Below, in pieces: positions 1-64,000 of a stretch of DNA of 64,000 bases. The stretch comes from a bacterium. GTDB taxonomy: Bacteria > Elusimicrobiota > Elusimicrobia > Elusimicrobiales > UBA9959. The notes under the pieces are model-generated. The model saw nothing but the letters and a program-made list of their open reading frames with translations. It had not been told where the DNA came from and ran no database searches. The translations under genes and the position numbers were made by a program. Position 1 is the stretch's first letter. The number at the start of each line of letters is the position of its first letter. The stretch spans positions 124,001 to 188,000 of the forward strand of contig JAJYJH010000001.1 of assembly GCA_021789695.1 (NCBI GenBank), given 5' to 3'.

Positions 1-338
1 GACCAGTTCAGGAAGGCGCACCTTTTGCCGTTGGAGTCCAACAGCGTGAAGGAGTATTCCGGCAGCGCGGCGGAAAGTACCAGCCCGGGGAAGCCGGCCC
101 CCGAGCCGGCGTCGGCGATCCTTGAGCCCGGCGGCAGCAGGCGCCGCAGAAGCGGCGCGGCGGCGAGGGCGTCCAGGATATGGCGCTCCCAGAGCCGCGG
201 CAGGTCCGGCGCCGAGACCAGGTTCAGTAGGGAGTTCTTATCGGCCAGGCCGGAAGCGAAGAGCTGCAGCCTGGCTAGGCTTTCGTCGGAGAGGGACAGC
301 CCCCAGGCGTGCAGGGCGGACCTTACGGCCTCATTCAT
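1..338 (-). CDS. rsmG: 16S rRNA (guanine527-N7)-methyltransferase RsmG, C-terminus cut by window edge
   Basis: RsmG (GidB) methylates N7 of G527 in 16S rRNA using SAM. The first 112 residues are visible; the rest lies before base 1. The SAM-binding glycine-rich stretch ADAGSGAGFPGLVL is clear at about residues 74-87, after an N-terminal region with the family's typical KNxxLNL-like segment (DKNSLLNL). The ATG at 338 overlaps the mnmG stop (331-333) by 8 bp, so the two are translationally coupled, as in many genomes where rsmG follows mnmG. Confidence 0.9.
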   Translation of the reverse strand, partial: MNEAVRSALHAWGLSLSDESLARLQLFASGLADKNSLLNLVSAPDLPRLWERHILDALAAAPLLRRLLPPGSRIADAGSGAGFPGLVLSAALPEYSFTLLDSNGKRCAFLNW

Positions 339-2103
339 TTTCCCCCTCCAGCCTGCGTCCTTTTTCCAGCAGCACCCACAGCAGTTCCACGTCGGCCGGG
401 GTGACGCCTGGGATGCGGCCGGCCTGGCCCAGGGTCTGCGGGCGATGCTCTTGCAACTTGTGGCGCGCCTCGTTGGGAAGGGCTTTGGCCGCGGAGTAGT
501 TGAAGGACGCGGGGATACGCAGACCTTCAAACTTCTTGAGGCGCTCGGCGTCGCGCCTGTTGCGCCTTACGTAGTAGTCGTAGGCCTTTTCTATCTCCGC
601 CGTGCGCGCCGCCTTTTTGCGGGTCCAGGGACCCTCATCCGGCAGCCGCGGCGCCCTGGCTCCTGAAACCAGCGCCTTAACGGCCGCGCGGTAGACCTCG
701 AAGTTCTCCTTCAGCCCGGCGGGCAGCAGGCCGAGCCTGAACCCCGCTGGAGCCAGGCGCAGGTCTGCGTTGTCCTGGCGCAGCAGCAGGCGGAACTCGG
801 CGCGGGAGGTGAAGATGCGGTAAGGCTCGTCTATCCCCTTAGAGACAAGGTCGTCTATCATCACGCCTATATAGGCCTCGTCGCGGCGAACCACCAGCGG
901 CTCCTCGCCGCGGACTTTCAGCGCGGCGTTGATGCCTGCCACCAGCCCCTGAGCTGCCGCCTCCTCGTAGCCGGTGGTGCCGTTCACCTGGCCGGCCGTG
1001 AAAAGGCCGGGCAACGCGCGCGTCTCCAGCGTATAGTCCAGCTGGCCGGGGTCGGAATAGTCGTACTCTATAGCGTAGCCGGCGCGCAATATCTCTGCTT
1101 TCTCAAGGCCGGGCACCGAGCGCACCAGTTCTATCTGCGTCCTTTCTGGCAGGCTGGTCGATAGGCCGTTGACGTAATATTCTTCCGTGCCGAAGCCCTC
1201 CGGCTCCAGGAACAGGTGGTGCGAGCCGTGGTGAGGGAATTTTACAATCTTGTCCTCAATGGACGGGCAATAGCGCGGGCCGGGGGACCTTATTTTGCCG
1301 CTGTAGAGCGGAGATTGCGGCAGGGCGGCCTTGATTATCTCCGCCGCGGCGGACCCGGTGCGCGTGATCCAGCAGGGCAGCTGCTGGTTGGCTATCTTAG
1401 TCGTGAAATGCGAGAAGGGCTCAGGCGGGTCGTCGGGATCCTGCTTTTCGCATTTCGAGAAGTCTATGGTCCTGCCGTTGAGACGCATGGGGGTGCCGGT
1501 CTTCAGCCTGCCCAGCCTGAATCCCAACTCATTCAGGCTCTCCGAAAGCCTGTCCGACGGCGGGTGATTGTAGCGCCCTCCGGGGAAGGAGTTCAGACCT
1601 ATGTGTATCACCCCGCGCAGGAAGGTGCCGGCCGTGAGCACCACGGCCCCCGCCGTATAGACGGTTCCGCGCGCCGTCTTCACGCCGGCCGCCCTGCCGC
1701 CTTTGGCGAGGATCTCCACGGCCTCGTCCTGCATCAGCCGCAGGCCCGGCTGCCGCTCCAGCGCGGCCTTCATCGAGAACTGGTACATCTTTTTATCGCA
1801 TTGCGCGCGCGGCGAGCGCACCGCCGCGCCCTTGGAGGTGTTGAGCATATGAGAACTCAGCATCGCGCGGTCGGCGTTCCTGCCCATCTCCCCTCCGAGC
1901 GCGTCTATCTCGCGGACCAGCTGCCCCTTGCCTATCCCGCCGATGGACGGGTTGCAGGACATCTGTGCTATGGTGTCCAGGTCCTGGGTCAGCAGCAGCG
2001 TGCGCGCGCCCAGGCGGGCGGCCGCCAGCGCGGCCTCGCAGCCGGCGTGGCCCGCCCCTATCACGGCTACGTCGAAAGTTTCCGGATGCCTGAAGGAACC
2101 CAT
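331..2103 (-). CDS. mnmG: tRNA uridine-5-carboxymethylaminomethyl modification enzyme MnmG (GidA)
   Basis: MnmG is the FAD-dependent partner of MnmE in making the (carboxymethyl)aminomethyl group at U34 of tRNAs. The protein is 590 residues. It begins MGSFRHPETF and goes straight into the dinucleotide-binding motif VIGAGHAGCEAAL, followed by the family signature around CNPSIGGIGKGQLVREIDALGG. Near the C-terminus is RIPGVTPADVELLW, the conserved MnmE-interacting end. The frame stays open upstream to 2340, but the extension overlaps the preceding membrane protein gene and is not MnmG-like, so the ATG at 2103 is the start. The neighbour mnmE supports the call. Confidence 0.95.
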   Translation of the reverse strand: MGSFRHPETFDVAVIGAGHAGCEAALAAARLGARTLLLTQDLDTIAQMSCNPSIGGIGKGQLVREIDALGGEMGRNADRAMLSSHMLNTSKGAAVRSPRAQCDKKMYQFSMKAALERQPGLRLMQDEAVEILAKGGRAAGVKTARGTVYTAGAVVLTAGTFLRGVIHIGLNSFPGGRYNHPPSDRLSESLNELGFRLGRLKTGTPMRLNGRTIDFSKCEKQDPDDPPEPFSHFTTKIANQQLPCWITRTGSAAAEIIKAALPQSPLYSGKIRSPGPRYCPSIEDKIVKFPHHGSHHLFLEPEGFGTEEYYVNGLSTSLPERTQIELVRSVPGLEKAEILRAGYAIEYDYSDPGQLDYTLETRALPGLFTAGQVNGTTGYEEAAAQGLVAGINAALKVRGEEPLVVRRDEAYIGVMIDDLVSKGIDEPYRIFTSRAEFRLLLRQDNADLRLAPAGFRLGLLPAGLKENFEVYRAAVKALVSGARAPRLPDEGPWTRKKAARTAEIEKAYDYYVRRNRRDAERLKKFEGLRIPASFNYSAAKALPNEARHKLQEHRPQTLGQAGRIPGVTPADVELLWVLLEKGRRLEGENE

Positions 2104-2105
2104 AT

Positions 2106-2939
2106 TCAGATCAGGAGCAACAACTGGAACATATCCTTGCCCATCAGCCCGAGGGCGAAAAGGGAGAAGGAGAAGAGCGCCGCTCCCATCAGGGCTAGTA
2201 CCACGGCCGAGAAGGCCTTCGGCGCCGAAGCGCCAGTAGCGGCGGCCGTTCCCCAGGTGAGCCAGATAACGGCGAGAAGAGAAAAAACGTACTCCCCGGC
2301 CTTGTAGACTGCGGGGGACCCCGCGGCGGCGGCCACCCACTCCGGCAGGCAGGAGAGGACCGCGAAGAGCGAAGCCGCCAGGGTAAGTTTAAGAAGAGCT
2401 GGTAGAATGGAGCGGAACCTGAACGCGCTCCAGGCCCCGAAAGCGGCGGCACCCGCGGCCGCCAGCCAGCTGGCGGTCCAGTTGAAGCGGCCGTGCGCCG
2501 CGGCGGGCAAGGGATACCAGGCGCCCAGATGTCCCATCCAGCCGACGGTCCCGCCGCGCTGGTTGTAGAGCCGAAGTATGAAGAGCAGGAAATAGGCCGC
2601 CAGCGCGCCTATCAGCGGCGGGAGGCGCAGAACGATGCGCCCTTCGGACAGGAAGGCCGCGAAAACCGCCAGCAGTGCGCAGAAATAGACGTTAAAGACA
2701 AGCCCGGCCGCTAGTCCGGCCGCTAGTCCGCCGGCGGAAAGAGGCCCGGCCGGCAGAGGGAGGCCTTCGGCCGCCAGCAGGAACTCCCTCGGCAGAAGGG
2801 CCGCCAGCAGCATGGAGCCGGCCGTCCCGGCGGCATAAAACGCCAGCGGCCAAAACCAGCCAGTCCGGCCCGAAATCATCCCGGAGAAGGCCGAGGGCGG
2901 CCTGAATAGGAATTTCATCGGAAAGGAGTCTAGCATCAT
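2106..2939 (-). CDS. Yip1-like multi-pass membrane protein of unknown function
   Basis: The 277-residue protein has about six hydrophobic segments and few charged residues. Its N-terminal stretch (FRPPSAFSGMISGRTGWFWPL) and overall pattern resemble bacterial Yip1/YIF1-type inner-membrane proteins. I see no catalytic motif. It lies between mnmE and mnmG with only 1-2 bp on either side, so it is cotranscribed and probably coupled to mnmE; that says little about its job, since the pair is usually adjacent. The start could be the ATG at 2939, at 2936, or the MKFLF start near 2918; none has a strong Shine-Dalgarno. Confidence 0.6.
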   Translation of the reverse strand: MMLDSFPMKFLFRPPSAFSGMISGRTGWFWPLAFYAAGTAGSMLLAALLPREFLLAAEGLPLPAGPLSAGGLAAGLAAGLVFNVYFCALLAVFAAFLSEGRIVLRLPPLIGALAAYFLLFILRLYNQRGGTVGWMGHLGAWYPLPAAAHGRFNWTASWLAAAGAAAFGAWSAFRFRSILPALLKLTLAASLFAVLSCLPEWVAAAAGSPAVYKAGEYVFSLLAVIWLTWGTAAATGASAPKAFSAVVLALMGAALFSFSLFALGLMGKDMFQLLLLI

Positions 2940-2940
2940 T

Positions 2941-4308
2941 TTATTTACCCACGCAGAACCTGCCGAATATGTCCGCCAGGACCTCTTCGGGGGCCGTCTC
3001 GCCCAGCAGACCCGCCAGCGCGTTTGAGGCCGCGCGCAGATGCTCCGCCGCCAGTTCTAGCGCCGGACAGCGCTTACTCACCACGGCCTCAAGAGCGCGC
3101 AGTTCCCGCGCGGCGGCCGAGAGTGCGGAAAAATGCCTCGCGGAGGTGATCACCGCCTGGGTCCCGTCCCGGAATACCTTTTTCTGTTCGGCTATCAGGG
3201 TCGCCCGTAGCGCCGGCAGCCCGGCTCCGGTGCGGGCCGAGACCGCCAGGTGCCGCGCGCCGGCCGCGCGCCGCTTCTCCGGGAGGTCCGACTTGCTGTG
3301 GACCCGCACGATCCTGGTTCCCGCGCCGGAGAGCCGCTGGACCTCCCGTTCGGCCAGGCGGTCGGCCGGAGATTCCGGCGTGGAGGCGTCCTTGACCAGT
3401 ATAACTGCTCCGGCTTTGGCTATGGCCTCCCCGGCCCGCCTTATCCCCTCCCTCTCCAGCGGCGAGGGACGGCCGGCGTTCAGCCCAGCGGTGTCGGTAA
3501 GGAGCACGGTGAAGCCGTCTATCTCCAGCCTGGCCTCCAGCGTGTCCCTGGTGGTCCCGGCCGTTCCTGACACCATCGCGCGGTCGTAGCCGAGCAGGGC
3601 GTTGAACAGCGAGGATTTGCCCGAGTTCGGGGCCCCGGCTATCACCACGTTAAGCCCGTCTCGTATCCCCTTGCCGGTCTCGTAGTCTGCGGCGAGACTC
3701 TCGGCCGATTCCCGGACCTCCGCGGCCCTGCGCAGGAAGTCCCTCCCGTCGAGCGGCGGCAGTTCCTCGTAGGAGTCGTCCAGCCTGGCCTCCAAGTCCG
3801 CCATCAGGGGGACCAGTTCGCCGCGCATTTCCCGGACTTTCGCGGAGAGCAGACCCTCGGCCTGCGTTATCGCCGCGCGGTGCGCGGCCTCGGAGCCGGC
3901 CTCTATCAGCTGGCCGATGGCCTCGGCCTGGGTCAGGTCCAGTTTGCCGTTCAAGAAAGCCCTGAGCGTGAACTCGCCCGGCTCCGCAGGCCGGGCGCCG
4001 TTCCTGACCGCGAGGCTGAGCACCGTGCGGACCACGTACGGCGACCCGTGGCAGGTTATCTCCACCGTATCCTCTCCGGTGTAGCTGCGCGGGGACCTGT
4101 AGAAGAGGACCACCGCCCTGTCCACCAGGCGCTCCCCGTCCAGGACGGAGGCCAGCCTGGCCATGGCGTGCTCCACCGGGAACGGTGACAGGAAGAGGGA
4201 GGCGGTCTGGACGGCCGAAGGTCCGGAGAGGCGTACGACCGCCAAGGCCCCGGCTCCGGGAGGAGTGGCCTGTGCGACTATGGTGGCGTTGGTATCCGGT
4301 AGTGCCAT
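2941..4308 (-). CDS. mnmE: tRNA modification GTPase MnmE (TrmE)
   Basis: MnmE is the GTPase of the MnmEG complex that modifies U34 of tRNA. The 455-residue protein has the N-terminal formyl-THF-binding domain (ATPPGAGALAVVRLSG, residues 14-29), a helical domain, an inserted G domain and the invariant C-terminal tail FCVGK with its Cys. G1 is GAPNSGKS (about 225-232), G2 is TTRD, G3 is DTAGL. The G4 motif reads SKSD instead of the usual NKxD, a departure at the guanine-specificity Asn. A strong hairpin lies just upstream between jag and mnmE. Confidence 0.95.
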   Translation of the reverse strand: MALPDTNATIVAQATPPGAGALAVVRLSGPSAVQTASLFLSPFPVEHAMARLASVLDGERLVDRAVVLFYRSPRSYTGEDTVEITCHGSPYVVRTVLSLAVRNGARPAEPGEFTLRAFLNGKLDLTQAEAIGQLIEAGSEAAHRAAITQAEGLLSAKVREMRGELVPLMADLEARLDDSYEELPPLDGRDFLRRAAEVRESAESLAADYETGKGIRDGLNVVIAGAPNSGKSSLFNALLGYDRAMVSGTAGTTRDTLEARLEIDGFTVLLTDTAGLNAGRPSPLEREGIRRAGEAIAKAGAVILVKDASTPESPADRLAEREVQRLSGAGTRIVRVHSKSDLPEKRRAAGARHLAVSARTGAGLPALRATLIAEQKKVFRDGTQAVITSARHFSALSAAARELRALEAVVSKRCPALELAAEHLRAASNALAGLLGETAPEEVLADIFGRFCVGK

Positions 4309-4325
4309 AGGTTGTTAAAAACGAA

Positions 4326-4355
4326 CGGCGTGACGGCGCGCGCGCCGTCACGCCG
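4326..4355 (-). terminator. Perfect palindromic hairpin downstream of jag
   Basis: A 30-bp perfect palindrome (CGGCGTGACGGCGCG and its reverse complement) lies between the jag stop and the mnmE start. On the minus strand it is followed by TTCGTTTTT, so it can act as an intrinsic terminator for the rpmH-to-jag transcript. mnmE then depends on read-through or on a promoter I could not identify. Confidence 0.75.
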
Positions 4356-4371
4356 GAAGGGGCAGCGGCGC

Positions 4372-5412
4372 TTACTTCTGTTCGGTCGGCTGTTCTTCGT
4401 GCCGCTCTTGCTGGCCGGCGGCCTCCTCCTCCGCGAGCTGGGCGGACTGGGGCTCGGCGGGGGATTCCTGCGGCTTTTCGGTCTTACGGATCACCACCTT
4501 GCGCCAGCGGCCTTCACCCTCTGAGGCGGTCTCCATATCTGGGTAGTTGGCCTTGATTAGGTTGTGAACTATCTTGCGCATGGAGGCCGGCATCGGGTCC
4601 AGCCTGTAGGGTCTGTCGTCGCGGCGGGCCTCTTTAACGGCCTCCTCCACTCGGGCGGCAAGTTCCTTTTCCTTGCTGTCCCAGTAGCCGCCGGTGTCCA
4701 GGCGCAGGGCCAGGTGCGGTTCGCGCTTGCGGCTGACTATCGAGTTGAGGATGAACTGCAGGGATTGCAGGCCGCGGCCGTTCTCCGCCACAAAAGCGGC
4801 TGAATCGGCGCAGTCGAACCTGATGAAGAGCAGGTTCTCCACAGTGTCCAGCTTGGCCTCGGAGATGGTCGCTTCGAAACCCATCAGCTTGAGGACCTTC
4901 AGCAGGGCCGTCTTGGCGTGCTCCACCGGGTCCTGGGGCTGCTCTATGGACGTGTAGTCCGCGCCGAGCGGCTCCTCCTGGTAGACGCGTTCCGTCCTGG
5001 GCATGCGGTGCCCGCGTTCCGGGCGCTCTTCGCGGGGCTGCTGCTCCTCTGGCTGGGGAAGACGGGCGTCCTCGTAGCCGTAGCGTCCGGGGCGCCTGGG
5101 AGCCGAGGAACGCTCTTCGCGTTCGCCCCGCTCGCCGCGCTTGCCGCGCCTGCCCCCCCTGTCTCCCCTGTCTCCTCTCCTGCCGCGGCCCCCGCGGCTC
5201 TCGCGCCCTTCGCGCGGCTCGTCCCCGCGGCCGCTGGTCCAGCGCTTTTCGCGCAGTATAACGCAGGCTTTCTTGGCCCCTATGCCCAGAAAGCCGCTCT
5301 TGCCTTCGTCCACCACCACCACTTCCACCTGGTCGCGCCGCAGGCCCAGCTCCGCCAGACCCTTCTCGACGGCGTCCTGTATAGTTTTCGCTTCTGTCCT
5401 TGTTTCTCTCAT
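4372..5412 (-). CDS. jag: RNA-binding protein Jag (KhpB/SpoIIIJ-associated)
   Basis: The 346-residue protein has a Jag-N domain (residues 1-52, ending DEGKSGFLGIGAKKACVIL), a long Arg/Gly/Glu-rich low-complexity linker (about 55-150), a KH domain and an R3H domain containing the RxxxH signature (RKIVH). The C-terminal tail is Glu/Gln/Pro-rich. Jag proteins bind RNA and are usually encoded after yidC, as here. The start is the ATG at 5412, preceded by AAGGAGAG at good spacing. The frame is open much further upstream but only inside yidC. Confidence 0.9.
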   Translation of the reverse strand: MRETRTEAKTIQDAVEKGLAELGLRRDQVEVVVVDEGKSGFLGIGAKKACVILREKRWTSGRGDEPREGRESRGGRGRRGDRGDRGGRRGKRGERGEREERSSAPRRPGRYGYEDARLPQPEEQQPREERPERGHRMPRTERVYQEEPLGADYTSIEQPQDPVEHAKTALLKVLKLMGFEATISEAKLDTVENLLFIRFDCADSAAFVAENGRGLQSLQFILNSIVSRKREPHLALRLDTGGYWDSKEKELAARVEEAVKEARRDDRPYRLDPMPASMRKIVHNLIKANYPDMETASEGEGRWRKVVIRKTEKPQESPAEPQSAQLAEEEAAGQQERHEEQPTEQK

Positions 5413-5441
5413 TTGAGTCTCTCCTTGACTGCTACCAAAAA

Positions 5442-7004
5442 TCAGCCCATCGTCTTCTTCAGGTACATGCTCTGCGCGAAGCCCCACGTGCTGTTGACCA
5501 GCCAGTAGAGCACCAGCCCGGACGGGAAATGCAGGAACATAAAGGTGAAGATGACCGGCATCCATTTCATCATCGCAGCCTGCGCCGGGTCGGAGGTCTG
5601 CGGGTTCAGGCTCTGTTGCAGGAACATGACCCCGCCCATGATCAGCGGTAGCACGTAGTACGGGTCCTTCGCCGAGAGATCCTTTATCCAGAAGATGAAA
5701 TGCGCGCCGTGCAGGTCCCACGAGTTGCGCAGCGCCGTGAACAGAGCGAAGAAGACAGGAATCTGCAGCAGCATCGGCAGACAGCCGCCCAGCGGGTTGG
5801 TGCCGTGCCGGCGATAGAGGGCCATGATCTCGGAGTTCATTCGCTGCGGGTCGCTCTTATAGCGCTCCTGTATGGACTTCATTTCGGGCTGTATCTTCTT
5901 CATCACGGCCATGGCCTTGTAGCTCTTGAAACTGAGCGGCGAGAGCATGAGCTGTATCAGCACGCTAAGTATAAGGATGGCCGCGCCGTAGTTGCCGGTG
6001 AGATGATAGAAGAACACCAGCGAGGTGTTGGCGAGCTTTGCCAGCGGCGCGAAGAAGCCGAAATCCACGGCACGGTCCAGGCCGAGGCCGAGCTTCTGCA
6101 GCATGGCGTAATCCTTGGGACCGAGGTAGAACTGCGAGGTCCAGGTCTTAGTCTCCCCCGGCCGCAGTTCGACCGCCGGCATCGGGACTACGAGCATCGG
6201 GGTCTTGTCGTCCTTGCCCACCCGCGCGTCACGCCTGAAGGGCCGCGCGTCGCTGAAGCTGGAGCCCGCCAGCGCGGCCAGAAAATAGCGGTTATTGAGG
6301 CCCGCCCAGACCCAGGCGTGTTCCGCCGGAGCGGATTTTAGTTCCTTGAGGGTCGGGTGCTTGCGCCCTTTCTCAGAGAAGGCGTAGTCGGCCTTGCACA
6401 GTTTGACGTTGTCCTTCATCTCGCTGTCCACGGTGTTGAGGCCTGGCCCTATGCGCAGCTCCCAGGCCGGCAGCATGGCGGTTCTGTGTGAGACGTTGGC
6501 CGCCGTGATCTCCAGCGAGTTGAGCCCGCCGTCCCTGGACATGACGAATTTCTTGGTGAGCAGCAGTTGTCCCTGGCGGGAGACGAATTCCGCCGAAGCG
6601 TCGGTCTTGGACTTCAGCGCGAAGGAGCCAGGGAGGGTGGAGTAGAAGAAGCCCCTCGACGGGTCGGGTACCAGTTCCACCGGCTCCACCGGACCTTCGT
6701 ATACGGCACCCGCCAGCGAGGCGGAGCCGGGAACGAAATAGTACTTGGCTTTGGCCGAGGTTATGACAACGGCTTTCTGCATCCAGTCCGCCGGCAGCGG
6801 CCCGGGCTCCTGTACGGAGGTCTCGGCCCCGGCCTGCGGGGCGGCTGACTGCGAGGCCGCGGCAGCCGGAACACCGGGCCTGGACACGGCCGTCTGCGCG
6901 GCCCCGGCGGTTTGAGGCGGCGGCAGCTTTTTCTGTATGTAGGAATACCAGCCAATATAGACCAGCGAGGAAAGGACCACCGCGAGTATCAGGTTCTTCT
7001 GCAT
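5442..7004 (-). CDS. yidC: Membrane protein insertase YidC
   Basis: YidC inserts and folds inner-membrane proteins, alone or with SecYEG. The 520-residue protein has the diderm-type layout: an N-terminal membrane anchor (residues 1-25, then a Pro/Ala-rich linker), a large periplasmic beta domain and a C-terminal cluster of membrane segments. The conserved hydrophilic-groove region (NPLGGCLPMLLQIPVFFALF) is present. The ATG at 7004 has GGGAGG in front. It sits in the normal place between yidD and jag. Confidence 0.95.
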   Translation of the reverse strand: MQKNLILAVVLSSLVYIGWYSYIQKKLPPPQTAGAAQTAVSRPGVPAAAASQSAAPQAGAETSVQEPGPLPADWMQKAVVITSAKAKYYFVPGSASLAGAVYEGPVEPVELVPDPSRGFFYSTLPGSFALKSKTDASAEFVSRQGQLLLTKKFVMSRDGGLNSLEITAANVSHRTAMLPAWELRIGPGLNTVDSEMKDNVKLCKADYAFSEKGRKHPTLKELKSAPAEHAWVWAGLNNRYFLAALAGSSFSDARPFRRDARVGKDDKTPMLVVPMPAVELRPGETKTWTSQFYLGPKDYAMLQKLGLGLDRAVDFGFFAPLAKLANTSLVFFYHLTGNYGAAILILSVLIQLMLSPLSFKSYKAMAVMKKIQPEMKSIQERYKSDPQRMNSEIMALYRRHGTNPLGGCLPMLLQIPVFFALFTALRNSWDLHGAHFIFWIKDLSAKDPYYVLPLIMGGVMFLQQSLNPQTSDPAQAAMMKWMPVIFTFMFLHFPSGLVLYWLVNSTWGFAQSMYLKKTMG

Positions 7005-7042
7005 TTTACCTCCCGCTGCTGCGGAAGGCTTCGGAGGGGAGC

Positions 7043-7285
7043 TCAGGGGACGGGGTCGTACCCGCCTGGAGAGAAAGGACGGCAGCGGGAAAGGCGGCGC
7101 GCTGCCAGCCTCCCCCCCTTAAAGATACCGTGTTTGTCGAGCGCCTGGAACGCGTACTCGGAGCATGTCGGGTGGAACCTGCAGGTTCCCGGTCCGAGGA
7201 CCGGTCTAAGGGTCCTGTACGCCGAGCGCAGCGTCAGCAGAGCGAACGATCTAAGATTTCCGGCAACGGTCTTATTTTCCGTCAT
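7043..7285 (-). CDS. yidD: Membrane protein insertion efficiency factor YidD
   Basis: YidD is a small membrane-associated protein encoded with rnpA and yidC. The 80-residue protein has the hallmark CRFHPTCSEYAFQAL with its paired Cys and ends CRPFSPGGYDPVP, the classic YidD C-terminus. The ATG at 7285 overlaps the end of rnpA by 14 bp; a TTG two codons earlier (7291) is possible but less likely. The overlap suggests translational coupling. Confidence 0.92.
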   Translation of the reverse strand: MTENKTVAGNLRSFALLTLRSAYRTLRPVLGPGTCRFHPTCSEYAFQALDKHGIFKGGRLAARRLSRCRPFSPGGYDPVP

Positions 7286-7631
7286 TGCCAAGCCGCGCCT
7301 TCCGCCGGAGCGTTTCCAGCGCTCCCCGGGCCTGCGCCAGATCTTCCACGGCGCAGCCAGCTTTGGGATATATGATAAGGCGCGTGCCTTCCTTTAACTC
7401 TCTCTGTGTCAGCCTGAAAGCTTCCCTTAGAAGCCTCTTCAGCCTGTTCCGCTCCACGGCCCCGCCGGTCTTTCTTGAGACCATCAGGCCTATCTTCCTT
7501 GCGTCATCCGAGCCCTGGGAATGCCAAGCCACCAGCTCCCTGGTGACGGTCTTGTTCCCGGCGTCGAAAACGGCCTCGAATTCTTTCCTGAGGCGGAGAC
7601 GTGAAGCCCTGGAAAAGGCGAATCGTTTCAC
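7272..7631 (-). CDS. rnpA: Ribonuclease P protein component
   Basis: RnpA is the protein subunit of RNase P, which cuts the 5' leader from pre-tRNAs. The 119-residue protein has the N-terminal RLRLRKEFEAVFDAG segment and the RNR motif (ERNRLKRLLREAFR, about residues 60-73). The start is a GTG at 7631, 9 bp after the rpmH stop and preceded by a weak GGGA. Position after rpmH and before yidD is the usual one. Confidence 0.95.
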   Translation of the reverse strand: MKRFAFSRASRLRLRKEFEAVFDAGNKTVTRELVAWHSQGSDDARKIGLMVSRKTGGAVERNRLKRLLREAFRLTQRELKEGTRLIIYPKAGCAVEDLAQARGALETLRRKARLGNDGK

Positions 7632-7640
7632 TGGATCCCG

Positions 7641-7784
7641 TTATTTTATGTCGGGTATCAGATGCCGGCGACCCTTGGCGCGCCTGCGGGCGAGGGTCCT
7701 CCTGCCGCCCTTTGTCTTCATCTTGGCGCGGAAGCCGATATGCTTCTTGCGTTTGCGAACATTAGGTCTATAAGTAGGTAACAT
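7641..7784 (-). CDS. rpmH: 50S ribosomal protein L34
   Basis: L34 is a 47-residue basic protein of the large subunit. The sequence [18 protein letters not shown] matches the family start, and the middle carries [19 protein letters not shown]. The ATG at 7784 has no visible Shine-Dalgarno, and a TATAAT box lies only 9 nt upstream, so the mRNA may be leaderless or nearly so. An upstream in-frame extension to 7823 would run through the promoter and is rejected. Confidence 0.95.
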
Positions 7785-7793
7785 AGTGCGATA

Positions 7794-7823
7794 ATTATAT
7801 AAACTATACCCGCCAAAAAGCAA
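7794..7823 (-). promoter_or_regulatory. Promoter of rpmH-rnpA-yidD-yidC-jag
   Basis: On the minus strand TTGCTT (7818-7823), an 18-nt spacer and TATAAT (7794-7799) form a sigma70-type promoter. The -10 box ends 9 nt before the rpmH ATG, so transcription would start 0-3 nt from the start codon. Confidence 0.7.
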
Positions 7824-7841
7824 AACGCAGGCCCTGGCCGG

Positions 7842-9116
7842 TCAGGCCGCAGCGCCGCGCGCCGCGCCGGACGCGGCCGAGGCGAAGCGGGCCAGGTCCT
7901 GCTCCGAATGCGCCAGCGAGACGAAGGCGGTCTCGAACTGGGAAGGCGGCAGGTAAAAGTTATTTCCGAGCATGGTGTGGAACCACCTGCGGAACTTCGC
8001 TGCGCCGCACTCCCTGACCTCCGCGTAATCGCGCGGGGCCTGATCCCGGAAGAAAAGGCAGAACATGGAACCGGCTGAAACGAACGAGACGCCCGGGATA
8101 TCGCCGAGGGATTTTCCCAGGACACGCGCTCCCTCTGCCAGCCTGACGTAGACGCCCGGCTTCGAGAGTTCCTCCAGGGCCGCCAGGCCCGCCGCCATCG
8201 CGAGAGGATTGCCTGAAAGAGTCCCTGCCTGGTAGACGGGCCCGTCCGGGGCCAGCAGTGCCATTATGTCCCTCCTGCCGCCGAAGGCCGCAGCAGGCAG
8301 GCCTCCGCCTATGATCTTGCCCAGGCAGGTGAGGTCGGGCCTTATCCCGAAATATTCCTGCGCGCCGCCGTATGAGAGGCGGAAGCCGGTTATCACCTCG
8401 TCGAAAATCAGCAGGGCGCCGTGCTTTTGGGTCAGACCGCGGAGCCTCGCCAGCCAGGCGCGGTCCGGGAGGACCAGGCCCATGTTGGCGGCCACCGGCT
8501 CTATAAGGACGCAGGCCAGCCTGTCTCCGTGCCTCTTCATCGTCCGCTCGAGCGCGGGCAGGTCGTTGTACGGGACGGAGAGGGTGTTCCTGGCCACGTC
8601 GCGCGGCACGCCTTTGCTCGAGGCGTCCACTATGCCGGTCACTCCGGAGCCGGCCTTGACCAGCAGGCCGTCTGAATGGCCGTGGTAGCACCCGTCGAAC
8701 TTGAGCACCAGGTCCCTGCTGGTAAAGCCCCGCGCCAACCGTACAGCGCTCATCACGGCCTCGGTGCCGGAACTGACGAAACGCACGCGCTCCATGGTGG
8801 GGACGGCCTTCCGGACGGCCTCGGCCAGGTCCGTCTCGGCCTCGGTCGGGCAGCCGTAGCTGGTGCCACGGCCCGCGGCCTCGCGCACGGCTTTCACAAC
8901 CGCTGGGTGCGCGTGGCCAAGTATCAGCGCGCCCCAGGAATTGCAGAAGTCCACGTAGGAGTTGCCGTCCAGGTCGGTGATGCGGCAGCCCGTGGCCTTC
9001 TTTATGAAGATCGGTTTTCCGCCCACCTCGCCGAAGGCCCTCACCGGGCTGTCCACTCCTCCCGCCAGAGCCTTGCGCGCCCTGGCGCGCGCCTTGAGCG
9101 AATTGTCCAGTTTCAT
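7842..9116 (-). CDS. hemL: Glutamate-1-semialdehyde 2,1-aminomutase
   Basis: HemL is a PLP enzyme that turns glutamate-1-semialdehyde into 5-aminolevulinate, step two of the C5 pathway begun by HemA. The 424-residue protein has the PLP Lys at about residue 267 ([17 protein letters not shown]), the FDEVITGFR motif (about 238-246) and the family's [11 protein letters not shown] start. The ATG at 9116 overlaps the hemB stop as ATGA and has GGAGGGGG in front. It is the last gene of the heme operon; the C-terminus is Ala-rich. Confidence 0.96.
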
Positions 9117-10090
9117 TCCCCCTCCAGCAGGCGGGCGGCTTCCAGGGCAAAGTAGGTTATGATGATGTCCGCGCCTGCCCGCTTAATCGCGAGCAGAGTC
9201 TCCATCATTACCTTCTCCCCGTCGACGAGGCCCCGCGCCGCCGCGGTCTTTATCATCGAGTATTCGCCGCTGACGTTGTAGGCCGCCACAGGTACCGGGC
9301 TCGCGTCCCGGACGGCGCGGATGATGTCGAGATAGGCTAACGCCGGTTTCACCATCACGATGTCGGCCCCCTCCTGCGCGTCAATCAGTGCCTCGCGCAC
9401 CGCTTCGCGGGCGTTAGCCGGGTCCATCTGGTAGGTTTTCCGGTCGCCGTTCTTTGGGGCGCAGTCCGCCGCTTCGCGGAACGGGCCGTAGAACGCGGAG
9501 GCGTATTTGGCCGAATAGGCCATGATGGCAGTGTCGCCGAGGCCGCCTCCGTCCAGCGCCTTCCTGATGGCCGCCACCCGCCCGTCCATCATGTCCGACG
9601 GCGCCACGATATCCGCTCCTGCCTCGGCGTGGCTGAGCGCAGTCTTGGCCAGCAGCTCCAGCGTGGCGTCGTTGTCCACCTTGCCTCCCCTCAGCACGCC
9701 GCAGTGGCCGCTCTCGGTGTAGGCGCATAGGCAGACGTCAGTTATTACCGTCAGCTCCGGCGCTAGGTCTTTTATCCGGCGCACCGCGGTCTGCACGGCG
9801 CCGTCCTTCTTCCAGGCCGAGCTGCCGCGCTCGTCCTTGACTTCGTTGACGCCGAACAGCAGGACGGCCGGTATCCCTAGCTTCGCCGCCAGTTTTACCT
9901 CTCCGTCGATCATGTCCGGGGAGCAGCGGCTGACGCCAGGCATGGCCTCTATCTCCAGCTTCGTTGCGCTGCCGGGCAGAACAAACATCGGATAGACGAA
10001 GTTGCCGGGGCTCAGGCGCGTTTCGCGCACGAGCGTCCTGACGCTTTCCGAAGAGCGCAGTCTCCTCGGTCTTATTTCCGGGAATCCCAT
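9113..10090 (-). CDS. hemB: Delta-aminolevulinic acid dehydratase (porphobilinogen synthase)
   Basis: HemB joins two 5-aminolevulinates into porphobilinogen. The 325-residue protein has both Schiff-base lysines (K195 in [14 protein letters not shown] and K248 in [12 protein letters not shown]). The metal segment [14 protein letters not shown] keeps three Cys (120, 122, 130), so this is a zinc-type enzyme. It overlaps hemD by 19 bp and has GGGGAGG before its ATG. Confidence 0.97.
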
Positions 10091-10872
10091 TTTTCCTCCC
10101 CGCCGCCTCGGCGGCAGAAACAGAACTTCTTTAAGGCTTCAATCAGCCCGGCTATCGTCTGGACCGACGGTACTACGGCCGGATTCGCGCCCGCCTTCCT
10201 CATCTCCGCCGCGGTCACGCGGCCTATGGCCGCCAGACGGGAGGCGGCCAGAAGGTTCGGCGCGTCCCCGCCCAATATCTTACCAAAAGCGCGAAAAGAT
10301 GAGGGGCTGGTGAAAGTTATAAAGTCGTAGGGCCCGCCGGAGAGGAATTCCCGTACCCCGGCGCGCGGCGTCCTCGCCGGCACGGTGGAATAGACCGCTA
10401 GGCGGTCCGCGTCGACTCCGGCGCGCTCGAGCGCGCCGCGCAGTTCCGCCCCGCCCTTTTCCGGAGAGACCAGCAGCGCCCTGGCGCGCCGGTCCCGAAG
10501 GCATCTCTTGAATTCTCCGGGGAAGGCGAGCGAGTCGAAGATACGCGGGATGAAGTCCGGCTTCAGGCCCAGCTTCTCCAGGACCTTGCCCGTTTCCGTC
10601 CCGATTGCCGCTATGCGCTTTCCGGAGAAAAAGCTTTTGCCAGCCTCTTTTACGAAAAGACGCGCGCCGTAGCCGCTGGCGAAGATTACCCAGTCGAAGC
10701 TCTCCTGCGGGACTCTGAAGCGTCGCGGCTTTATCTCTATCGTGCCGAAGCGCACAGGCCTGAAACCGGCGCGGCGAAGGAGGACAGAGGCCTTGGCAGA
10801 GACCGCCGGAGTGCCGGTGAGCACTACGGACGGGCGGTGGACGCGCGCTTTACCTTTTGGCGCGGAGTTCAT
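10072..10872 (-). CDS. hemD: Uroporphyrinogen-III synthase
   Basis: HemD cyclises hydroxymethylbilane with inversion of ring D. This is a poorly conserved family; the 266-residue protein shows the two-lobe pattern, with [13 protein letters not shown] in lobe 1 and [12 protein letters not shown] in lobe 2, plus [15 protein letters not shown] and a C-terminal TIAGLIEAL helix. It overlaps hemC by 23 bp and hemB by 19 bp, which strongly supports the call. Two Cys and a basic run at the very C-terminus fall in the hemB overlap. Confidence 0.88.
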
Positions 10873-11770
10873 CGAGCACCGTCCTCCCCCCCGCGTCCAG
10901 CAGTTTCCCCGCCAGCGCGGCCGCGCCTTCGGTGTCGCCGGAGGCCAGCAGCGCGCTTCCCCTGTGGACGCGCCGGCCTTCCCTGTCGCCTATGTAGCCG
11001 TGCAGCGCGAAACCGCCAGGCCGCGGCAGGCAGAGGGCGCCGACGGGCAGCGAACAGCCGCCCCCGGTCTCTGCGAGGAAAGCCGTCTCAAGACGGTAAC
11101 TCTCTCTGGAGGCCGCGTCGTCCAGGCGCGCCAGCGGCGCGCCGGGCTCACCGGTGCCGTCGCGTGTCTCTAAAGCGATAATGCCCTGGCCGGGGGCCGG
11201 CGTAAAAAGCTCCGGCGGCAGGCGCTCGACGATGGCAGCGGCCATGCCCAGGCGGGACAAGCCGGCCGCGGCTATGACGATGCCGTCAAGCCCTTCCGTG
11301 CGCAGCTTTGCCACTCGTGACTCTACATTGCCGCGCAGCGGCGCGGCCGACAGGTCGGGACGCAGCGCGCGCAGCTGGCTTTCGCGGCGCAGGCTCCCGG
11401 CGCCTATCCTGCCCCCGGCCGGGACGCTCGCGAGGTCCGCGTATCTGGCGGAGACGAAGGCGTCGCCAGGCCATTCCCGTTCGAGGCAGGCGGCCAGCCG
11501 GAGCCCGGCCGGCGTCCGGAGCGGCATGTCTTTTAGCGAGTGGACGGCCGCGTCTATCTCGTCTTCGAGCAGGGCCTTCTCCAGCTCCTTCACGAAGACG
11601 CCGGTGCCACCCAGCTCGTGCAGCGGCTTGCCTGTCACCACGTCGCCCTTAGTGCGTATGATGACTATTGCGGTCTCCGCGCCCGGGGAGGCGGCCTTTA
11701 TCAGGGCTTCTACCTTGCGGGCTTGCCAAAGCGCCAGCGCGCTGCCCCTGGTGCCGAGCCGTATCTTCAT
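10850..11770 (-). CDS. hemC: Porphobilinogen deaminase (hydroxymethylbilane synthase)
   Basis: HemC polymerises four porphobilinogens on a dipyrromethane cofactor. The 306-residue protein begins MKIRLGTRGSALALWQA, has VHSLKDMP (Asp for catalysis) at about 76-83, the Arg pair in GAGSLRRESQL and the cofactor Cys at about 239 (TGGGCSLPVGA). I take the ATG at 11770 because GGAGG lies 8 nt before it; a GTG at 11776, overlapping the hemY stop, is the alternative. Confidence 0.97.
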   Translation of the reverse strand: MKIRLGTRGSALALWQARKVEALIKAASPGAETAIVIIRTKGDVVTGKPLHELGGTGVFVKELEKALLEDEIDAAVHSLKDMPLRTPAGLRLAACLEREWPGDAFVSARYADLASVPAGGRIGAGSLRRESQLRALRPDLSAAPLRGNVESRVAKLRTEGLDGIVIAAAGLSRLGMAAAIVERLPPELFTPAPGQGIIALETRDGTGEPGAPLARLDDAASRESYRLETAFLAETGGGCSLPVGALCLPRPGGFALHGYIGDREGRRVHRGSALLASGDTEGAAALAGKLLDAGGRTVLDELRAKR

Positions 11771-11772
11771 GC

Positions 11773-13122
11773 TCACTCCCTCCCCGCAAGGTATCCCGCG
11801 GCCAGCGCCGCGGCCTCGGCGCCGCGCTTCGTGCAGTCGTTTACGCCGACCCCGTAGAAGGCGTTCCCGGCTAGAAAAAGGCCTTTCTCGGCGGCCAGCG
11901 TCCTTTCGGCGGCTTCTCGTTCCGCCGGGAAGCCTACCGGGTACTGCGGTATGGCCGCGCGGTGCCTGGCCAGCCTGGTAAATTCCGGCGCGGTTTTTAT
12001 CCCAAGCGCCGCCTCAAGCGCTTTGCCGGAGTCCCCGGCGACGTCGGTCTCCGGGCGGTCCGCCGCGCCCGGATCCATGACGCCGCCGGACATGACGGTG
12101 ACGAGGCGCCGGCCGTCCGGGGCCCGGCCGGCGAAGATATTGGACGAGAACACGGCTCCGAGCGCCCGCAGGCCAGCCTGCCGGGTGGCCAGGAAGCCGA
12201 AACCGTCCGGGGCCCCCGCGGTTCCGGAGGTGTCGAAGCCCGCGTAGAAGACGTTTATCGGAGCGTAGCCGATTCTTCCGCAGAGGCCGGACAGGGGCGG
12301 GAAGAGGGTCTTGAGATTGTAGGCCGGAACGGCGAAAACTACGGCGTCGGCCTCCCAGGTCCCCCCTCCCAAGGCCAGTTCCCAGCGGGCGCCTCTTCTG
12401 CGCAGAACGCTGACGGTAGCGTTCTTCTCTATGCCCGAAGGCAGGGCGGCCTCCAGGGCCGTTACAAGGCGTTCCATGCCCCCGGCGAACGATGTCAACT
12501 TTCCCGGCGGCCCCCCTCCGCGGCCGATCCTGGCCATGGCCGCCAGCAGGCTGCCGTACTCACGTTCTAACTGCCGCATCCTAGGGAATGCGGCCATGAT
12601 GCTGAGCGCGTCCGGGTCGCCGGCATAGATGCCGCTGACCATCGGGCCTATCAGCTTTTCCAGCGCTTCGCTCCCCAGCCTGCGCCTGACGAAAGAGGCC
12701 ACTGATTCGTCCCCGTAGTCGCGTCTCGCGCGGACGAAGAATTCCAGCGCCATGCGCAGCTTTCCCGCAGGAGAAACCAGACCGCCGGCCAGGAATTCCT
12801 GCGGCCTGGAGGGAACCGGGTGGAGCTTCCCGCCGGTATAGATGTAGCGCCTGGCGGCCGGCGCGGCGGTGGCGATTAGTTCTCCCGAGAGGCGCAGGTC
12901 CTCCGCCAGCTCCAGCGTGGACGGCTTGCTGTCCAGAAAACCGTTCGGACCGCTCTCCAGCAGATAACCCTCCTCTCTGCGGCTGGAGATTGTGCCGCCG
13001 GCGCGTTCCTTCTTTTCGAAGACGCGCAACTCCAGGCTGAAGCCGCGCTTGCGTGTCTCCTTCAGCAGACCAAAGGCGGCCGAGAGGCCCGAGAGCCCGG
13101 CTCCAATTACGGCCGCCCTCAC
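11773..13122 (-). CDS. hemY: HemY-type protoporphyrinogen/coproporphyrinogen III oxidase
   Basis: This FAD oxidase removes six electrons from a porphyrinogen. The 449-residue protein starts VRAAVIGAGLSGLSAA (FAD-binding GxGxxG), has RAGGTISSRREEGYLLESGPNGFL and ends with the flavin-binding GLFLAGNAFYGVGVNDC. Sequence alone does not say whether the substrate is protoporphyrinogen IX or coproporphyrinogen III (CgoX). The absence of hemN/hemF here and the adjacent radical SAM gene make the second worth considering. The start is a GTG at 13122 overlapping the hemH stop as GTGA, with GGGAGG upstream; the longer open frame lies inside hemH. Confidence 0.9.
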   Translation of the reverse strand: MRAAVIGAGLSGLSAAFGLLKETRKRGFSLELRVFEKKERAGGTISSRREEGYLLESGPNGFLDSKPSTLELAEDLRLSGELIATAAPAARRYIYTGGKLHPVPSRPQEFLAGGLVSPAGKLRMALEFFVRARRDYGDESVASFVRRRLGSEALEKLIGPMVSGIYAGDPDALSIMAAFPRMRQLEREYGSLLAAMARIGRGGGPPGKLTSFAGGMERLVTALEAALPSGIEKNATVSVLRRRGARWELALGGGTWEADAVVFAVPAYNLKTLFPPLSGLCGRIGYAPINVFYAGFDTSGTAGAPDGFGFLATRQAGLRALGAVFSSNIFAGRAPDGRRLVTVMSGGVMDPGAADRPETDVAGDSGKALEAALGIKTAPEFTRLARHRAAIPQYPVGFPAEREAAERTLAAEKGLFLAGNAFYGVGVNDCTKRGAEAAALAAGYLAGRE

Positions 13123-13991
13123 AGCAGCCTCCCGCGGACCAGTTCCGCCAAAGCCGCGGCGAAGTCGTTCCCGTCGTTGGGAGAAGCCGCGCGTGCGAAA
13201 TAGCCGAAGCCCAGTTCCCGCGCTCGGTTGCCGAGCGCGACGTCTATGTCGTAGAGGGTCTCCACGTTGTCGAGAGGCAGGCTCAGGTACTGCGCCGCTA
13301 TCCCCTTCGCGCTTTTCATCGCGGCGAGCTCGTCGTAAGCCTGCGGCCCGGTCCATTCGGCGGGACCCGCCTTGCCGATATAGGCCAGCCGCGCCTCCCA
13401 GCCCGGGAAACGGGAAGCCATCGCTTTAAAAGTCTCCTGCACCTGCCCGACGTAAATGTCGTCTGCCGCGGCCGAGAGCGGCAGGCCGTGTGCGAGGAAA
13501 AGCAGCGCTGTGTCGCCGGGGCCGCGGCCTTTAAGCACGGCGCGCAGCCTGGCCTCGAGGCAGTTCAGGAAGGCCGGCTCCAGGTGCCAGGAGCCCAGGA
13601 CCTTCGCGCCGGGCAGACGCCGCTCTATCGCGCCGGCCAGCACTTTGGAATATTGCGGGTATAGCGGCAGAACCAGCAAGCCGACGCCAGAGGCGGGCAA
13701 GCCGGGGTGCGCGTGCGTGTAGACAGCTCTTACCTCCACTCCCGGATCGCTGAGGACGGCTGAGAGCCTGGCCGCCAGCGCGCGCGTCAGGCCTGGCAGG
13801 GGCGAGGCGCCTCCTATGCATCCGTAGTGCCGGCGGGCCTCCGGCAGCCGCAGGCGCGCCAGCAGGCGGCCGGTCAACGGCCGCAGAGGCAGCTTCACCA
13901 GGTCCCGGTCGAGAAATATGCTTTTTAGGAAGTCCGGAAGCTGTTCGGGGCTTTCCGGGCCGCCCATGTGGGCGAGCAGCAGCGTCCTCAT
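13119..13991 (-). CDS. hemH: Ferrochelatase (proto- or coproporphyrin)
   Basis: HemH inserts ferrous iron into a porphyrin. The 290-residue protein is short for the family. The catalytic His is H168 (FLAHGLPLS) and the conserved Glu is E244 (DNVETLYDID). The N-terminus LLLAHMGGPESPEQLPDFL matches the family. Four-bp overlaps join it to hemE upstream and hemY downstream. If HemY here makes coproporphyrin III, this enzyme would be a coproporphyrin ferrochelatase (CpfC); the sequence as read does not decide. Confidence 0.92.
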   Translation of the reverse strand: MRTLLLAHMGGPESPEQLPDFLKSIFLDRDLVKLPLRPLTGRLLARLRLPEARRHYGCIGGASPLPGLTRALAARLSAVLSDPGVEVRAVYTHAHPGLPASGVGLLVLPLYPQYSKVLAGAIERRLPGAKVLGSWHLEPAFLNCLEARLRAVLKGRGPGDTALLFLAHGLPLSAAADDIYVGQVQETFKAMASRFPGWEARLAYIGKAGPAEWTGPQAYDELAAMKSAKGIAAQYLSLPLDNVETLYDIDVALGNRARELGFGYFARAASPNDGNDFAAALAELVRGRLL

Positions 13992-15004
13992 CTCAGGCCG
14001 CCCATATGCGCGCGGTCCGCGGCGAACCGCACGTTCTCCACCGGCGTTTCCGGCAGTATCCCGTGGCCCAGGTTGAAGATGTGCCCCTTGAGGGCGCGGC
14101 CCTCCTTCATTATCCTGTCCACCTCGGCCGCGATCAGCTTTTGCGGTCCCAGCAGCACCCTCGGGTCCAGATTCCCCTGAAGCGCGAACCTGCCGCCCAA
14201 CTTCTCATCGTAGTCGGTGAGAGTGCGGGCCGCTCCGGCGGAGACCGCCGCGACGCCCGGCAGTCCGCGGACGCTGTCCATCAGGTGCCAGGCGTCCTTC
14301 GCGAAATAAATCACCTTCGCGCCTTCGGCCGAGAGCGCTTCGGCTATGCGTCCTATCCGCGGAGCGACCGAGGCGGCGTAGACCTGCGTGTCGAGGTTGC
14401 CTGCCCAGGTGTCGAAGAGCTGGAAGACCCTGGCCCCCGCCCTGACCTGCGCGAGCGAGTAGTTCCTGATGACGTCCTCGAGCATCCCCAGCAGCGCCTC
14501 GAACAGCTCCGGGGCCTTCTCCGGCAGGCCGGCGGAAGGCGAATCTGCGCCGGCCTTCATGCCGTCGGCGATGTAGGTCAGCAGCGTGTAAGGCGCGGCG
14601 GAGAAACCTATCAGGTCCTTGCCTGGCGGCAGTTGCGAAAGCGCCGCTCTCACGGCCCCGGCCGTGGCCGGGTATTCCTCCGGGACTGGCACGTGCAGCG
14701 CCCGCAGGTCCTGGAGCGCCCTGACCGGCGGCTCCAGCAGCGGGCCCTTATCTGTGTAGGAGAGTTTCAGTCCCATCCTTTGGGCGGGTATCAGTATGTC
14801 CGAAAAGATTATGGCCGCGTCCAGGTCCAGCTCGGCCAGAGGCAGCATGGTCACCCGCGCGGCCAGTTCCGGCGTGTCGCAGAGTTCCAAAAAAGAATGC
14901 TTCTCGCGGAGCTTTCGGTAGGAGGGCAAGAAACGTCCCGCCTGCCGCATGAACCAGACCGGCGTGCGCGCTTGCGCCCTTCCCTCGAGCAGGTCCGGGA
15001 TCAT
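13988..15004 (-). CDS. hemE: Uroporphyrinogen decarboxylase
   Basis: HemE removes four carboxyl groups from uroporphyrinogen III to give coproporphyrinogen III. The 338-residue protein starts MIPDLLEGRAQARTPVW and has the signature FMRQAGRFLPSYR with the substrate-binding Arg, and the Asp region IIFSDILIPAQRMGL. The ATG at 15004 overlaps the radical SAM stop as ATGA; longer upstream ORF is rejected because it lies inside that gene. Confidence 0.96.
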   Translation of the reverse strand: MIPDLLEGRAQARTPVWFMRQAGRFLPSYRKLREKHSFLELCDTPELAARVTMLPLAELDLDAAIIFSDILIPAQRMGLKLSYTDKGPLLEPPVRALQDLRALHVPVPEEYPATAGAVRAALSQLPPGKDLIGFSAAPYTLLTYIADGMKAGADSPSAGLPEKAPELFEALLGMLEDVIRNYSLAQVRAGARVFQLFDTWAGNLDTQVYAASVAPRIGRIAEALSAEGAKVIYFAKDAWHLMDSVRGLPGVAAVSAGAARTLTDYDEKLGGRFALQGNLDPRVLLGPQKLIAAEVDRIMKEGRALKGHIFNLGHGILPETPVENVRFAADRAHMGGLR

Positions 15005-16065
15005 CGCCTGCCCACGCCGGTCCAGGCGCAGTAGGGGTCGGCCGCCAGGTGGTCTCCGTGACGGGCGAGGCTCCTGGCGCGGCAGCCGCCGCAGACGGCG
15101 CGGTATTCGCAGGCGCCGCACTGCCCTTTATTGTTCCCGCGGAAGGAGTGGAACAGCTCCGACTCCCATATCTCCCTCACGGATCTCTCAAAGACGCTGC
15201 CGCCGCTGAGCGGGAAATAACTGCATGGGTACATGGCGCCGTCGGCGTCGATGTATGCGATGCTCTGCGCGGCCACGCAGCCCTTGGCTCCGCCAGGAGA
15301 GAAGGACAGGGAGCGTATCTCCGTCCCGCCGCCCGCTTCCGCGGCCGCCTGCAGCTTGAGGCGGTAATAGGACGGCGCGCACGTAGGACGCACCAGCATC
15401 CGCTTCTCCCCGGCCTCCATGCGCAGGTGCCATTTTAGTATCCGTTCGTAGTCCTCGGGAGAGATCAACTCTCCGGAAATATCGTCCGCGCGGCCCATCG
15501 GGACGACCATGAACATATACCAGGCCTTCGCGCCCAGCTCCCGGGCCAGGCGGCAGGTGTCCTCTATCCTGTCCTGGTTGCGTTTCGTGAACGAGGAATT
15601 GACGATGAACTCCACGCCGTGAGCCTTCAGTTCTCGGACGCCCTTAAGTATCTTTTCGAAGGCTCCTTTCTGGCGGCGGAAACCGTCGTGCGTTGCAGCG
15701 TCGGGGCCGTCCAGACTGACCGAGACTATTTTGATGCCGGAGTCCTTTATCCTACGGCAGGTCTTCGCGGCCAGCAGGGTGCCGTTGGTGGCCATGGCCA
15801 TCCGGAAGCCGAGCCTGGAACCGTAGGCGGCCAGTTCAAAGATGTCGGGGCGCAGCAGCGGCTCGCCGCCGGAGAGCACGAAGACAGGCTTGGCCGCCTC
15901 GGCTATCCTGTCCATCAGCAGAAAGGCCCGCGCGGTGTCCAACGGGGCTTCCCCGCGCGCGCCGGCCGCGGAACGGCAGTGGACGCAGTCGAGATTGCAC
16001 TTGCGGGTGGTCTCCCAGGCCACCCATTTCAGCGCCGGCACGGCGTTTTCAGAGCTGACGTTCAT
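15001..16065 (-). CDS. Radical SAM/SPASM protein of the AhbC/AhbD/NirJ heme-enzyme group
   Basis: The 354-residue protein carries the radical SAM triad CNLDCVHC (C23, C27, C30) after WETTRK, the SAM-binding LSGGEPLLRPD, and a C-terminal SPASM-like cysteine set (GQCGACEYRAVCGGCRARSLA). This architecture, especially YRxVCGGCRARS, is that of AhbC, AhbD and NirJ, which decarboxylate or modify siroheme- and coproheme-type tetrapyrroles. It is embedded in the heme operon between hemA and hemE with ATGA overlaps on both sides. By context it may decarboxylate iron-coproporphyrin III to heme (AhbD role) or replace HemN. No symbol is given because this is not settled. Confidence 0.82.
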   Translation of the reverse strand: MNVSSENAVPALKWVAWETTRKCNLDCVHCRSAAGARGEAPLDTARAFLLMDRIAEAAKPVFVLSGGEPLLRPDIFELAAYGSRLGFRMAMATNGTLLAAKTCRRIKDSGIKIVSVSLDGPDAATHDGFRRQKGAFEKILKGVRELKAHGVEFIVNSSFTKRNQDRIEDTCRLARELGAKAWYMFMVVPMGRADDISGELISPEDYERILKWHLRMEAGEKRMLVRPTCAPSYYRLKLQAAAEAGGGTEIRSLSFSPGGAKGCVAAQSIAYIDADGAMYPCSYFPLSGGSVFERSVREIWESELFHSFRGNNKGQCGACEYRAVCGGCRARSLARHGDHLAADPYCAWTGVGRR

Positions 16066-17090
16066 GGCTTGGCGTGCTCCCGGAGGCCGGAGGACGTCCG
16101 GCGGGAGGAGGCGGCGTAGCGCGGGTCCCGCAGTTCTTCCTCCACCAGGTCCCTGGCGGCGCGCATTTCCGCCCGCAGCTTGCTCATGTTCTTCCTGATG
16201 CGGGTCCTGACGTCGTCTATGTTAAGTATCCTGACTCCGGGCGACGCGAGACCCGGGTGGAAGTCTCTCGGCGTGGCCAGGTCCATGATCAGCAGCGGGC
16301 GCTTCCTGCCGGCCAGAACCGCGGAGCCGGCGCCGACGATATATCCCTTGGCCGAGGTGGCGGAGAAGACAACGTCGGCCTTTTCCAGCAGGTATTCCAG
16401 CTCCTCGAAACGGGCAGCCTCCAGTCCCAGCTCGGCGGCCAGCCGCGAGGCTTTTTCGAAGGTGCGGTTCGCCACCCAGACCCGGGCAGGAGAATGTTTG
16501 ACGATATATCTGGCCGTCAGCGAATTGATCCTGCCCGCGCCTATCACCAGCACGTCCCTGCCCTTGAGGCCTGCCTTCTCCTGAGCCATCTTCACGGCCT
16601 CTTTCGCCGTAGAGGCCCCGCCGCGGGAGATTGCGGTCCGGCTCCTGACCAGCTTGCCGACGTATAGCGCGCGCTGGAAGACCCGATCCAGATATTTTCC
16701 CACGACCCCCAGTTCCTTGGCCCGCAGGTAGGCGTCCTTCACCTGTCCGAGTATCTGGTTCTCCCCTATCACGGCGGACCTGAGGCCGGCGGCCACTTCG
16801 AATAGATGTCTGAGCGCCCGGCGGCCGTGGTAGAGGTGCGAATAGCGCTCCAGCTCGGCCGCGGTGTACCCGAAGTTGTCGCAGAGAAAAGCCGTTAACT
16901 TTTTTGAGGCGGAACGGAAGTCGCTGGTCTTGACGATTATCTCCCGCCTGTTGCAGGTCAGCAGCGCGGCTTTCTCGGTGAAAGGGATCTTGGCGTAAAA
17001 GGACGCAAGGCCGGAGTCCGGGACGTCCAACTTCTCCCTGGCTTCTACCGGGCATTTCTTGTGGCTCAGGCTGAGTATCAGGATCTCCAT
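16062..17090 (-). CDS. hemA: Glutamyl-tRNA reductase, short form
   Basis: HemA reduces Glu-tRNA to glutamate-1-semialdehyde with NADPH, the first committed heme step. The catalytic Cys is C46 in LLTCNRREI. The catalytic domain continues with GENQILGQVKDAY and the NADPH domain with VLVIGAGRINSLTARY. At 342 residues it is much shorter than the usual 410-450. The spinal helix begins (RTRIRKNMSKLRAEM) but the C-terminal dimerisation domain seems missing. The ATG at 17090 has a weak Shine-Dalgarno. It heads the nine-gene operon. Confidence 0.93.
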   Translation of the reverse strand: MEILILSLSHKKCPVEAREKLDVPDSGLASFYAKIPFTEKAALLTCNRREIIVKTSDFRSASKKLTAFLCDNFGYTAAELERYSHLYHGRRALRHLFEVAAGLRSAVIGENQILGQVKDAYLRAKELGVVGKYLDRVFQRALYVGKLVRSRTAISRGGASTAKEAVKMAQEKAGLKGRDVLVIGAGRINSLTARYIVKHSPARVWVANRTFEKASRLAAELGLEAARFEELEYLLEKADVVFSATSAKGYIVGAGSAVLAGRKRPLLIMDLATPRDFHPGLASPGVRILNIDDVRTRIRKNMSKLRAEMRAARDLVEEELRDPRYAASSRRTSSGLREHAKP

Positions 17091-17168
17091 GCGTAGCACC
17101 GGAACTCGCCGGGGGAGGCGGGGGCGCTTTCCCTTTGCAGCGGCCTCCCGTTCGGATATTGTTGGGAT

Positions 17169-17174
17169 ATTATA
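17169..17174 (-). promoter_or_regulatory. Putative -10 box of the heme operon
   Basis: A TATAAT on the minus strand lies 78 nt before the hemA ATG, in an AT-rich island inside the 249-bp hemA-recO divergent gap (17091-17339). No good -35 is visible at 16-18 nt (AAATTA or GAAATT). The rest of the gap holds no gene or hairpin that I can support. Confidence 0.4.
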
Positions 17175-17326
17175 GTAAAAAATAAACTGATAATTTCCCC
17201 TAAGACCTGCCAGGCGACAGAACCAGGGGCCTTCTTTTCCCGACGTGGTCGTCCGCCTCCGCAACAGGATAAAAATAGTCCGTTTATCGCGTCTGGGGTC
17301 CGCGCCGGGAGATGGCCGGAAAGTTG

Positions 17327-17332
17327 TAGAAT
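17327..17332 (+). promoter_or_regulatory. Possible -10 box giving leaderless recO mRNA
   Basis: TAGAAT ends 7 nt before the recO ATG. No Shine-Dalgarno precedes the ATG and no clear -35 is seen, so the call rests on spacing alone. Confidence 0.3.
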
Positions 17333-17339
17333 AGCCTGG

Positions 17340-17966
17340 ATGATTTTCTGCGACCTCGGGATAGTCCTGCAGCGCAGGCCGCTCAGGGAGAGCGACCGCA
17401 TAGTCACGGTCTTCACTCCGGAGCACGGAAAGCTGGAGGTCAACTTCAAGAGCGTGCGCCTGGCGCGGGGCAGGCTGCGCGCGCTCAGCGAGGCGCTCAC
17501 CTGGGGCGATTACCGCTTTTTCCTGCGCAAAGGCTCCAACTTTCCGGTCTGCACCGGCGGCCGCACGCTGAACGTTTTCGGCGGCATACGCGCGGAGCTG
17601 GACAGGCTGTTCCTGGCCCAGCATTACTGTGAGCTGGTGAACAAACTTACACCCCTGGCCAGCCCGGCCCCGGAAAAGTACGAGCTGCTTCTTGGCGCGC
17701 TGCAGGACCTGGACGCCTCGGGCGTTTCATTCTGGCTGCGCCGGGCGTTCACGCTGAGAGCGCTGGATCTGGCCGGCTTCGGCTTCCGCGAGACGGCCGC
17801 CGGGCCGGAGGCGCGGCTGTGGGACGTCCTTCACTCCGGCAGCTGGGAGGAGGTGCGCGCGCTGCCTCCGGACGCGCAGGCGGCCGTTTTCGTGGACGGA
17901 CTGTTCCGGCGCTTTTTTGGCGGCGATATAAGCATAGAGCTCCGGACCCTGCCCTTCGTCCGTTAA
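17340..17966 (+). CDS. recO: DNA repair protein RecO
   Basis: RecO loads RecA onto SSB-coated DNA with RecR. The 208-residue protein has the N-terminal OB-fold pattern of the family (GIVLQRRPLRESDRIVTVFTPEHGKLEV), then a helical C-terminal domain. The C-terminal zinc-finger cysteines found in many RecO proteins are absent. It is a weakly conserved family and the C-terminus is short, so the call rests mainly on the first 40 residues. Confidence 0.78.
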   Translation: MIFCDLGIVLQRRPLRESDRIVTVFTPEHGKLEVNFKSVRLARGRLRALSEALTWGDYRFFLRKGSNFPVCTGGRTLNVFGGIRAELDRLFLAQHYCELVNKLTPLASPAPEKYELLLGALQDLDASGVSFWLRRAFTLRALDLAGFGFRETAAGPEARLWDVLHSGSWEEVRALPPDAQAAVFVDGLFRRFFGGDISIELRTLPFVR

Positions 17967-17987
17967 GCCCGTCTCCCTCCGAAAAGG

Positions 17988-17993
17988 TATAAT
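17988..17993 (+). promoter_or_regulatory. Possible -10 box upstream of glyQ
   Basis: TATAAT lies 40 nt before the glyQ GTG, without a clear -35. It sits in the loop of a weak inverted repeat (AAGCCCGT at the recO stop, ACGGGCTT at about 18006-18013 followed by TTT) that could also terminate recO transcripts. Confidence 0.35.
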
Positions 17994-18033
17994 ATTCCGA
18001 ATAATACGGGCTTTTTGTCCCGCGGAGGCTAGA

Positions 18034-18906
18034 GTGAACTTCCAGGATATCGTTTTTAAACTCAACCAGTACTGGGCCAGGCAGGGCTGCGCAGTTATAC
18101 AGCCGTATGACCTGGAAAAGGGGGCGGGCACCTTCAACCCGGCCACCTTCTTCGGCTCCCTGACGTCCAGGCCGACTAGCGTGGCCTACGTGGAGCCCTG
18201 CCGGCGTCCCGCCGACGGCCGCTTCGGCCAGAACCCCAACCGACTGGGCAAGTATTATCAGTACCAAGTCATTATAAAGCCGCCGCTGGAGAACATCCAG
18301 CAGGTCTATCTGGAGTCGCTGAAGGTAATAGGCATAGACCATTCAGAGCACGACATCCGCTGGATAGAGGACGACTGGGAATCCCCCACCCTCGGAGCCT
18401 CCGGAGTCGGCTGGGAGGTGTGGCTGGACGGAATGGAAATAACGCAGTTCACGTACTTCCAGCAGATGTCCGGCTTCGAACTGGACCCCATAAGCGTCGA
18501 GATTACCTACGGACTGGAGCGCCTGACGATGTTCTCGCAGAAGAAGAAACGCATCATGGACATCATGTGGACCGACCGCCTGACCTACGGCGAGGTCCAC
18601 AAGGGGCAGGAGGAGCAGTTCTCGCACTACAATTTCGAGGAGGCCGACGTGGAGAACCTGCGTTTTAACTTCGAGCGCTGGGAGAAAGAGGTCCCGAAAC
18701 TGGCCGGCAAGGGCTACTACCTGCCGGCCTTCGATCTGGTGATGAAGTGCTCGCAGAACTTCAACCTGATGGAGGCCCGCGGCGCAATCTCGGTGTCGGA
18801 ACGGGCGGTGCTGATAAAGCGCATCAGGAACATGGCCCGCGCCTGTGCCGCAGCCTACGTCGAGGCCGGGGAGCCGTCGGATAAAAAGGAGCCCGCAAAT
18901 GCATAA
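18034..18906 (+). CDS. glyQ: Glycyl-tRNA synthetase alpha subunit
   Basis: GlyQ carries the aminoacylation active site of the bacterial alpha2-beta2 glycyl-tRNA synthetase. The 290-residue protein is strongly conserved: NQYWARQGCAVIQPYDLEKGAGTFNPATF, YVEPCRRPADGRFGQNPNRL and GLERLTMF. The start is a GTG at 18034 with GGAGG 6 nt before. The C-terminal tail ends KKEPANA, where the last codons overlap glyS by 8 bp. Confidence 0.97.
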   Translation: MNFQDIVFKLNQYWARQGCAVIQPYDLEKGAGTFNPATFFGSLTSRPTSVAYVEPCRRPADGRFGQNPNRLGKYYQYQVIIKPPLENIQQVYLESLKVIGIDHSEHDIRWIEDDWESPTLGASGVGWEVWLDGMEITQFTYFQQMSGFELDPISVEITYGLERLTMFSQKKKRIMDIMWTDRLTYGEVHKGQEEQFSHYNFEEADVENLRFNFERWEKEVPKLAGKGYYLPAFDLVMKCSQNFNLMEARGAISVSERAVLIKRIRNMARACAAAYVEAGEPSDKKEPANA

Positions 18907-20977
18907 GCGCGACGCCCTGCTGGAAATACGCATCGAGAACATCCCCGCGCGCTTCGTAACCTCCGCCGAAGAGCAGCTCAAGAAGCACGCCGCGCAAGCC
19001 CTGGCCGAGGCCGGCCTTACCTACGTTTCCATGGAGGCCTTCGGGACCTACAAGCGCCTGGTGCTCTACGTCTACGGAGTGCCGGCTAAGACGGAGGAGA
19101 AGGTCCAGAAAGCCTACGGACCGGCGGCGCGCCTGCTGAAGGACGCCGGAGGCAATTTCACGCCTCAGGCCGCCGGCTTCGCCCGCTCGCGCGGCACGAC
19201 CCCAGATAAACTGGGCGTGGAGACGGTCCCGAACAAGGGCGAGGTGCTGGTGTTCGAAACCAGGGTGCCCGGTCGTCCCACGGTCAAGGTCCTGGCCGAG
19301 ATCTATCCCGCCCTGATAACGAAGCTGCAGTTCCCCAAGAACATGGTCTGGGAAAAATCCCGCTTCCGCTTCGCCCGCCCGATACGCAGCCTGCTGGCGC
19401 TTTACGGCGACAAGCCCGTTCGCTTCTCCGTGGCGGGCGTCAGGTCGGACCGGGTTACCGTCGGCCTCAGCGCCAAAGGCTCCCGCCGTATAAGCGTCCC
19501 GTCGGCGGAAAAATATTTCAGGACACTGGAGCACGCCGACGTGCTGGTAAAGGACGAGACGCGTCTCGAGGCCCTGCGCAGGGAGTTGGCCGCCGTCTCC
19601 GCGCGCACGAAGCTGAAGGTCGAACTCGACGAGGAACTGCTGAAGGAGAACCTCTACCTGGTGGAATACCCTGTCTGTGTGGTCGCCGGCTACTCCCAGG
19701 AGTTCCTGAATCTGCCGCACGAGCTGGTGCATTTGGTGATGAAGAAGCAGCTGAAGTTCTTCACGGTGGCCGACGCCAGGGGCGCGCTGCAGCCGTACTT
19801 CGTCGGGGTCCGCGACGGGGTATCCAAGGGCCAGCGCAATGTGGAGGAGGGGTTCCGCAACGTGCTGGAAGCCCGTTTCCGCGACGCGATCTTTTTCTAT
19901 ACCCGGGATCTGGCCACTTCGCTGGCCACTTTCAAGGACAAGTTGGGGGCCATAATCTTCCAGGCTGGTTTGGGCACGATGGCGGACAAGACCTCCCGCG
20001 TGGAGCGGCTTGCCTCGTGGTTCTGCTCCAACTCCGGGGCCAACGCCGACGCGGAGGCCGTGGCGGCGGCCGCCCCGCACGTTTACGCCGACCTCACCAG
20101 CGGCGTGGTCGGGGAATTCCCCGAACTGCAGGGAACGATGGGCTACTACTACGCGCGCAGTTCCGGCATGACCGAGACCGTCTCGCGTGCAATCGGCGAC
20201 TTCTATCTGCCGCTGTCCGCCTCCTCCCCCCTGCCGGCCTCCCCCGAAGGGGCGCTGGTCTCGTTGGCCGGTAAGCTGGACACGCTGGCGGCCGATTTCG
20301 CCCTTGGCCGGATTCCATCCGGCAGCGAAGACCCGCACGGTTTGCGCCGCCAGGCTCTGGGCATCGTAAGGATAGTGCTTGAGAAAGGGCTGCGTCTCGA
20401 CCTGCGCGCCGCGGCCGGGCGGGCGTTCGCCGCGCTGCCTCCGGATGCCTCGCAGCGCGCCGCGGAGCCGCTGCTCGACTTCCTCTGGCAGCGCGCCGAA
20501 ACGATCCTCGCAGAGGAAGGCTGCCGCTTCGACGAGATTAAGGCGGTGCGCGACTTCTTTATGTCCGGCGGCGACTTGCTTGACTGCCGCGACCGCGCGC
20601 GCGACGTGCACGCGTTGCGCGGAAACGAGGGCTTCGCCTCCATAGCCGCGGCCTTCAAGCGCGCCAAGAACATCCTCAGGCAGGCCAAGGCGCGTCCCGG
20701 CACGGTTCCCGACGAGAAGGTCTTCGAGAAAGATGAGGAACGAGTTCTTTACGACGGGATAAAGGCCATGAGCGGCAGGTTGCGCGCTCACGTGGCTTCC
20801 CGCGATTACGCCCGGGGCCTGGCCGAACTGCTGGCCATCAAGGGCAGCCTCGACGACTTCTTCGACAAGGTTATGGTGATGGCAGAGGACCCGAAGGTGC
20901 GCGAGAACCGTCTTAGCCTGATAGGCTCGCTGGTCTCACTGGTCGAGGGCGTGGCGGACCTTTCCCAGCTGCAGTAA
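18899..20977 (+). CDS. glyS: Glycyl-tRNA synthetase beta subunit
   Basis: GlyS is the tRNA-binding subunit of the heterotetrameric enzyme. The 692-residue protein begins MHKRDALLEIRIENIPARFV, contains PKNMVWEKSRFRFARPIRSLLAL, and the HD-like region FQAGLGTMADKTSRVERLASW. It ends with a helical anticodon-binding domain (DFFDKVMVMAEDPKVRENRL). The ATG at 18899 has AAAGGAG in front and overlaps glyQ by 8 bp; 18 extra codons upstream are rejected. Confidence 0.97.
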   Translation: MHKRDALLEIRIENIPARFVTSAEEQLKKHAAQALAEAGLTYVSMEAFGTYKRLVLYVYGVPAKTEEKVQKAYGPAARLLKDAGGNFTPQAAGFARSRGTTPDKLGVETVPNKGEVLVFETRVPGRPTVKVLAEIYPALITKLQFPKNMVWEKSRFRFARPIRSLLALYGDKPVRFSVAGVRSDRVTVGLSAKGSRRISVPSAEKYFRTLEHADVLVKDETRLEALRRELAAVSARTKLKVELDEELLKENLYLVEYPVCVVAGYSQEFLNLPHELVHLVMKKQLKFFTVADARGALQPYFVGVRDGVSKGQRNVEEGFRNVLEARFRDAIFFYTRDLATSLATFKDKLGAIIFQAGLGTMADKTSRVERLASWFCSNSGANADAEAVAAAAPHVYADLTSGVVGEFPELQGTMGYYYARSSGMTETVSRAIGDFYLPLSASSPLPASPEGALVSLAGKLDTLAADFALGRIPSGSEDPHGLRRQALGIVRIVLEKGLRLDLRAAAGRAFAALPPDASQRAAEPLLDFLWQRAETILAEEGCRFDEIKAVRDFFMSGGDLLDCRDRARDVHALRGNEGFASIAAAFKRAKNILRQAKARPGTVPDEKVFEKDEERVLYDGIKAMSGRLRAHVASRDYARGLAELLAIKGSLDDFFDKVMVMAEDPKVRENRLSLIGSLVSLVEGVADLSQLQ

Positions 20978-20990
20978 CGGCCAGGCCGCT

Positions 20991-21025
20991 ACGGGAAGGG
21001 GCGCTTTTTAAGCGCCCCTTCCCGT
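20991..21025 (+). terminator. Strong hairpin between convergent glyS and the Omp85-like gene
   Basis: ACGGGAAGGGGCGCTT, a 3-nt TTT loop and the exact complement form a 16-bp stem. It lacks a proper U-tract on either strand, so it may be a bidirectional 3'-end hairpin rather than a textbook terminator. It lies in the 69-bp gap between two convergent stops. Confidence 0.7.
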
Positions 21026-21046
21026 CCTTCCGCACTCTTTTAACCC

Positions 21047-22408
21047 TCAGAACGGATAGCCGACGTGGATGATGGCGTTGGAGCCTTCGGAGCCGTAGGC
21101 GAAGTCCACCGTCACCACCAGCTGCGGCCTTATGACCAGCCTGGCTGAGATCCCCGGGCCGTACTTCAGGTCGCGCGCCCTGAAGGCCGACAGCTTGGGG
21201 AAGACGGTCCCCACGTCCAGGAACGGCGCTATCTCGGTCTCGCTGATGAACTTGTAGAGCGGCGTGCGCGAAAGTGTTATCCGCTCCTCTATGTTGAAGA
21301 CGAACTTGCCGCGGTCGGTGAAGCGTCCATCCCCGGCCATGCGCAGGCCCGTGCTCTCGCCCAACTGCGGCATCGCGTAGAAAGGCAGCGTGTCCCCGCG
21401 CTGGAACTGCAGCAGGTAATGAACGGCCGTGACGTAGCGGTTCTCATCCTTGTAGTTGTAGTAATGCTTGACCTGGAATGCGTAGGTGCGGAACTCGTAG
21501 TCCGAGCCCAGCTTCTTGTTGGAATAGAGGACCGAGGCGCTGGCATAGGTGCCTATCCGCGGCAGCGAAGGGTGGTCCGTATCGTCGTAGACCAGGGCGA
21601 ACTGGTTGGTGTGAAAGGTCCTGTACTCAGAGGCGGCCGCGTAGTCAGCGGGAAAGAGGCTGGTAATCTGGTCGTCGTTGACCGGCCCTTCTCCCACTCG
21701 CTTGACAGACAAGGAGTTGTCGAAGTCGAAATATAGATTGCCGTAGAGCGGCAGGTCCAGCGTGATTTCCTCTCCCGTGGTCTCCAGGGAGTAGTTGGCC
21801 CTGGAGGAGGATTTGGAGTCTATGCCGTAGCCGTAGAAGGAAGGTTTTCCCGTGACCCAGTGCTGGGCTTCAACGCTGAACTTCATCCCGATATGCAGGA
21901 GGCGCGGCGTATAATAGTAGAACATCAGTTCCCGCTCCACGCGTTCCGAGAGGGACGCCCTGAAGATGAGGTAGCGCAGCGAATCCGGGAACATGTAATA
22001 GCGATAGGTCAGCGTGGTGCGTAGATGGGCGTTGTACGTGATTGACGGGACCATCACGGACTTTATGTCCCCGGAGACCTTTCTTTTGAGCGCGATGACC
22101 GGCATGATGCCGAAGCTGGGCCCGAGGTCCTTGTTGGAATCGGCTATCGGGAAGGGGATAATCGGTCCGCGGCTGGTATTTATCGTTATGTCGTTAAGCA
22201 GGCGGCCGAGCAGCCCCTGTTTCGGCGGCGCCGAACGGTTCGCCGTCCTGACGATCTCCGCTTTGGTGGTCGGCTCCTGCTTGACCAGCTCCTGTTTGGC
22301 CTTAAGCCCGGACCTCGACAGGTAGGTGACGTCGTCGTCCTGCTGGCAAAAGGCTGGCGAGGGCAGGAGGAAGAGCGCCAGCGTCAGCGTAAGGAACGGC
22401 GCGCGCAT
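21047..22408 (-). CDS. Omp85/surface-antigen-type outer-membrane beta-barrel protein
   Basis: The 453-residue protein has a signal peptide (cleavage likely after AFC, residue 21), a short periplasmic segment, then alternating amphipathic strands rich in Tyr/Phe and a C-terminal GYPF ending in Phe, as outer-membrane barrels do. The last third (FNIEERITLSRTPLY, APFLDVGTVF, YGPGISARLVI, VTVDFAYG) matches the BamA/TamA barrel domain. No POTRA domains are present. It starts one base into the nadE stop (TGATG), so is coupled to it. Transport role unknown. Confidence 0.78.
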   Translation of the reverse strand: MRAPFLTLTLALFLLPSPAFCQQDDDVTYLSRSGLKAKQELVKQEPTTKAEIVRTANRSAPPKQGLLGRLLNDITINTSRGPIIPFPIADSNKDLGPSFGIMPVIALKRKVSGDIKSVMVPSITYNAHLRTTLTYRYYMFPDSLRYLIFRASLSERVERELMFYYYTPRLLHIGMKFSVEAQHWVTGKPSFYGYGIDSKSSSRANYSLETTGEEITLDLPLYGNLYFDFDNSLSVKRVGEGPVNDDQITSLFPADYAAASEYRTFHTNQFALVYDDTDHPSLPRIGTYASASVLYSNKKLGSDYEFRTYAFQVKHYYNYKDENRYVTAVHYLLQFQRGDTLPFYAMPQLGESTGLRMAGDGRFTDRGKFVFNIEERITLSRTPLYKFISETEIAPFLDVGTVFPKLSAFRARDLKYGPGISARLVIRPQLVVTVDFAYGSEGSNAIIHVGYPF

Positions 22409-24048
22409 CAGCTCACGAAGTCCAGCGCCTTCACTATCGGCATCCTGCGTCCGTAGCCGAAGGATTTCTCGGTCACCTTGAGGGCTATCGGGAGCTGTTT
22501 GCGCTTGTACTCATTTAGTTCTACCCGCCTCAGGATGGCGCGCACCAGGGCGGCGTCGAAGCCGCGCCCAGTTATCTCCGCCGGGGTGCGGTTCTCCTCC
22601 AGGTAGAGGCGCAGTATCCCGTCCAGCACCGGGTAAGGGGGCAGGTCGTCCTGGTCCTTCTGTCCCGGTTTAAGTTCTGCGGTAGGCGGCCTGCGGATTA
22701 TGGATGCGGGGATCACGCGTTCACCGGCGTTGAGAACGACGGCTAGCCTGTAAACCTCGGTCTTGAAAAGGTCCGCTATCGGCGCCAGCGCGCCGGCCGT
22801 GTCCCCGTAGAGGGTGCAGTAGCCTACGGCTATCTCGGACTTATTGCCGGTGACCAGGTTGAGCCAGCCGTTGGCGTTGGCGAGGCCCATCAGAAGGGTG
22901 CCGCGGGCGCGGGCCTGCAGGTTCTGCATGGCCAGGGAAACGCCTTCGCTCCCGCCGCCCAGGGCCTTCCTGAAGCTGCCGTAGATGCCCTTTATCGGGA
23001 TGGTCTTTGTGGAGATGCCAAGGCGGGCGGCCAGGTCCAGCGCGTCGCTGACGCTGCGGGCAGACGTGTATTCCGAGGGCATCAGCACGCCGGTTACGTT
23101 TTCCGGGCCTAGCGCCCCGGCCGCCAGCGCGGCCACTACGGCCGAGTCTATCCCCCCGCTGAGGCCGAGAAGGGCCTTGGAAAAACCCTGTTTCTCAAAA
23201 TAGTCGCGGATCCCGAGCGTAAGCGCGTCGCGTATCTCCTCGGTCACGTCCGGCTCGGGGGCGGCTGGAAGCGGCCGGCGGGCCTCCGTGTCCGTCAGCA
23301 CGAGGTCCTCTCCGAAACTGCGGGCGTGCGCCGCCACCCAGCCGCCGGGAGCGAGGGCAAAGCTGTTCCCGTCGAAAATCAGCTCGTCGTTGGCGCCGGC
23401 CTGGTTGGCGTAGACGATATGGGCGCGTGTCCGCCGGGCCAGGGCCGCGAGTATGCCGCGGCGCAGGGCCCCCTTGCCCCTGTAGAACGGGGAGGCGGAG
23501 ACGTTTATCACTATGGAGGCCTTGCCGGCTCTGAGGGTTTCCATGGGGTCGTTCCGGTAAAGCAGGCGGCTTGGCAGCAGCGACGTGCCGGCCCAGATGT
23601 CCTCGCAGACGGTCAGCCCGATCGTTTCGTCCCTGAACCGGATGGGGCTGTTCTCCGAAGCGGGCTCAAAGTACCTGGCTTCGTCGAAAATGTCGTAGGT
23701 GGGCAGCAGCGACTTGAAGCGGCGCGCCGCGACTTTTCCCCCGTCGATGAGGGCGACCGCGTTGTGCAGCGGCTTGCCCTTGCGCGCCGGGTTGCGGTCC
23801 ACGTAGCCTACCGCCAGCGCCGTCTTCAGTTTCAGCGCCGCGAGCCTCCCGAGGGCGCGCAGGTTGTCGTCTATGAAATTTTTCCGCTCCAGCAGGTCCA
23901 GCGGCGGGTAGCCGGTGACGGCCAGTTCCGGGAAAACGGCCAGGTCGGCGCCTGCGGCCTGGGCCCTGCGCGCAAACCTTTCTATCAGACTGAAATTGCC
24001 GGAGATGTCTCCGACTTTAGGGTTGATCTGCGCTATCGCTATCTTCAT
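22408..24048 (-). CDS. nadE: Glutamine-dependent NAD+ synthetase
   Basis: NadE amidates nicotinate adenine dinucleotide to NAD+. The 546-residue protein fuses a nitrilase-type glutaminase (E41 in FPELAVTGYPPL, K112 in KSLLPTYDIFDE, C148 in TVCEDIW) to an ATP pyrophosphatase domain with the P-loop SGGIDS (LLGLSGGIDSAVVAAL). VTGNKSE and GALAPIADLFKTEVY are in place. The ATG at 24048 has CGGAG upstream. Confidence 0.97.
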   Translation of the reverse strand: MKIAIAQINPKVGDISGNFSLIERFARRAQAAGADLAVFPELAVTGYPPLDLLERKNFIDDNLRALGRLAALKLKTALAVGYVDRNPARKGKPLHNAVALIDGGKVAARRFKSLLPTYDIFDEARYFEPASENSPIRFRDETIGLTVCEDIWAGTSLLPSRLLYRNDPMETLRAGKASIVINVSASPFYRGKGALRRGILAALARRTRAHIVYANQAGANDELIFDGNSFALAPGGWVAAHARSFGEDLVLTDTEARRPLPAAPEPDVTEEIRDALTLGIRDYFEKQGFSKALLGLSGGIDSAVVAALAAGALGPENVTGVLMPSEYTSARSVSDALDLAARLGISTKTIPIKGIYGSFRKALGGGSEGVSLAMQNLQARARGTLLMGLANANGWLNLVTGNKSEIAVGYCTLYGDTAGALAPIADLFKTEVYRLAVVLNAGERVIPASIIRRPPTAELKPGQKDQDDLPPYPVLDGILRLYLEENRTPAEITGRGFDAALVRAILRRVELNEYKRKQLPIALKVTEKSFGYGRRMPIVKALDFVS

Positions 24049-24084
24049 GTTGCTCCGGGCGCCAGTTGCGGCCCTGATGAGTCA

Positions 24085-24113
24085 AGTATAGAAAATAAGG
24101 GGATGCGCCGCAA
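24085..24113 (-). promoter_or_regulatory. Promoter of nadE
   Basis: TTGCGG (24108-24113), 17 nt and TATACT (24085-24090) on the minus strand, about 37 nt before the nadE ATG. Confidence 0.55.
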
Positions 24114-24131
24114 AAGTCCCGGGCTTCGTTG

Positions 24132-24160
24132 TTGCAACGTGGCGGGGGATATGATATCAT
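24132..24160 (+). promoter_or_regulatory. Promoter of rpsB-tsf
   Basis: TTGCAA (24132-24137), a 17-nt spacer and TATCAT (24155-24160). The -35 overlaps the palindrome GTTGCAAC. The transcript would carry a leader of about 70 nt before rpsB, with GGAGGA at 24225-24230. Confidence 0.65.
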
Positions 24161-24237
24161 TAACGAACTGCGGTTGAAATCCTGCTCCTTGAGGGCGGGA
24201 AAAGAAACGCAAAGTATAGCTGACGGAGGAACACTTA

Positions 24238-25080
24238 ATGTTGAACGTAACGATGAAAAATATGCTTGAAGCCGGGGTGCACTTTGGCCATCAGACCTAC
24301 AGGTGGAACCCCAAAATGTCGCGCTACATTTTCGGCGAGCGCAACGGCATCCATATACTCGATCTGCAGAAGACCGTTAAGGAAATAAAAAAGGCCTACA
24401 CCTTCGTGAAGGATTCTTCCAAGGACGGCAAGACCTTCCTCTTCGTCGGCACCAAGAAGCAGGCCAAGGAGATCATCAAGGAAGAGGCCACCCGCGCCGA
24501 CGTCTCCTACGTTCACGAGAAGTGGCTTGGCGGCACTCTAACCAACTTCGAGACGCTGCGCAAGTCGCTGCGCCGCCTCGAGGAACTGGAAAAGTTCGAG
24601 ACCGACGGCCTGTTCCGCGTGATGTCCAAGAAGGAAGTGTCCCGCCTGACCAAGGAGAAGGCCCGTCTTGTCAAGCTGCTCAGCGGAATCCGCAACCTGC
24701 GCGCGCTGCCAGACGTGATCTTCATCGTCGATCCGATCGAGGAGGCAAACGCGCTGCGCGAGGCCCGCAAGCTCAAGATTCCCGTGGTTGGCGTATGCGA
24801 CACCAACTGCGACCCGGATATGCTGGACTGGCCGATCCCCGGCAACGACGACGCCGCCCGCTCGATACGCCTTTTTTGCGCGACGATGGCCGACGCCGTG
24901 ATAGACGGCCGCGCCGAGGCCGAGGCAGAGAAGGCCGCCGCTTACCAGCAGCAGCAGGCGGCCGCCGCCGTGGAGGCCGGTTCCCAGCCCGAAACGGAGG
25001 CCGCCACGGAGCAGCCTGCCGCCGAGGAAGCTTCCGCCGAGGAAGCTTCCGCCGAGGAACCGGTCCGCACTGAAGAGTAA
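24238..25080 (+). CDS. rpsB: 30S ribosomal protein S2
   Basis: S2 binds the small-subunit head/body junction. The 280-residue protein has [19 protein letters not shown], the family start, and [18 protein letters not shown] and [15 protein letters not shown]. After residue about 228 comes an Ala/Glu/Gln-rich tail not in the S2 core. Its last part includes an exact 15-bp tandem repeat (GAGGAAGCTTCCGCC, twice, near 25024-25053). Confidence 0.97.
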
Positions 25081-25095
25081 CTCTTTGAACGGCAC

Positions 25096-25131
25096 AGGGG
25101 GCGCGGGCTTGTACGCTTGCGCCCCCTTTTT
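25096..25131 (+). terminator. Intrinsic terminator between rpsB and tsf
   Basis: AGGGGGCGC (25096-25104) pairs with GCGCCCCCT (25119-25127), loop 14 nt, followed by a run of T. It likely reduces transcription into tsf, giving more S2 than EF-Ts message. Confidence 0.8.
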
Positions 25132-25164
25132 ACGGATCATACACCCCTTAAGGAGAACGATACT

Positions 25165-26061
25165 ATGGCAATAACCAGTGAACAGGTAATGACACTCAGG
25201 AGCCAGACGGGCGCCGGAATAATGGACTGCAAGGGCGCGCTTAACGAGGCCGGCGGCGATATATCCAAGGCCGTGGAGATTCTCCGCAAGAAAGGCCTGG
25301 CAGGCCTGGCCAAGCGCGCGGGCCGCGCGATGAAGGAGGGCGTAGTCGTCGCCAAGAGCTCCGGCTCCGCCTGCTCGCTGCTGGAGATAAACTGCGAGAC
25401 GGACTTCGTGGCCAAGAATCCAGACGTTACCGCCTTCGCGGCCCAACTGGCCGCGGAAATGCTGACCGACCCTTCGTTGGCCAACCCGGCCGAGGACGGG
25501 AAAGCCAAGGAACGTATGCAGGCCGTCGCAATGAAGACCGGGGAGAACATGGCCATCCGCCGCGGCGTAGTTTACCATGCCGCTGCCGATACCGCGGTCA
25601 ATTCTTACGTCCATTCCGATAACCGGAAGGGCGCGATAGTGGAACTGTCATTCTCCGGGGATATCGCCTCCGCCAAGGCTGAACTGCAGAACCTGGCCCG
25701 CGAGCTGGCGATGCAGGCCGTGGCCATGCAGCCCCGCTTCCTGCGCCGCGAGGAGGTTCCAGCCGACGTGGTCGCCAAGGAGAAGGAGATCTACCGCGCT
25801 AAGATGGAAAAGGACGAGGCCGACGCCAAGGCCCTGGCCGAGGAGGCCGGCAAGCCATACAAAGCAAAGCCTGCCGAGGTGATGGAGAAGATGCTGGAGG
25901 GCCGCATAAAGAAGTACTACCAGGAGTTCTGCCTGGTGGAGCAGGCCACGATACGCGACTCCAAGCAGAGCGTTTCGCAGATAGTAGAGGCCCTGGGCAG
26001 TAAGCTCGGAGGCAAGGTTGGGGTCAAGCGCTTCCACTGCTTCATCGTCGGCGTGGAGTGA
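25165..26061 (+). CDS. tsf: Elongation factor Ts
   Basis: EF-Ts recycles EF-Tu by exchanging GDP for GTP. The 298-residue protein has an N-terminal UBA-like domain (LRSQTGAGIMDCKGALNEAGGDISKAVEILRKKGL) and the ETDFVAKN motif (CETDFVAKNPDVTAFA). The ATG at 25165 has AAGGAG in front; an upstream in-frame start would lie inside the terminator stem and is rejected. Confidence 0.97.
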   Translation: MAITSEQVMTLRSQTGAGIMDCKGALNEAGGDISKAVEILRKKGLAGLAKRAGRAMKEGVVVAKSSGSACSLLEINCETDFVAKNPDVTAFAAQLAAEMLTDPSLANPAEDGKAKERMQAVAMKTGENMAIRRGVVYHAAADTAVNSYVHSDNRKGAIVELSFSGDIASAKAELQNLARELAMQAVAMQPRFLRREEVPADVVAKEKEIYRAKMEKDEADAKALAEEAGKPYKAKPAEVMEKMLEGRIKKYYQEFCLVEQATIRDSKQSVSQIVEALGSKLGGKVGVKRFHCFIVGVE

Positions 26062-26068
26062 ACTTCGT

Positions 26069-26104
26069 TCCCTCTCCGCCGGCCGCGCGGCCGGCGGAGA
26101 GGGA
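26069..26104. repeat. 36-bp perfect palindrome between tsf and pyrH
   Basis: Two 18-bp arms (TCCCTCTCCGCCGGCCGC and its exact complement) meet with no spacer. As RNA it would form a very stable hairpin. There is no U-tract after it (ACTTATAG), so it may shield the 3' end of the tsf message rather than terminate. Confidence 0.8.
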
Positions 26105-26111
26105 CTTATAG

Positions 26112-26837
<726 letters not shown>

Positions 26838-26840
26838 CCT

Positions 26841-27413
26841 ATGGAAGAAAAAATAGCCTCGGCCATAGAACAGCACCGTGCGGCCGCCGCCGCGTTCGCC
26901 GCTGACCATTCCGCGATCGGGCCGATAGCGGAACTGATATCAGGGACGGTCCTGGCCGGAGGCAAGATATTGGTTTGCGGCAACGGTGGCTCCGCCTCCG
27001 ACAGCCAGCATATAGCCGGGGAGCTGGTAGGGCGCTTCAAGAAGGAGCGCCGCGCGATAGCTGCCATCGCCCTTACGGCCGACACCTCCGTCCTGACATG
27101 CCTGGGCAACGATTACGGCTACGAGAGCGTTTTTGAGCGCCAGGTGGAGGCGCTGGGACGCGAAGGCGACCTGCTGATAGCCATCTCCACATCCGGCTCC
27201 AGCCCCAACGTCCTTAGGGCCGCGGCGAAGGCTAGGGCGCTCGGGATGCGCGTGGTCGGTTTCTTCGGGCAGAAGGAAGGCTCAATACTCCCACACTGCG
27301 AGCTGGCTTTCCGCGCCCCGTCCTCGGACACTCCGCGCGTGCAGGAGATGCACATCCTGGCCGCGCATATCATCTGCGGCCTGGTAGAGGATGCCGTCTC
27401 TGCCGCCTCCTGA
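26841..27413 (+). CDS. gmhA: Sedoheptulose 7-phosphate isomerase
   Basis: GmhA makes D-glycero-D-manno-heptose 7-phosphate, the first step to ADP-heptose for lipopolysaccharide. The 190-residue SIS-domain protein has CGNGGSASDSQHIAGELVGRF with a zinc His, ISTSGSSPNV for phosphate binding and EMHILAAHIICG at the C-terminus. It starts 3 bp after pyrH. Its presence inside the pyrH-frr block is unusual and implies heptose-containing LPS or a heptose glycan. Confidence 0.92.
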   Translation: MEEKIASAIEQHRAAAAAFAADHSAIGPIAELISGTVLAGGKILVCGNGGSASDSQHIAGELVGRFKKERRAIAAIALTADTSVLTCLGNDYGYESVFERQVEALGREGDLLIAISTSGSSPNVLRAAAKARALGMRVVGFFGQKEGSILPHCELAFRAPSSDTPRVQEMHILAAHIICGLVEDAVSAAS

Positions 27414-27439
27414 CCCCGCCGCCCGATATTTAATATAAT
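27410..27439 (+). promoter_or_regulatory. Promoter of frr
   Basis: CTGACC (27410-27415), an 18-nt spacer and TATAAT (27434-27439). The -35 overlaps the gmhA stop codon. The leader of about 40 nt holds GGAGGAG. Confidence 0.55.
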
Positions 27440-27484
27440 CAAAAGCGTGCCGGCGTCGCTTCGCCTGGCACAGGAGGAGCGTTT

Positions 27485-28054
27485 ATGGCTGAGTTTTCCG
27501 TGGCGGACGTGCTTTCCGAAGCCGAGATGGAGATGATGGACAAGTTCGACAGGCTCAAGCGGGACTTCACCTCGCTGCGCACCGGCAGGGCCAATCCGCA
27601 GCTGCTGGACAACGTGCAGGTGGAATACTACGGCTCCCGCGTCCCCCTCAAGCAGGTGGCCGCCGTCTCCATCCCGGAGCCGCGCACGCTGGAGGTCCGC
27701 CCGTGGGACGCCGGCGCCGCCGACTCCGTGGAGGCCGAGCTGCGCAAGATAGATTTTGGCTCCTCGCCCAGCCGCAACGGCAACGTCATCCGCATAAACC
27801 TCCCCCCCATGACGGAGGACCAGCGCAAGAAGATGGTGAAGGTCGTGCACAGCATGGGCGAGGATTCCCGCGTGCAGATGCGCAACATCCGCCGCGACAC
27901 CCTGGAAAAGGTGAAGAAGGCGCAGAAATCCGGGGAGATTTCCGAGGATGACGCGAAGCGCCACGAGGAGTCGGTGCAGAAGCTGACGGACTCCTATGTG
28001 AAGAACGTGGACGACGCCGTGGCTTCCAAGGAGAAGGAACTGCTGACCGTCTGA
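27485..28054 (+). CDS. frr: Ribosome recycling factor
   Basis: RRF splits post-termination ribosomes with EF-G. The 189-residue protein has FTSLRTGRANPQLLDNVQVEYYG, INLPPMTEDQRKKMVKVVHSMGED and RNIRRDTLEKVKKAQKSGEISEDD, all family hallmarks. An excellent Shine-Dalgarno (AGGAGGAG) precedes the ATG. Confidence 0.97.
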   Translation: MAEFSVADVLSEAEMEMMDKFDRLKRDFTSLRTGRANPQLLDNVQVEYYGSRVPLKQVAAVSIPEPRTLEVRPWDAGAADSVEAELRKIDFGSSPSRNGNVIRINLPPMTEDQRKKMVKVVHSMGEDSRVQMRNIRRDTLEKVKKAQKSGEISEDDAKRHEESVQKLTDSYVKNVDDAVASKEKELLTV

Positions 28055-28059
28055 GCCCG

Positions 28060-28764
28060 ATGCCCGCCGACCAGAGACCGGACCCAGCGCGCATACCCGC
28101 CCATGTGGCCGTCATCATGGACGGCAACCGCCGCTGGGCCAGGAAGCGCGGCCTGCCGGCGATAGCCGGCCACAAGGCCGGGGTGGATTCTGTCCACGCA
28201 GTAGTGCGCTGCGCCAGCCGCGCCGGGATCAAGGTCCTGACCATCTACGCCTTCTCCACCGAGAACTGGAACCGCTCCAAGCTGGAGGTCAGGGCGCTGA
28301 TGTTCCTGCTGGAGAGGACGATAGCTGCATATACCGAGGAACTGGCGCGGGAGAACGTACGGCTGGTCTTCAGCGGCCGCACGGAACAGATGCCGGGGCC
28401 TGTGCGCAGGGTGATGGACTCGGCCGTGGAGCGCTTGAAGGACAACACCGGGATGGTGCTCAACATAGCGCTCAACTACGGGGGACGCCAGGAGATACTG
28501 GACGCGGTCAACAAGGCGTTGGCCGCCGGCCTGAGGGACGTCGGCGAGAAAGCGTTTTCGGCCCTGCTCTATTCCCCAGACCTGCCGGATCCCGACCTGC
28601 TGATACGCACTTCCGGAGAAATGCGCATCTCCAATTTCCTGCTGTGGCAGACCGCTTACAGTGAATTCTACGTGACGCCGACGCTCTGGCCGGATTTTCG
28701 CGAGGAAGAGTTCCGGAAAGCCCTGCTGGAATACCAGGCCAGGGAGCGAAGGAGAGGAAAATAA
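28060..28764 (+). CDS. uppS: Undecaprenyl diphosphate synthase
   Basis: UppS makes the C55 lipid carrier by cis-condensing isopentenyl units. The 234-residue protein has VAVIMDGNRRWARKRG (catalytic Asp), YAFSTENWNRS and DLLIRTSGEMRISNFLLWQ with the substrate-binding Arg. It starts 5 bp after frr. Confidence 0.97.
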   Translation: MPADQRPDPARIPAHVAVIMDGNRRWARKRGLPAIAGHKAGVDSVHAVVRCASRAGIKVLTIYAFSTENWNRSKLEVRALMFLLERTIAAYTEELARENVRLVFSGRTEQMPGPVRRVMDSAVERLKDNTGMVLNIALNYGGRQEILDAVNKALAAGLRDVGEKAFSALLYSPDLPDPDLLIRTSGEMRISNFLLWQTAYSEFYVTPTLWPDFREEEFRKALLEYQARERRRGK

Positions 28765-29573
28765 TGCTGCTGCCCCGCGTGCTCACCGCCCTGTTCGGGA
28801 TACCCGTGGTTCTGCTGCTGGTAAAGGCCGGAGGTCCCGCCTACGCCATCTTCATCTTCACGGTTATTGCGGTATCGCTCTACGAGTACGCCACGCTGAT
28901 GAAACTCGGCTCCAAACCGGTGCGCGCGCCGGCGCTATACCTGTTCGGACTGCTGCTGCCCGCAGCGCTCTACTTCGACCGCTTCGGCGCCGTTCAGCCT
29001 GGCCCGGACAATTTTTCCGGTTTCTTCATAGCGCTGTCGGTCATCGGCGTCATGACCTGGGAACTCTTCTCTTCGCGCAAGTACATAGAGAGGATAGGCC
29101 TGACCCTGATGGGGATATTCCTGGTCTCGTGGTGTCTGTCTTACCTGGTGGCCCTGCGCGACGTGCGCCCGGCCGGCCTGTGGCTGACCCTGATGTTGAT
29201 AATAACGGTCTGGGTCATGGATACCTCCGCTTATTTTTTCGGCCGTTCGCTCGGCCGCCGGCAGCTCTCCTCCATCAGCCCGAAGAAGACCTGGGAGGGC
29301 GCGGCCGCCGGCTTCATAGCGGCCGTCCTGACGGCCTGGGCTATAAGCAGGTTTTCCGGAGCCTTCCCCCCGGCCTTCGCCGCCGGAGCCGGCGTGTTGA
29401 TAGGCGTCTTCGGCCAGGTTTCCGACATTGCCGAGTCCATGCTTAAGCGCGCCGTCGGGGCCAAGGATTCCTCCTCGCTGTTGCCGGGCCACGGGGGCAT
29501 GCTGGACCGCTTCGACTCCTACATCTTCCTCGCGCCGGTCATTTACTACTATTCCGTGCTGGTGCTCAAATGA
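28764..29573 (+). CDS. cdsA: Phosphatidate cytidylyltransferase
   Basis: CdsA makes CDP-diacylglycerol for phospholipids. The 269-residue inner-membrane protein has about seven to eight hydrophobic segments and the signature SPKKTWEGAAAGF plus GHGGMLDRFDSYIF. The ATG at 28764 shares one base with the uppS stop, and the stop overlaps the dxr start as ATGA. Confidence 0.96.
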   Translation: MLLPRVLTALFGIPVVLLLVKAGGPAYAIFIFTVIAVSLYEYATLMKLGSKPVRAPALYLFGLLLPAALYFDRFGAVQPGPDNFSGFFIALSVIGVMTWELFSSRKYIERIGLTLMGIFLVSWCLSYLVALRDVRPAGLWLTLMLIITVWVMDTSAYFFGRSLGRRQLSSISPKKTWEGAAAGFIAAVLTAWAISRFSGAFPPAFAAGAGVLIGVFGQVSDIAESMLKRAVGAKDSSSLLPGHGGMLDRFDSYIFLAPVIYYYSVLVLK

Positions 29574-30745
29574 AAAGCGTAGTCATCCTCGGTTCCACAG
29601 GCTCAATCGGGGTCAACGCTATAAAGTCCGTGCGCAAGCTGGGCCGCGGCTGGCGCGTCTCCGGCCTGGCGGCCAACTCTAACGTGAAAGCTCTGCTGGC
29701 CCAGGCCAGGCAGGTCAGGGCGGCCTTCGTCTCAGTTTTCGAATACGAGGCCTGGAAGGAACTAAAGGCGGCTGCTCCGCGCGGCGTCAGGGTGCTCCCC
29801 CCGGGAGTGGAAGGCCTGGCCGAGATGGCTTCGCTCCAGGAGGCGGACATCGTCCTGAACTCGGTCACCGGGGCCGTAGGCTTCGCGCCGCTGCTCGCGG
29901 CCATCCGCGCCTCGAAGCACGTGGCGCTGGCCAATAAGGAGCCGATGGTGATGGCGGGCGGCCTGCTGATGAAGGAGGCCGAGCGCTGGCAGGCCAGGAT
30001 TATCCCGGTGGATTCGGAGCCTTCGGCCATCTTCCAGTGCCTTTCCGGGGTTAAGCCCGGCTGCTACGACGAGGCCGTCTCGCGCGTTCTCCTTACCGCC
30101 TCCGGCGGGCCGTTCTATGCCGGCAAAGGCTCCCTCGCCGCGGTGACGCCGGCGCAGGCCCTGAAACACCCGCGCTGGAGCATGGGCCCGAAGATAACGG
30201 TGGATTCCTCCACCCTGATGAACAAAGGCCTTGAGGCCATCGAGATCATGAACCTCTTTTCGGTGCCGATAAAGAAGGTCCAGGTGCTGGTGCACCCGCA
30301 GTCCGTAGTGCATTCCGGCGTGGAGTTCAGGGACGGCTCGGTGCTGGCGCAGCTCTCCTGGCCGGACATGAAACTGCCGATACAGTACGCGCTCACCTGG
30401 CCAGACCGCGCGCCTTCGCTGGCGGAGCCCCTGGACTTCTTCAAACTGGCCCGCCTCGACTTCTTCAGGCCGGATTTCCGCAGGTTCCCGTGCCTGGAGC
30501 TGGCCTTCGAGGCGGCGCGCGCTGGCGGCATCCGTCCGGCCGCGCTGAATGCGGCCAACGAAGTGGCCGTGGAGCGTTTCATCTCCGGGCGCCTGCGCTT
30601 CAACGGTATCCCGGCGGTGGTGGAGAAGGTGCTGGCCGCCTGCCGCGGCGGCTCAGAAAGACTTACGCTCTCCGGCGCGGTAGAGGCCGACGCCTGGGCG
30701 CGCCAGAAGGCGGCTGCAGTCGCCGAAACAGTGGGAAAGAGGTAA
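29570..30745 (+). CDS. dxr: 1-deoxy-D-xylulose 5-phosphate reductoisomerase
   Basis: Dxr makes MEP, the second step of the MEP isoprenoid pathway. The 391-residue protein has the NADPH motif LGSTGSIG, ANKE at 121-124 and the metal-binding DSE at 148-150, followed by MGPKITVDSSTLMNKGLE and HPQSVVHSGVEF. Odd points are Pro151 right after DSE, where almost all family members have His (E. coli His153), EPM instead of ESL after ANK, and Gly instead of Met in HSGVEF. Overall length and motifs still argue for a working enzyme. Confidence 0.93.
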   Translation: MKSVVILGSTGSIGVNAIKSVRKLGRGWRVSGLAANSNVKALLAQARQVRAAFVSVFEYEAWKELKAAAPRGVRVLPPGVEGLAEMASLQEADIVLNSVTGAVGFAPLLAAIRASKHVALANKEPMVMAGGLLMKEAERWQARIIPVDSEPSAIFQCLSGVKPGCYDEAVSRVLLTASGGPFYAGKGSLAAVTPAQALKHPRWSMGPKITVDSSTLMNKGLEAIEIMNLFSVPIKKVQVLVHPQSVVHSGVEFRDGSVLAQLSWPDMKLPIQYALTWPDRAPSLAEPLDFFKLARLDFFRPDFRRFPCLELAFEAARAGGIRPAALNAANEVAVERFISGRLRFNGIPAVVEKVLAACRGGSERLTLSGAVEADAWARQKAAAVAETVGKR

Positions 30746-30747
30746 AG

Positions 30748-31824
30748 ATGCTGATATCAATAATCGCGGTGCTGTTCACGTTCGGGCTAGTTATCTTCAT
30801 ACACGAGTTCGGCCATTTCCTGGTCTGCCGCCTCACAGGCATAAGGGTCGACGCCTTCTCATTCGGCTTCGGCCCCGAGCTCTACGGCCGTACCGCGGGT
30901 CCCACCAGGTATTCGCTGCGCGCCATACCGCTGGGAGGCTACGTGAAGCCGGCCGGAGAGAACCTGGAGGACCTGTCCGGCGCTCCGGACGAGTATTTCG
31001 CCAAACCTTGGTACACAAGGCTTGGCGTCGTCTTCGCCGGACCCGTCATGAACTATTTGCTGGCACTCGTTCTCTTCTCCGGGGTCATATTGCTGGCAGG
31101 CGAGCCGCGTCCTTCCAACCTGCCGGTAATAGGAGAGATTACGCAGGGCTACCCGGCGCAGCAGGCCGGGCTCAGGAACGGGGACCGCGTGCTGAGCGTG
31201 GACGGCGCGGTGGTGGATAGCTGGACCGGGATGGCGGAGATAATCCACGCCAGGCCGGGAAAGGACGTTACGATAGAGTACGAACGCTCCGGGGCCAAGG
31301 CCCAGGTCAAACTGCGCGCCCGCACGTCCCCGGACGGCTCCGGCTACGGCGTGGTCGGCATCGGGCCCGGAGTGGACTATGTCCGGGTGCCGTTCTTCAA
31401 GGGCCTCAGAATGGGGGCCTACCAGTGCTGGTACTGGACGGCTTTCACGGTCAAGACCCTGGCGGAGAACATCCACAAGCACGAGAAGCCGGACCTGGCC
31501 GGCCCTATCGGGATAGTCAACATCGTCAGCAGGGCGGCCCATACCGGAAAGGCGGACTTCTTCTTCCTGTTGGGGCTTATCTCGGTGGCGGTAGGCTTCT
31601 TCAACCTGCTCCCGATCCCCCTCCTCGACGGCGGCTGGGCGGCGGTCTATCTCTTCGAGGGGATTTCCCGGCGCAAGCTGACTGAGAACGCGATGAAGTA
31701 CGTCAACGGGGCCGGCATGGCGCTGCTGCTGAGCATTCTGATCTTCGCCACCTACAACGATATATCGCATATAGCCGCCTCGCGCGCCGCAAAAAGGGCG
31801 GCCGCCGTGCAGGCGCAGGAGTGA
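30748..31824 (+). CDS. rseP: Site-2 membrane metalloprotease RseP
   Basis: RseP is an intramembrane zinc protease that cuts membrane anti-sigma factors. The 358-residue protein has the zinc motif HEFGH (residues 19-23, in VIFIHEFGHFLVCR), one PDZ domain (NLPVIGEITQGYPAQQAGLRNGDRVLSVDG) and the C-terminal active-site motif NLLPIPLLDGG. The ATG at 30748 follows dxr by 2 bp; a longer upstream ORF is rejected as it overlaps dxr. Confidence 0.94.
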   Translation: MLISIIAVLFTFGLVIFIHEFGHFLVCRLTGIRVDAFSFGFGPELYGRTAGPTRYSLRAIPLGGYVKPAGENLEDLSGAPDEYFAKPWYTRLGVVFAGPVMNYLLALVLFSGVILLAGEPRPSNLPVIGEITQGYPAQQAGLRNGDRVLSVDGAVVDSWTGMAEIIHARPGKDVTIEYERSGAKAQVKLRARTSPDGSGYGVVGIGPGVDYVRVPFFKGLRMGAYQCWYWTAFTVKTLAENIHKHEKPDLAGPIGIVNIVSRAAHTGKADFFFLLGLISVAVGFFNLLPIPLLDGGWAAVYLFEGISRRKLTENAMKYVNGAGMALLLSILIFATYNDISHIAASRAAKRAAAVQAQE

Positions 31825-31828
31825 TAGC

Positions 31829-32929
31829 ATGGCCTGCTCCTGTCACGGCAAAGCTCAGATTACCCGCAAGGTGCGGGTGGGCCGTTTCTTTATAGGCGGC
31901 GACAGCCCGGTCTCGGTGCAGTCCATGTGCAATACCGACACCCGCGACGTGAAGGCCACCGTCGATCAGATACGGCGCCTCGAGGACGCGGGTTGCGAGA
32001 TTATCCGCGTGGCAGTGCCGGATATGCAGGCGGCCGAGGCGCTGGGCCGCATCAGAAGCGCCATCTCCATACCGCTGGTGGCGGATATCCATTTCGACTG
32101 GCGTCTCGCCGTGGAGGCGGTCCGGCAGGGAGTGGACAAGGTCCGCATTAATCCCGGCAACATAGGCGACAAGGATAAGGTGCGCGAGGTGGTGAAGGCC
32201 TGCAAGGCGTCCGGAGTCCCGATACGGATCGGGGTCAACGCAGGCTCCCTCAAAGCGCTGAAGGACGACCCAAAGCCGCGCTGGAAGCCGTACGACTGGG
32301 CCAGGCAGATGGTCAAGGAGGCGCTCGAGGAGGTGCGGGCCCTGGAGCGCCTTGATTTCCGCGACATAGTGGTCTCGCTGAAGGCCGACGATATAGAGCG
32401 GACGCTGATGGCCAACACGCTGTTCTCCTCCAAATCCGACGTGCCGCTGCACCTCGGGGTCACCGAGGCCGGCAGTTTCCTGGCGGGCACAGTGAAGTCC
32501 TCGCTCGGCATAGGGCTGCTGCTGTCGCAGGGCATAGGCGATACGGTACGGGTTTCGCTTACCGAGGACCCTGTCATGCAGGTCCGCGCCGCCTACGAGA
32601 TCCTGAAGGCCCTGGGGCTGCGCCGCTACGGCCCGGACCTGATCTCGTGCCCTACCTGCGGCCGCTGCCAGGTGGACGTGGGCGGGGTTATACACCGGCT
32701 GGAGGACCGCATCTATTCCGACCGCGTTCTGCTGAAGAAGTCGGAGGGCATGAAAATCGCCGTGATGGGGTGCATCGTGAACGGCCCGGGCGAGGCCCGT
32801 TCCGCAGATTTCGGCGTGGCGGGCGGCAAGGGGCGCGGCGTCTGGATGGAGAACGGCAAGCAGATCAAGGTAGTGAAAGAGAGAGAGTGGGTCAATGAGA
32901 TAGTCCGCAAGATCCGCGCTTCGCGCTGA
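31829..32929 (+). CDS. ispG: 4-hydroxy-3-methylbut-2-enyl diphosphate synthase
   Basis: IspG is the [4Fe-4S] enzyme that forms HMBPP in the MEP pathway. The 366-residue protein has VQSMCNTDTRD, VADIHFDWRLA, KVRINPGNIGD and the cluster Cys CPTCGRCQVD near residue 275, with a later Cys in MGCIVNGPGEA. Its N-terminus has an extra ACSC. It starts 4 bp after rseP and closes a dxr-rseP-ispG run. Confidence 0.96.
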   Translation: MACSCHGKAQITRKVRVGRFFIGGDSPVSVQSMCNTDTRDVKATVDQIRRLEDAGCEIIRVAVPDMQAAEALGRIRSAISIPLVADIHFDWRLAVEAVRQGVDKVRINPGNIGDKDKVREVVKACKASGVPIRIGVNAGSLKALKDDPKPRWKPYDWARQMVKEALEEVRALERLDFRDIVVSLKADDIERTLMANTLFSSKSDVPLHLGVTEAGSFLAGTVKSSLGIGLLLSQGIGDTVRVSLTEDPVMQVRAAYEILKALGLRRYGPDLISCPTCGRCQVDVGGVIHRLEDRIYSDRVLLKKSEGMKIAVMGCIVNGPGEARSADFGVAGGKGRGVWMENGKQIKVVKEREWVNEIVRKIRASR

Positions 32930-33136
32930 CGCGCTCACGGCACGCGGATATTCAATGGACGACACTATTTTTTAAAGCGCCGCTTTCGTCCGCGCTTTCC
33001 CACAGGTTCCATCCCGACCGCGCCATAAAACCCTATCCGGGGCGGTGATGCCCTGCGGGCGTCTCGCTCCGCCTTTATTTGCCCCCCAGCATTTGTTAGA
33101 ATTTTCTTTGAGAGAGTTCCAGCCGCGGGAGGACCC
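32930..33136. other. 207-bp gap before the accessory catabolic cluster
   Basis: No gene is visible. A TAGAAT (33098-33103) with no good -35 lies 33 nt before the next start and could be the promoter of the cyclase gene, and GGGAGG is present. A short AT-rich run lies at the left, but I cannot support a terminator. Confidence 0.35.
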
Positions 33137-33949
33137 ATGAAACCCAACGACTTTATTGATTTACTCGACAAGGCGAGGATGTACGACCTGACGCAGCCGC
33201 TCAGCGTGCATACCCCCCCATGGCCGAGTTATATGCCGCTGCAAGTGCAGTACTTCAAGCGCATAGCCGGCGCGCACATGGGGCAGGGCGCCAACGGCCA
33301 GATCATAAAGACCTCCAACCACGTGGGGACCCACATGGACGGAGAGATACACTTCTACGGCGCCGGCCGCACCATAGGCCAGGTGCCCATGCGCGAGTGG
33401 ACCGGGCCGGCCGTGGTCGTAGACATCTCGAAGGACGTTTCCGACTACTCGCTCTACGAGCCCGAGCTGCTGATGAAGCGCGCCGACATCCGCAAGGGCG
33501 ACATCCTGATTATCAACACCGGTTACCACAAATACGCCTGGTACGAGAAGGGGGCCGACGAGGTGCGCTACTTCGTCAAGCACCCGGGACCCGGCCCGCG
33601 CTTCCACAAGTGGGCGCTCGACATGAAGTTCAAGTGGATTGGAGTGGACTGCGGCTCGGCCGACCACCCGATGAACACGATCATCCGCAACTGGCACCAG
33701 AAGTCCTTCATAGAGGCCGAGAACAAGCTGCTGGCCGACTACGGCAAGAAGTGGGACGATATGTTCCCGTTGGAAGAGTACTACCAGGTGATGCACCTGA
33801 AGCTGTTCCCGAAGCGCCTCGTGCACGCCGAGAACCTCGGAGGCGACATCGATAAACTTTCCAACAAGCGCTGCTGGCTCGGCTTCTTCCCGCTGAAGGG
33901 CATGGAGCTCGAATCCTCGATGGGGCGCGTGGTGGCCTGGACGGCCTGA
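33137..33949 (+). CDS. Cyclase-family metal-dependent amide hydrolase
   Basis: The 270-residue protein belongs to the cyclase/kynurenine-formamidase-like family (PF04199), in which manganese or zinc enzymes hydrolyse cyclic or formyl amides. The metal motif HxGTHxDxxxH is complete (H62, H66, D68, H72: NHVGTHMDGEIHF). DLTQPLSVHTPPWPSY is a typical beginning. It precedes the molybdenum hydroxylase genes, though a hairpin lies between them. The substrate is unknown; a ring-opening hydrolysis of a heterocycle is a fair guess. Confidence 0.82.
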   Translation: MKPNDFIDLLDKARMYDLTQPLSVHTPPWPSYMPLQVQYFKRIAGAHMGQGANGQIIKTSNHVGTHMDGEIHFYGAGRTIGQVPMREWTGPAVVVDISKDVSDYSLYEPELLMKRADIRKGDILIINTGYHKYAWYEKGADEVRYFVKHPGPGPRFHKWALDMKFKWIGVDCGSADHPMNTIIRNWHQKSFIEAENKLLADYGKKWDDMFPLEEYYQVMHLKLFPKRLVHAENLGGDIDKLSNKRCWLGFFPLKGMELESSMGRVVAWTA

Positions 33950-33967
33950 AGGCGGGCGGAGGTCGCA

Positions 33968-33999
33968 GGCCGGGAGCGAGCCTCCCGGCCCGGCTTTTT
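33968..33999 (+). terminator. Hairpin after the cyclase gene
   Basis: GGCCGGGAG (33968-33976) and CTCCCGGCC (33982-33990) form a 9-bp stem with a 5-nt loop, followed by CGGCTTTTT. An alternative 6-bp stem ends exactly at the T run. It would separate or tune expression of the hydroxylase genes. Confidence 0.6.
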
Positions 34000-34023
34000 A
34001 GAGGGTAAGCGGAGGGTGAAATA

Positions 34024-34917
34024 ATGCCGATAACAGCTGAGTTTGAGTACGTAAAGCCTAGGGGCATGGAGGAGGCTCTCCATGTCTTTTCGCTTTACAA
34101 GGAAAAGGCGCGGGCTCTGGCCGGGGGCACGGACTTGCTGGTCCATCTCAAGGAGGGTCTGGCGAGCCCTGAGGTCGTGGTAGACCTTAAGGGAATAGAC
34201 GAGCTCGGGGGCCTGTCGTTCTCCGGCGGTGCGCTCCGGATAGGCGCGCTGACCACCTTCGCCGCCCTGATAGAGTCCGCGGCGGTGAAAAAGAATTTCC
34301 CCGTCCTTTGGGAGGCCGCCCTAACCGTGGCCTCCACCGGCGTGAGGAACCGGGCCACCGTGGCAGGCAACATCTGCTCCGCGGTCCCATCCGCGGACTC
34401 GGCTCCCGCCCTGGCCCTCTACGAAGCGGAGGTGCTGGTCGCCGGCCTGAAGGGCGGGAGGCGTATCCCGATAGGCGAGTGGTTCACCGGTCCCAAACGC
34501 ACCGCGCGCGCTCCGGAGGAACTGGTCACTGCCGTCGAGCTAAAAGTCCCCGGCAAAAAGCACGGCGGCTGCTACATGAAGCTTTCGCGCTACGAGGGCG
34601 AGGACCTGGCGCAGGGCGGCATAGCCGCCCTGGTCCTGCCGGACAACACCTACCGCGTGGCGGCCTGCGCGCTGGGGCCGGTACCGGGCCGCTGTCCCCG
34701 GACCGAAGCGGCGCTTAACGGCGGCAAGCTCTCCCCAAAGGTCCTGGAGAAGGCCAGGGAGGCCCTGCTGGCCGAGATAGCGCCCATCAGCGATATCCGC
34801 TCCTCCAGGGAATACCGCCTGCACATGGCGCAGGTCATGCTGGAGCGCTCGCTGCAGAACGCCGTTTCCCGTCTTTTCGGCAAGGGCCCGAAGTACGGCA
34901 CGGCCAATATCTGCTGA
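34024..34917 (+). CDS. Xanthine-dehydrogenase-family FAD-binding subunit
   Basis: This is the medium (FAD) subunit of a three-subunit molybdenum hydroxylase. The 297-residue protein has AGGTDLLVHL (FAD/PP-loop) near residue 38 and ATVAGNICSAVPSAD, the second conserved FAD motif, around 115. It contains a CO dehydrogenase-type C-terminal FAD domain. The gene order FAD-[2Fe-2S]-Mo is common. GGAGGGTGA gives a strong ribosome site. The substrate is not given by the sequence. Confidence 0.9.
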   Translation: MPITAEFEYVKPRGMEEALHVFSLYKEKARALAGGTDLLVHLKEGLASPEVVVDLKGIDELGGLSFSGGALRIGALTTFAALIESAAVKKNFPVLWEAALTVASTGVRNRATVAGNICSAVPSADSAPALALYEAEVLVAGLKGGRRIPIGEWFTGPKRTARAPEELVTAVELKVPGKKHGGCYMKLSRYEGEDLAQGGIAALVLPDNTYRVAACALGPVPGRCPRTEAALNGGKLSPKVLEKAREALLAEIAPISDIRSSREYRLHMAQVMLERSLQNAVSRLFGKGPKYGTANIC

Positions 34918-34930
34918 ACGGAGCCGACTA

Positions 34931-35401
34931 ATGAAGAACCACAACATCACATTCAAACTTAACGGGGAGGCGGTCTCGCTGTCCGTGGCCCCCAACGACG
35001 TGCTTCTGGACGTGCTGCGCGGCAGGCTGGGGATAAAGAGCCCCAAGGTCGGCTGCGACCGCGGCGACTGCGGGACCTGCACCGTGCTGCTGAACGGCAG
35101 GACGGTACGCTCGTGCCTGGCGCTGGCCGTGGAGGCCGACGGCGCCGAGATAGTGACCCTCGAGGGCGCCAATACCACCCGCGAATGGACCAGGAAGCTG
35201 CAGGCCAGGTTCCACTCTAAGAACGCCTTCCAGTGCGGCTTCTGCGCGCCAGGGGTGATACTCTCCGCGACCGAGCTGCTGGAGAAGAACGCAAAGCCCT
35301 CTTCCCACGACATTAAGGAGGCCATCGCGGGCAATCTCTGCCGCTGCACCGGGTACGAGCCCATCGTGGAAGCCATCTCCGAGACTGCGAAAGGGAAATG
35401 A
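34931..35401 (+). CDS. Xanthine-dehydrogenase-family [2Fe-2S] subunit
   Basis: This is the small electron-transfer subunit. The 156-residue protein has the plant-ferredoxin cluster GCDRGDCGTC (C42, C47, C50) plus C62, and the second cluster motif QCGFCAPG with NLCRCTGY. It starts 13 bp after the FAD subunit gene, and its stop overlaps the next start as ATGA. Confidence 0.95.
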   Translation: MKNHNITFKLNGEAVSLSVAPNDVLLDVLRGRLGIKSPKVGCDRGDCGTCTVLLNGRTVRSCLALAVEADGAEIVTLEGANTTREWTRKLQARFHSKNAFQCGFCAPGVILSATELLEKNAKPSSHDIKEAIAGNLCRCTGYEPIVEAISETAKGK

Positions 35402-35829
35402 CTATGAAGGTGATGCTGGTGATTGTGCCCGCCGTTCTGCTCGCGGCCTGCGCCGTGCCGCAGGGCGGCATGAAGATGGAAAAGGGCTCTGTCGTAAGCC
35501 TATTCGGCGTCCAGGACGATACGCGGACCGGCCCGTTCGTGGACCAGATTGTCCAGATTGTCACTATTCCCCCAGGCGCCGGCGTGGTGGTAAATGGCGG
35601 CATGATGGGCCACGCCCCGCTCAAGGTCTCGGTCAGGCGCTACTGGCGCGGTGCGGCGGGCAGCATGGTGCTGGACACGACTTCCGTGGACGCCCTGCCC
35701 GCGCCCGGCCAATGCGCTCAAGGCGGGGTATACGGGAACAACAACCGCAGGCTTCCCTCCCGGATAGTTTTTAACATGACCGACTGCGCCAATCCCGCGC
35801 GTCCGGCGCCGGCGGCTGGAAAAAAATAG
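35398..35829 (+). CDS. Small PEGA-like lipoprotein inside the hydroxylase operon
   Basis: The 143-residue protein has a lipoprotein signal: a hydrophobic stretch VMLVIVPAVL then the lipobox LAAC (Cys at 17). A PEGA-like segment follows (IPPGAGVVVNGGMMGHAPLKV). It contains two further Cys (about 119, 133). The ATGA overlap with the iron-sulfur subunit and the 22-bp gap to the Mo subunit place it firmly in the operon, yet molybdenum hydroxylases do not usually have such a partner. No function is known to me. It may anchor or cap the cell surface; that is speculation. Confidence 0.75.
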   Translation: MTMKVMLVIVPAVLLAACAVPQGGMKMEKGSVVSLFGVQDDTRTGPFVDQIVQIVTIPPGAGVVVNGGMMGHAPLKVSVRRYWRGAAGSMVLDTTSVDALPAPGQCAQGGVYGNNNRRLPSRIVFNMTDCANPARPAPAAGKK

Positions 35830-35851
35830 CGGCTAGCATAAAGGGGTAAAT

Positions 35852-38251
35852 ATGCGCCTTCAGAAGACGATCTCAAAATCGAACGGGGCCGCGGCGCGGA
35901 ATGACGCGGCGGAGAACCTGGATGTCGTGGGCAAGTCGGTGCAGCGCGTGGACGGCTGGGAGAAGATACGCGGCGTCGCCAGATATACCGACGACCTCGA
36001 GTTCGGGCCAGGCCTGCTCTACGCCGCGCTCGTGGAGAGCCCGCACGCCCATGCCAGGATAAGGGCCATAGACACCTCCGCCGCCGAGAAACTGGAGGGC
36101 GTGCTCAAGGTGGTGACGGGCCGCAACTTCACGCACAAGTTCGGCCTTTACATGAACGACCGGTACATCTTCGCCAGCGACAGGGTGCGCTTCGTAGGAG
36201 AGCAGGTGGCGGCCGTCGTGGCTAACGACCCGAAGATCGCCAAACGCGGTGCGGAGCTGGTGAAAGTGGCCTACGAGGAACTCCCGCCCGTCTTTGACGC
36301 GGTCAAGGCGCTGGAGAAGGATTCTCCGCTGGTGCACCCGGACCTCAAGGACTATTCCCACGTCCCGTGGTTCTTCCCCAAGCCCGGCACCAACATCGCC
36401 CATTGGCGCAAGATCCGCAAGGGCGACACGGCGAAAGGCTTCAGGGAGGCCGACCTCGTGCTGGAAGACACCTATACCGTGCCGCGTTATGCGCACTGCG
36501 CGATAGAACCCCACTCCGCCGTAGGCCTCTACGACGCCTCCGGCCGCCTGACGATGTGGACCTCTTCGCAGTCCCCCTTCACGCAGCGGCACGTCTTCGC
36601 CGAGACGCTCAAGGCCTTCGGCCTGAGCCACAAGGACGTGCGTGTTATAAGCACCTATATCGGCGGCGGCTTCGGCGGCAAGGCCGGCGTGACGATGGAG
36701 ATCATCGCGGCGGCCCTGGCTATCGCGGTTCCCGGACGACCAGTCAAGCTGCTGTGGAGCCGCGCCCAGGAGTTCTACAATACCTATCAGCGCCTGGGGG
36801 TCACGGCGAAGATAAAGATGGGGGCCACGAAGACCGGCAAGATAACCGCGCTGGACTTCAGGCTGCACTGGGACTCGGGCGCCTACGTCGAGTACGGCGC
36901 CAACGTCGTCAACGCGGCCGGGCTTTCGGCCAGCGGCCCGTACAAGGTGGACAACCTGAGCGTGGACTCCATGTGCACCTACACAAACCTGCCGCCGTGC
37001 GGCGCGTACCGCGGCTTCGGCTACTCCGAGTTCCTGTTCGGCCTGGAGTCCCACATTACGCGCATGGCCGAGAAACTCGGCCTGGACCCGGTGGAGTTCC
37101 GCAAAAGGAACGTCATCAGCGAGGGCGACACGCTGCCCTACGGCGCGCACATGAACCCGACAGGCATACGCGAAGCCATAGAGCGGGTGGAGAAGGAAAT
37201 ACGCTGGGGCGTGAAAGAGAAGTCCAAAGATCCGAAGAAGGCCATAGGCAAGTCGGTGGTCTGCTTCTGGAAGGCTCCCGCCATGCCGCCCAACGCCAGC
37301 TCCAGCGCGTTCCTGAAGTTCAACGAGGACGGCAGCCTCAATATCCTGGTCTCCGGGATGGAGATAGGCCAGGGCCTGCTGACCGTGATGGCGCAGATAG
37401 CCTCCGAGGTGCTCAGCGTGCCAGTAGCCAAGATCCGCGTCGAGACGCCGGACACCGACCGCAACCCGTACGAGTGGCAGACCGTCGGCTCGCATGTGAC
37501 CTGGGGCTGCGGCAACGCGGTCAAGCGCGCGGCGCTGGAAGCGAAAGGGCGCATCCTGGACCTGGTCCAGCGCGTGCATTGTCTCGATAAGAGTACGCTG
37601 TACCTGGAGGACGAACGCGTGAAGTGCCGTACTAAGCCGGACTTCGCGCTGCCGTTCAGGGACTTCGTGATAAACGGCATCCAGGCGGAGGACTATACCT
37701 TCAAGGGCGGGCCGATCATGGGCTCCGGCGTGTTCATGCCGGAGTTCGCCTCGGCCATCAGCGACCCGGAAACCGGCCAGGGCGGCCATCCCAACGTGCA
37801 CTACACCACTGGCTCGGCCGGCGTGATCCTGGAGATAGACCGCGAGACCGGCAAGATGAAGATAAAGAAGGTAGCGCTGGCCGTGGACTGCGGCAAAGCC
37901 ATCAACCCGGATCTGGTGAAGGGCCAGGTGGTGGGCGGGTTGCTGCAGGGCTTCGCCACCGTGCTCTATGAGGACATGCGCTACGACGCCAAGGGCCGTC
38001 AGCTGAACCCCAACTTTTCGGACTACAAGATCCCGACGGCGCTGGATATGCCGGAAGAGGTGGTGCCGATAATAATCGAGGTGGCCCAGCCAGACGGGCC
38101 GTTCGGGGCGCGCGGAGTCGGAGAACACACGATGATCCCCTGCGCGCCGCTGATCGCCAACGCGGTGGAGGACGCACTGGGCGTGCGTATAAAAGCGATG
38201 CCCGTGACCAAGGAAAAGGTGGCCCTTGCCGCTAAAGCCGAGAAAAAATAA
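35852..38251 (+). CDS. Xanthine-dehydrogenase-family molybdopterin-binding catalytic subunit
   Basis: This is the large subunit that hydroxylates heterocycles or aldehydes at a Mo centre. The 799-residue protein begins (about 25) with the conserved VVGKSVQRVDGWEKIRGVARYTDD, has the molybdopterin glycine motif IGGGFGGKAGV, the Arg-bearing AYRGFGYSE, and the catalytic Glu at about residue 758 (GARGVGEH). The family covers many substrates, so I do not name one. Neighbouring oxamate-carbamoyltransferase-type genes suggest a purine, hydantoin or related ring. Confidence 0.9.
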   Translation: MRLQKTISKSNGAAARNDAAENLDVVGKSVQRVDGWEKIRGVARYTDDLEFGPGLLYAALVESPHAHARIRAIDTSAAEKLEGVLKVVTGRNFTHKFGLYMNDRYIFASDRVRFVGEQVAAVVANDPKIAKRGAELVKVAYEELPPVFDAVKALEKDSPLVHPDLKDYSHVPWFFPKPGTNIAHWRKIRKGDTAKGFREADLVLEDTYTVPRYAHCAIEPHSAVGLYDASGRLTMWTSSQSPFTQRHVFAETLKAFGLSHKDVRVISTYIGGGFGGKAGVTMEIIAAALAIAVPGRPVKLLWSRAQEFYNTYQRLGVTAKIKMGATKTGKITALDFRLHWDSGAYVEYGANVVNAAGLSASGPYKVDNLSVDSMCTYTNLPPCGAYRGFGYSEFLFGLESHITRMAEKLGLDPVEFRKRNVISEGDTLPYGAHMNPTGIREAIERVEKEIRWGVKEKSKDPKKAIGKSVVCFWKAPAMPPNASSSAFLKFNEDGSLNILVSGMEIGQGLLTVMAQIASEVLSVPVAKIRVETPDTDRNPYEWQTVGSHVTWGCGNAVKRAALEAKGRILDLVQRVHCLDKSTLYLEDERVKCRTKPDFALPFRDFVINGIQAEDYTFKGGPIMGSGVFMPEFASAISDPETGQGGHPNVHYTTGSAGVILEIDRETGKMKIKKVALAVDCGKAINPDLVKGQVVGGLLQGFATVLYEDMRYDAKGRQLNPNFSDYKIPTALDMPEEVVPIIIEVAQPDGPFGARGVGEHTMIPCAPLIANAVEDALGVRIKAMPVTKEKVALAAKAEKK

Positions 38252-38291
38252 GCCCCAAGGACCAATGAACGCCGGTGTAAAGAGGTAAGAG

Positions 38292-39053
38292 ATGAAGATC
38301 GCTTTGTGCCAGTACGATATGAAGTGGGAGGACAAGGAGGCCAACAAGAGCAGGATAGAGGAACTGCTCGCCGACTGCAAGCGCCGCTCCGAGATAGACT
38401 GGCTGATCTTCTCCGAAATGACGCTTTCGGGCTTCACGATGAACTCCGGCGTCTCCGAACTGACCGACGAGGACCGCGCGTTCTTTTCGGGCCTGGCCGC
38501 CGAGAACGGCATCAACCTCTCCTACGGCGGCGTCGAGAGCAACCGCAACAACCTGATAACTCTGGACCGCAATGGCAACAGGGTCAACGCCTATTCCAAG
38601 ATACACCTCTACGCCTTCGGCGAGGAGGACAAACACTACACTCCCGGGGCCAGGCAGGAGGTTTTTGAACTGGAGGGGTTGCGCGTGGCCCCCGCGGTCT
38701 GTTTCGACCTGCGCTTCCCCTATCTGTTCTGGAACCTGGCGGAGAAGGCCGACGTATACGTGGTGATAGCTGCCTGGCCGATGAGGCGGGCCGAGCAGTG
38801 GATGACGCTGCTGCGCGCGCGGGCGGTGGAGAACCAGGCTTACTGCATAGGCGTGGACCGCGTCGGCCTGGAAGGGAAGATAGAGTATTCGGGCAACTCG
38901 ATGTGCTACGACCCGCTGGGCAAGGTGGTGATGGACTGCGGCACGGCGGAAGGGATACACGTCGCGGAAGTGCCGCTGGATAAGGCCCTGGTGGCCAGGA
39001 CCCGCGAGCGTTTCCCGTTCCTCGGAGAGCGCAAGAATTTCCCGTGGCAGTGA
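38292..39053 (+). CDS. Carbon-nitrogen hydrolase (nitrilase superfamily, omega-amidase-like)
   Basis: The 253-residue protein has a complete nitrilase-fold triad: E42 (FSEMTLSGF), K103 (YSKIHLYAF) and C137 (AVCFDLRFP). This form most resembles omega-amidase/YafV-type amidases, which cleave small oxo-acid amides, rather than carbamoylases. By context it could hydrolyse oxamate or a similar amide. AGAGGTAAGAG gives a good ribosome site. Confidence 0.87.
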   Translation: MKIALCQYDMKWEDKEANKSRIEELLADCKRRSEIDWLIFSEMTLSGFTMNSGVSELTDEDRAFFSGLAAENGINLSYGGVESNRNNLITLDRNGNRVNAYSKIHLYAFGEEDKHYTPGARQEVFELEGLRVAPAVCFDLRFPYLFWNLAEKADVYVVIAAWPMRRAEQWMTLLRARAVENQAYCIGVDRVGLEGKIEYSGNSMCYDPLGKVVMDCGTAEGIHVAEVPLDKALVARTRERFPFLGERKNFPWQ

Positions 39054-39093
39054 CTCGGAGGTGATTGCAACGCAAAGAGTCCGGAACTAAAAT

Positions 39094-39924
39094 ATGGATT
39101 TGATCTCATACGGCGACAGCATCCCGGACGGCGATTATAGACTGCATTCGGCCTTCGAGAACGCCATCAATTTCCGCAGGGGAAAGCTGATCGTCTCCCT
39201 TGTCCCCCCCCGCGTCGGAGCTGGCCCGCAGAACGTGGTGCTCAGCCAACTGCCTTCCGGGGCCAGGCGCCTGCGTTCCACCCGCTTCTACTTCTACATC
39301 GACGAGAACCGCCTGCGCAAGGAGCCGGAGGCGCTCTATTCCTCCACCGTGCCGCTGCTGGACGCGGAGCCGGAGACCGTGGAGGCCAACACGGCGGCGC
39401 TGGCCGCGGTCCTGGCGCGCACCTCTCCGCCCAAGAGCCTGGCTTTCATCTTTGAGCCGCGTTTGGAAAAGGAGTTCTCGCGCGTCTTCGAGCGGCGGCT
39501 GCTGGCCAGGTTCAAGAAAGCCGTACGCTATTTCCGGGCGGGAGATTATCCGCGCGGCGTAAGGACCATGCACGGCCTGGGCTTCGGCCTGACGCCATCC
39601 GGGGACGATTTTATAAGCGGGCTGCTCTCCGGCTTCAACTTCGCGCTGCTGAGCCTGCGCTTTGACACGGCTGCACGCATAGAGAACATCTTCTTCCACG
39701 CCGAGGGAGGCAATCTTATCTCTGACGTATTCCTGCGCTCCTCTTACGAGGGAAAGGTGACGGCCAAGGTGCTGCGCCTGCTGAAGGCGCTGGCGGGCAG
39801 GAACCGCGAGGAGCTGGCCGCGTCGGCGGCCGGCGCCCTGGCGAGCGGGCACACTTCCGGGGCGGATTTCTGCGCGGGGCTGGTCTTCGCGCTGCAGGAC
39901 GTTTTTGGCGCGAATAATGGATAA
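39094..39924 (+). CDS. allH: DUF2877 protein, AllH/YlbF-like subunit of oxamate carbamoyltransferase
   Basis: The 276-residue protein belongs to DUF2877, whose hallmark GLTPSGDDFISGLLSGF is present near residue 166. In E. coli the protein of this family (YlbF, now AllH) is needed with FdrA (AllF) and YlbE (AllG) for oxamate carbamoyltransferase activity, which splits oxalurate to oxamate and carbamoyl phosphate. The ATG at 39094 has only a weak GGAA before it; an in-frame TAA directly upstream rules out an earlier start. A perfect GGAGGTGAT is 29-37 nt upstream. Confidence 0.85.
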   Translation: MDLISYGDSIPDGDYRLHSAFENAINFRRGKLIVSLVPPRVGAGPQNVVLSQLPSGARRLRSTRFYFYIDENRLRKEPEALYSSTVPLLDAEPETVEANTAALAAVLARTSPPKSLAFIFEPRLEKEFSRVFERRLLARFKKAVRYFRAGDYPRGVRTMHGLGFGLTPSGDDFISGLLSGFNFALLSLRFDTAARIENIFFHAEGGNLISDVFLRSSYEGKVTAKVLRLLKALAGRNREELAASAAGALASGHTSGADFCAGLVFALQDVFGANNG

Positions 39925-39938
39925 AGGGGAATTGCGAC

Positions 39939-41492
39939 ATGATAAAGACTGTTATCAAGAAGGGCGCGTATTTCGACTCGGTTTCCCTTATGCAGGTGGC
40001 CAAGAAGCTGAATTCCGTCCGCGGGGTCTCCGACTCGGCGGTCGTTATGGCCACGAAGGAGAACAAGGGGATAATAAAGGCCTCCGGCCTGCTGACCCGG
40101 GAGATACTCGACGCCGGCGACAATGACCTGGCTATAGCCGTCAGGGCGAGCACTCCCGCGGCTGCGGATGCCGCTTTCGCGGCGGCCGAAGAACTGCTCA
40201 ACAGGAAGCCTTCTCGCGACCTCACGGGCGGGGAGCGCAAGGCCGCCGGCCTGGAGGACGCCGTCAAGTCCCTGCCCGGCGCCAACATGGCCATCGTCTC
40301 CGTGGCCGGCCGCTTCGCTGGGCCGCTGGCCGCTGACTGCCTGGAGAAAGGGCTCAACGTCATGCTGTTCTCGGACAACGTGCCGCTCGAGACCGAGCTG
40401 GAGCTTAAAAAGGCCGCGCTCAGGAAGGGCCTGCTGGTGATGGGCCCTGACTGCGGCACGGCCATCATCAACGGCGTCCCGCTGGCTTTCGCCAATTCCG
40501 TGAGGAGAGGAAACATAGGCGTAGTGGCGGCCTCCGGCACAGGCGCGCAGGAGGTGACTTCGCTGATCTCGAACGAGGGCGCCGGCATCTCGCAGTGCAT
40601 AGGCACCGGCGGCCGCGACGTGAAACTGGAGGTGGGAGCGCTGACCTTCCTGCAGGGCCTGAAGCTGCTGGCCACTGACCCGGCCACGGAGGTGATACTG
40701 CTGGTCTCCAAGCCACCGCACCGGTCCATCCTCAAAAGGATCTCGGCTGAGATAAAGCGCGTAAAGAAGCCTGTGGTAGCGGTATTCCTGGGCGGCGAGG
40801 TCGGGGAGAGGGTAAAAGGGGACTTCTATCCCGCGCGGACCCTGGAGGAGGCCGCTTTCAAGGCCGCGGCGCTTGGTAAAGGACAGGAAGTCAACAAGGC
40901 CCGGGAGCTCATCTACGATTTAAACCTGAAAGCCGGGGAGCTGGCCAGAAAGGAGGCCGCTAAGAAGAAAAATAGCCGCTTCCTGCGCGGCCTTTTTTCC
41001 GGAGGCACTTTCGTCAGCGAGGCGCAGGTCATACTGCCGGAGCTTATCGGCAAGGTCCTTTCCAACGCGCCGCTCGACAAGAAGCACAAGCTGGCGGACT
41101 CAATGGAACTCTCCGGGCACTCCGTCATAGACCTCGGAGAGGACGAGTTTACCGTCGGCAGGCCGCACCCGATGATAGATTTCACCCTGCGCGACAAACT
41201 GATAGTTTCGGAGGCGGGGAACCCGGCGGTCTCGGTGCTGCTGCTGGACCTGGTGCTTGGCTACGGCTCCAACCCGAAACCGCTCGACGATATCCTGCCC
41301 GCGCTGCGCGAGGCGTTCCGCGCCAACAAGGAACTTTCCGTGGTGGCTTCGGTCACCGGTACCGAGGCCGACCCTCAGGTGCGCTCCAGAGTGGTGAAGG
41401 GGCTTGAGGCCGCCGGCGTGCTGGTGATGCCCTCCAACGCCGGGGCCTGCCGGCTGGCTGGCGAGATAATACGGCTTTCCGTTAAGAGGTGA
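39939..41492 (+). CDS. allF: FdrA-family protein, AllF-like subunit of oxamate carbamoyltransferase
   Basis: The 517-residue protein is an FdrA homologue, related to succinyl-CoA synthetase alpha: it has SVAGRFAGPLAADCLEKGLNVMLFSDNVPLE, the signature MGPDCGTAIINGVPLAFAN and ASGTGAQEVTSLISNEGAGISQCIGTGGRD. In E. coli FdrA/AllF is part of oxamate carbamoyltransferase. It lies 14 bp after the DUF2877 gene and 3 bp before the DUF1116 gene, the E. coli set. AAGGGG precedes the ATG. Confidence 0.9.
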   Translation: MIKTVIKKGAYFDSVSLMQVAKKLNSVRGVSDSAVVMATKENKGIIKASGLLTREILDAGDNDLAIAVRASTPAAADAAFAAAEELLNRKPSRDLTGGERKAAGLEDAVKSLPGANMAIVSVAGRFAGPLAADCLEKGLNVMLFSDNVPLETELELKKAALRKGLLVMGPDCGTAIINGVPLAFANSVRRGNIGVVAASGTGAQEVTSLISNEGAGISQCIGTGGRDVKLEVGALTFLQGLKLLATDPATEVILLVSKPPHRSILKRISAEIKRVKKPVVAVFLGGEVGERVKGDFYPARTLEEAAFKAAALGKGQEVNKARELIYDLNLKAGELARKEAAKKKNSRFLRGLFSGGTFVSEAQVILPELIGKVLSNAPLDKKHKLADSMELSGHSVIDLGEDEFTVGRPHPMIDFTLRDKLIVSEAGNPAVSVLLLDLVLGYGSNPKPLDDILPALREAFRANKELSVVASVTGTEADPQVRSRVVKGLEAAGVLVMPSNAGACRLAGEIIRLSVKR

Positions 41493-41495
41493 AAC

Positions 41496-42890
41496 ATGAA
41501 GCTCTTTGAATCCGAACTTAAGGTCGTGAACATAGGACTTGAATCCTTTCGGCAGGGCCTGAACGATTCCGGAGTGAAGAACGTGCAGGCGCAGTTCAAA
41601 CCGCCGCTCTCCGCCGAAACCTCGCTGTTCGCGAGAACCGCGAAGCGCGCGGCCAGGATAACGAGGGCCAATAAGAAAGCCCTGGACAGGATACTGGCCG
41701 CCAGGCCCGCGCTGGTAGGTATGGGCATCGCGCTCGACGTCGTCCCCGGCATGAGAAAGGACCTGATCCTGCACGCGGGCCCCCCCGTCTCCTGGGAGAA
41801 GATGTGCGGCCCCATGCGCGGCGGCGTCATGGCCGCTTTGATGTACGAAGGCATGGCCAAGACCCCGGGTGAAGCGGCTAGGCTCGCCGCCTCCGGGAAG
41901 ATAAAGTACGCCCCCTGCCACGAGCACGGCGCGGTCGGGCCGATGGCCGGCATTGTCTCTGCGTCGATGCCGGTTTTCATCGTTAAGGACGAGGCGCACG
42001 GCAATTACTCCTACGCCACCCAGAACGAGGGACTGGGAAAGGTGCTGCGCTACGGCGCCTATTCCACGGAGGTTATCGAGCGGCTGAACTGGATGGAGAA
42101 GGAACTCTATCCGGCGCTGAAGTCCGCGCTAGAGTTCCTCGGGCGCATAGATCTTAAGACCATGGTCGCGCAGGCGCTGCACATGGGCGACGAGGTGCAC
42201 AACCGCAACCGGGCCGGTACGTCGCTCTTCTACCGCGCGATCGCTCCCGCCGTCATAAGGACCTGTAAGGATCCCGAGCGGGCGGCGAAGGCGCTGGATT
42301 TTATCAACGGCAACGACCACTTCTTCCTGAACCTGTCGATGGCGCTCTCCAAGGCCTCTCTGGACGCGGGGCGGAACGTGAAAGATTCCAGCCTGGTGGT
42401 CGTGATGGCTCGCAACGGCACGGAATTCGGCGTGCAGCTCTCCGGGACCGGCGGCCGGTGGTTCACGGGACCCGCGCCGGTGCCGGACGCGCTCTACTTC
42501 CCCGGCTACTCCAAGGCGGACGCGAATCCGGACATAGGCGACTCGGCGATTACGGAAACCAATGGGCTGGGCGGCTTCGCTATAGCGGCGGCGCCTGCCA
42601 TCGTGCAGTTTGTGGGAGGCAGCGCTTCGGACGCGGCCGGCTATACGCTGGCTATGTACGGCATCACGGCGGGAGAGAGCGATAGCTACAAAATCCCGTC
42701 GCTGGACTTTCGCGGGACCCCTACTGGGATAGACGTGATAAAGGTGGCGAAGACAGGTGTCCTGCCGTTTATCGACACCGGAGTGGCGCACAAGGACCCC
42801 GGCGTGGGCCAGGTGGGAGCCGGCGTGCTTAGCGCCCCTCCCGAACCCTTCGCCCGCGCCTTCGAACACTTTGCCCGTTCCCTGAAGTGA
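41496..42890 (+). CDS. allG: DUF1116 protein, AllG/YlbE-like subunit of oxamate carbamoyltransferase
   Basis: The 464-residue protein is a DUF1116/YlbE homologue. Recognisable blocks include GPPVSWEKMCGPMRGG, HEHGAVGPMAGI and RNRAGTSLFYRAIAPA with NGNDHFFLNLSMA. YlbE/AllG is the third subunit in E. coli. GAGGTGA lies before the ATG, 3 bp after allF, and a terminator follows at 42908. The combination allH-allF-allG is contiguous and complete here. Confidence 0.9.
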   Translation: MKLFESELKVVNIGLESFRQGLNDSGVKNVQAQFKPPLSAETSLFARTAKRAARITRANKKALDRILAARPALVGMGIALDVVPGMRKDLILHAGPPVSWEKMCGPMRGGVMAALMYEGMAKTPGEAARLAASGKIKYAPCHEHGAVGPMAGIVSASMPVFIVKDEAHGNYSYATQNEGLGKVLRYGAYSTEVIERLNWMEKELYPALKSALEFLGRIDLKTMVAQALHMGDEVHNRNRAGTSLFYRAIAPAVIRTCKDPERAAKALDFINGNDHFFLNLSMALSKASLDAGRNVKDSSLVVVMARNGTEFGVQLSGTGGRWFTGPAPVPDALYFPGYSKADANPDIGDSAITETNGLGGFAIAAAPAIVQFVGGSASDAAGYTLAMYGITAGESDSYKIPSLDFRGTPTGIDVIKVAKTGVLPFIDTGVAHKDPGVGQVGAGVLSAPPEPFARAFEHFARSLK

Positions 42891-42907
42891 CCGGCGTTCC
42901 CCGGAAT

Positions 42908-42938
42908 AAGGAAGCCCCGCGAGGGGGTTCCTTTGTTT
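42908..42938 (+). terminator. Intrinsic terminator after allG
   Basis: AAGGAAGCCCC (42908-42918) pairs with GGGGGTTCCTT (42923-42933; one G-G mismatch) around a GCGA tetraloop, then TTTGTTT. It ends the catabolic cluster. Confidence 0.75.
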
Positions 42939-42988
42939 CTGCGCCGCGCTAGGCGGGGTCCGGGCGCCGGGTGGATGGGTATTTCTGC

Positions 42989-43017
42989 TTGTAATACATA
43001 GGGGAATTTTGTACCAT
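42989..43017 (+). promoter_or_regulatory. Promoter of the rimP-nusA-infB operon
   Basis: TTGTAA (42989-42994), 17 nt and TACCAT (43012-43017) in an AT-rich island. Transcription would start near 43024, just upstream of a terminator-like hairpin and about 100 nt before rimP. Confidence 0.55.
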
Positions 43018-43026
43018 TATATATGG

Positions 43027-43057
43027 AAGGTGGCTGTCGTACAGGCCACTTTTTTTA
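43027..43057 (+). terminator. Terminator hairpin in the rimP-nusA leader (possible attenuator)
   Basis: GTGGCTGT and ACAGGCCAC pair around CGT (one bulged G), followed by TTTTTTTT. It lies a few nt after the predicted start of the rimP transcript, so it could act as an attenuator. It may also simply back up the terminator after allG. Confidence 0.7.
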
Positions 43058-43121
43058 CTAGCCTCCGGCTGCGCCGTAATCAGGAGCTATCCTCTTCGGG
43101 CGGCCAATAGGGCAGGTTCTT

Positions 43122-43586
43122 ATGAACAAGGAAAAAATAGAGAACGAGGTGGCGAATACGCTGGACGTCAGCGGGTTCGAGCTGGTGGACGTCAAGTACG
43201 GTAGTCACAACGGCAAGCCGTTGCTACAGGTCTTTGTGGACCGCGAGAAGGGCGGCGTGACCCTGGACGACTGCGAGACCCTGAGCGAAAAGGTGGGGGC
43301 CTGCCTCGATATGAACAACTTCTACGAGAACGGGTATTTTCTGGAGGTTTCATCCCCCGGCATGGACCGCGTCCTCAAGAAGGAGAGAGATTTTAGGCGC
43401 TTCATCGGCAAGCACGCTAAGCTCCGCCTTAAACTGCCGTTCAACGGTTCGCGCGTCTATTACGGCGACATAGCCGGCTTTGAAAACGGACAGGTCATAC
43501 TGTCCGGGGACTTAAAATTCAGACTAGAGGATATCGACGAGGCGAGGCTGCACCCGACCGACGACGAGATACTCAAGGGAAAATAA
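43122..43586 (+). CDS. rimP: Ribosome maturation factor RimP
   Basis: RimP helps 30S assembly. The 154-residue protein has GFELVDVKYG, LLQVFVDREKGGVTLDDCETLSEKVG and YFLEVSSPGMDRVLKKERDF, all family signatures. It is followed 11 bp later by nusA, the standard pair. The Shine-Dalgarno is weak (CAGG). Confidence 0.95.
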   Translation: MNKEKIENEVANTLDVSGFELVDVKYGSHNGKPLLQVFVDREKGGVTLDDCETLSEKVGACLDMNNFYENGYFLEVSSPGMDRVLKKERDFRRFIGKHAKLRLKLPFNGSRVYYGDIAGFENGQVILSGDLKFRLEDIDEARLHPTDDEILKGK

Positions 43587-43597
43587 AGGGGAGAGAC

Positions 43598-44950
43598 ATG
43601 AGCAAGGAACAGAAGCAGAAATCGGAACTTTTACTCGCGCTGGAGCAGCTCGAGCGCGAAAAGAACATCAAGCGCGAGGACGTCTTCAAGACCATCACGG
43701 ACTCGCTTGTAAGCGCGCTGCGCAAGTACTTCGGCAAGACCGCCCAGATTATGGCCGGCATCGACCCCGAGACCGGCGAGATGGCCGGCTTCCTCGTCAA
43801 AAAGGTCGCCGAACCGGTGGTCACCGACGAACTGGAAATTTCTCCCGAGGAGGCCCAGAAACACCAGCCCGGCGCCAAAGTAGGCGACGACGTTCACATA
43901 CCAGTGCCTATACAGGATTTCTCCCGCATAGCCGCGCAGACCGCCAAGCAGGTGCTTATACAGAAAATCCGCGAGATCGAGAAGGTCCGCATCTACGACG
44001 AGTACAAGCCACGCGAGGGCGAGGTCGTTACCGGACTTGTGCACCACGTCGCCGGCCGCGACATCTTCGTGGACTTGGGCAAGGCCGAGGCGATACTCCC
44101 CTTCTCCGAGCAGATACGCCGCGAGCATTACAGCGTCAACCAGCGCGTGCGCGCCATCATCCACCGCGTGGACAAGGAGAACAAGGGCCTGCAGATAGTC
44201 CTGTCCCGCGCTTCGGGCAATTTCCTGAAGGCGCTGTTCGAGGCCGAGGTGCCTGAAATCGCCGAGAAGGTCATAGAGATAGTGGACGTAGTGCGCGATC
44301 CGGGCTTCCGAGCAAAGGTGCTGGTGCGCAGCAATTCGCCGAAAGTTGACCCCGTTGGCGCCTGCGTCGGAATTCGCGGATCACGCATACGCGTGATCAT
44401 GAGCGAGCTCTCCAACGAGAAGATAGACCTGATTCCTTACATCGAGGACACTCTGACGATGATAGCCAAGTCGTTCTCTCCCGCCACGGTCAGTTCCGTG
44501 AAGATACTCGATAAAGAAAACAAGAAGGCCCAGGTTATAGTGCCGGACGACCAGCTCGCCATGGCCATAGGCCGCGAGGGGCAGAACATCCGCCTCGCCA
44601 GCCGCCTAACGGGCTGGGAGATAGAGGTGAAGTCCGAGGGCCAGCGCCAGGAGGAGCAGAAGAGGACCAATGATCAGTCCATGCACGACCTCCTGCAGAT
44701 CGACGGCGTCGGCGCCAAGGTCGCCGAGACGCTGATCACGATGGGTGTGATGGACGTACGCACGCTGGCAGGCCTCACCGAGGAAGAGCTCTGCTCCCTC
44801 GAGGGCATAGGCGAGAAGACGGCGCAGAAGATAATCGCCGGCGCCAAGAAATTCCTGGAAGAGAACCCCAGCTACGGGCAGGAACCCGCACAGGCCGAGG
44901 CTACCGAGACTGAAGAGGTGAAAAATGACAGCCAAGAAGAAGGAAAATGA
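43598..44950 (+). CDS. nusA: Transcription termination/antitermination factor NusA
   Basis: NusA binds RNA polymerase and modulates pausing and termination. The 450-residue protein has an N-terminal polymerase-binding domain, S1 (VVTGLVHHVAGRDIFVDLGKAEAILP), KH1/KH2 (DPVGACVGIRGSRIRVIMSEL; VPDDQLAMAIGREGQNIRLASRLTGWEI) and a C-terminal helix-hairpin-helix region (LLQIDGVGAKVAETL; LCSLEGIGEKTAQKI). The C-terminus overlaps infB by 26 bp. Confidence 0.97.
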   Translation: MSKEQKQKSELLLALEQLEREKNIKREDVFKTITDSLVSALRKYFGKTAQIMAGIDPETGEMAGFLVKKVAEPVVTDELEISPEEAQKHQPGAKVGDDVHIPVPIQDFSRIAAQTAKQVLIQKIREIEKVRIYDEYKPREGEVVTGLVHHVAGRDIFVDLGKAEAILPFSEQIRREHYSVNQRVRAIIHRVDKENKGLQIVLSRASGNFLKALFEAEVPEIAEKVIEIVDVVRDPGFRAKVLVRSNSPKVDPVGACVGIRGSRIRVIMSELSNEKIDLIPYIEDTLTMIAKSFSPATVSSVKILDKENKKAQVIVPDDQLAMAIGREGQNIRLASRLTGWEIEVKSEGQRQEEQKRTNDQSMHDLLQIDGVGAKVAETLITMGVMDVRTLAGLTEEELCSLEGIGEKTAQKIIAGAKKFLEENPSYGQEPAQAEATETEEVKNDSQEEGK

Positions 44951-47399
44951 GGATCTAGAGAACAAGGACTCGGTGGCCAATCCTGAGGAAGAGGCCAAAG
45001 CTGCCTCAAAGAAGAAGGCCGCGCCCAAAAAGAAGGCCGAAGGCGAGGATGCCGAGAAGAAGCCCGTGAAAAAAGCCGCGCCCAAGAAGAAGCCGGAAGG
45101 CGAGGGTGAAGCCGCGAAGGCCGCTTTACGCTCCAAGAAGCCCAAGGTCGGAGAAGAGACCGAGGAGCAACCCAAGGAACTGCCGAAGATCCCCGATTTC
45201 AAGCGCTTCGTCTTCTCGCATTCCACGGCCGAAGGCACCATAGCGGCCGGTCCCACCGGCGCGAAAGAGGAACCTAAGCCGGAGGAACCGGCCAAGCCGC
45301 CGGTCCCGGCCCAGCCGGCAGCCCAAGCGGCGGCCGCAGCCCCAAAGACGACCGTCCCGCCGCCGGCCAAGCCGCCGGTCCCGGACAGGCCCGCCGCCCC
45401 CCCCCCGCCCAAGCCGGCGCCGCGCCTGATAATACCGCCGCTGATAAGGCCGGTGGCCCCTGCCCTGCGCCCGGGGCCCGTGATACGCCCCCAGCCGCCC
45501 AGACCTGCGGTGCCGCCCAAGCCGGCGCAGCAGCCAAGGCCTCAAGCTAAGCCGGCTCCCAAGCCGGCCCCCAAGCCGGCTCCGGCCGAGCCTAAGCCGG
45601 AGACCCAGCCCGCCCAGAAGGAAGGCCTGCCCAAACTGAAGGTCCCGGCCAACGTGATAGTGCGCGAACTCGCGGAGAAACTCGGAGTAAAGCCTACCGA
45701 CCTGATAAAGAAACTGATGGGCATGGGCGTGTTCGCCACCATCAACCAACGCATCGAGGAGGACGCCGCCCAACTGATTGCCGCCGACTACGGCTACGAC
45801 CTCGAGCTTATCCCGATGTACGGCGAGGACGAGCTGCAGGAAGAGATAGAGCACGAGAAGACCGAGGATCTCAAGCCCCGCTGGCCCATCATTACTATCA
45901 TGGGTCACGTCGACCACGGCAAGACGACGCTGCTCGACGCTCTTCGCGAATCCAACGTGGTGGACGGCGAGGCCGGCCAGATAACGCAGCACATCGGGGC
46001 CTACATGGTCAAGACGTCCCGCGGCAACATCACCGTACTCGACACCCCTGGCCACGAGGCCTTCACGGCCATGCGCGCGCACGGCGTGAAGATTACCGAC
46101 ATCGTCGTACTGGTCGTTTCGGCCGTGGACGGCGTGATGCCTCAGACGCTCGAGGCCATCAACCACGCTAAGGCCGCCGACGCGCCGATCATCGTGGCGA
46201 TAAACAAAATAGACCTGCCGACAGCTAATACCCAGCAAATTAAGCAGCAGCTAGCCAATCACGGTCTGCTGCCGGAGGACTGGGGCGGCAAGACTCCGAT
46301 GGTGGAGATCTCCGCCAAGAAGAGGACCAACCTCGACAAGCTGCTGGAGATAGTAAGCATCCAGGCCGAGCTGATGGAACTGAAGGCTAACCCCGACAAG
46401 CCGGGCCAGGGCATCGTCATCGAATCCAGCCTTGACCCGAAGAAGGGCATCGTGGCGACTATCATCGACGTGACCGGCACGATAAAGATCGGCGATCCGT
46501 TCGTCGTAGGCGCCGCGCACGGCAAGGTGCGCGCGCTGGTGGACGACCGCGGCAACAGGCTGGAGGAGCTTAAGCCCAGCCAGCCAGCGGAGGTGCTGGG
46601 CATCAGCGGGGAGGTCCCGACCGCCGGAGACGTGCTGAAGGTGGCCGTGGACGAGCGCGAGGCCCGCCACGTCGCGGACAAGCGCAAGCTGAACCGCCGC
46701 GAGGAGGCCCTCTCGCACCAGAAACACGTCTCGCTGCTGTCTCTGAAGTCGCAGGTAGACCAGCATCAGCTCAAGAACCTCAACGTCGTGTTGAAGACGG
46801 ACGTGTTCGGTTCGCAGCAGGCCATCAAGGACTCTCTGGAGCGCATGAGCACGGAGGAAGTGGCCATACAGCTGCTACACACCGGCATAGGCAACATCAC
46901 CGAGTCGGATGTGTTGCTGGCGAAGGCCTCCTCGGCGGTCATCCTCGGCTTCCACGTGGACGCGGATAACAAGGTTCGCGAGGCCGCTAAGGCCGCCGAC
47001 GTGGAGATACGCGAATACACCATCATCTACGATCTACTCGAGGACGTGCGCGCCGCTATGAGCGGTCTGCTGGCCCCAGAGATCGTGGAGACGGTCACTG
47101 GCCGCGCGAAGATACTGCAGGTTTTCGATCTTAGTTCCGGCAAGATCGCGGGTTCCCGTCTGCTGGAGGGCAAACTGACGCGCAACCAGTTCGTCCGCGT
47201 CACGCGCGGCGGGCAGCCCGTCGGCGAGGGCAAGATCAGCGGCCTGAAGCACTTCAAGGAGGACGTCAGGGAGGTCACGCAGAAGGATATGGAGTGCGGT
47301 GTCCTGATCGACGGCTTCAAGGACTTCCAGGCCGAGGATATGATCGAGGCCATAACCAAGGAGGAGCGCATCCGGCGCCTTGCGGCGCCGGGCGCCTGA
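44925..47399 (+). CDS. infB: Translation initiation factor IF-2
   Basis: IF-2 is the GTPase that brings initiator tRNA to the 30S subunit. The 824-residue protein has a Lys/Glu-rich then Pro/Ala-rich low-complexity N-terminus (residues 1-230), an IF2-N domain ([31 protein letters not shown]), and the G domain with [16 protein letters not shown] and NKID, then domains II-IV. The long Pro/Lys run has repeated KPAPKPA units. The ATG at 44925 has GAGG in front and lies inside nusA. Confidence 0.97.
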
Positions 47400-47403
47400 T
47401 ACC

Positions 47404-47784
47404 GTGGGCTCTATCCGCAACGAGAGACTGAAGGAACTCTTCCTGCACGAGATCAGCGCGGCGCTGCGCGGCGTGAACTGGCTCAACGCCCGCGGAATAT
47501 TGACGCTTACCGGCGCCGATCTGACCCGCGACGGGAAGATCCTTTACGTCTATTACTCGGTAATCGGAACCGAGGAGGAGCGCAAACGCAAAGAGCTGCT
47601 GCTGAACGCCAACGTCCGCGACGTGCGTTCATTGCTGTTCAAGCGCCTGCGGCTCAAGGTGATCCCGGAGATTGTCTTCAAGTTCGACGATACCCCGGAG
47701 AAGGCCTCGCATCTCGAGGATATCTTCAAACGGATCCGCTCAGAGCATGAAAAAACCGATGAGAACGCTGGACCTCGAGACTGA
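47404..47784 (+). CDS. rbfA: Ribosome-binding factor A
   Basis: RbfA is a 30S maturation factor. The 126-residue protein begins VGSIRNERLKELFLHEISAAL and has the KH-like core LTGADLTRDGKILYVYYSVIG and LRLKVIPEIVFKFDDTPEKASHLEDIFKRI. I take the GTG at 47404 because it gives the usual N-terminus; a TTG at 47380, inside infB, is an alternative. Overlaps the next gene by 38 bp. Confidence 0.92.
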   Translation: MGSIRNERLKELFLHEISAALRGVNWLNARGILTLTGADLTRDGKILYVYYSVIGTEEERKRKELLLNANVRDVRSLLFKRLRLKVIPEIVFKFDDTPEKASHLEDIFKRIRSEHEKTDENAGPRD

Positions 47785-48733
47785 GTTCAAACGCCTGGAG
47801 GAGCTGATTGCCGGCTCTCAGAGCTTTTTCCTGGCCGGGCACCTGAACCCGGATGGCGACACCATCGGCTCCATGCTGGCCATCGCCTCAGTCCTCAGGC
47901 GCCTCGGCAAGAGGGTGCGCCTTTTCTCCCAGGACCCGGTCCCGGAGAATCTGCGTTTCCTGCCTCACGTCAAGAGCATCCGCTCGTCGCTGCCGAAGTC
48001 GCGCTTCGATGCCGCGATCCTGCTGGAATGCTCCACGCCGGCGCGCGGCGGGAATCTGGAGCCGGTGCTGAGGCGGTGCCGCACGGTGGTTAACATCGAC
48101 CATCACAAGACCTCCGAGTCCTACGGCGGCATAAACATAGTGGAGCCCCATTCTTCTTCCACCGCCGAGATTGTCTACCGCCTTTTCTATAACATGAATG
48201 TAAACGTCGGCCGCAGGGAGGCCGCCTGTCTCTATACCGGCATGGTGACAGACACCGGCCGCTTCCATTTCCCGGCAACAAGCCCGCGCACGCTTGAGGC
48301 GGCCTCCCGCCTGCTGGAGACCGGCTTCAAGTTCTCCCGCATAAACGACCTGCTTTACGCCACCAAGTCATGCGAATCTCTGAAGGTACTGGGCCGGGCC
48401 CTCGAGAGCCTGGAGTTCGCGGCCGCCGGCAAGCTCGCGGTGCTGACTCTGACGCTGGCGGACTTCAAACGTTATGGCGCCCGTTCCGAGCACAGCGAGA
48501 ACGTCATTAACTACGGGATGATGGTCCCCGGCGTGAAGGCGGCTGTGATGTTCCGAGAGGAGGAGGGACGCATCAGCGTCACTTTCCGCTCCCGCGGCCA
48601 CCTGGACGTCAGTCTGGTCGCCAAGGCGTTCGGGGGCGGTGGCCACCGCAACGCGTCCGGCTGCAGGATAAAGGGTTCCATGGAGGCTGTCCGCGGGAAG
48701 GTTCTCTCCGCGCTCTCGCGGCTGCTGGCCTGA
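47747..48733 (+). CDS. nrnA: Bifunctional oligoribonuclease/pAp phosphatase NrnA (DHH family)
   Basis: NrnA degrades nano-RNAs and pAp. The 328-residue protein has the DHH-family motifs HLNPDGDTIGS, NIDHHKTSESYGGINIVEPHSSSTAEI and TDTGRFHF, and the DHHA1 end GGGGHRNASGCRIKG. This gene often sits between rbfA and truB. The ATG at 47747 is inside rbfA; 47759 is a second candidate. It stops in an overlap TGATGA with truB. Confidence 0.92.
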   Translation: MKKPMRTLDLETEFKRLEELIAGSQSFFLAGHLNPDGDTIGSMLAIASVLRRLGKRVRLFSQDPVPENLRFLPHVKSIRSSLPKSRFDAAILLECSTPARGGNLEPVLRRCRTVVNIDHHKTSESYGGINIVEPHSSSTAEIVYRLFYNMNVNVGRREAACLYTGMVTDTGRFHFPATSPRTLEAASRLLETGFKFSRINDLLYATKSCESLKVLGRALESLEFAAAGKLAVLTLTLADFKRYGARSEHSENVINYGMMVPGVKAAVMFREEEGRISVTFRSRGHLDVSLVAKAFGGGGHRNASGCRIKGSMEAVRGKVLSALSRLLA

Positions 48734-49437
48734 TGACCGATCAGCCTTCCGGGCTTTTACTTTTCGACAAACCAAAAGGCATCACCTCTCACGACGCCGT
48801 GGATCTGCTGCGCCGGAAGCTTTCCATCCGGAGAATAGGCCATTCCGGCACGCTGGACCCGATGGCAACAGGCCTGCTCATCCTGCTGGTGGGGCGGGCG
48901 ACTTCGGCCCAGGCCTCCCTGCAGGGCTCGCGCAAAACCTATAGCGGGACCATGTTTTTCGGTTCGGAGACAGATACTTGGGACGCCGAAGGCAAGGTCA
49001 CGGCGGAGGCCCCGCCTCCCGCGCTGGACACGGGCTCGCTCGAGGCCGCGGTGAAGGCCTTCAGCGGCCGCGTCGTACAGCAGGTACCTCCTTATTCCGC
49101 GGTCAAGCTGAACGGCAGGCCGATGTACGCGCTGGCAAGGAACCACCTGGCCGTGCCGGAGGTCCGGCGTGAAGCGGAGCTTCGTTGGCTTTCCTGGCGT
49201 CCCAGGCCCCCCGAGCTGGATTTTGAGATAGAGTGCTCCGGCGGGACCTACATACGCTCCGTGGCGCGCGAGCTCGGCCTCTTCCTCGGTTCCCGAGCCC
49301 ATCTTTCCGCCCTGCGCAGGACCGCGGTAGGAACCCGCCGCGTCGAGGAGGCCGTCGCCGCCGCGGCCCTCGACGCCATGACGCGCGAAGAGGTCGTCGC
49401 CCGGCTGCTGCCGGCAGGAGAGGCCGGGAATGCTTAA
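48733..49437 (+). CDS. truB: tRNA pseudouridine-55 synthase TruB
   Basis: TruB makes pseudouridine 55 in the T-loop of tRNAs. The 234-residue protein has KPKGITSHDAV, the catalytic Asp in GHSGTLDPMATGLL, and YSAVKLNGRPMYALAR. It ends at about the catalytic domain and lacks the C-terminal PUA domain of larger forms. It begins 1 base into nrnA and overlaps ribF by 8 bp. Confidence 0.95.
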   Translation: MTDQPSGLLLFDKPKGITSHDAVDLLRRKLSIRRIGHSGTLDPMATGLLILLVGRATSAQASLQGSRKTYSGTMFFGSETDTWDAEGKVTAEAPPPALDTGSLEAAVKAFSGRVVQQVPPYSAVKLNGRPMYALARNHLAVPEVRREAELRWLSWRPRPPELDFEIECSGGTYIRSVARELGLFLGSRAHLSALRRTAVGTRRVEEAVAAAALDAMTREEVVARLLPAGEAGNA

Positions 49438-50329
49438 CTTCGTGGCCATAGGCAGCTTCGACGGCGTCCACAGGGGACACCGACGCATTATACGGGCCGC
49501 GATCAGGGAGGCCCTGCGCCGCGGCCTGGAAAGCCGCGTGGTCTATTTCCCGTTCCCCCCCAAGTTCTTCTTCTCAGGCGAGACCAGCGACTGTTTGATC
49601 ACGCTGCCGGAGGAACGCGAGCGGCTTATAGAGTCGCTGCGCCCTGGCCTGGTGGAGCCGCTAGTCTTTAATAACGCGCTGTCGTCCATGCCGGCGGCGG
49701 AGTTCTTCTCCCGGGTGGTTCTGGAGCGCTACAAGGCCGGCGGGCTCTGCGTCGGGCCTGACTTCGCCGTGGGGCGCGGCCGCGAGGGCCACGCGGATTT
49801 CCTGCGGCGCGCCTGCTTGGAGTCTGGCACGGTTTTCCGCGCCTTACCGTTCACGCGCCGGGGAGGCCACAAAATCTCCTCCAGCCTGATCCGCGCGCAT
49901 CTGCGCGCGGGGGCCGTGGAAGAAGCCAACTTCTGCCTGGGATGGAACTACTCCGTCAGCGGCCCGGTCATAAAAGGGGCCGGTCTGGGCCGCAAACTTG
50001 GGTTCCCCACCGCCAATGTCGGAGCCCATCCGGCCAAGATACTGCCGCCCGGGATTTTCGCCGCCCGCGTGAAGGTGGGCCGGGAAACGTTCGGAGCGGT
50101 GTTAAGCGTCGGGCGGCGCCCGACCCTCAACACTCTTGGCGGCCGTATGCTGCTGGAGGCGCATATCCTGGATTTTTCCCGCGACATCTACGGCAAAACC
50201 GTGGAAGTCACGTTCCTGAGGCATATCCGCCCCGAGCGCAGGTTCTCCTCCAAGGAAGCGCTCGTGGAGCATATTCGCGCCGATACGGCCGCGGCGCGCA
50301 AGCTCCTTTCCTCCGCTCCCGCGGCGTGA
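49430..50329 (+). CDS. ribF: Bifunctional riboflavin kinase/FMN adenylyltransferase
   Basis: RibF makes FMN and FAD. The 299-residue protein has the FAD-synthetase motif IGSFDGVHRGHRRII at the N-terminus, HKISSSLIRAHLRAG mid-chain, and the kinase domain GPVIKGAGLGRKLGFPTANV plus VLSVGRRPTLN at the C-terminus. It overlaps truB by 8 bp; the usual neighbours. Only 16 bp separate its stop from a convergent gene. Confidence 0.95.
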   Translation: MLNFVAIGSFDGVHRGHRRIIRAAIREALRRGLESRVVYFPFPPKFFFSGETSDCLITLPEERERLIESLRPGLVEPLVFNNALSSMPAAEFFSRVVLERYKAGGLCVGPDFAVGRGREGHADFLRRACLESGTVFRALPFTRRGGHKISSSLIRAHLRAGAVEEANFCLGWNYSVSGPVIKGAGLGRKLGFPTANVGAHPAKILPPGIFAARVKVGRETFGAVLSVGRRPTLNTLGGRMLLEAHILDFSRDIYGKTVEVTFLRHIRPERRFSSKEALVEHIRADTAAARKLLSSAPAA

Positions 50330-50345
50330 GGCGTAAAAACCGCGT

Positions 50346-51737
50346 CTAAATCAGCCGGGGTTTCGCGCGGCGCAGGAAGCGTCCGCGGGGCTTTTCCGGA
50401 AAGACCAGCGACCCCGACTCGGCTACCAGTTCCCCCCGAAGTACGGTGTACTTAGGAAAGCCGTAAAGCTCCCGGCCCTGCCAGGGCGAATAGTCCGTGT
50501 TGTGCCGCAGGCGGCGCCAGTCCGTCTTCACGGCCGCCGACGGGTCTATTACGGCGAAGTCAGCGTCGAAGCCGGGTTTTATGAAGCCCTTTCCGGCAAG
50601 CCCCATAATCCTGGCAGGATTCTCGCAAAGCACTTTGACCAGGCGTGGCAGCGTGATCTTTCCCGGCCTGACGCCGTAGGTATAGGCCGCGGCCAGCAGG
50701 GTCTGTGCGCCTGGCAGCCCCATCGGCAGCCGGCGTACGTCCCCGCCCCAGGCTCCCTTCTGCGCGCTGGTGAAGGTGCAGTTGTCGGTGGCGAGGACCT
50801 GCAGTTCTCCCGCCGAAAGCGCCTTCCACAGGCCTTCGTTGTCCGCGGCGGAGCGCAGCGGCGGGCAGCAGGAATAGAGGTGGCCTCGCGGCCCGCGCAG
50901 CAGGTCGTCGTCGAGGACCAGGTAATGAGGGCAGGTTTCCGCCATCGTTCCGGCCCCGTCCTTCCTGGCGCCGGCGACTATCGCGGCCGAGCCTGCCGAG
51001 GAAAGATGGACAAAATAGACCGGAGCCTTGGCGGCCGCCGCCAGGCGCGCTACTCTGCCTACGGCCTCCGTTTCCGTGAAGTCCGGGCGCGACATCGGCA
51101 GCGCCCTTATCCCCATGCGCGGGGCGTAGATGTCGGACAGCAGGTCTATGACCGGCCCGTTCTCGGCGTGGACGCAGATCAGTGCCCCCAGCTCGCGGGC
51201 GGCGGCGAACGCCCTGGCCAGGGCCGCGTCGTCGGACATGAGGCCCCGGGCCCCGTAGGCGGTGAACATCTTGAACGTCGGGGCCCCGGCGCGGACGGCC
51301 TCCTTCATGCGCTTTTCCGGAGCCGGCATGCGGTCCAGGCCTGTCAGCATGCAGTGGAAGGAGAAATCCGCGTAGCAGCGTCCCTCGGCTTCTTTCAGGC
51401 GGGCGCGCAGCCCCTTGAGCGGGCTTTCTCCCGGCCCTTGGCCGGTGTAGTCGATAAAGGTGGTCACGCCGCCGCATACCGCGGCGGCGGAACCAGTGCG
51501 GAAATCGTCCGAGGTGTAGTTCCCGGGACCTGTCTTCAGCCGGAAATGGACGTGAGGATCAATTATCCCAGGCAACACCAGCAGGCCGCGGGCGTCGATG
51601 ATCCGCGCGGCTTCCGGCTTGCGGCCAGACGGAGGTAGTACGGCGGCGACGCGCCCTGCAGAGACGAAGACGTCGCGCCTAGCGACGCCCTGGCCGCTAG
51701 CGACCCTGCCGCCGGTTATCGCCAGTTCGAAGTTCAT
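50346..51737 (-). CDS. Dihydropyrimidinase/hydantoinase-family amidohydrolase
   Basis: The 463-residue protein is a cyclic-amide hydrolase of the dihydropyrimidinase/D-hydantoinase type. All binuclear metal ligands are present: H62 and H64 (DPHVHF), carbamylated K156 (FKMFTAYG), H190 (CVHAENG), H244 (FVHLSS) and D318 (ATDNC). AETCPHYL and SCCPPLR fit too. One oddity is TDNC where most have TDHC. It may act with the purine/hydantoin-type cluster at 33-43 kb. Allantoinase is an alternative; dihydroorotase is less likely. Confidence 0.85.
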   Translation of the reverse strand: MNFELAITGGRVASGQGVARRDVFVSAGRVAAVLPPSGRKPEAARIIDARGLLVLPGIIDPHVHFRLKTGPGNYTSDDFRTGSAAAVCGGVTTFIDYTGQGPGESPLKGLRARLKEAEGRCYADFSFHCMLTGLDRMPAPEKRMKEAVRAGAPTFKMFTAYGARGLMSDDAALARAFAAARELGALICVHAENGPVIDLLSDIYAPRMGIRALPMSRPDFTETEAVGRVARLAAAAKAPVYFVHLSSAGSAAIVAGARKDGAGTMAETCPHYLVLDDDLLRGPRGHLYSCCPPLRSAADNEGLWKALSAGELQVLATDNCTFTSAQKGAWGGDVRRLPMGLPGAQTLLAAAYTYGVRPGKITLPRLVKVLCENPARIMGLAGKGFIKPGFDADFAVIDPSAAVKTDWRRLRHNTDYSPWQGRELYGFPKYTVLRGELVAESGSLVFPEKPRGRFLRRAKPRLI

Positions 51738-51763
51738 ATCGCCGCCAGGGAAGGCCCCAGGCC

Positions 51764-51988
51764 TCAGGAGCCGCCGGTCTGTCCGTCGACGGGCTTTGGC
51801 CGTCCGCCGAAGATTATAGTGTAGGCCAGGAACGTTGCCGAGATGAAGGAGAACGCGCAGAGGACTAGCCAGCCCCAGAGCGCGGCCGGATTAGCCTCGG
51901 TCTGTATCACCACGTAGGCTAGAAGGCCGAGAAAACCGGAGGCTACAAGCCAGAAGAGGGCGAAGACCGCCCTGATCAGAGTTGCCAT
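51764..51988 (-). CDS. Small two-helix membrane protein, unknown
   Basis: The 74-residue protein has two hydrophobic segments (about 6-28 and 36-59) and a short polar tail ending TGGS. I do not recognise the family; it resembles the small phospholipase_D-nuclease N-terminal-like or general inner-membrane proteins with no catalytic residues. A strong promoter lies directly upstream with the -10 box 6 nt from the ATG, so the gene probably has its own, possibly leaderless, transcript. Confidence 0.65.
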   Translation of the reverse strand: MATLIRAVFALFWLVASGFLGLLAYVVIQTEANPAALWGWLVLCAFSFISATFLAYTIIFGGRPKPVDGQTGGS

Positions 51989-51994
51989 ACCTGA

Positions 51995-52023
51995 ATTCTA
52001 TAGATTAACGCGAGTGAAGTCAA
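51995..52023 (-). promoter_or_regulatory. Promoter for the small membrane protein (leaderless spacing)
   Basis: TTGACT (52018-52023), a 17-nt spacer and TAGAAT (51995-52000) on the minus strand. The -35 overlaps the lysC stop. Only 6 nt separate the -10 from the ATG. Confidence 0.7.
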
Positions 52024-52991
52024 CGGGCGCGGCAGAAAAAGGCCCGGTGCAGGGCGCGTAGCGCCTCGTCGGCGGAATCCGCGGGCACGGCTAACTTTAT
52101 CGCGAACGGTGAGGCAGAGAGCAGGTGGTCGGCGCCAGCTCTGGCGGCCGACAGGGCCAGGCGGGAATGTTCCTTTCCCAGGCCCCGGCCGATTGCGGTA
52201 ACGCTCGCGGCCCCGCCCTCCCTGGCCAGCGAAAGGCAGGAGACTCCGGCTTTGCCCCCGCGGGCGGTGACCATGGTCCCAGGCTCGCTGTGGAAAGAGG
52301 AGCGCAGGTGCAGCGGGAGGCGGGAGCGGGCCGCCAGCGCTATCGCGCGCAACTGCCGGACCTCGGTCCCGGCCCTGGCCAGCTCGAGGACCTCGGCGTA
52401 GGAGATCTCCCGTATCTTGCGGGCGTCCGGGACTATGGCCGGGTGAGCGGTGTATATCCCCTTGACGTCGGTGCGGAACTCGCAGAGGACCGCTCCCAGC
52501 GCGCCTGCCAGCGCCACGGCCGTCAGGTCGGAGCCGCCGCGGCCCAGCGTCGTTATGTCGCCGGCCGGGCTGACCCCCTGAAAACCAGCTACCACCGGTA
52601 TTCTGCCGGCCCGCAGTTCCTTTTCGACGCGCCCGGGCGCGACGCGCTTCAGCGCGGCGGCGGAAAATTTGCCATCTGTGCGCATACCCGCCTGTGCCCC
52701 GGTGAGGGAGACTGCCTTTTCCCCTTCAGCCTCTATCGCCATCGCGAGCAGGGCCGCGCTTATCTGTTCTCCGGCGGCCATCAGCGCGTCGGCTTCCCGC
52801 CGGGGCAGCGGCGTCCCGGCTGTCCTGGCCGCCAGGGAGAGGAGGTCGTCGGTGACGTCGGCTGGGGCGGAGACCACCGCCGCTGGATAAAGCCCGCGCC
52901 TGCGGGCCGAAAGGACCATTCCGGCCGCCCGCCGCACCCTCTCCGGAGTAGCGAGGGAACTGCCGCCGAACTTTATGACGATTATTTTCAT
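52020..52991 (-). CDS. lysC: Aspartate kinase, short form
   Basis: Aspartate kinase makes aspartyl phosphate for lysine, threonine and methionine. The 323-residue protein has the kinase core: KFGGSSLATPERVRR, GRGGSDLTAVALAGAL and TDVKGIYTAHPAIVPDARKI. After about residue 240 only one short ACT-like part remains (SCLSLAREGGAASVTAIGRGLG); the usual ~400-residue enzyme has two ACT domains. Feedback control may therefore differ. The start is the ATG at 52991 without a clear Shine-Dalgarno. Confidence 0.85.
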   Translation of the reverse strand: MKIIVIKFGGSSLATPERVRRAAGMVLSARRRGLYPAAVVSAPADVTDDLLSLAARTAGTPLPRREADALMAAGEQISAALLAMAIEAEGEKAVSLTGAQAGMRTDGKFSAAALKRVAPGRVEKELRAGRIPVVAGFQGVSPAGDITTLGRGGSDLTAVALAGALGAVLCEFRTDVKGIYTAHPAIVPDARKIREISYAEVLELARAGTEVRQLRAIALAARSRLPLHLRSSFHSEPGTMVTARGGKAGVSCLSLAREGGAASVTAIGRGLGKEHSRLALSAARAGADHLLSASPFAIKLAVPADSADEALRALHRAFFCRAR

Positions 52992-53030
52992 TAGGTCATG
53001 CGCCGCGGCCCGGCCCCGTGGCTGGCGGGG

Positions 53031-54371
53031 TCAGACCATCGTCGCGGTGACGCGGATGATCTCGGCGAGCGTGGTGGTGCCTGTGCGCGCCTTCAGGATG
53101 CCGTCCATCAACAGCGTGCGCATCTTGCCGCCCTTTATGGCCGCCCGCTTGATCATGTCGGTAGGAGCGTGGTCCAGGATATGCTTGCGGATATCCTCGT
53201 TCATCAGCATCAGCTCGAAGATCCCGGTGCGGCCCATGTAGCCGGTGTTGCGGCACTCGGCGCAGCCCTTCTCCACCTTGTAGGCGGCGCCTGGCCTCAG
53301 GATGAGCTCCTTGACGACCTTGCCCTCCTCGGGGTCCATGTTCTTGATGAATTCGTTGACTACGGGCTCGGACGGGGGAGCCGCGTTCTGCGCGCATTTC
53401 GGGCAGACCTTGCGCACCAGGCGCTGGCTCATAGCTCCCAGCATCGACGAGCCTATCAGGAAAGGGGGTACGCCCATTTCGAAGAGGCGTTCGATGATGC
53501 TGGGGGCGTTTATCGTGTGTATAGTCGTGAACAGCAGGTGGCCGGTCAGCGCGGCGCGCAGGCTTATCTCGGCGCTCTCGAAGTCCCGTATTTCGCCGAC
53601 CATGATGACATCGGGGTCCTGCCGCAGGATTGTGCGCAGGCCTTCCGCCCACGTGAAACCGGTCTTCGCGTTTATCTGGGCCTGATTGATGCCCTCCAGA
53701 CGGTACTCGACAGGGTCCTCGAGCGTGATGACGTTAATCATCGGCGTGTTGATATTCTTGAGCATCGCGTACAGCGACGTGGTCTTGCCGCTGCCGGTGG
53801 AGCCGGTTATGAAGAAGATGCCGTACGGATTGCGGATCAGTTTCTTTATCAGTGTCAGCGCGTCCTGGTCCAGACCCACCTGGTCAAGGTCGAGGCCCAG
53901 CTGCTGGCGGTCCAGCACGCGCAGCACGAGCTTCTCGCCGTTCACGGTCGGAAAGGAGGAGACGCGCACCTGTATCGCGCGGCCGGCCAGCATCTTCTGG
54001 AAGCGGCCTTCCTCGTTGCGGAACGAGGTCGGTGGCTCCGGGTCGAAGCCGGCGAGGACCCTGATGCGCTGCGTGAGAGGGATGTCGGAGTTCTTCGGGG
54101 AGTTCAGCATGTCCTGCAGGATGCCGTCCACGCGGAAGCGTACGCGGAGGTTGGGCCCCTGCGTCTCGATGTGCACGTCGCTGGCCCGCTCGCGCACTGC
54201 GTACTCCAGTATCAGATCGCTGAGCTTTATCGCGAGGTCTATGGCCGGGGCGCGGCCTTTGGCCTTTACCAGTTCGTTATATCCGTCCTCCAGGGAACCG
54301 GTGCCCGGCGCCGGTATCTGCGGCGGAGGCTGCTGGCCCTCTCCTTCCTGCTTGTTTCCCCAGAATGCCAT
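53031..54371 (-). CDS. Type II secretion/type IV pilus assembly ATPase (GspE/PilB family)
   Basis: This hexameric ATPase powers pilin polymerisation or secretion. The 446-residue protein has Walker A (GSTGSGKTTS), the Asp box (LEDPVEYRLEGINQAQI), Walker B (DPDVIMVGEIRD) and the His box region (LTGHLLFTTIHTINAPSII), and four Cys of a zinc site (CPKCAQ and CAECRNTG). It lacks the N-terminal MshEN domains of full PilB. The start is the ATG at 54371 with AGGAG; an upstream extension is rejected. No other pilus gene is in the window. Confidence 0.9.
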   Translation of the reverse strand: MAFWGNKQEGEGQQPPPQIPAPGTGSLEDGYNELVKAKGRAPAIDLAIKLSDLILEYAVRERASDVHIETQGPNLRVRFRVDGILQDMLNSPKNSDIPLTQRIRVLAGFDPEPPTSFRNEEGRFQKMLAGRAIQVRVSSFPTVNGEKLVLRVLDRQQLGLDLDQVGLDQDALTLIKKLIRNPYGIFFITGSTGSGKTTSLYAMLKNINTPMINVITLEDPVEYRLEGINQAQINAKTGFTWAEGLRTILRQDPDVIMVGEIRDFESAEISLRAALTGHLLFTTIHTINAPSIIERLFEMGVPPFLIGSSMLGAMSQRLVRKVCPKCAQNAAPPSEPVVNEFIKNMDPEEGKVVKELILRPGAAYKVEKGCAECRNTGYMGRTGIFELMLMNEDIRKHILDHAPTDMIKRAAIKGGKMRTLLMDGILKARTGTTTLAEIIRVTATMV

Positions 54372-54430
54372 AGGTAGGTCTCCTGAAAACCGCGCCGGCC
54401 CGGGCCGCGGCATGCGACCGGACTCCCTGA

Positions 54431-54459
54431 ATTATAAAAAAATGCTCACTTGTATTCAA
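54431..54459 (-). promoter_or_regulatory. Promoter for the pilB/gspE-like gene
   Basis: TTGAAT (54454-54459), an exact 17-nt spacer and TATAAT (54431-54436), overlapping the 3' end of greA. The leader of about 55 nt is GC-rich. Confidence 0.7.
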
Positions 54460-54913
54460 CTTTCAGAATGGACAGGCGCTTTTCCCCGCTGGGCAGGCGC
54501 ACCGTGACGGTGGCGCCCGCCGAGGAGCCGAGCAGTCCCTGAGCCAGCGGGGAACTGACGGAGATCCTGCCTTCCGACGGGTCCGCTTCGTCCGCGCTGG
54601 AAAGGGTGTAGATTATGGTCGCCTGGGTGTTCTCGTCGCGCATCGTGACGGTGGCGCCCAGCCTTATATCGGCCTTGTCCACTATGAGGTTGTCCACTAT
54701 CTTGGCGGCCCGCAGGCGCAGTTCCAGCTCGTTGATGCGCTTCATCACGACTTCCTGCTTCTGTTTGCCGTAGATGTAGCCGGCGTTCTCCTTCAGGTCC
54801 CCCTGCTCGCGGGCTTCGTTGATCTCCACGGAGAGATCGCTCTTCTGCTTCTTGAGCTCCGCCAGCTCCGCCTGCAGCTTTTCAAAGCCTTCCTTCGTGA
54901 GATATTCGGTCAT
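54446..54913 (-). CDS. greA: Transcription elongation factor GreA
   Basis: GreA rescues backtracked RNA polymerase. The 155-residue protein has an N-terminal coiled coil, the tip GDLKEN with the two catalytic acids, and the C-terminal FKBP-like domain (SVSSPLAQGLLGSSAGATVTV). The conserved NAEYHAAK region reads NAGYIYGK, a divergence. The ATG at 54913 has GGGGGA 7 nt upstream. A terminator ends only 21 nt before the ATG, so expression must pass through it. Confidence 0.92.
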   Translation of the reverse strand: MTEYLTKEGFEKLQAELAELKKQKSDLSVEINEAREQGDLKENAGYIYGKQKQEVVMKRINELELRLRAAKIVDNLIVDKADIRLGATVTMRDENTQATIIYTLSSADEADPSEGRISVSSPLAQGLLGSSAGATVTVRLPSGEKRLSILKVEYK

Positions 54914-54934
54914 CGGCTGTTCCCCCTGATTAAG

Positions 54935-54975
54935 AAAAAACCCCGTCCCGCTGCTGCTCTGCGCGCGGGACAGGG
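54935..54975 (-). terminator. Intrinsic terminator between tRNA-Met and greA
   Basis: On the minus strand CCCTGTCCCGC and GCGGGACGGGG form an 11-bp stem (one G-U), 13-nt loop, followed by TTTTTT. The T run ends 21 nt from the greA ATG, leaving only room for the Shine-Dalgarno. Confidence 0.88.
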
Positions 54976-54988
54976 CTGCATAAATTTG

Positions 54989-55061
54989 TGGCACCGAGTG
55001 GAATTGAACCACTGACCTAGCGCTTATGAAACGCCCGCTCTAACCCCTGAGCTACGGTGCC
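54989..55061 (-). tRNA. tRNA-Met (anticodon CAU), elongator-type
   Basis: The 73-nt cloverleaf has a 7-bp acceptor stem (GGCACCG with CGGTGCC), D-arm GCTC/GAGC, loop TTCATAA with anticodon CAU, and a T-arm with TTCAATT. Position 1-72 is G-C, so it is not an initiator. CCA is not encoded. The alternative is tRNA-Ile with lysidine at C34, which the bases cannot exclude. Confidence 0.88.
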
Positions 55062-55226
55062 ATGTACGCAGTAGGCGGGCAGGTTTCAGCACCGGGGACC
55101 GGAGGCCTTCGGGTGCCATGAGAGTATATCAAAAAGCGGTTGTAAATGACAACTTTTGTTTGCTACGATTTCAAGTAGCGGTATACGCAGTTTTTGCAGG
55201 AAAACAGGACTAAAAAGGGGTCAAAA
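55062..55226. other. Divergent gap between tRNA-Met and malic enzyme
   Basis: Besides the tRNA promoter this 165-bp AT-rich gap holds TTTGCT and TATACG 17 nt apart near 55159-55187, a candidate malic-enzyme promoter, and an inverted repeat CTAC-N8-GTAG. No further gene is seen. Confidence 0.4.
55123..55152 (-). promoter_or_regulatory. Promoter of the tRNA-Met/greA unit
   Basis: TTGTCA (55147-55152), 18 nt and TATACT (55123-55128) on the minus strand, about 60 nt from the tRNA. The -35 overlaps an inverted repeat GTTGT-N5-ACAAC (55139-55153). Confidence 0.65.
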
Positions 55227-56570
55227 ATGTCAACCGTGAAAGTTTCCAAGGAAGAGCTGCTCAAGAAGGCTAATAAGCCCGCTGAGGACGCCATGTACCT
55301 GCACCCGTTCTACAAGGGCAAGATAGAAGTGTCCCCGAAATGCTGCATCCGGAACATAGACGACTTCGCCATCTGGTACACCCCGGGCGTGGCCGCGGTC
55401 TGCAAGGACATCCAGGCCCATCCGGAAAAAGTCTACGAGCATACCAACAAGGGCAACATGGTCGCCGTGGTTTCGGACGGCACCCGCATCCTCGGCCTGG
55501 GCGACATAGGCCCGGAGGCCGGCCTGCCGGTGATGGAGGGCAAGGGCCTGATCTTTAAGTACCTGGGCGGCGTGGACGCTTTCCCGATCTGCCTCAAGAC
55601 CAAGGACCCTGCCGAGATCATCAAGACCGTGCAGTACCTGGCTCCCTCCTTCGGCGGAGTGAACCTGGAGGATATAGCGCAACCCAAGTGCTTCGACATC
55701 CTCGATGAACTGCGCCGCACTATGGACATCCCGGTCTGGCACGACGACCAGCAGGGCACCGCCACGGTCTGCCTCGCCGGCCTGATCAACGCGCTGAGGA
55801 TCGTCAAGAAGAACATCAAGGACGTGAAGATCGTGCTCTTCGGCGCGGGCGCGGCCAATATCCGCATCGGTACGCTGTATATGCACTACGGCGCCAAGCC
55901 GGAGAACCTCATATACGTCGATTCCAGGGGCACGCTGCACAAGGGCCGCACCGACCTGCAGGGCCACCGCGAGAAGTGGCATATGTGCCAGGTCACCAAC
56001 GGCAGGCAGGTCGTCGGCAAGCTTGAGGACGCGCTGAAGGGCGCCGACGTGCTGAGCGCGGCCTCCACCCCCGGCCCGGACGTAATCAAGAAGGAGTGGG
56101 TGGCGACTATGGCCAAGGACGCGATTTGCTTCCTGACCGCCAACCCGATACCCGAGATGTGGCCGTGGGAGGCCAAGGAAGCCGGCGCCAGGGTCGTGGC
56201 CACCGGCCGCTCCGATTTCCCCAACCAGGTCAACAACTCGCTGGGCTTTCCCGGTATCTTCCGCGGCGCGCTGGACGTGCACGCGAAGACCATAACCAAC
56301 GAGATGTGCGTGGCGGCGGCCGAGGCGCTGGCCAACTACGCCGTGAAGTCGGGCAAGATGGGCGAGGAGTACCTGCTGCCGCACATGGACGAGCCGGGCG
56401 TCTTTATAGACGAAGCCGTCGCCGTAGGCATGAAGGCCATAGAGCAGGGCGTGGCCCGCAGGAAGATGACCGAGACGGAACTGCGCAGGAGCGCCGAGAC
56501 GCAGATAACGCGCGCTATAAAGGACGTGGACCTGCGCCAGAAGAACGGCATAGTTAAGCTGCCTTCCTAA
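55227..56570 (+). CDS. Malic enzyme (malate dehydrogenase, decarboxylating)
   Basis: Malic enzyme converts malate to pyruvate, CO2 and NAD(P)H. The 447-residue protein is the short bacterial form: AIWYTPGVAAVCKDI, GLGDIGPEAGLPVMEGK, NLEDIAQPKCFDIL and the dinucleotide-binding VLFGAGAANIRIG (Ala-Ala-Asn in place of some Gly). PVWHDDQQGTATV holds metal ligands. The ATG at 55227 has AAAAAGGGG before it; a TTG at 55194 is less likely. Cofactor preference is not clear from sequence. Confidence 0.93.
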   Translation: MSTVKVSKEELLKKANKPAEDAMYLHPFYKGKIEVSPKCCIRNIDDFAIWYTPGVAAVCKDIQAHPEKVYEHTNKGNMVAVVSDGTRILGLGDIGPEAGLPVMEGKGLIFKYLGGVDAFPICLKTKDPAEIIKTVQYLAPSFGGVNLEDIAQPKCFDILDELRRTMDIPVWHDDQQGTATVCLAGLINALRIVKKNIKDVKIVLFGAGAANIRIGTLYMHYGAKPENLIYVDSRGTLHKGRTDLQGHREKWHMCQVTNGRQVVGKLEDALKGADVLSAASTPGPDVIKKEWVATMAKDAICFLTANPIPEMWPWEAKEAGARVVATGRSDFPNQVNNSLGFPGIFRGALDVHAKTITNEMCVAAAEALANYAVKSGKMGEEYLLPHMDEPGVFIDEAVAVGMKAIEQGVARRKMTETELRRSAETQITRAIKDVDLRQKNGIVKLPS

Positions 56571-56591
56571 AAGCCGCCGTGAGCGGAGCGG

Positions 56592-56619
56592 AGCCCGGGC
56601 GCCCGGCGCCCGGGCTTTT
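56592..56619 (+). terminator. Intrinsic terminator after malic enzyme
   Basis: AGCCCGGGCGC and GCGCCCGGGCT form an 11-bp stem around CCG, followed by TTTT. Confidence 0.8.
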
Positions 56620-56652
56620 GCGTGTCCGCGCGGATTTTTATAACTTACCTGT

Positions 56653-58092
56653 ATGGGTACAACCGACGCTCCTTCTCCTTCGCGGCCGCCCTCTCTGCCT
56701 GAAAAGCCTTCCTCGCAGTTCCTGATGACGGCTCATATCACCGAATCAACGCTTTTGTTCATCAGCATCGTGAAATGGGTCTTCCTGGCAACGCTGTCGG
56801 GGGTAATAGTCGGACTGCCGGTCGGCCTTTTCCTGAAGTGCCTGCGCATCACCTCTTCCTGGTCGGCCGGCTGGAAGTACTACTACTTCCTGGCGCCTGT
56901 CGCTTTCTTTTTCAGCGCGCTGATGGTGAAGTACCTGGCCCCAGACGCCAGCAGTCCGGGTTCCGACGGGACCGACAAGGTAATACAGTCGCTGCACCGG
57001 CGTTCCGGCAAGATCTCCGCCGGCGTGGTGCCGGTCACCGCCTTGGCTACCATCCTTACGCTGATGTTCGGCGGATCGGCCGGAAAAGAGGGCCCCTGCG
57101 CCCAGATAGGCGCCGGCATCACCTCGTTCTTCAGTGACCTGTTCAGGTTCAGCGAGCACGACCGCAAGAAGCTGGTAATCTGCGGCATCAGCGCCGGCTT
57201 CGCCGCCGTCTTCGGCACCCCGATTTCTGGCGCCATCTTCGGAGTTGAGGTGCTGTTCGTCGGCGCGATGCTCTACGAGGTGCTGCTGCCCTCGTTTATC
57301 TCCGGCATCACAGCCTACCAGATCTCCACGGCGATGGGAGTCACGTATTTCTACAGGCCGCTGCGCTTCGTACCCATCTTCAGCGAGACCTTCATGCTCA
57401 AGGTAATGTTCGCCGGCGTTTTCTGCGGGCTGGCGGCCATGATCCTGGTGGAGACCATGAAGTTCTTGGAGAAGTGGTCCTACAGGATACGCCTCTGGTC
57501 GCCCTACCGCGGCCTGATCGGCGGCGCGCTGATCATAGTGATGGCGCTCTTTTCTAGGCGTTACCTGGGGCTGGGACTTAACGTCATAGAGGATTCCCTT
57601 ATGGGGATCCCGGCGCATTGGTACGACTTCATAGCCAAGGCCGCCTTTACCGGGGTCACGCTCGGCTTCGGCGGCAGCGGAGGCATCATAACGCCGATCT
57701 TTTTCGTCGGGGCCACCTCCGGCAGCCTCTACGCCGGCCTGCTGCACCTTGACCACGCCACTTTCGCGGCCATAGGCATGACCGCGGTGCTGGCCGGCGC
57801 GGCCAACACACCCATAGCGGCCAGCATCATGGCAGTGGAGCTGTTCGGACCGGCCGTCGCTCCGTACGCCACCGTGGCCTGCGTCATAAGTTTTCTGATG
57901 ACTGGCAACCGGAGCGTCTATCCGTCGCAGGTGCTGTCTATTGCGAAATCTGAGTCTATAAAAGTGGAGTTGGGCAAGGAACTCCACCAGATGGGCTCCT
58001 CCACTTACGCCCCCCGTCCGGGAGGGCTGGCGGCCTTCGCGATACGGTTCATCCAGAAAGTGGACGACGCAGTGAACAGCCTGCGCCGCTGA
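56653..58092 (+). CDS. CLC-family chloride channel/transporter
   Basis: CLC proteins move Cl- by channel or H+-exchange mechanisms. The 479-residue protein has about ten hydrophobic segments and the conserved GGSAGKEGPCAQIG with the gating Glu. The GSGIP-type first motif is replaced by PGSDGTDKV, and GFGGSGGIITPIFFVGATSG near residue 339 is the third family motif. It has no C-terminal CBS domain. Whether it is a channel or an antiporter cannot be told. Confidence 0.88.
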   Translation: MGTTDAPSPSRPPSLPEKPSSQFLMTAHITESTLLFISIVKWVFLATLSGVIVGLPVGLFLKCLRITSSWSAGWKYYYFLAPVAFFFSALMVKYLAPDASSPGSDGTDKVIQSLHRRSGKISAGVVPVTALATILTLMFGGSAGKEGPCAQIGAGITSFFSDLFRFSEHDRKKLVICGISAGFAAVFGTPISGAIFGVEVLFVGAMLYEVLLPSFISGITAYQISTAMGVTYFYRPLRFVPIFSETFMLKVMFAGVFCGLAAMILVETMKFLEKWSYRIRLWSPYRGLIGGALIIVMALFSRRYLGLGLNVIEDSLMGIPAHWYDFIAKAAFTGVTLGFGGSGGIITPIFFVGATSGSLYAGLLHLDHATFAAIGMTAVLAGAANTPIAASIMAVELFGPAVAPYATVACVISFLMTGNRSVYPSQVLSIAKSESIKVELGKELHQMGSSTYAPRPGGLAAFAIRFIQKVDDAVNSLRR

Positions 58093-58110
58093 CGCGCCGG
58101 GACCGCGGCG

Positions 58111-58142
58111 AGCCCGCTCTTTCCCGGAGCGGGCTTCTTCTT
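58111..58142 (+). terminator. Intrinsic terminator after the CLC gene
   Basis: AGCCCGCTC (58111-58119) and GAGCGGGCT (58127-58135) pair around a 7-nt loop; TCTTCTTT follows. It sits in the 52-bp gap between two convergent stops. Confidence 0.75.
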
Positions 58143-58144
58143 TC

Positions 58145-59707
58145 TCAGCGGGTTTCTTCGATCCAGGACTTAAGCAGCGCCAGGCGCCCGCCGTGCCTCT
58201 CCGCGAACCGCTCCAGCGGGACGTCGGGACGGAAGGACCAGTTGTGCGGTCCCATCGTGTTGGGCGTGTTTATGCGGTCCTTCAGCCCGAAAAGGTCCTG
58301 GTAGGGCAGGATCACCAGGCGGGAGCCGGCGGTGAGCAGCTTCCGGAGTATCGGGTCCAGCGCCTCGGAGAAGGCGGGCGGCTTCTCGTCCCGGCCCGAG
58401 ACCATCCTCCAGAAAAGCTTCCGCTCTACCGGGCCGGCCGAATGCCACCAGTCGGCCAGCTGTTCCGTATCGTGGGTGGAGGTGGTGGCCAGCGAGACCG
58501 GGGCGAAGCGGGCCGGGTCCCCGTAGGCGTTCCCCTCCTTCTCCCAGCGCAGCACCTTGTAGCCGGGCACGCCCGTCTCGGCCAGTACCTTCCCGACGTA
58601 AGGCGGGATGAGGCCCAGGTCCTCCCCGACGGCCAGCATGGACGAGGCCGAGGTCATGGCTTTCAGGAAGCGCCTGCCGCGGTCCTCCTGCGCCGCCTCA
58701 CCCTCCAGGTCGAAGTGCGGTTTGAGGCGCTTGTCCTCGGGGACTATCCAGGTACGGAAGAAGCCCACCATGTGATCTATGCGGTAGATGTCGTACAAGC
58801 TTTCCGCGCGGCGCAATTTCTGTCTCCACCACTCGAAGCCGTTGGCCTCGGCGGCGTTCCAGTCGTAGGCCGGCAGGCCCCATTTCTGCCCTTCGGGGGT
58901 CCACGTGTCCGGGGGCGCGCCTATAGAGAGGGTTATGTCGAACTCGCCCTGCCTGGCCCAGATGTCGGCGGATTCCTGGTTGACCATGAACGGCAGGTCC
59001 CCAAACAGGCTGACGCGCAGCTCTGCCGCCCGGCGGCGGGCCCGCCCCCATTGGCGCTGCGCGGCCCACTGCATATACTTGAAGAAGCCCAGCTCCGCCG
59101 CGCTGTCTCTGGCCGTAGCCTCAAGAGCGGCCGGCTCGCGGCAAGCCAGCTCCCGCGGCCAATGCGTCCAGGAGATCCAGCGGTGCAGGTCCTTGAAGCG
59201 CCGGAACAGCGCGTAGTCGTCCAGCCAGTAGGCGTTCTCTGCGCAGAAGGCGGCGAACTCCCGGCCCTCGGAGGTGTCTTTCCCCGCGTGGTTGCGGCGG
59301 AAGGCCTGGTAGATCTTCCAGAGCGTCTCGTGCTTGAGAGCCCTGACGTCGTCGTAAAGCGCGTATTTCGCGGCGCGCAGATGGGCCAGGCGGGCCTTGA
59401 ACCCGGCCGAGGCCATGAAAGCGGCCGCCTCCGGCGCCTCGGCCAGTTCGGGCAGGGCCGCGGGATCCAGGTAGACCGGGTCCAGCGCGAAGGCCGAGAG
59501 CGCGGTGTAGGGGCAGTTGACTCCAGGCGGCATCTCGTTGAGGGGCAGCACCTGCAGCACCGAGAGCCCGGCGGAATCTACGATGTCCAGCCAGCCGCGC
59601 AGCGAAGTGAAGTCGCCTATCCCCCAGTCGCGCACGGAGCGCATCGAGAACAGCGGAAGCAGCAGCCCTGTCCTCCTGGTCTTCAGCAGCGGGTGTCTGT
59701 GTGTCAT
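58145..59707 (-). CDS. malQ: 4-alpha-glucanotransferase (amylomaltase, GH77)
   Basis: MalQ moves alpha-1,4-glucan segments between acceptors. The 520-residue GH77 protein has the catalytic Asp in YRIDHMVGFFR, Glu in AVGEDLGLIP and Asp in STHDTEQLADW, plus SLFGDLPFMV and VLRWEKEGNAYGDP. The start is the ATG at 59707 with AAGGG before it; 14 extra upstream codons are rejected. It ends the trehalose operon and may recycle glucans or feed UDP/ADP-glucose pools. Confidence 0.93.
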   Translation of the reverse strand: MTHRHPLLKTRRTGLLLPLFSMRSVRDWGIGDFTSLRGWLDIVDSAGLSVLQVLPLNEMPPGVNCPYTALSAFALDPVYLDPAALPELAEAPEAAAFMASAGFKARLAHLRAAKYALYDDVRALKHETLWKIYQAFRRNHAGKDTSEGREFAAFCAENAYWLDDYALFRRFKDLHRWISWTHWPRELACREPAALEATARDSAAELGFFKYMQWAAQRQWGRARRRAAELRVSLFGDLPFMVNQESADIWARQGEFDITLSIGAPPDTWTPEGQKWGLPAYDWNAAEANGFEWWRQKLRRAESLYDIYRIDHMVGFFRTWIVPEDKRLKPHFDLEGEAAQEDRGRRFLKAMTSASSMLAVGEDLGLIPPYVGKVLAETGVPGYKVLRWEKEGNAYGDPARFAPVSLATTSTHDTEQLADWWHSAGPVERKLFWRMVSGRDEKPPAFSEALDPILRKLLTAGSRLVILPYQDLFGLKDRINTPNTMGPHNWSFRPDVPLERFAERHGGRLALLKSWIEETR

Positions 59708-59776
59708 ATCCCTTCTCCGGCCCCCGGATGGCGCCGTCGGGTTCTCCAATTATACAAATCCCCGAGGCCCCGGCGG

Positions 59777-60997
59777 TTACAGCCTTATGAAGTCCTGCCC
59801 TCCGCTCTGCAGATAGATGGCCAGCAGCAGATAGTCGCGCAGGTGGCGCGTCAGCAGGAAGTTCTCGCGGACGTGCTCGCGGCCGTTCTCGCCTAGGCGC
59901 TTGGCGTAGGCCGGTTCGTGCAACAGGCGCTTCATCCAGTACGCGGTGCCGTCTATCGTGCGCGTCAGGATGCCTGAGTATTTGTGCGTGACCTGCAGCG
60001 GGATGCCTCCTACCGCGCCGGCTATCACCGGTTTGCCCTTCCACAGTGCCTCGGAGACGGTAAGCCCGAATCCCTCCTTCAGCGACTTCTGCAGGATGAT
60101 GGCCGAGGCCCGCTGGATCGCGTTTATCTCGACGTTGCTCGTCGGGGGCAGGCAAAGGACCAGGATGTCGGGATCGCCCTTGGCCGCCTCGCGGGCTTCA
60201 GCCAGCACCTGCGCCCCTTCGGGGTCGTCGTCCGCGCTGCCTCCGACCAGCAGCAGCCTGGCGGTGACGTAGGGCTGTATCATCCTGAAGGCCTGTATCA
60301 CCCCGAGCGGGTCCTTCAGGCGGTCGAAGCGCGAGACCTGCGTTATCAGGGGCTTGTCCAGCGGGATCTGCAGCCGCTCCATTATGGCCTTTATCTCCTC
60401 TTCCGGCAGCTCCCTGTTCTTGTCCGCCAGTGGGTCTATGGACGGGGGCACCTGGAACTGCTTTATCGGCAGCCTCTGGGAGAAGGCCGGCGCTGAGATG
60501 ACGGCCGCGTCGTAGCGCGAGACGTAGCCCTTCAGGAAGTCCCACACGTCGTCCTGGCGGTTGGAGAGGTCTATGTGGCAGCGCCACAGCCATTTTGCGG
60601 CGGCGGGCTTCTTGTCTATCAGGCCGGCCGGCTGCGGGTCGTGGATCAAGGCTATGTCCGAGTCCAGGTCCAGCGCGTCCATGTTGGCCTTCATCGTGTC
60701 GCGGTAGAGCTGGAAGTCCGCCGGGGTCAGTTCCTGGCGCGAGCCGTGCAGCGCGTTGTGGAACTTCTTCGTGACGGCGTAGAAGTCCTCACCGCCCTTG
60801 ACCAGTTCCCAGCGCGGCCTGATGCCAAGCTCCGTCATCATCGGCAGCATGCGGCTCAGTATCTCCGCCACGCCTCCGCCTACGGCGGTGGAGTTGACGT
60901 TGAGGATGGTCTTGCCTTCAAGCCGGCCCGCTATGGCCTTGAGTTCCTCGATGGCGCTGCGCCCCGCCGCCGCCGTGTATTCCTCTATCTTAGGCAT
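59777..60997 (-). CDS. treT: Trehalose synthase TreT-like glycosyltransferase (GT4)
   Basis: TreT makes trehalose from NDP-glucose and glucose. The 406-residue protein has NVNSTAVGGGVAEILSRMLP at the N-terminus, IHDPQPAGLI and CHIDLSNR, and the GT4 donor site EGFGLTVSEALWKGKPVI with SRFDRLKDP. This N-terminal motif is typical of TreT rather than other GT4 enzymes. The start at 60997 overlaps the DUF5752 gene by 8 bp. Confidence 0.87.
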   Translation of the reverse strand: MPKIEEYTAAAGRSAIEELKAIAGRLEGKTILNVNSTAVGGGVAEILSRMLPMMTELGIRPRWELVKGGEDFYAVTKKFHNALHGSRQELTPADFQLYRDTMKANMDALDLDSDIALIHDPQPAGLIDKKPAAAKWLWRCHIDLSNRQDDVWDFLKGYVSRYDAAVISAPAFSQRLPIKQFQVPPSIDPLADKNRELPEEEIKAIMERLQIPLDKPLITQVSRFDRLKDPLGVIQAFRMIQPYVTARLLLVGGSADDDPEGAQVLAEAREAAKGDPDILVLCLPPTSNVEINAIQRASAIILQKSLKEGFGLTVSEALWKGKPVIAGAVGGIPLQVTHKYSGILTRTIDGTAYWMKRLLHEPAYAKRLGENGREHVRENFLLTRHLRDYLLLAIYLQSGGQDFIRL

Positions 60998-61658
60998 TTT
61001 TTACCTCCGGAGGGCGCGCCTCTATTATCCTGATTATCCTTTTGCGCAGCCCCTCCAGCGTGTAGGAGTACGGGTCCAGCCGGGAGAGCTCTTTCCCTAT
61101 TTCCTCGTCGCCGAACTCTTTGCTGAACCAGTTCGAAAAGTCGTCCACGCCGTACGGCGGACGCAGCCTGGCCTCGAAGACGTGCAGGTACAGGCTGGAG
61201 ACGCTGACGTTCCTCAGGCATTCTATGAACGTCCGGTAATCCGAGGCCGAGCAGCGCGTGGGAACGGAGAACCGCACGGCCCGCATGAAGTGGAACTCGC
61301 GGCCGGGCGCTACCACGCGCATCGGTCCCTGCGTCTCGGCGATGCCGCGCTCCAGGGTCCTTACGAAGGCCTCCCTTATGCCGGCCAGGGAATTGTAGCG
61401 CACGATGTCTATCGCCGTCAGTTCCTCTCCCAGCCGGTCCGCCTGCACGATGTTGGTCACCCAGTAGGCGAAGTCGTTGGCCCCCTCCGGCACAAGGTGG
61501 TGGTACTGCTTGATGAACCTGTGCGTATGGTAATAGATCACCTCGTCGTCGGCCTCCCGGACCCCGTCCAAGAGTTCCGCCACGGAGAAGGCCTTACGCC
61601 CTGTAACTTCTGGCAGCGTGAGCCTGGTCCGGAACAAGAACGGTTCTTTGGCTTTCAT
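60990..61658 (-). CDS. DUF5752 family protein, unknown role in trehalose operon
   Basis: The 222-residue protein resembles the DUF5752 family. Conserved-looking features are DDEVIYYHTHRFIKQYHHL (several His), GANDFAYWVTNI and YGVDDFSNWFSKEF. I see no catalytic signature, no signal peptide and no membrane segment. It overlaps treT by 8 bp and otsB by 4 bp, so it belongs to the operon and probably works with trehalose synthesis, perhaps as a small-molecule sensor or scaffold. Confidence 0.7.
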   Translation of the reverse strand: MKAKEPFLFRTRLTLPEVTGRKAFSVAELLDGVREADDEVIYYHTHRFIKQYHHLVPEGANDFAYWVTNIVQADRLGEELTAIDIVRYNSLAGIREAFVRTLERGIAETQGPMRVVAPGREFHFMRAVRFSVPTRCSASDYRTFIECLRNVSVSSLYLHVFEARLRPPYGVDDFSNWFSKEFGDEEIGKELSRLDPYSYTLEGLRKRIIRIIEARPPEVKNA

Positions 61659-62437
61659 TCGCTTCTCCTTTGCCTGGCCCTCAGAACAAATCGCAGCATC
61701 CGGAGCACCTCCGTCTGCCGCGAAAGAAAATACTGCGCGCGCGAGCCGGCCTTGCGCCCCACCCTGACGGTGATGCCGCGCCCTTCGAGCGCGCGGAACA
61801 TGTCTTCGTCGGTGAGGTCGTCGCCCACGGCCAGCGTCAGCGGGTTGCCCAGGTGGAGGCGGAGTCCGAGGGCCGCCACGCCCTTGTCCGTGGCCGAGCG
61901 CGGCACCGCCTCGAAAACCTTGTGCCCGCGCTTCCAGCGGAGCCTTCCGGTTCCGCTGCCGGCCAGGGCCTTCATCCGCTTAAAAAAGCCGGCGCGGTAG
62001 GCCTTGAGTATGTTCCGGTAATGCACGCTGACCGAGAAGACCTTGTTCTCCACCAGCACGCCAGTGCCAGGAGGGAACCTTTCCAGTATGTCGGCCGCGG
62101 CGGCGGCCAGTCGGACGCGCGCCTTCTCCGCGCGAGCGTCCCGGCTGGCGAAACCCGGGCCGCGGACCTCTATGCCGTGATTGCCGCCGTAGTAGAGGCT
62201 CTTAAGGCCCACCAGCGCTCGCACCTCCGGCATCGCGCGGCCGCTGAGGATGAACACCGAGACCCCGGGCGCGGCGGCTAGGCGTTTCAGCGCCGCGCGG
62301 AATTCCGGCCTGAGGCGGGCCGCCCCGGGCGTTTCCGCCAACGCGGCCAGCGTACCGTCGAAGTCCAGCGTCAACAGCAGGCGCGGGGCTGAGAGCTTTT
62401 TAGCCAACGAGGCGCTGTCCTTCCAGAAGGGCTTCAT
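61655..62437 (-). CDS. otsB: Trehalose-6-phosphate phosphatase
   Basis: OtsB dephosphorylates trehalose 6-phosphate. The 260-residue HAD-family protein has the nucleophile motif LDFDGTLA at the N-terminus, FILSGRAMPEV (motif 2), YGGNHGIEVRG and the Lys/Asp region AVGDDLTDEDMFRAL (motif 4). The ATG at 62437 overlaps the otsA stop as TGATG. The longer upstream ORF is inside otsA. Confidence 0.93.
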   Translation of the reverse strand: MKPFWKDSASLAKKLSAPRLLLTLDFDGTLAALAETPGAARLRPEFRAALKRLAAAPGVSVFILSGRAMPEVRALVGLKSLYYGGNHGIEVRGPGFASRDARAEKARVRLAAAAADILERFPPGTGVLVENKVFSVSVHYRNILKAYRAGFFKRMKALAGSGTGRLRWKRGHKVFEAVPRSATDKGVAALGLRLHLGNPLTLAVGDDLTDEDMFRALEGRGITVRVGRKAGSRAQYFLSRQTEVLRMLRFVLRARQRRSE

Positions 62438-64000
62438 CAGACCCCCGAGAACCCGTCCATGCGCAGCTTCATGACCTCCCCGGTAAGGTCGGCTGCCCAC
62501 TTGTAGATGTTGTTCTCGTGTATCTGCCGGCGCATCCTGTCCATCCGCTCCCCTACCTCGGCTTTCGGCATGGTCAGCGCGTAGTAGATCGCGTCGGCCA
62601 TCTGCTCGATGTCGTAGGGGTTCACTATCAGCGCGTCCTTGAGGTCGCGCGAGGCGCCGGCAAAACGGCTGAGTATCAGCACGCCGCCCAGGTCGTCGCG
62701 GGCCGCCGCGAACTCCTTGGCCACCAGGTTCATCCCGTCGTGCAGCGACGTGACCAGGCACGCGTCGGCGATCTTATAATACTTCGTGATCTCCCTGTGC
62801 TCGTGGTGCTTCTCCAAGAAGACGATCGCCTTCCAGTCCTTGGCCTTGAAGCGCCAGTTGATGCGGTCAACCTCGGCGTGCAGCTCGGCCAGGAAGCGGT
62901 GGTACTGCGGGATATGCGTGCGGCTGGGCGCCCCCAGTTGGATGAACGTGAACTTCCGGACGTATTCCGGGTACTTCTCAAGGAAGCGCTCCACCGCCTT
63001 CACGCGTTCGAGCATCCCTTTTGTGTAGTCTATGCGGTCCACGCCCAGCCCTATCTTTCCGGCCTTGAGCCCGATCTCCTTCAGGATCTCCGCCGGGTCC
63101 GGCTTGGCCGCCAGCGCCCTAACTTCGCGGTCAGGCTGGGTAAAGTCAACGCTTATCGGGAAGGGCTTTACCGCCGTGACGTGGCCCTCCTTCTGCACGG
63201 TGAAATGTTCCCAGTCTATGCGCGACTCTATAGTGCGGTCCACCGTATCCAGGAAGTTGTTGCAGTAGAACTGGGTCTGGAAGCCGATCAGGTCGGCGCC
63301 CAGAAGCCCTAGCACCAGTTCCTTCTGCCAAGGGCAGATCCCGAAGGCCTCCGGGTTCGGCCACGGGATATGCCAGAAGACCGCCACGCGCGCGTCGGGA
63401 CGCGCCTGCTTTATCATGACTGGCAGCAGCGTGAAGTGGTAGTCCTGTATCAGTATGCAGGGTTCCTTAACCACCGCTATCTCCTCCAGCACGGTGCCGG
63501 CGAACTTCCTGTTGACAGCGAGGTACTGCTCCCAGTCCTCCTTCCGGAAGACCGGGCGGATGTGGGCGATATGGCACAGCGGCCAGATGCCCTCGTTGGA
63601 GAAGCCGTAGTAGTAGCCGTCCTCCTCCTCCTTGGAGAGCGGCACGCGCCGCAGGGTATAAGCCGGCTCCTCCGGCGGCACCTTTATCCGGTTGTTAGCG
63701 TCCGTCACCTCGAAATCGGCCTCGCCGCTGCCGTGGGCTATCCAGGTCCCGGCGGCTGCCTTCATAATCGGGTCCAAAGCGGTCACCAGTCCCCCGGCCG
63801 GGATGATGGCTTTGATGTCCTTGCCTTCGCGGATGTGCATATAGGGCTCCCGGTTGGAGACAACGAAGAGCGGCCGGCCGTCCATCACGATTTTTATATG
63901 CTCTTTCAGCCTCTCCGGGGTCCAGAGCGATTCTCCTTCCTGCCGCAGGCGGGCCTCCTTCTGCGCCGCCTTGCGGGCGGCCTGCAGGTTCTTGACCAGT
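62437..64000 (-). CDS. otsA: Trehalose-6-phosphate synthase (GT20), N-terminus beyond window edge
   Basis: OtsA joins UDP- or other NDP-glucose to glucose 6-phosphate. The visible 521 residues include [55 protein letters not shown] (the GT20 glucose-6-P site region), RIDYTKGM and [13 protein letters not shown]. The frame continues open upstream through the window end ([19 protein letters not shown]...), like longer GT20 proteins with an N-terminal extension, so the apparent start at 63888 is internal. The SNREPYMH type differs from E. coli OtsA and may use another donor. Confidence 0.9.

Follow-up and report, generated by a model that had tools for sequence, protein, structure and literature searches.

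A window of 64,000 nucleotides of an Elusimicrobiota genome of the UBA9959 lineage (GenBank assembly GCA_021789695.1, contig JAJYJH010000001.1, positions 124,001 to 188,000) was analysed. It carries a run of nine genes at 33137-42890, all on the plus strand, each open and each at the position given in an earlier note on this DNA. The intergenic gaps across the run are -4 to 74 bases, and the cluster is flanked by ispG and rimP. A terminator-like hairpin lies at 33968-33990, between the cyclase gene and that of the FAD subunit; therefore, the cyclase transcript may be separate from the rest of the operon, or attenuated. The earlier note correctly stated that no allantoin gene adjoins the run, but overlooked a dihydropyrimidinase/hydantoinase-like gene on the opposite strand.

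Table 1. Genes of the cluster and the hydantoinase-like gene, with the matches that identify them and the roles proposed for them.
Feature	Position	Strand	Evidence and proposed role
Cyclase-family (PF04199) metal hydrolase	33137..33949	+	Pfam 112.5 bits; proposed ring-opening barbiturate hydrolase
Molybdenum hydroxylase FAD subunit	34024..34917	+	PF00941, PF03450
Molybdenum hydroxylase [2Fe-2S] subunit	34931..35401	+	PF00111, PF01799
Small lipoprotein-like protein	35398..35829	+	No Pfam / NCBIfam match; probably a passenger
Molybdenum hydroxylase Mo-binding subunit	35852..38251	+	PF02738, PF20256, PF01315; proposed uracil to barbiturate
Nitrilase-fold amidase (CN_hydrolase)	38292..39053	+	PF00795; proposed malonamate to malonate + NH3 (Elusimicrobiota version)
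AllH-like transferase subunit (DUF2877)	39094..39924	+	PF11392, 74 bits
FdrA/AllF-like transferase subunit	39939..41492	+	NF004760, 494 bits (cut-off 433); PDB 3dmy, 302 bits
AllG-like transferase subunit (DUF1116)	41496..42890	+	PF06545, 322 bits (cut-off 27); tree
Dihydropyrimidinase/D-hydantoinase-like amidohydrolase	50346..51737	-	TIGR02033, 349 bits (cut-off 393); possibly associated

A search of other genomes for the same gene set, as the earlier note had suggested, found the three-subunit Mo-hydroxylase, the cyclase-family hydrolase, AllH-FdrA-AllG and the amidase together in about ten bacterial phyla, with cyclase and/or Mo-hydroxylase genes adjoining AllG in 52 of the 54 informative relatives. 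Such conservation rules out a chance neighbourhood, and the gene set is therefore a real module. The same parts, rearranged, occur in one run in a divergent cluster (L179). The nitrilase-fold amidase, whose nearest NCBIfam family is PRK10438, was present in 27 loci; the lipoprotein-like gene is limited to some Elusimicrobiota (13 loci) and is probably carried along in the operon. In Cloacimonadota, Bacteroidota and Chlorobiota the cluster extends into a CoA-transferase and a malonamidase-E2-like amidase, and a UraA/RutG-type permease comes next after these two in four of the genomes.

Profile searches found the AllF, AllG and AllH subunit families together in the window. The sole characterised AllFGH, that of E. 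coli, is the oxamic transcarbamylase, which acts on oxalurate and is accompanied by the carbamate kinase AllK (PMC11326118). The two systems share the three protein families, carbamoyl phosphate as the proposed product in the window, and a carbamate kinase, in the window genome a homologue, encoded in the genome. However, neither AllG nor FdrA of the window groups with the allantoin-linked proteins of E. coli and Enterococcus, an outcome that the earlier note had named as refuting its route: in a careful AllG tree the allantoin clade has a support of 100/100 and the window belongs to a separate clade (99/99), and in a quick FdrA tree the separate clade of the window has an SH-aLRT value of 97. 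The gene order is H-F-G, whereas it is F-G-H in the allantoin-linked AllFGH; no carbamate kinase gene follows, the putative kinase being unlinked in the genome, and a Mo-hydroxylase, a cyclase and an amidase are attached instead of allantoin genes. Other AllFGH trios accompany cyanuric-acid-hydrolase-type enzymes together with an NCS2 permease, or xanthine permeases, or a cytosine permease; therefore, the AllFGH family clearly serves several ureides.

Both the family profile and the metal motif HxxxHxDxxxH place the cyclase in PF04199. Sequences from different phyla are ~70% identical, and 129 positions, H62, H66, D68 and H72 among them, are near-invariant. An AlphaFold (AF2) model, usable for the fold only (pLDDT 76, poor stretch at 26-61), matched isatin hydrolase and kynurenine formamidase, which have the fold and the metal motif in common with the cyclase, but are ~15-19% identical to it in structural alignments; the substrate that we propose for the cyclase is barbiturate. 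Relatives of the cyclase on plasmids of haloarchaea and Rhodococcus have different gene surroundings and were set aside. The Mo-binding subunit is 63-91% identical within its clade for nearly all loci and scores under every NCBIfam equivalog cut-off. Xanthine dehydrogenase was rejected as its identity (504.5 bits versus a cut-off of 780): the purine-binding Glu and Arg are absent, and both XDH-type substrate positions, which we take to map to bovine E802 and R880, are occupied by Ala, fully or almost fully conserved within the clade.

Relatives of the cluster point to pyrimidines and malonate. In Embleya, ~21 kb hold a carbamate kinase, a barbiturase, a nitrilase-fold enzyme, a three-subunit Mo-hydroxylase, a RutG-type permease, PucR and AllH-FdrA-AllG, the AllG being of a sister clade (actinobacterial, moderate support of 92/81). 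Among solved structures, the ring-opening enzyme is matched best by Barbiturase (5hwe) with 595 bits, cyanuric acid hydrolase reaching 324, and the permease scores 306 bits as RutG type but 110 as urate UacT. Against this comparison, the Mo subunit of Embleya shares just 29% identity with that of the window, and the barbiturase of the AtzD/barbiturase fold present at this sister-clade locus is absent from the window cluster. In Nonomuraea, AllFGH is next to permease and Mo genes, and a barbiturase with 77% identity lies ~41 kb away. The amidase of the Cloacimonadota, Bacteroidota and Chlorobiota clusters has malonamidase E2 (1ock) as its best solved relative and carries the SxxRP signature in 12 of 12 cases, including Arg158, which presumably binds the substrate carboxylate; the window has a nitrilase-fold enzyme instead. 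Malonamidase E2 converts malonamate to malonate (PMC8393822). The CoA-transferase of these clusters closely resembles an oxalate CoA-transferase as well.

The sequences themselves establish gene content, conservation, co-occurrence and trees, whereas every substrate assignment made here is inferred. On this basis the operon probably encodes an oxidative, phosphorolytic route of pyrimidine catabolism that would save one ATP. The Mo-hydroxylase would oxidise uracil, and perhaps thymine too, to barbiturate, and the cyclase-family metal hydrolase would open the barbiturate ring, giving ureidomalonate, and thus act as a barbiturase with no kinship to the known enzyme. Ureidomalonate is one carbon longer than its homologue oxalurate, on which the E. 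coli enzyme acts; the AllF-AllG-AllH-like complex would cleave ureidomalonate phosphorolytically, yielding malonamate as well as carbamoyl phosphate, from which an unlinked carbamate kinase would form ATP. Malonamate would finally be hydrolysed to malonate and ammonia by the nitrilase-fold amidase or, in other phyla, by the malonamidase-E2-like amidase, often accompanied by a CoA-transferase, a possible source of malonyl-CoA. The general scheme of the earlier note is supported, namely oxidation and ring opening of a cyclic ureide, followed by cleavage that releases carbamoyl phosphate for ATP synthesis by an unlinked kinase. A little more cautiously, we favour the view that the module is a further pyrimidine catabolic route, spread among mostly uncultured bacteria from about ten phyla and made up of a uracil dehydrogenase, a cyclase-family barbiturase, an ATP-conserving ureidomalonate transcarbamylase and an amidase, the malonamate slot being filled in different phyla by unrelated enzymes of the nitrilase, amidase-signature and perhaps isochorismatase folds.

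The oxidative pyrimidine pathway of Rhodococcus and Nocardia, as outlined in Soong et al. 2001 (cited in PMC4051656), consists of uracil dehydrogenase, barbiturase and ureidomalonase. It shares with the proposed route barbiturate, ureidomalonate and malonate as the end product, and a true barbiturase also lies near the sister-clade trio in Embleya. In the window, by contrast, a cyclase-family enzyme would replace the barbiturase fold and phosphorolysis would replace the hydrolysis by ureidomalonase, with ATP conserved, and the module occurs mostly in uncultured lineages outside Actinobacteria. A search of mainly openly available literature found neither a description of the route nor malonamate joined with carbamoyl phosphate. 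To the best of our knowledge, no gene has been assigned to uracil dehydrogenase. If the proposal is true, it provides candidate genes for this enzyme and for ureidomalonate cleavage, pyrimidine steps so far without genes, and adds a second, unrelated barbiturase. AllFGH would then be a family of ureide phosphorolases and not one allantoin enzyme, which would caution against labelling every FdrA-DUF1116-DUF2877 trio as oxalurate-degrading, and Elusimicrobiota, Cloacimonadota, Bdellovibrionota and others could be credited with RNA bases as a further source of energy.

For the carbamate kinase that the earlier note placed elsewhere in the genome, the candidate is a 375-residue homologue scoring 256.5 bits, below the TIGR00746 cut-off of 358, with 51 of 59 invariant columns kept; its neighbourhood in the window genome consists of housekeeping genes and is uninformative. 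Among Elusimicrobiota, such a homologue occurs in 25 of 26 genomes with AllG and in 4 of 134 without it (p ~5e-24), and a RutG-type permease in 12 of 26 and 0 of 134, respectively (p ~3e-11), both values being uncorrected for phylogeny and genome size; the kinase counts support the formation of carbamoyl phosphate. It speaks against the uracil route that no NCS2 or pyrimidine permease is present in the window's own genome. No conserved partners were found beside the RutG-type permease in Elusimicrobiota. Malonyl-CoA decarboxylase was discarded as a general partner, being present in only 1 of 40 genomes, there near FdrA-AllG.

It is unlikely that the module acts in the same manner on another cyclic ureide or N-heterocycle, with the pyrimidine permeases and malonamidase-like enzymes partly coincidental. 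The varied company of AllFGH trios elsewhere and a Mo subunit that matches no curated equivalog are consistent with this, but the permease type, the barbiturase, the malonamidase-like amidase and the CoA-transferase are four independent pointers to pyrimidines or malonate, and the Mo subunit, by our assumed mapping, has no XDH-type substrate residues. Candidates for such a ureide are a purine breakdown product, a 5-substituted pyrimidine or a cyanurate-like ring. The route of the earlier note, in which a hydantoin-type ring is converted through parabanate to oxalurate, and this to carbamoyl phosphate and oxamate, which yields oxalate, appears rather improbable. It has the precedent of the E. 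coli enzyme, the resemblance of the relatives' CoA-transferase to CoA:oxalate CoA-transferase and a hydantoinase-like gene 7.5 kb off in its favour; however, oxalurate, oxamate and oxalate as intermediates are not supported, in view of the AllG and FdrA trees, the transferase gene order, the pyrimidine permeases and malonamidase-like amidase of relatives, the true barbiturase of the sister clade, and oxalyl-CoA decarboxylase, for which none of 33 cluster genomes scored above the cut-off.

Very improbably, the hydantoinase-like enzyme and not the cyclase feeds the transferase, from dihydrouracil or a hydantoin, with the cyclase and Mo-hydroxylase serving another step: its gene occurs in 26 of 26 AllG-positive versus 11 of 134 AllG-negative Elusimicrobiota genomes and a 36%-identical relative lies directly upstream of AllH in locus L080, but it is outside the operon and on the opposite strand, clusters in other phyla lack it save for L080, whereas AllG nearly always has cyclase and Mo genes at its side, and its matches in other AllG-positive families are mostly just 32-41% identical. 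The uracil route as proposed has no role for this gene, and its presence in all AllG-positive Elusimicrobiota genomes counts against that route. In families f11, f13 and f17 the carbamate kinase and the hydantoinase are frequently on one contig, and in genomes G023 and G025 the kinase adjoins other Mo-hydroxylases; therefore, part of the kinase and hydantoinase signal could belong to another pathway.

The nine-gene run described in the earlier note lies exactly where that note placed it (window 33137-42890), on the + strand between ispG and rimP-nusA, in an Elusimicrobiota genome (G000) of 63 contigs and 2.45 Mb with a completeness of 95.7%. The genes follow the order cyclase family, molybdenum (Mo) hydroxylase FAD and FeS subunits, small lipoprotein, Mo subunit, CN_hydrolase (nitrilase), AllH, FdrA and AllG, and are tightly spaced except for 74 bases 3' of the cyclase gene.

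Features in and near the operon (window positions)
Feature	Position	Location	Remark
Terminator-like hairpin, 9-pair	33968-33990	between cyclase gene and Mo-hydroxylase genes	
Small lipoprotein-like gene	35398-35829	between FeS and Mo subunits	without family; seen in Elusimicrobiota loci only
Dihydropyrimidinase/hydantoinase-like gene	50346-51737		

The operon is conserved as a module. Scanning named genomes yielded 80 loci, the nearest relatives of the window being Elusimicrobia MAGs, and the same gene set, which the earlier note had proposed to look for elsewhere, was found across several phyla. The usual order is AllH-FdrA-AllG-cyclase-FAD-FeS-Mo (Bdellovibrionota, Cloacimonadota, Verrucomicrobiota, Lentisphaerota, Bacteroidota, Chlorobiota, Eisenbacteria and KSB1 records); in Elusimicrobiota akin to the window the cyclase and Mo genes come first and a nitrilase is added, and L179 and L180, two divergent clusters, have the same components in a different order. 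Of the 54 loci whose relevant flank is long enough, a count that omits four Elusimicrobiota contigs truncated upstream, 52 carry cyclase and/or Mo genes and only two, both from Kiritimatiellae, lack them. In the cyclase, 129 of 270 residues are near-invariant. A thiolase-like gene (c22) stands upstream of AllH in five loci of several phyla (L041, L050, L061, L032, L043), accompanied in three of them by a ChsH2-type OB-fold partner.

Gene content, conservation, co-occurrence, trees and the intact metal motif of the cyclase are read directly from sequence; we infer every reaction step of what is probably an ATP-conserving oxidative pyrimidine route: the Mo-hydroxylase would convert uracil and water to barbiturate with release of two electrons, the cyclase would hydrolyse barbiturate to ureidomalonate, the AllH-FdrA-AllG trio would cleave ureidomalonate with phosphate into malonamate and carbamoyl phosphate, a kinase would use the latter and ADP to form ATP, carbon dioxide and ammonia, and the nitrilase would hydrolyse malonamate to malonate and ammonia.

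Actinobacterial sequences form the sister clade to the AllG of the window (support 92/81). Next to the Embleya trio are PucR, a RutG-type permease, a Mo-hydroxylase, a CoxG-like protein and a nitrilase-fold enzyme; the same stretch also holds carbamate kinase and a ring-opening enzyme which, among solved structures, matches barbiturase at 595 bits and cyanuric acid hydrolase at 324. In Nonomuraea, permeases and Mo genes adjoin the trio, and a barbiturase lies about 41 kb off. The actinobacterial Mo-hydroxylase and that of the window are only distantly related (29%). Most simply, the sister-clade trio would act on ureidomalonate, and in the window clade the cyclase would take the place of barbiturase.

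Downstream of the cluster in Cloacimonadota, Bacteroidota and Chlorobiota lie genes for a family III CoA-transferase and for an amidase whose best solved match is malonamidase E2, an enzyme converting malonamate to malonate and ammonia (PMC8393822). Its SxxRP signature is kept in 12 of 12 cluster amidases; three other amidases have SxRQP. The nitrilase seems to be replaced by a malonamidase-like amidase in other phyla, and we would guess that the isochorismatase-fold hydrolase upstream of AllH in four Bdellovibrionota loci (L040, L067, L069, L072) is another amidase for this slot. The next gene after the CoA-transferase/amidase in four genomes is an NCS2 permease nearest UraA/RutG, and among Elusimicrobiota genomes 12/26 AllG-positive versus 0/134 AllG-negative ones encode an unlinked RutG-type permease that bears the pyrimidine signature. 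The window's genome has no NCS2 permease, so any uracil it uses may come from internal turnover or enter by another transporter. One Kiritimatiellae genome carries, at L078 6660-8054, a malonyl-CoA decarboxylase 4.3 kb after FdrA-AllG, the sole one among 40 cluster-bearing genomes; its position fits a malonate product.

Among 160 Elusimicrobiota genomes, 26 have AllG, 29 a carbamate-kinase homologue and 25 both (Fisher p about 5e-24), and 39 of the 40 cluster-bearing genomes have a kinase match; these comparisons take no account of phylogeny. The kinases that track AllG are of two types, a canonical one and a form of 360-400 residues that scores below the curated cut-off. The latter, with 51 of 59 invariant columns kept, is encoded on another contig of the window's genome; the earlier note had expected a carbamate kinase elsewhere in the genome. 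In some families the kinase may belong to another pathway.

The hydantoinase-like gene, which is on the - strand and absent from the earlier account, is present in 26/26 AllG-positive versus 11/134 AllG-negative Elusimicrobiota genomes sampled. In the window it lies next to genes for an aspartate-kinase-like protein and a pilus-type ATPase, and a relative directly precedes AllH in locus L080. The hydantoinase-like enzyme might provide a second feed, belong to a different pathway or point to another ring-opening step than the proposed hydrolysis of barbiturate.

Oxalurate, the substrate suggested earlier, is probably incorrect, while the kind of pathway (cyclic ureide, carbamoyl phosphate, ATP) stands. 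In both trees, the AllG one built by a careful method and the FdrA one by a quick method only, the window proteins form their own clade apart from the allantoin enzymes of E. coli, Klebsiella and Enterococcus, whose loci have the order F-G-H-kinase beside allC, allD and allE, in contrast to AllH-FdrA-AllG in the window. Oxalyl-CoA decarboxylase is the usual partner in oxalate use; it scored above its cut-off in 0 of 33 cluster genomes. The trio by itself need not mean oxalurate, because other trios of the family adjoin cyanuric-acid-hydrolase-type enzymes, xanthine permeases, isochorismatases or a cytosine permease.

A second AllFGH-like trio occurs in the yah cluster of E. coli K-12 (L150, 4592-11174), together with an amidohydrolase and a protein of the carbamate kinase family. 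An E. coli plasmid (L149, NZ_CP116108.1, 3807-11017) encodes an isochorismatase-like hydrolase, DUF2877, FdrA, DUF1116, carbamate kinase and cytosine permease, and many E. coli plasmids have DUF1116 matches of the same kind. In Azospirillum (L156, 429-8140), a Mo-hydroxylase, an amidase, HpxZ and a short DUF1116 protein form a further oxidised-ureide context of DUF1116. L091 (NZ_MG252895.1) and many enterobacterial plasmids carry genes for a cyanuric-acid-hydrolase-type ring-opening enzyme, an NCS2 permease, DUF2877, FdrA, DUF1116 and a carbamate kinase, which together probably make up a module that gains ATP from cyanurate or a related ureide, the conjugative plasmids of this type having Citrobacter, Klebsiella, E. 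coli and others as hosts.
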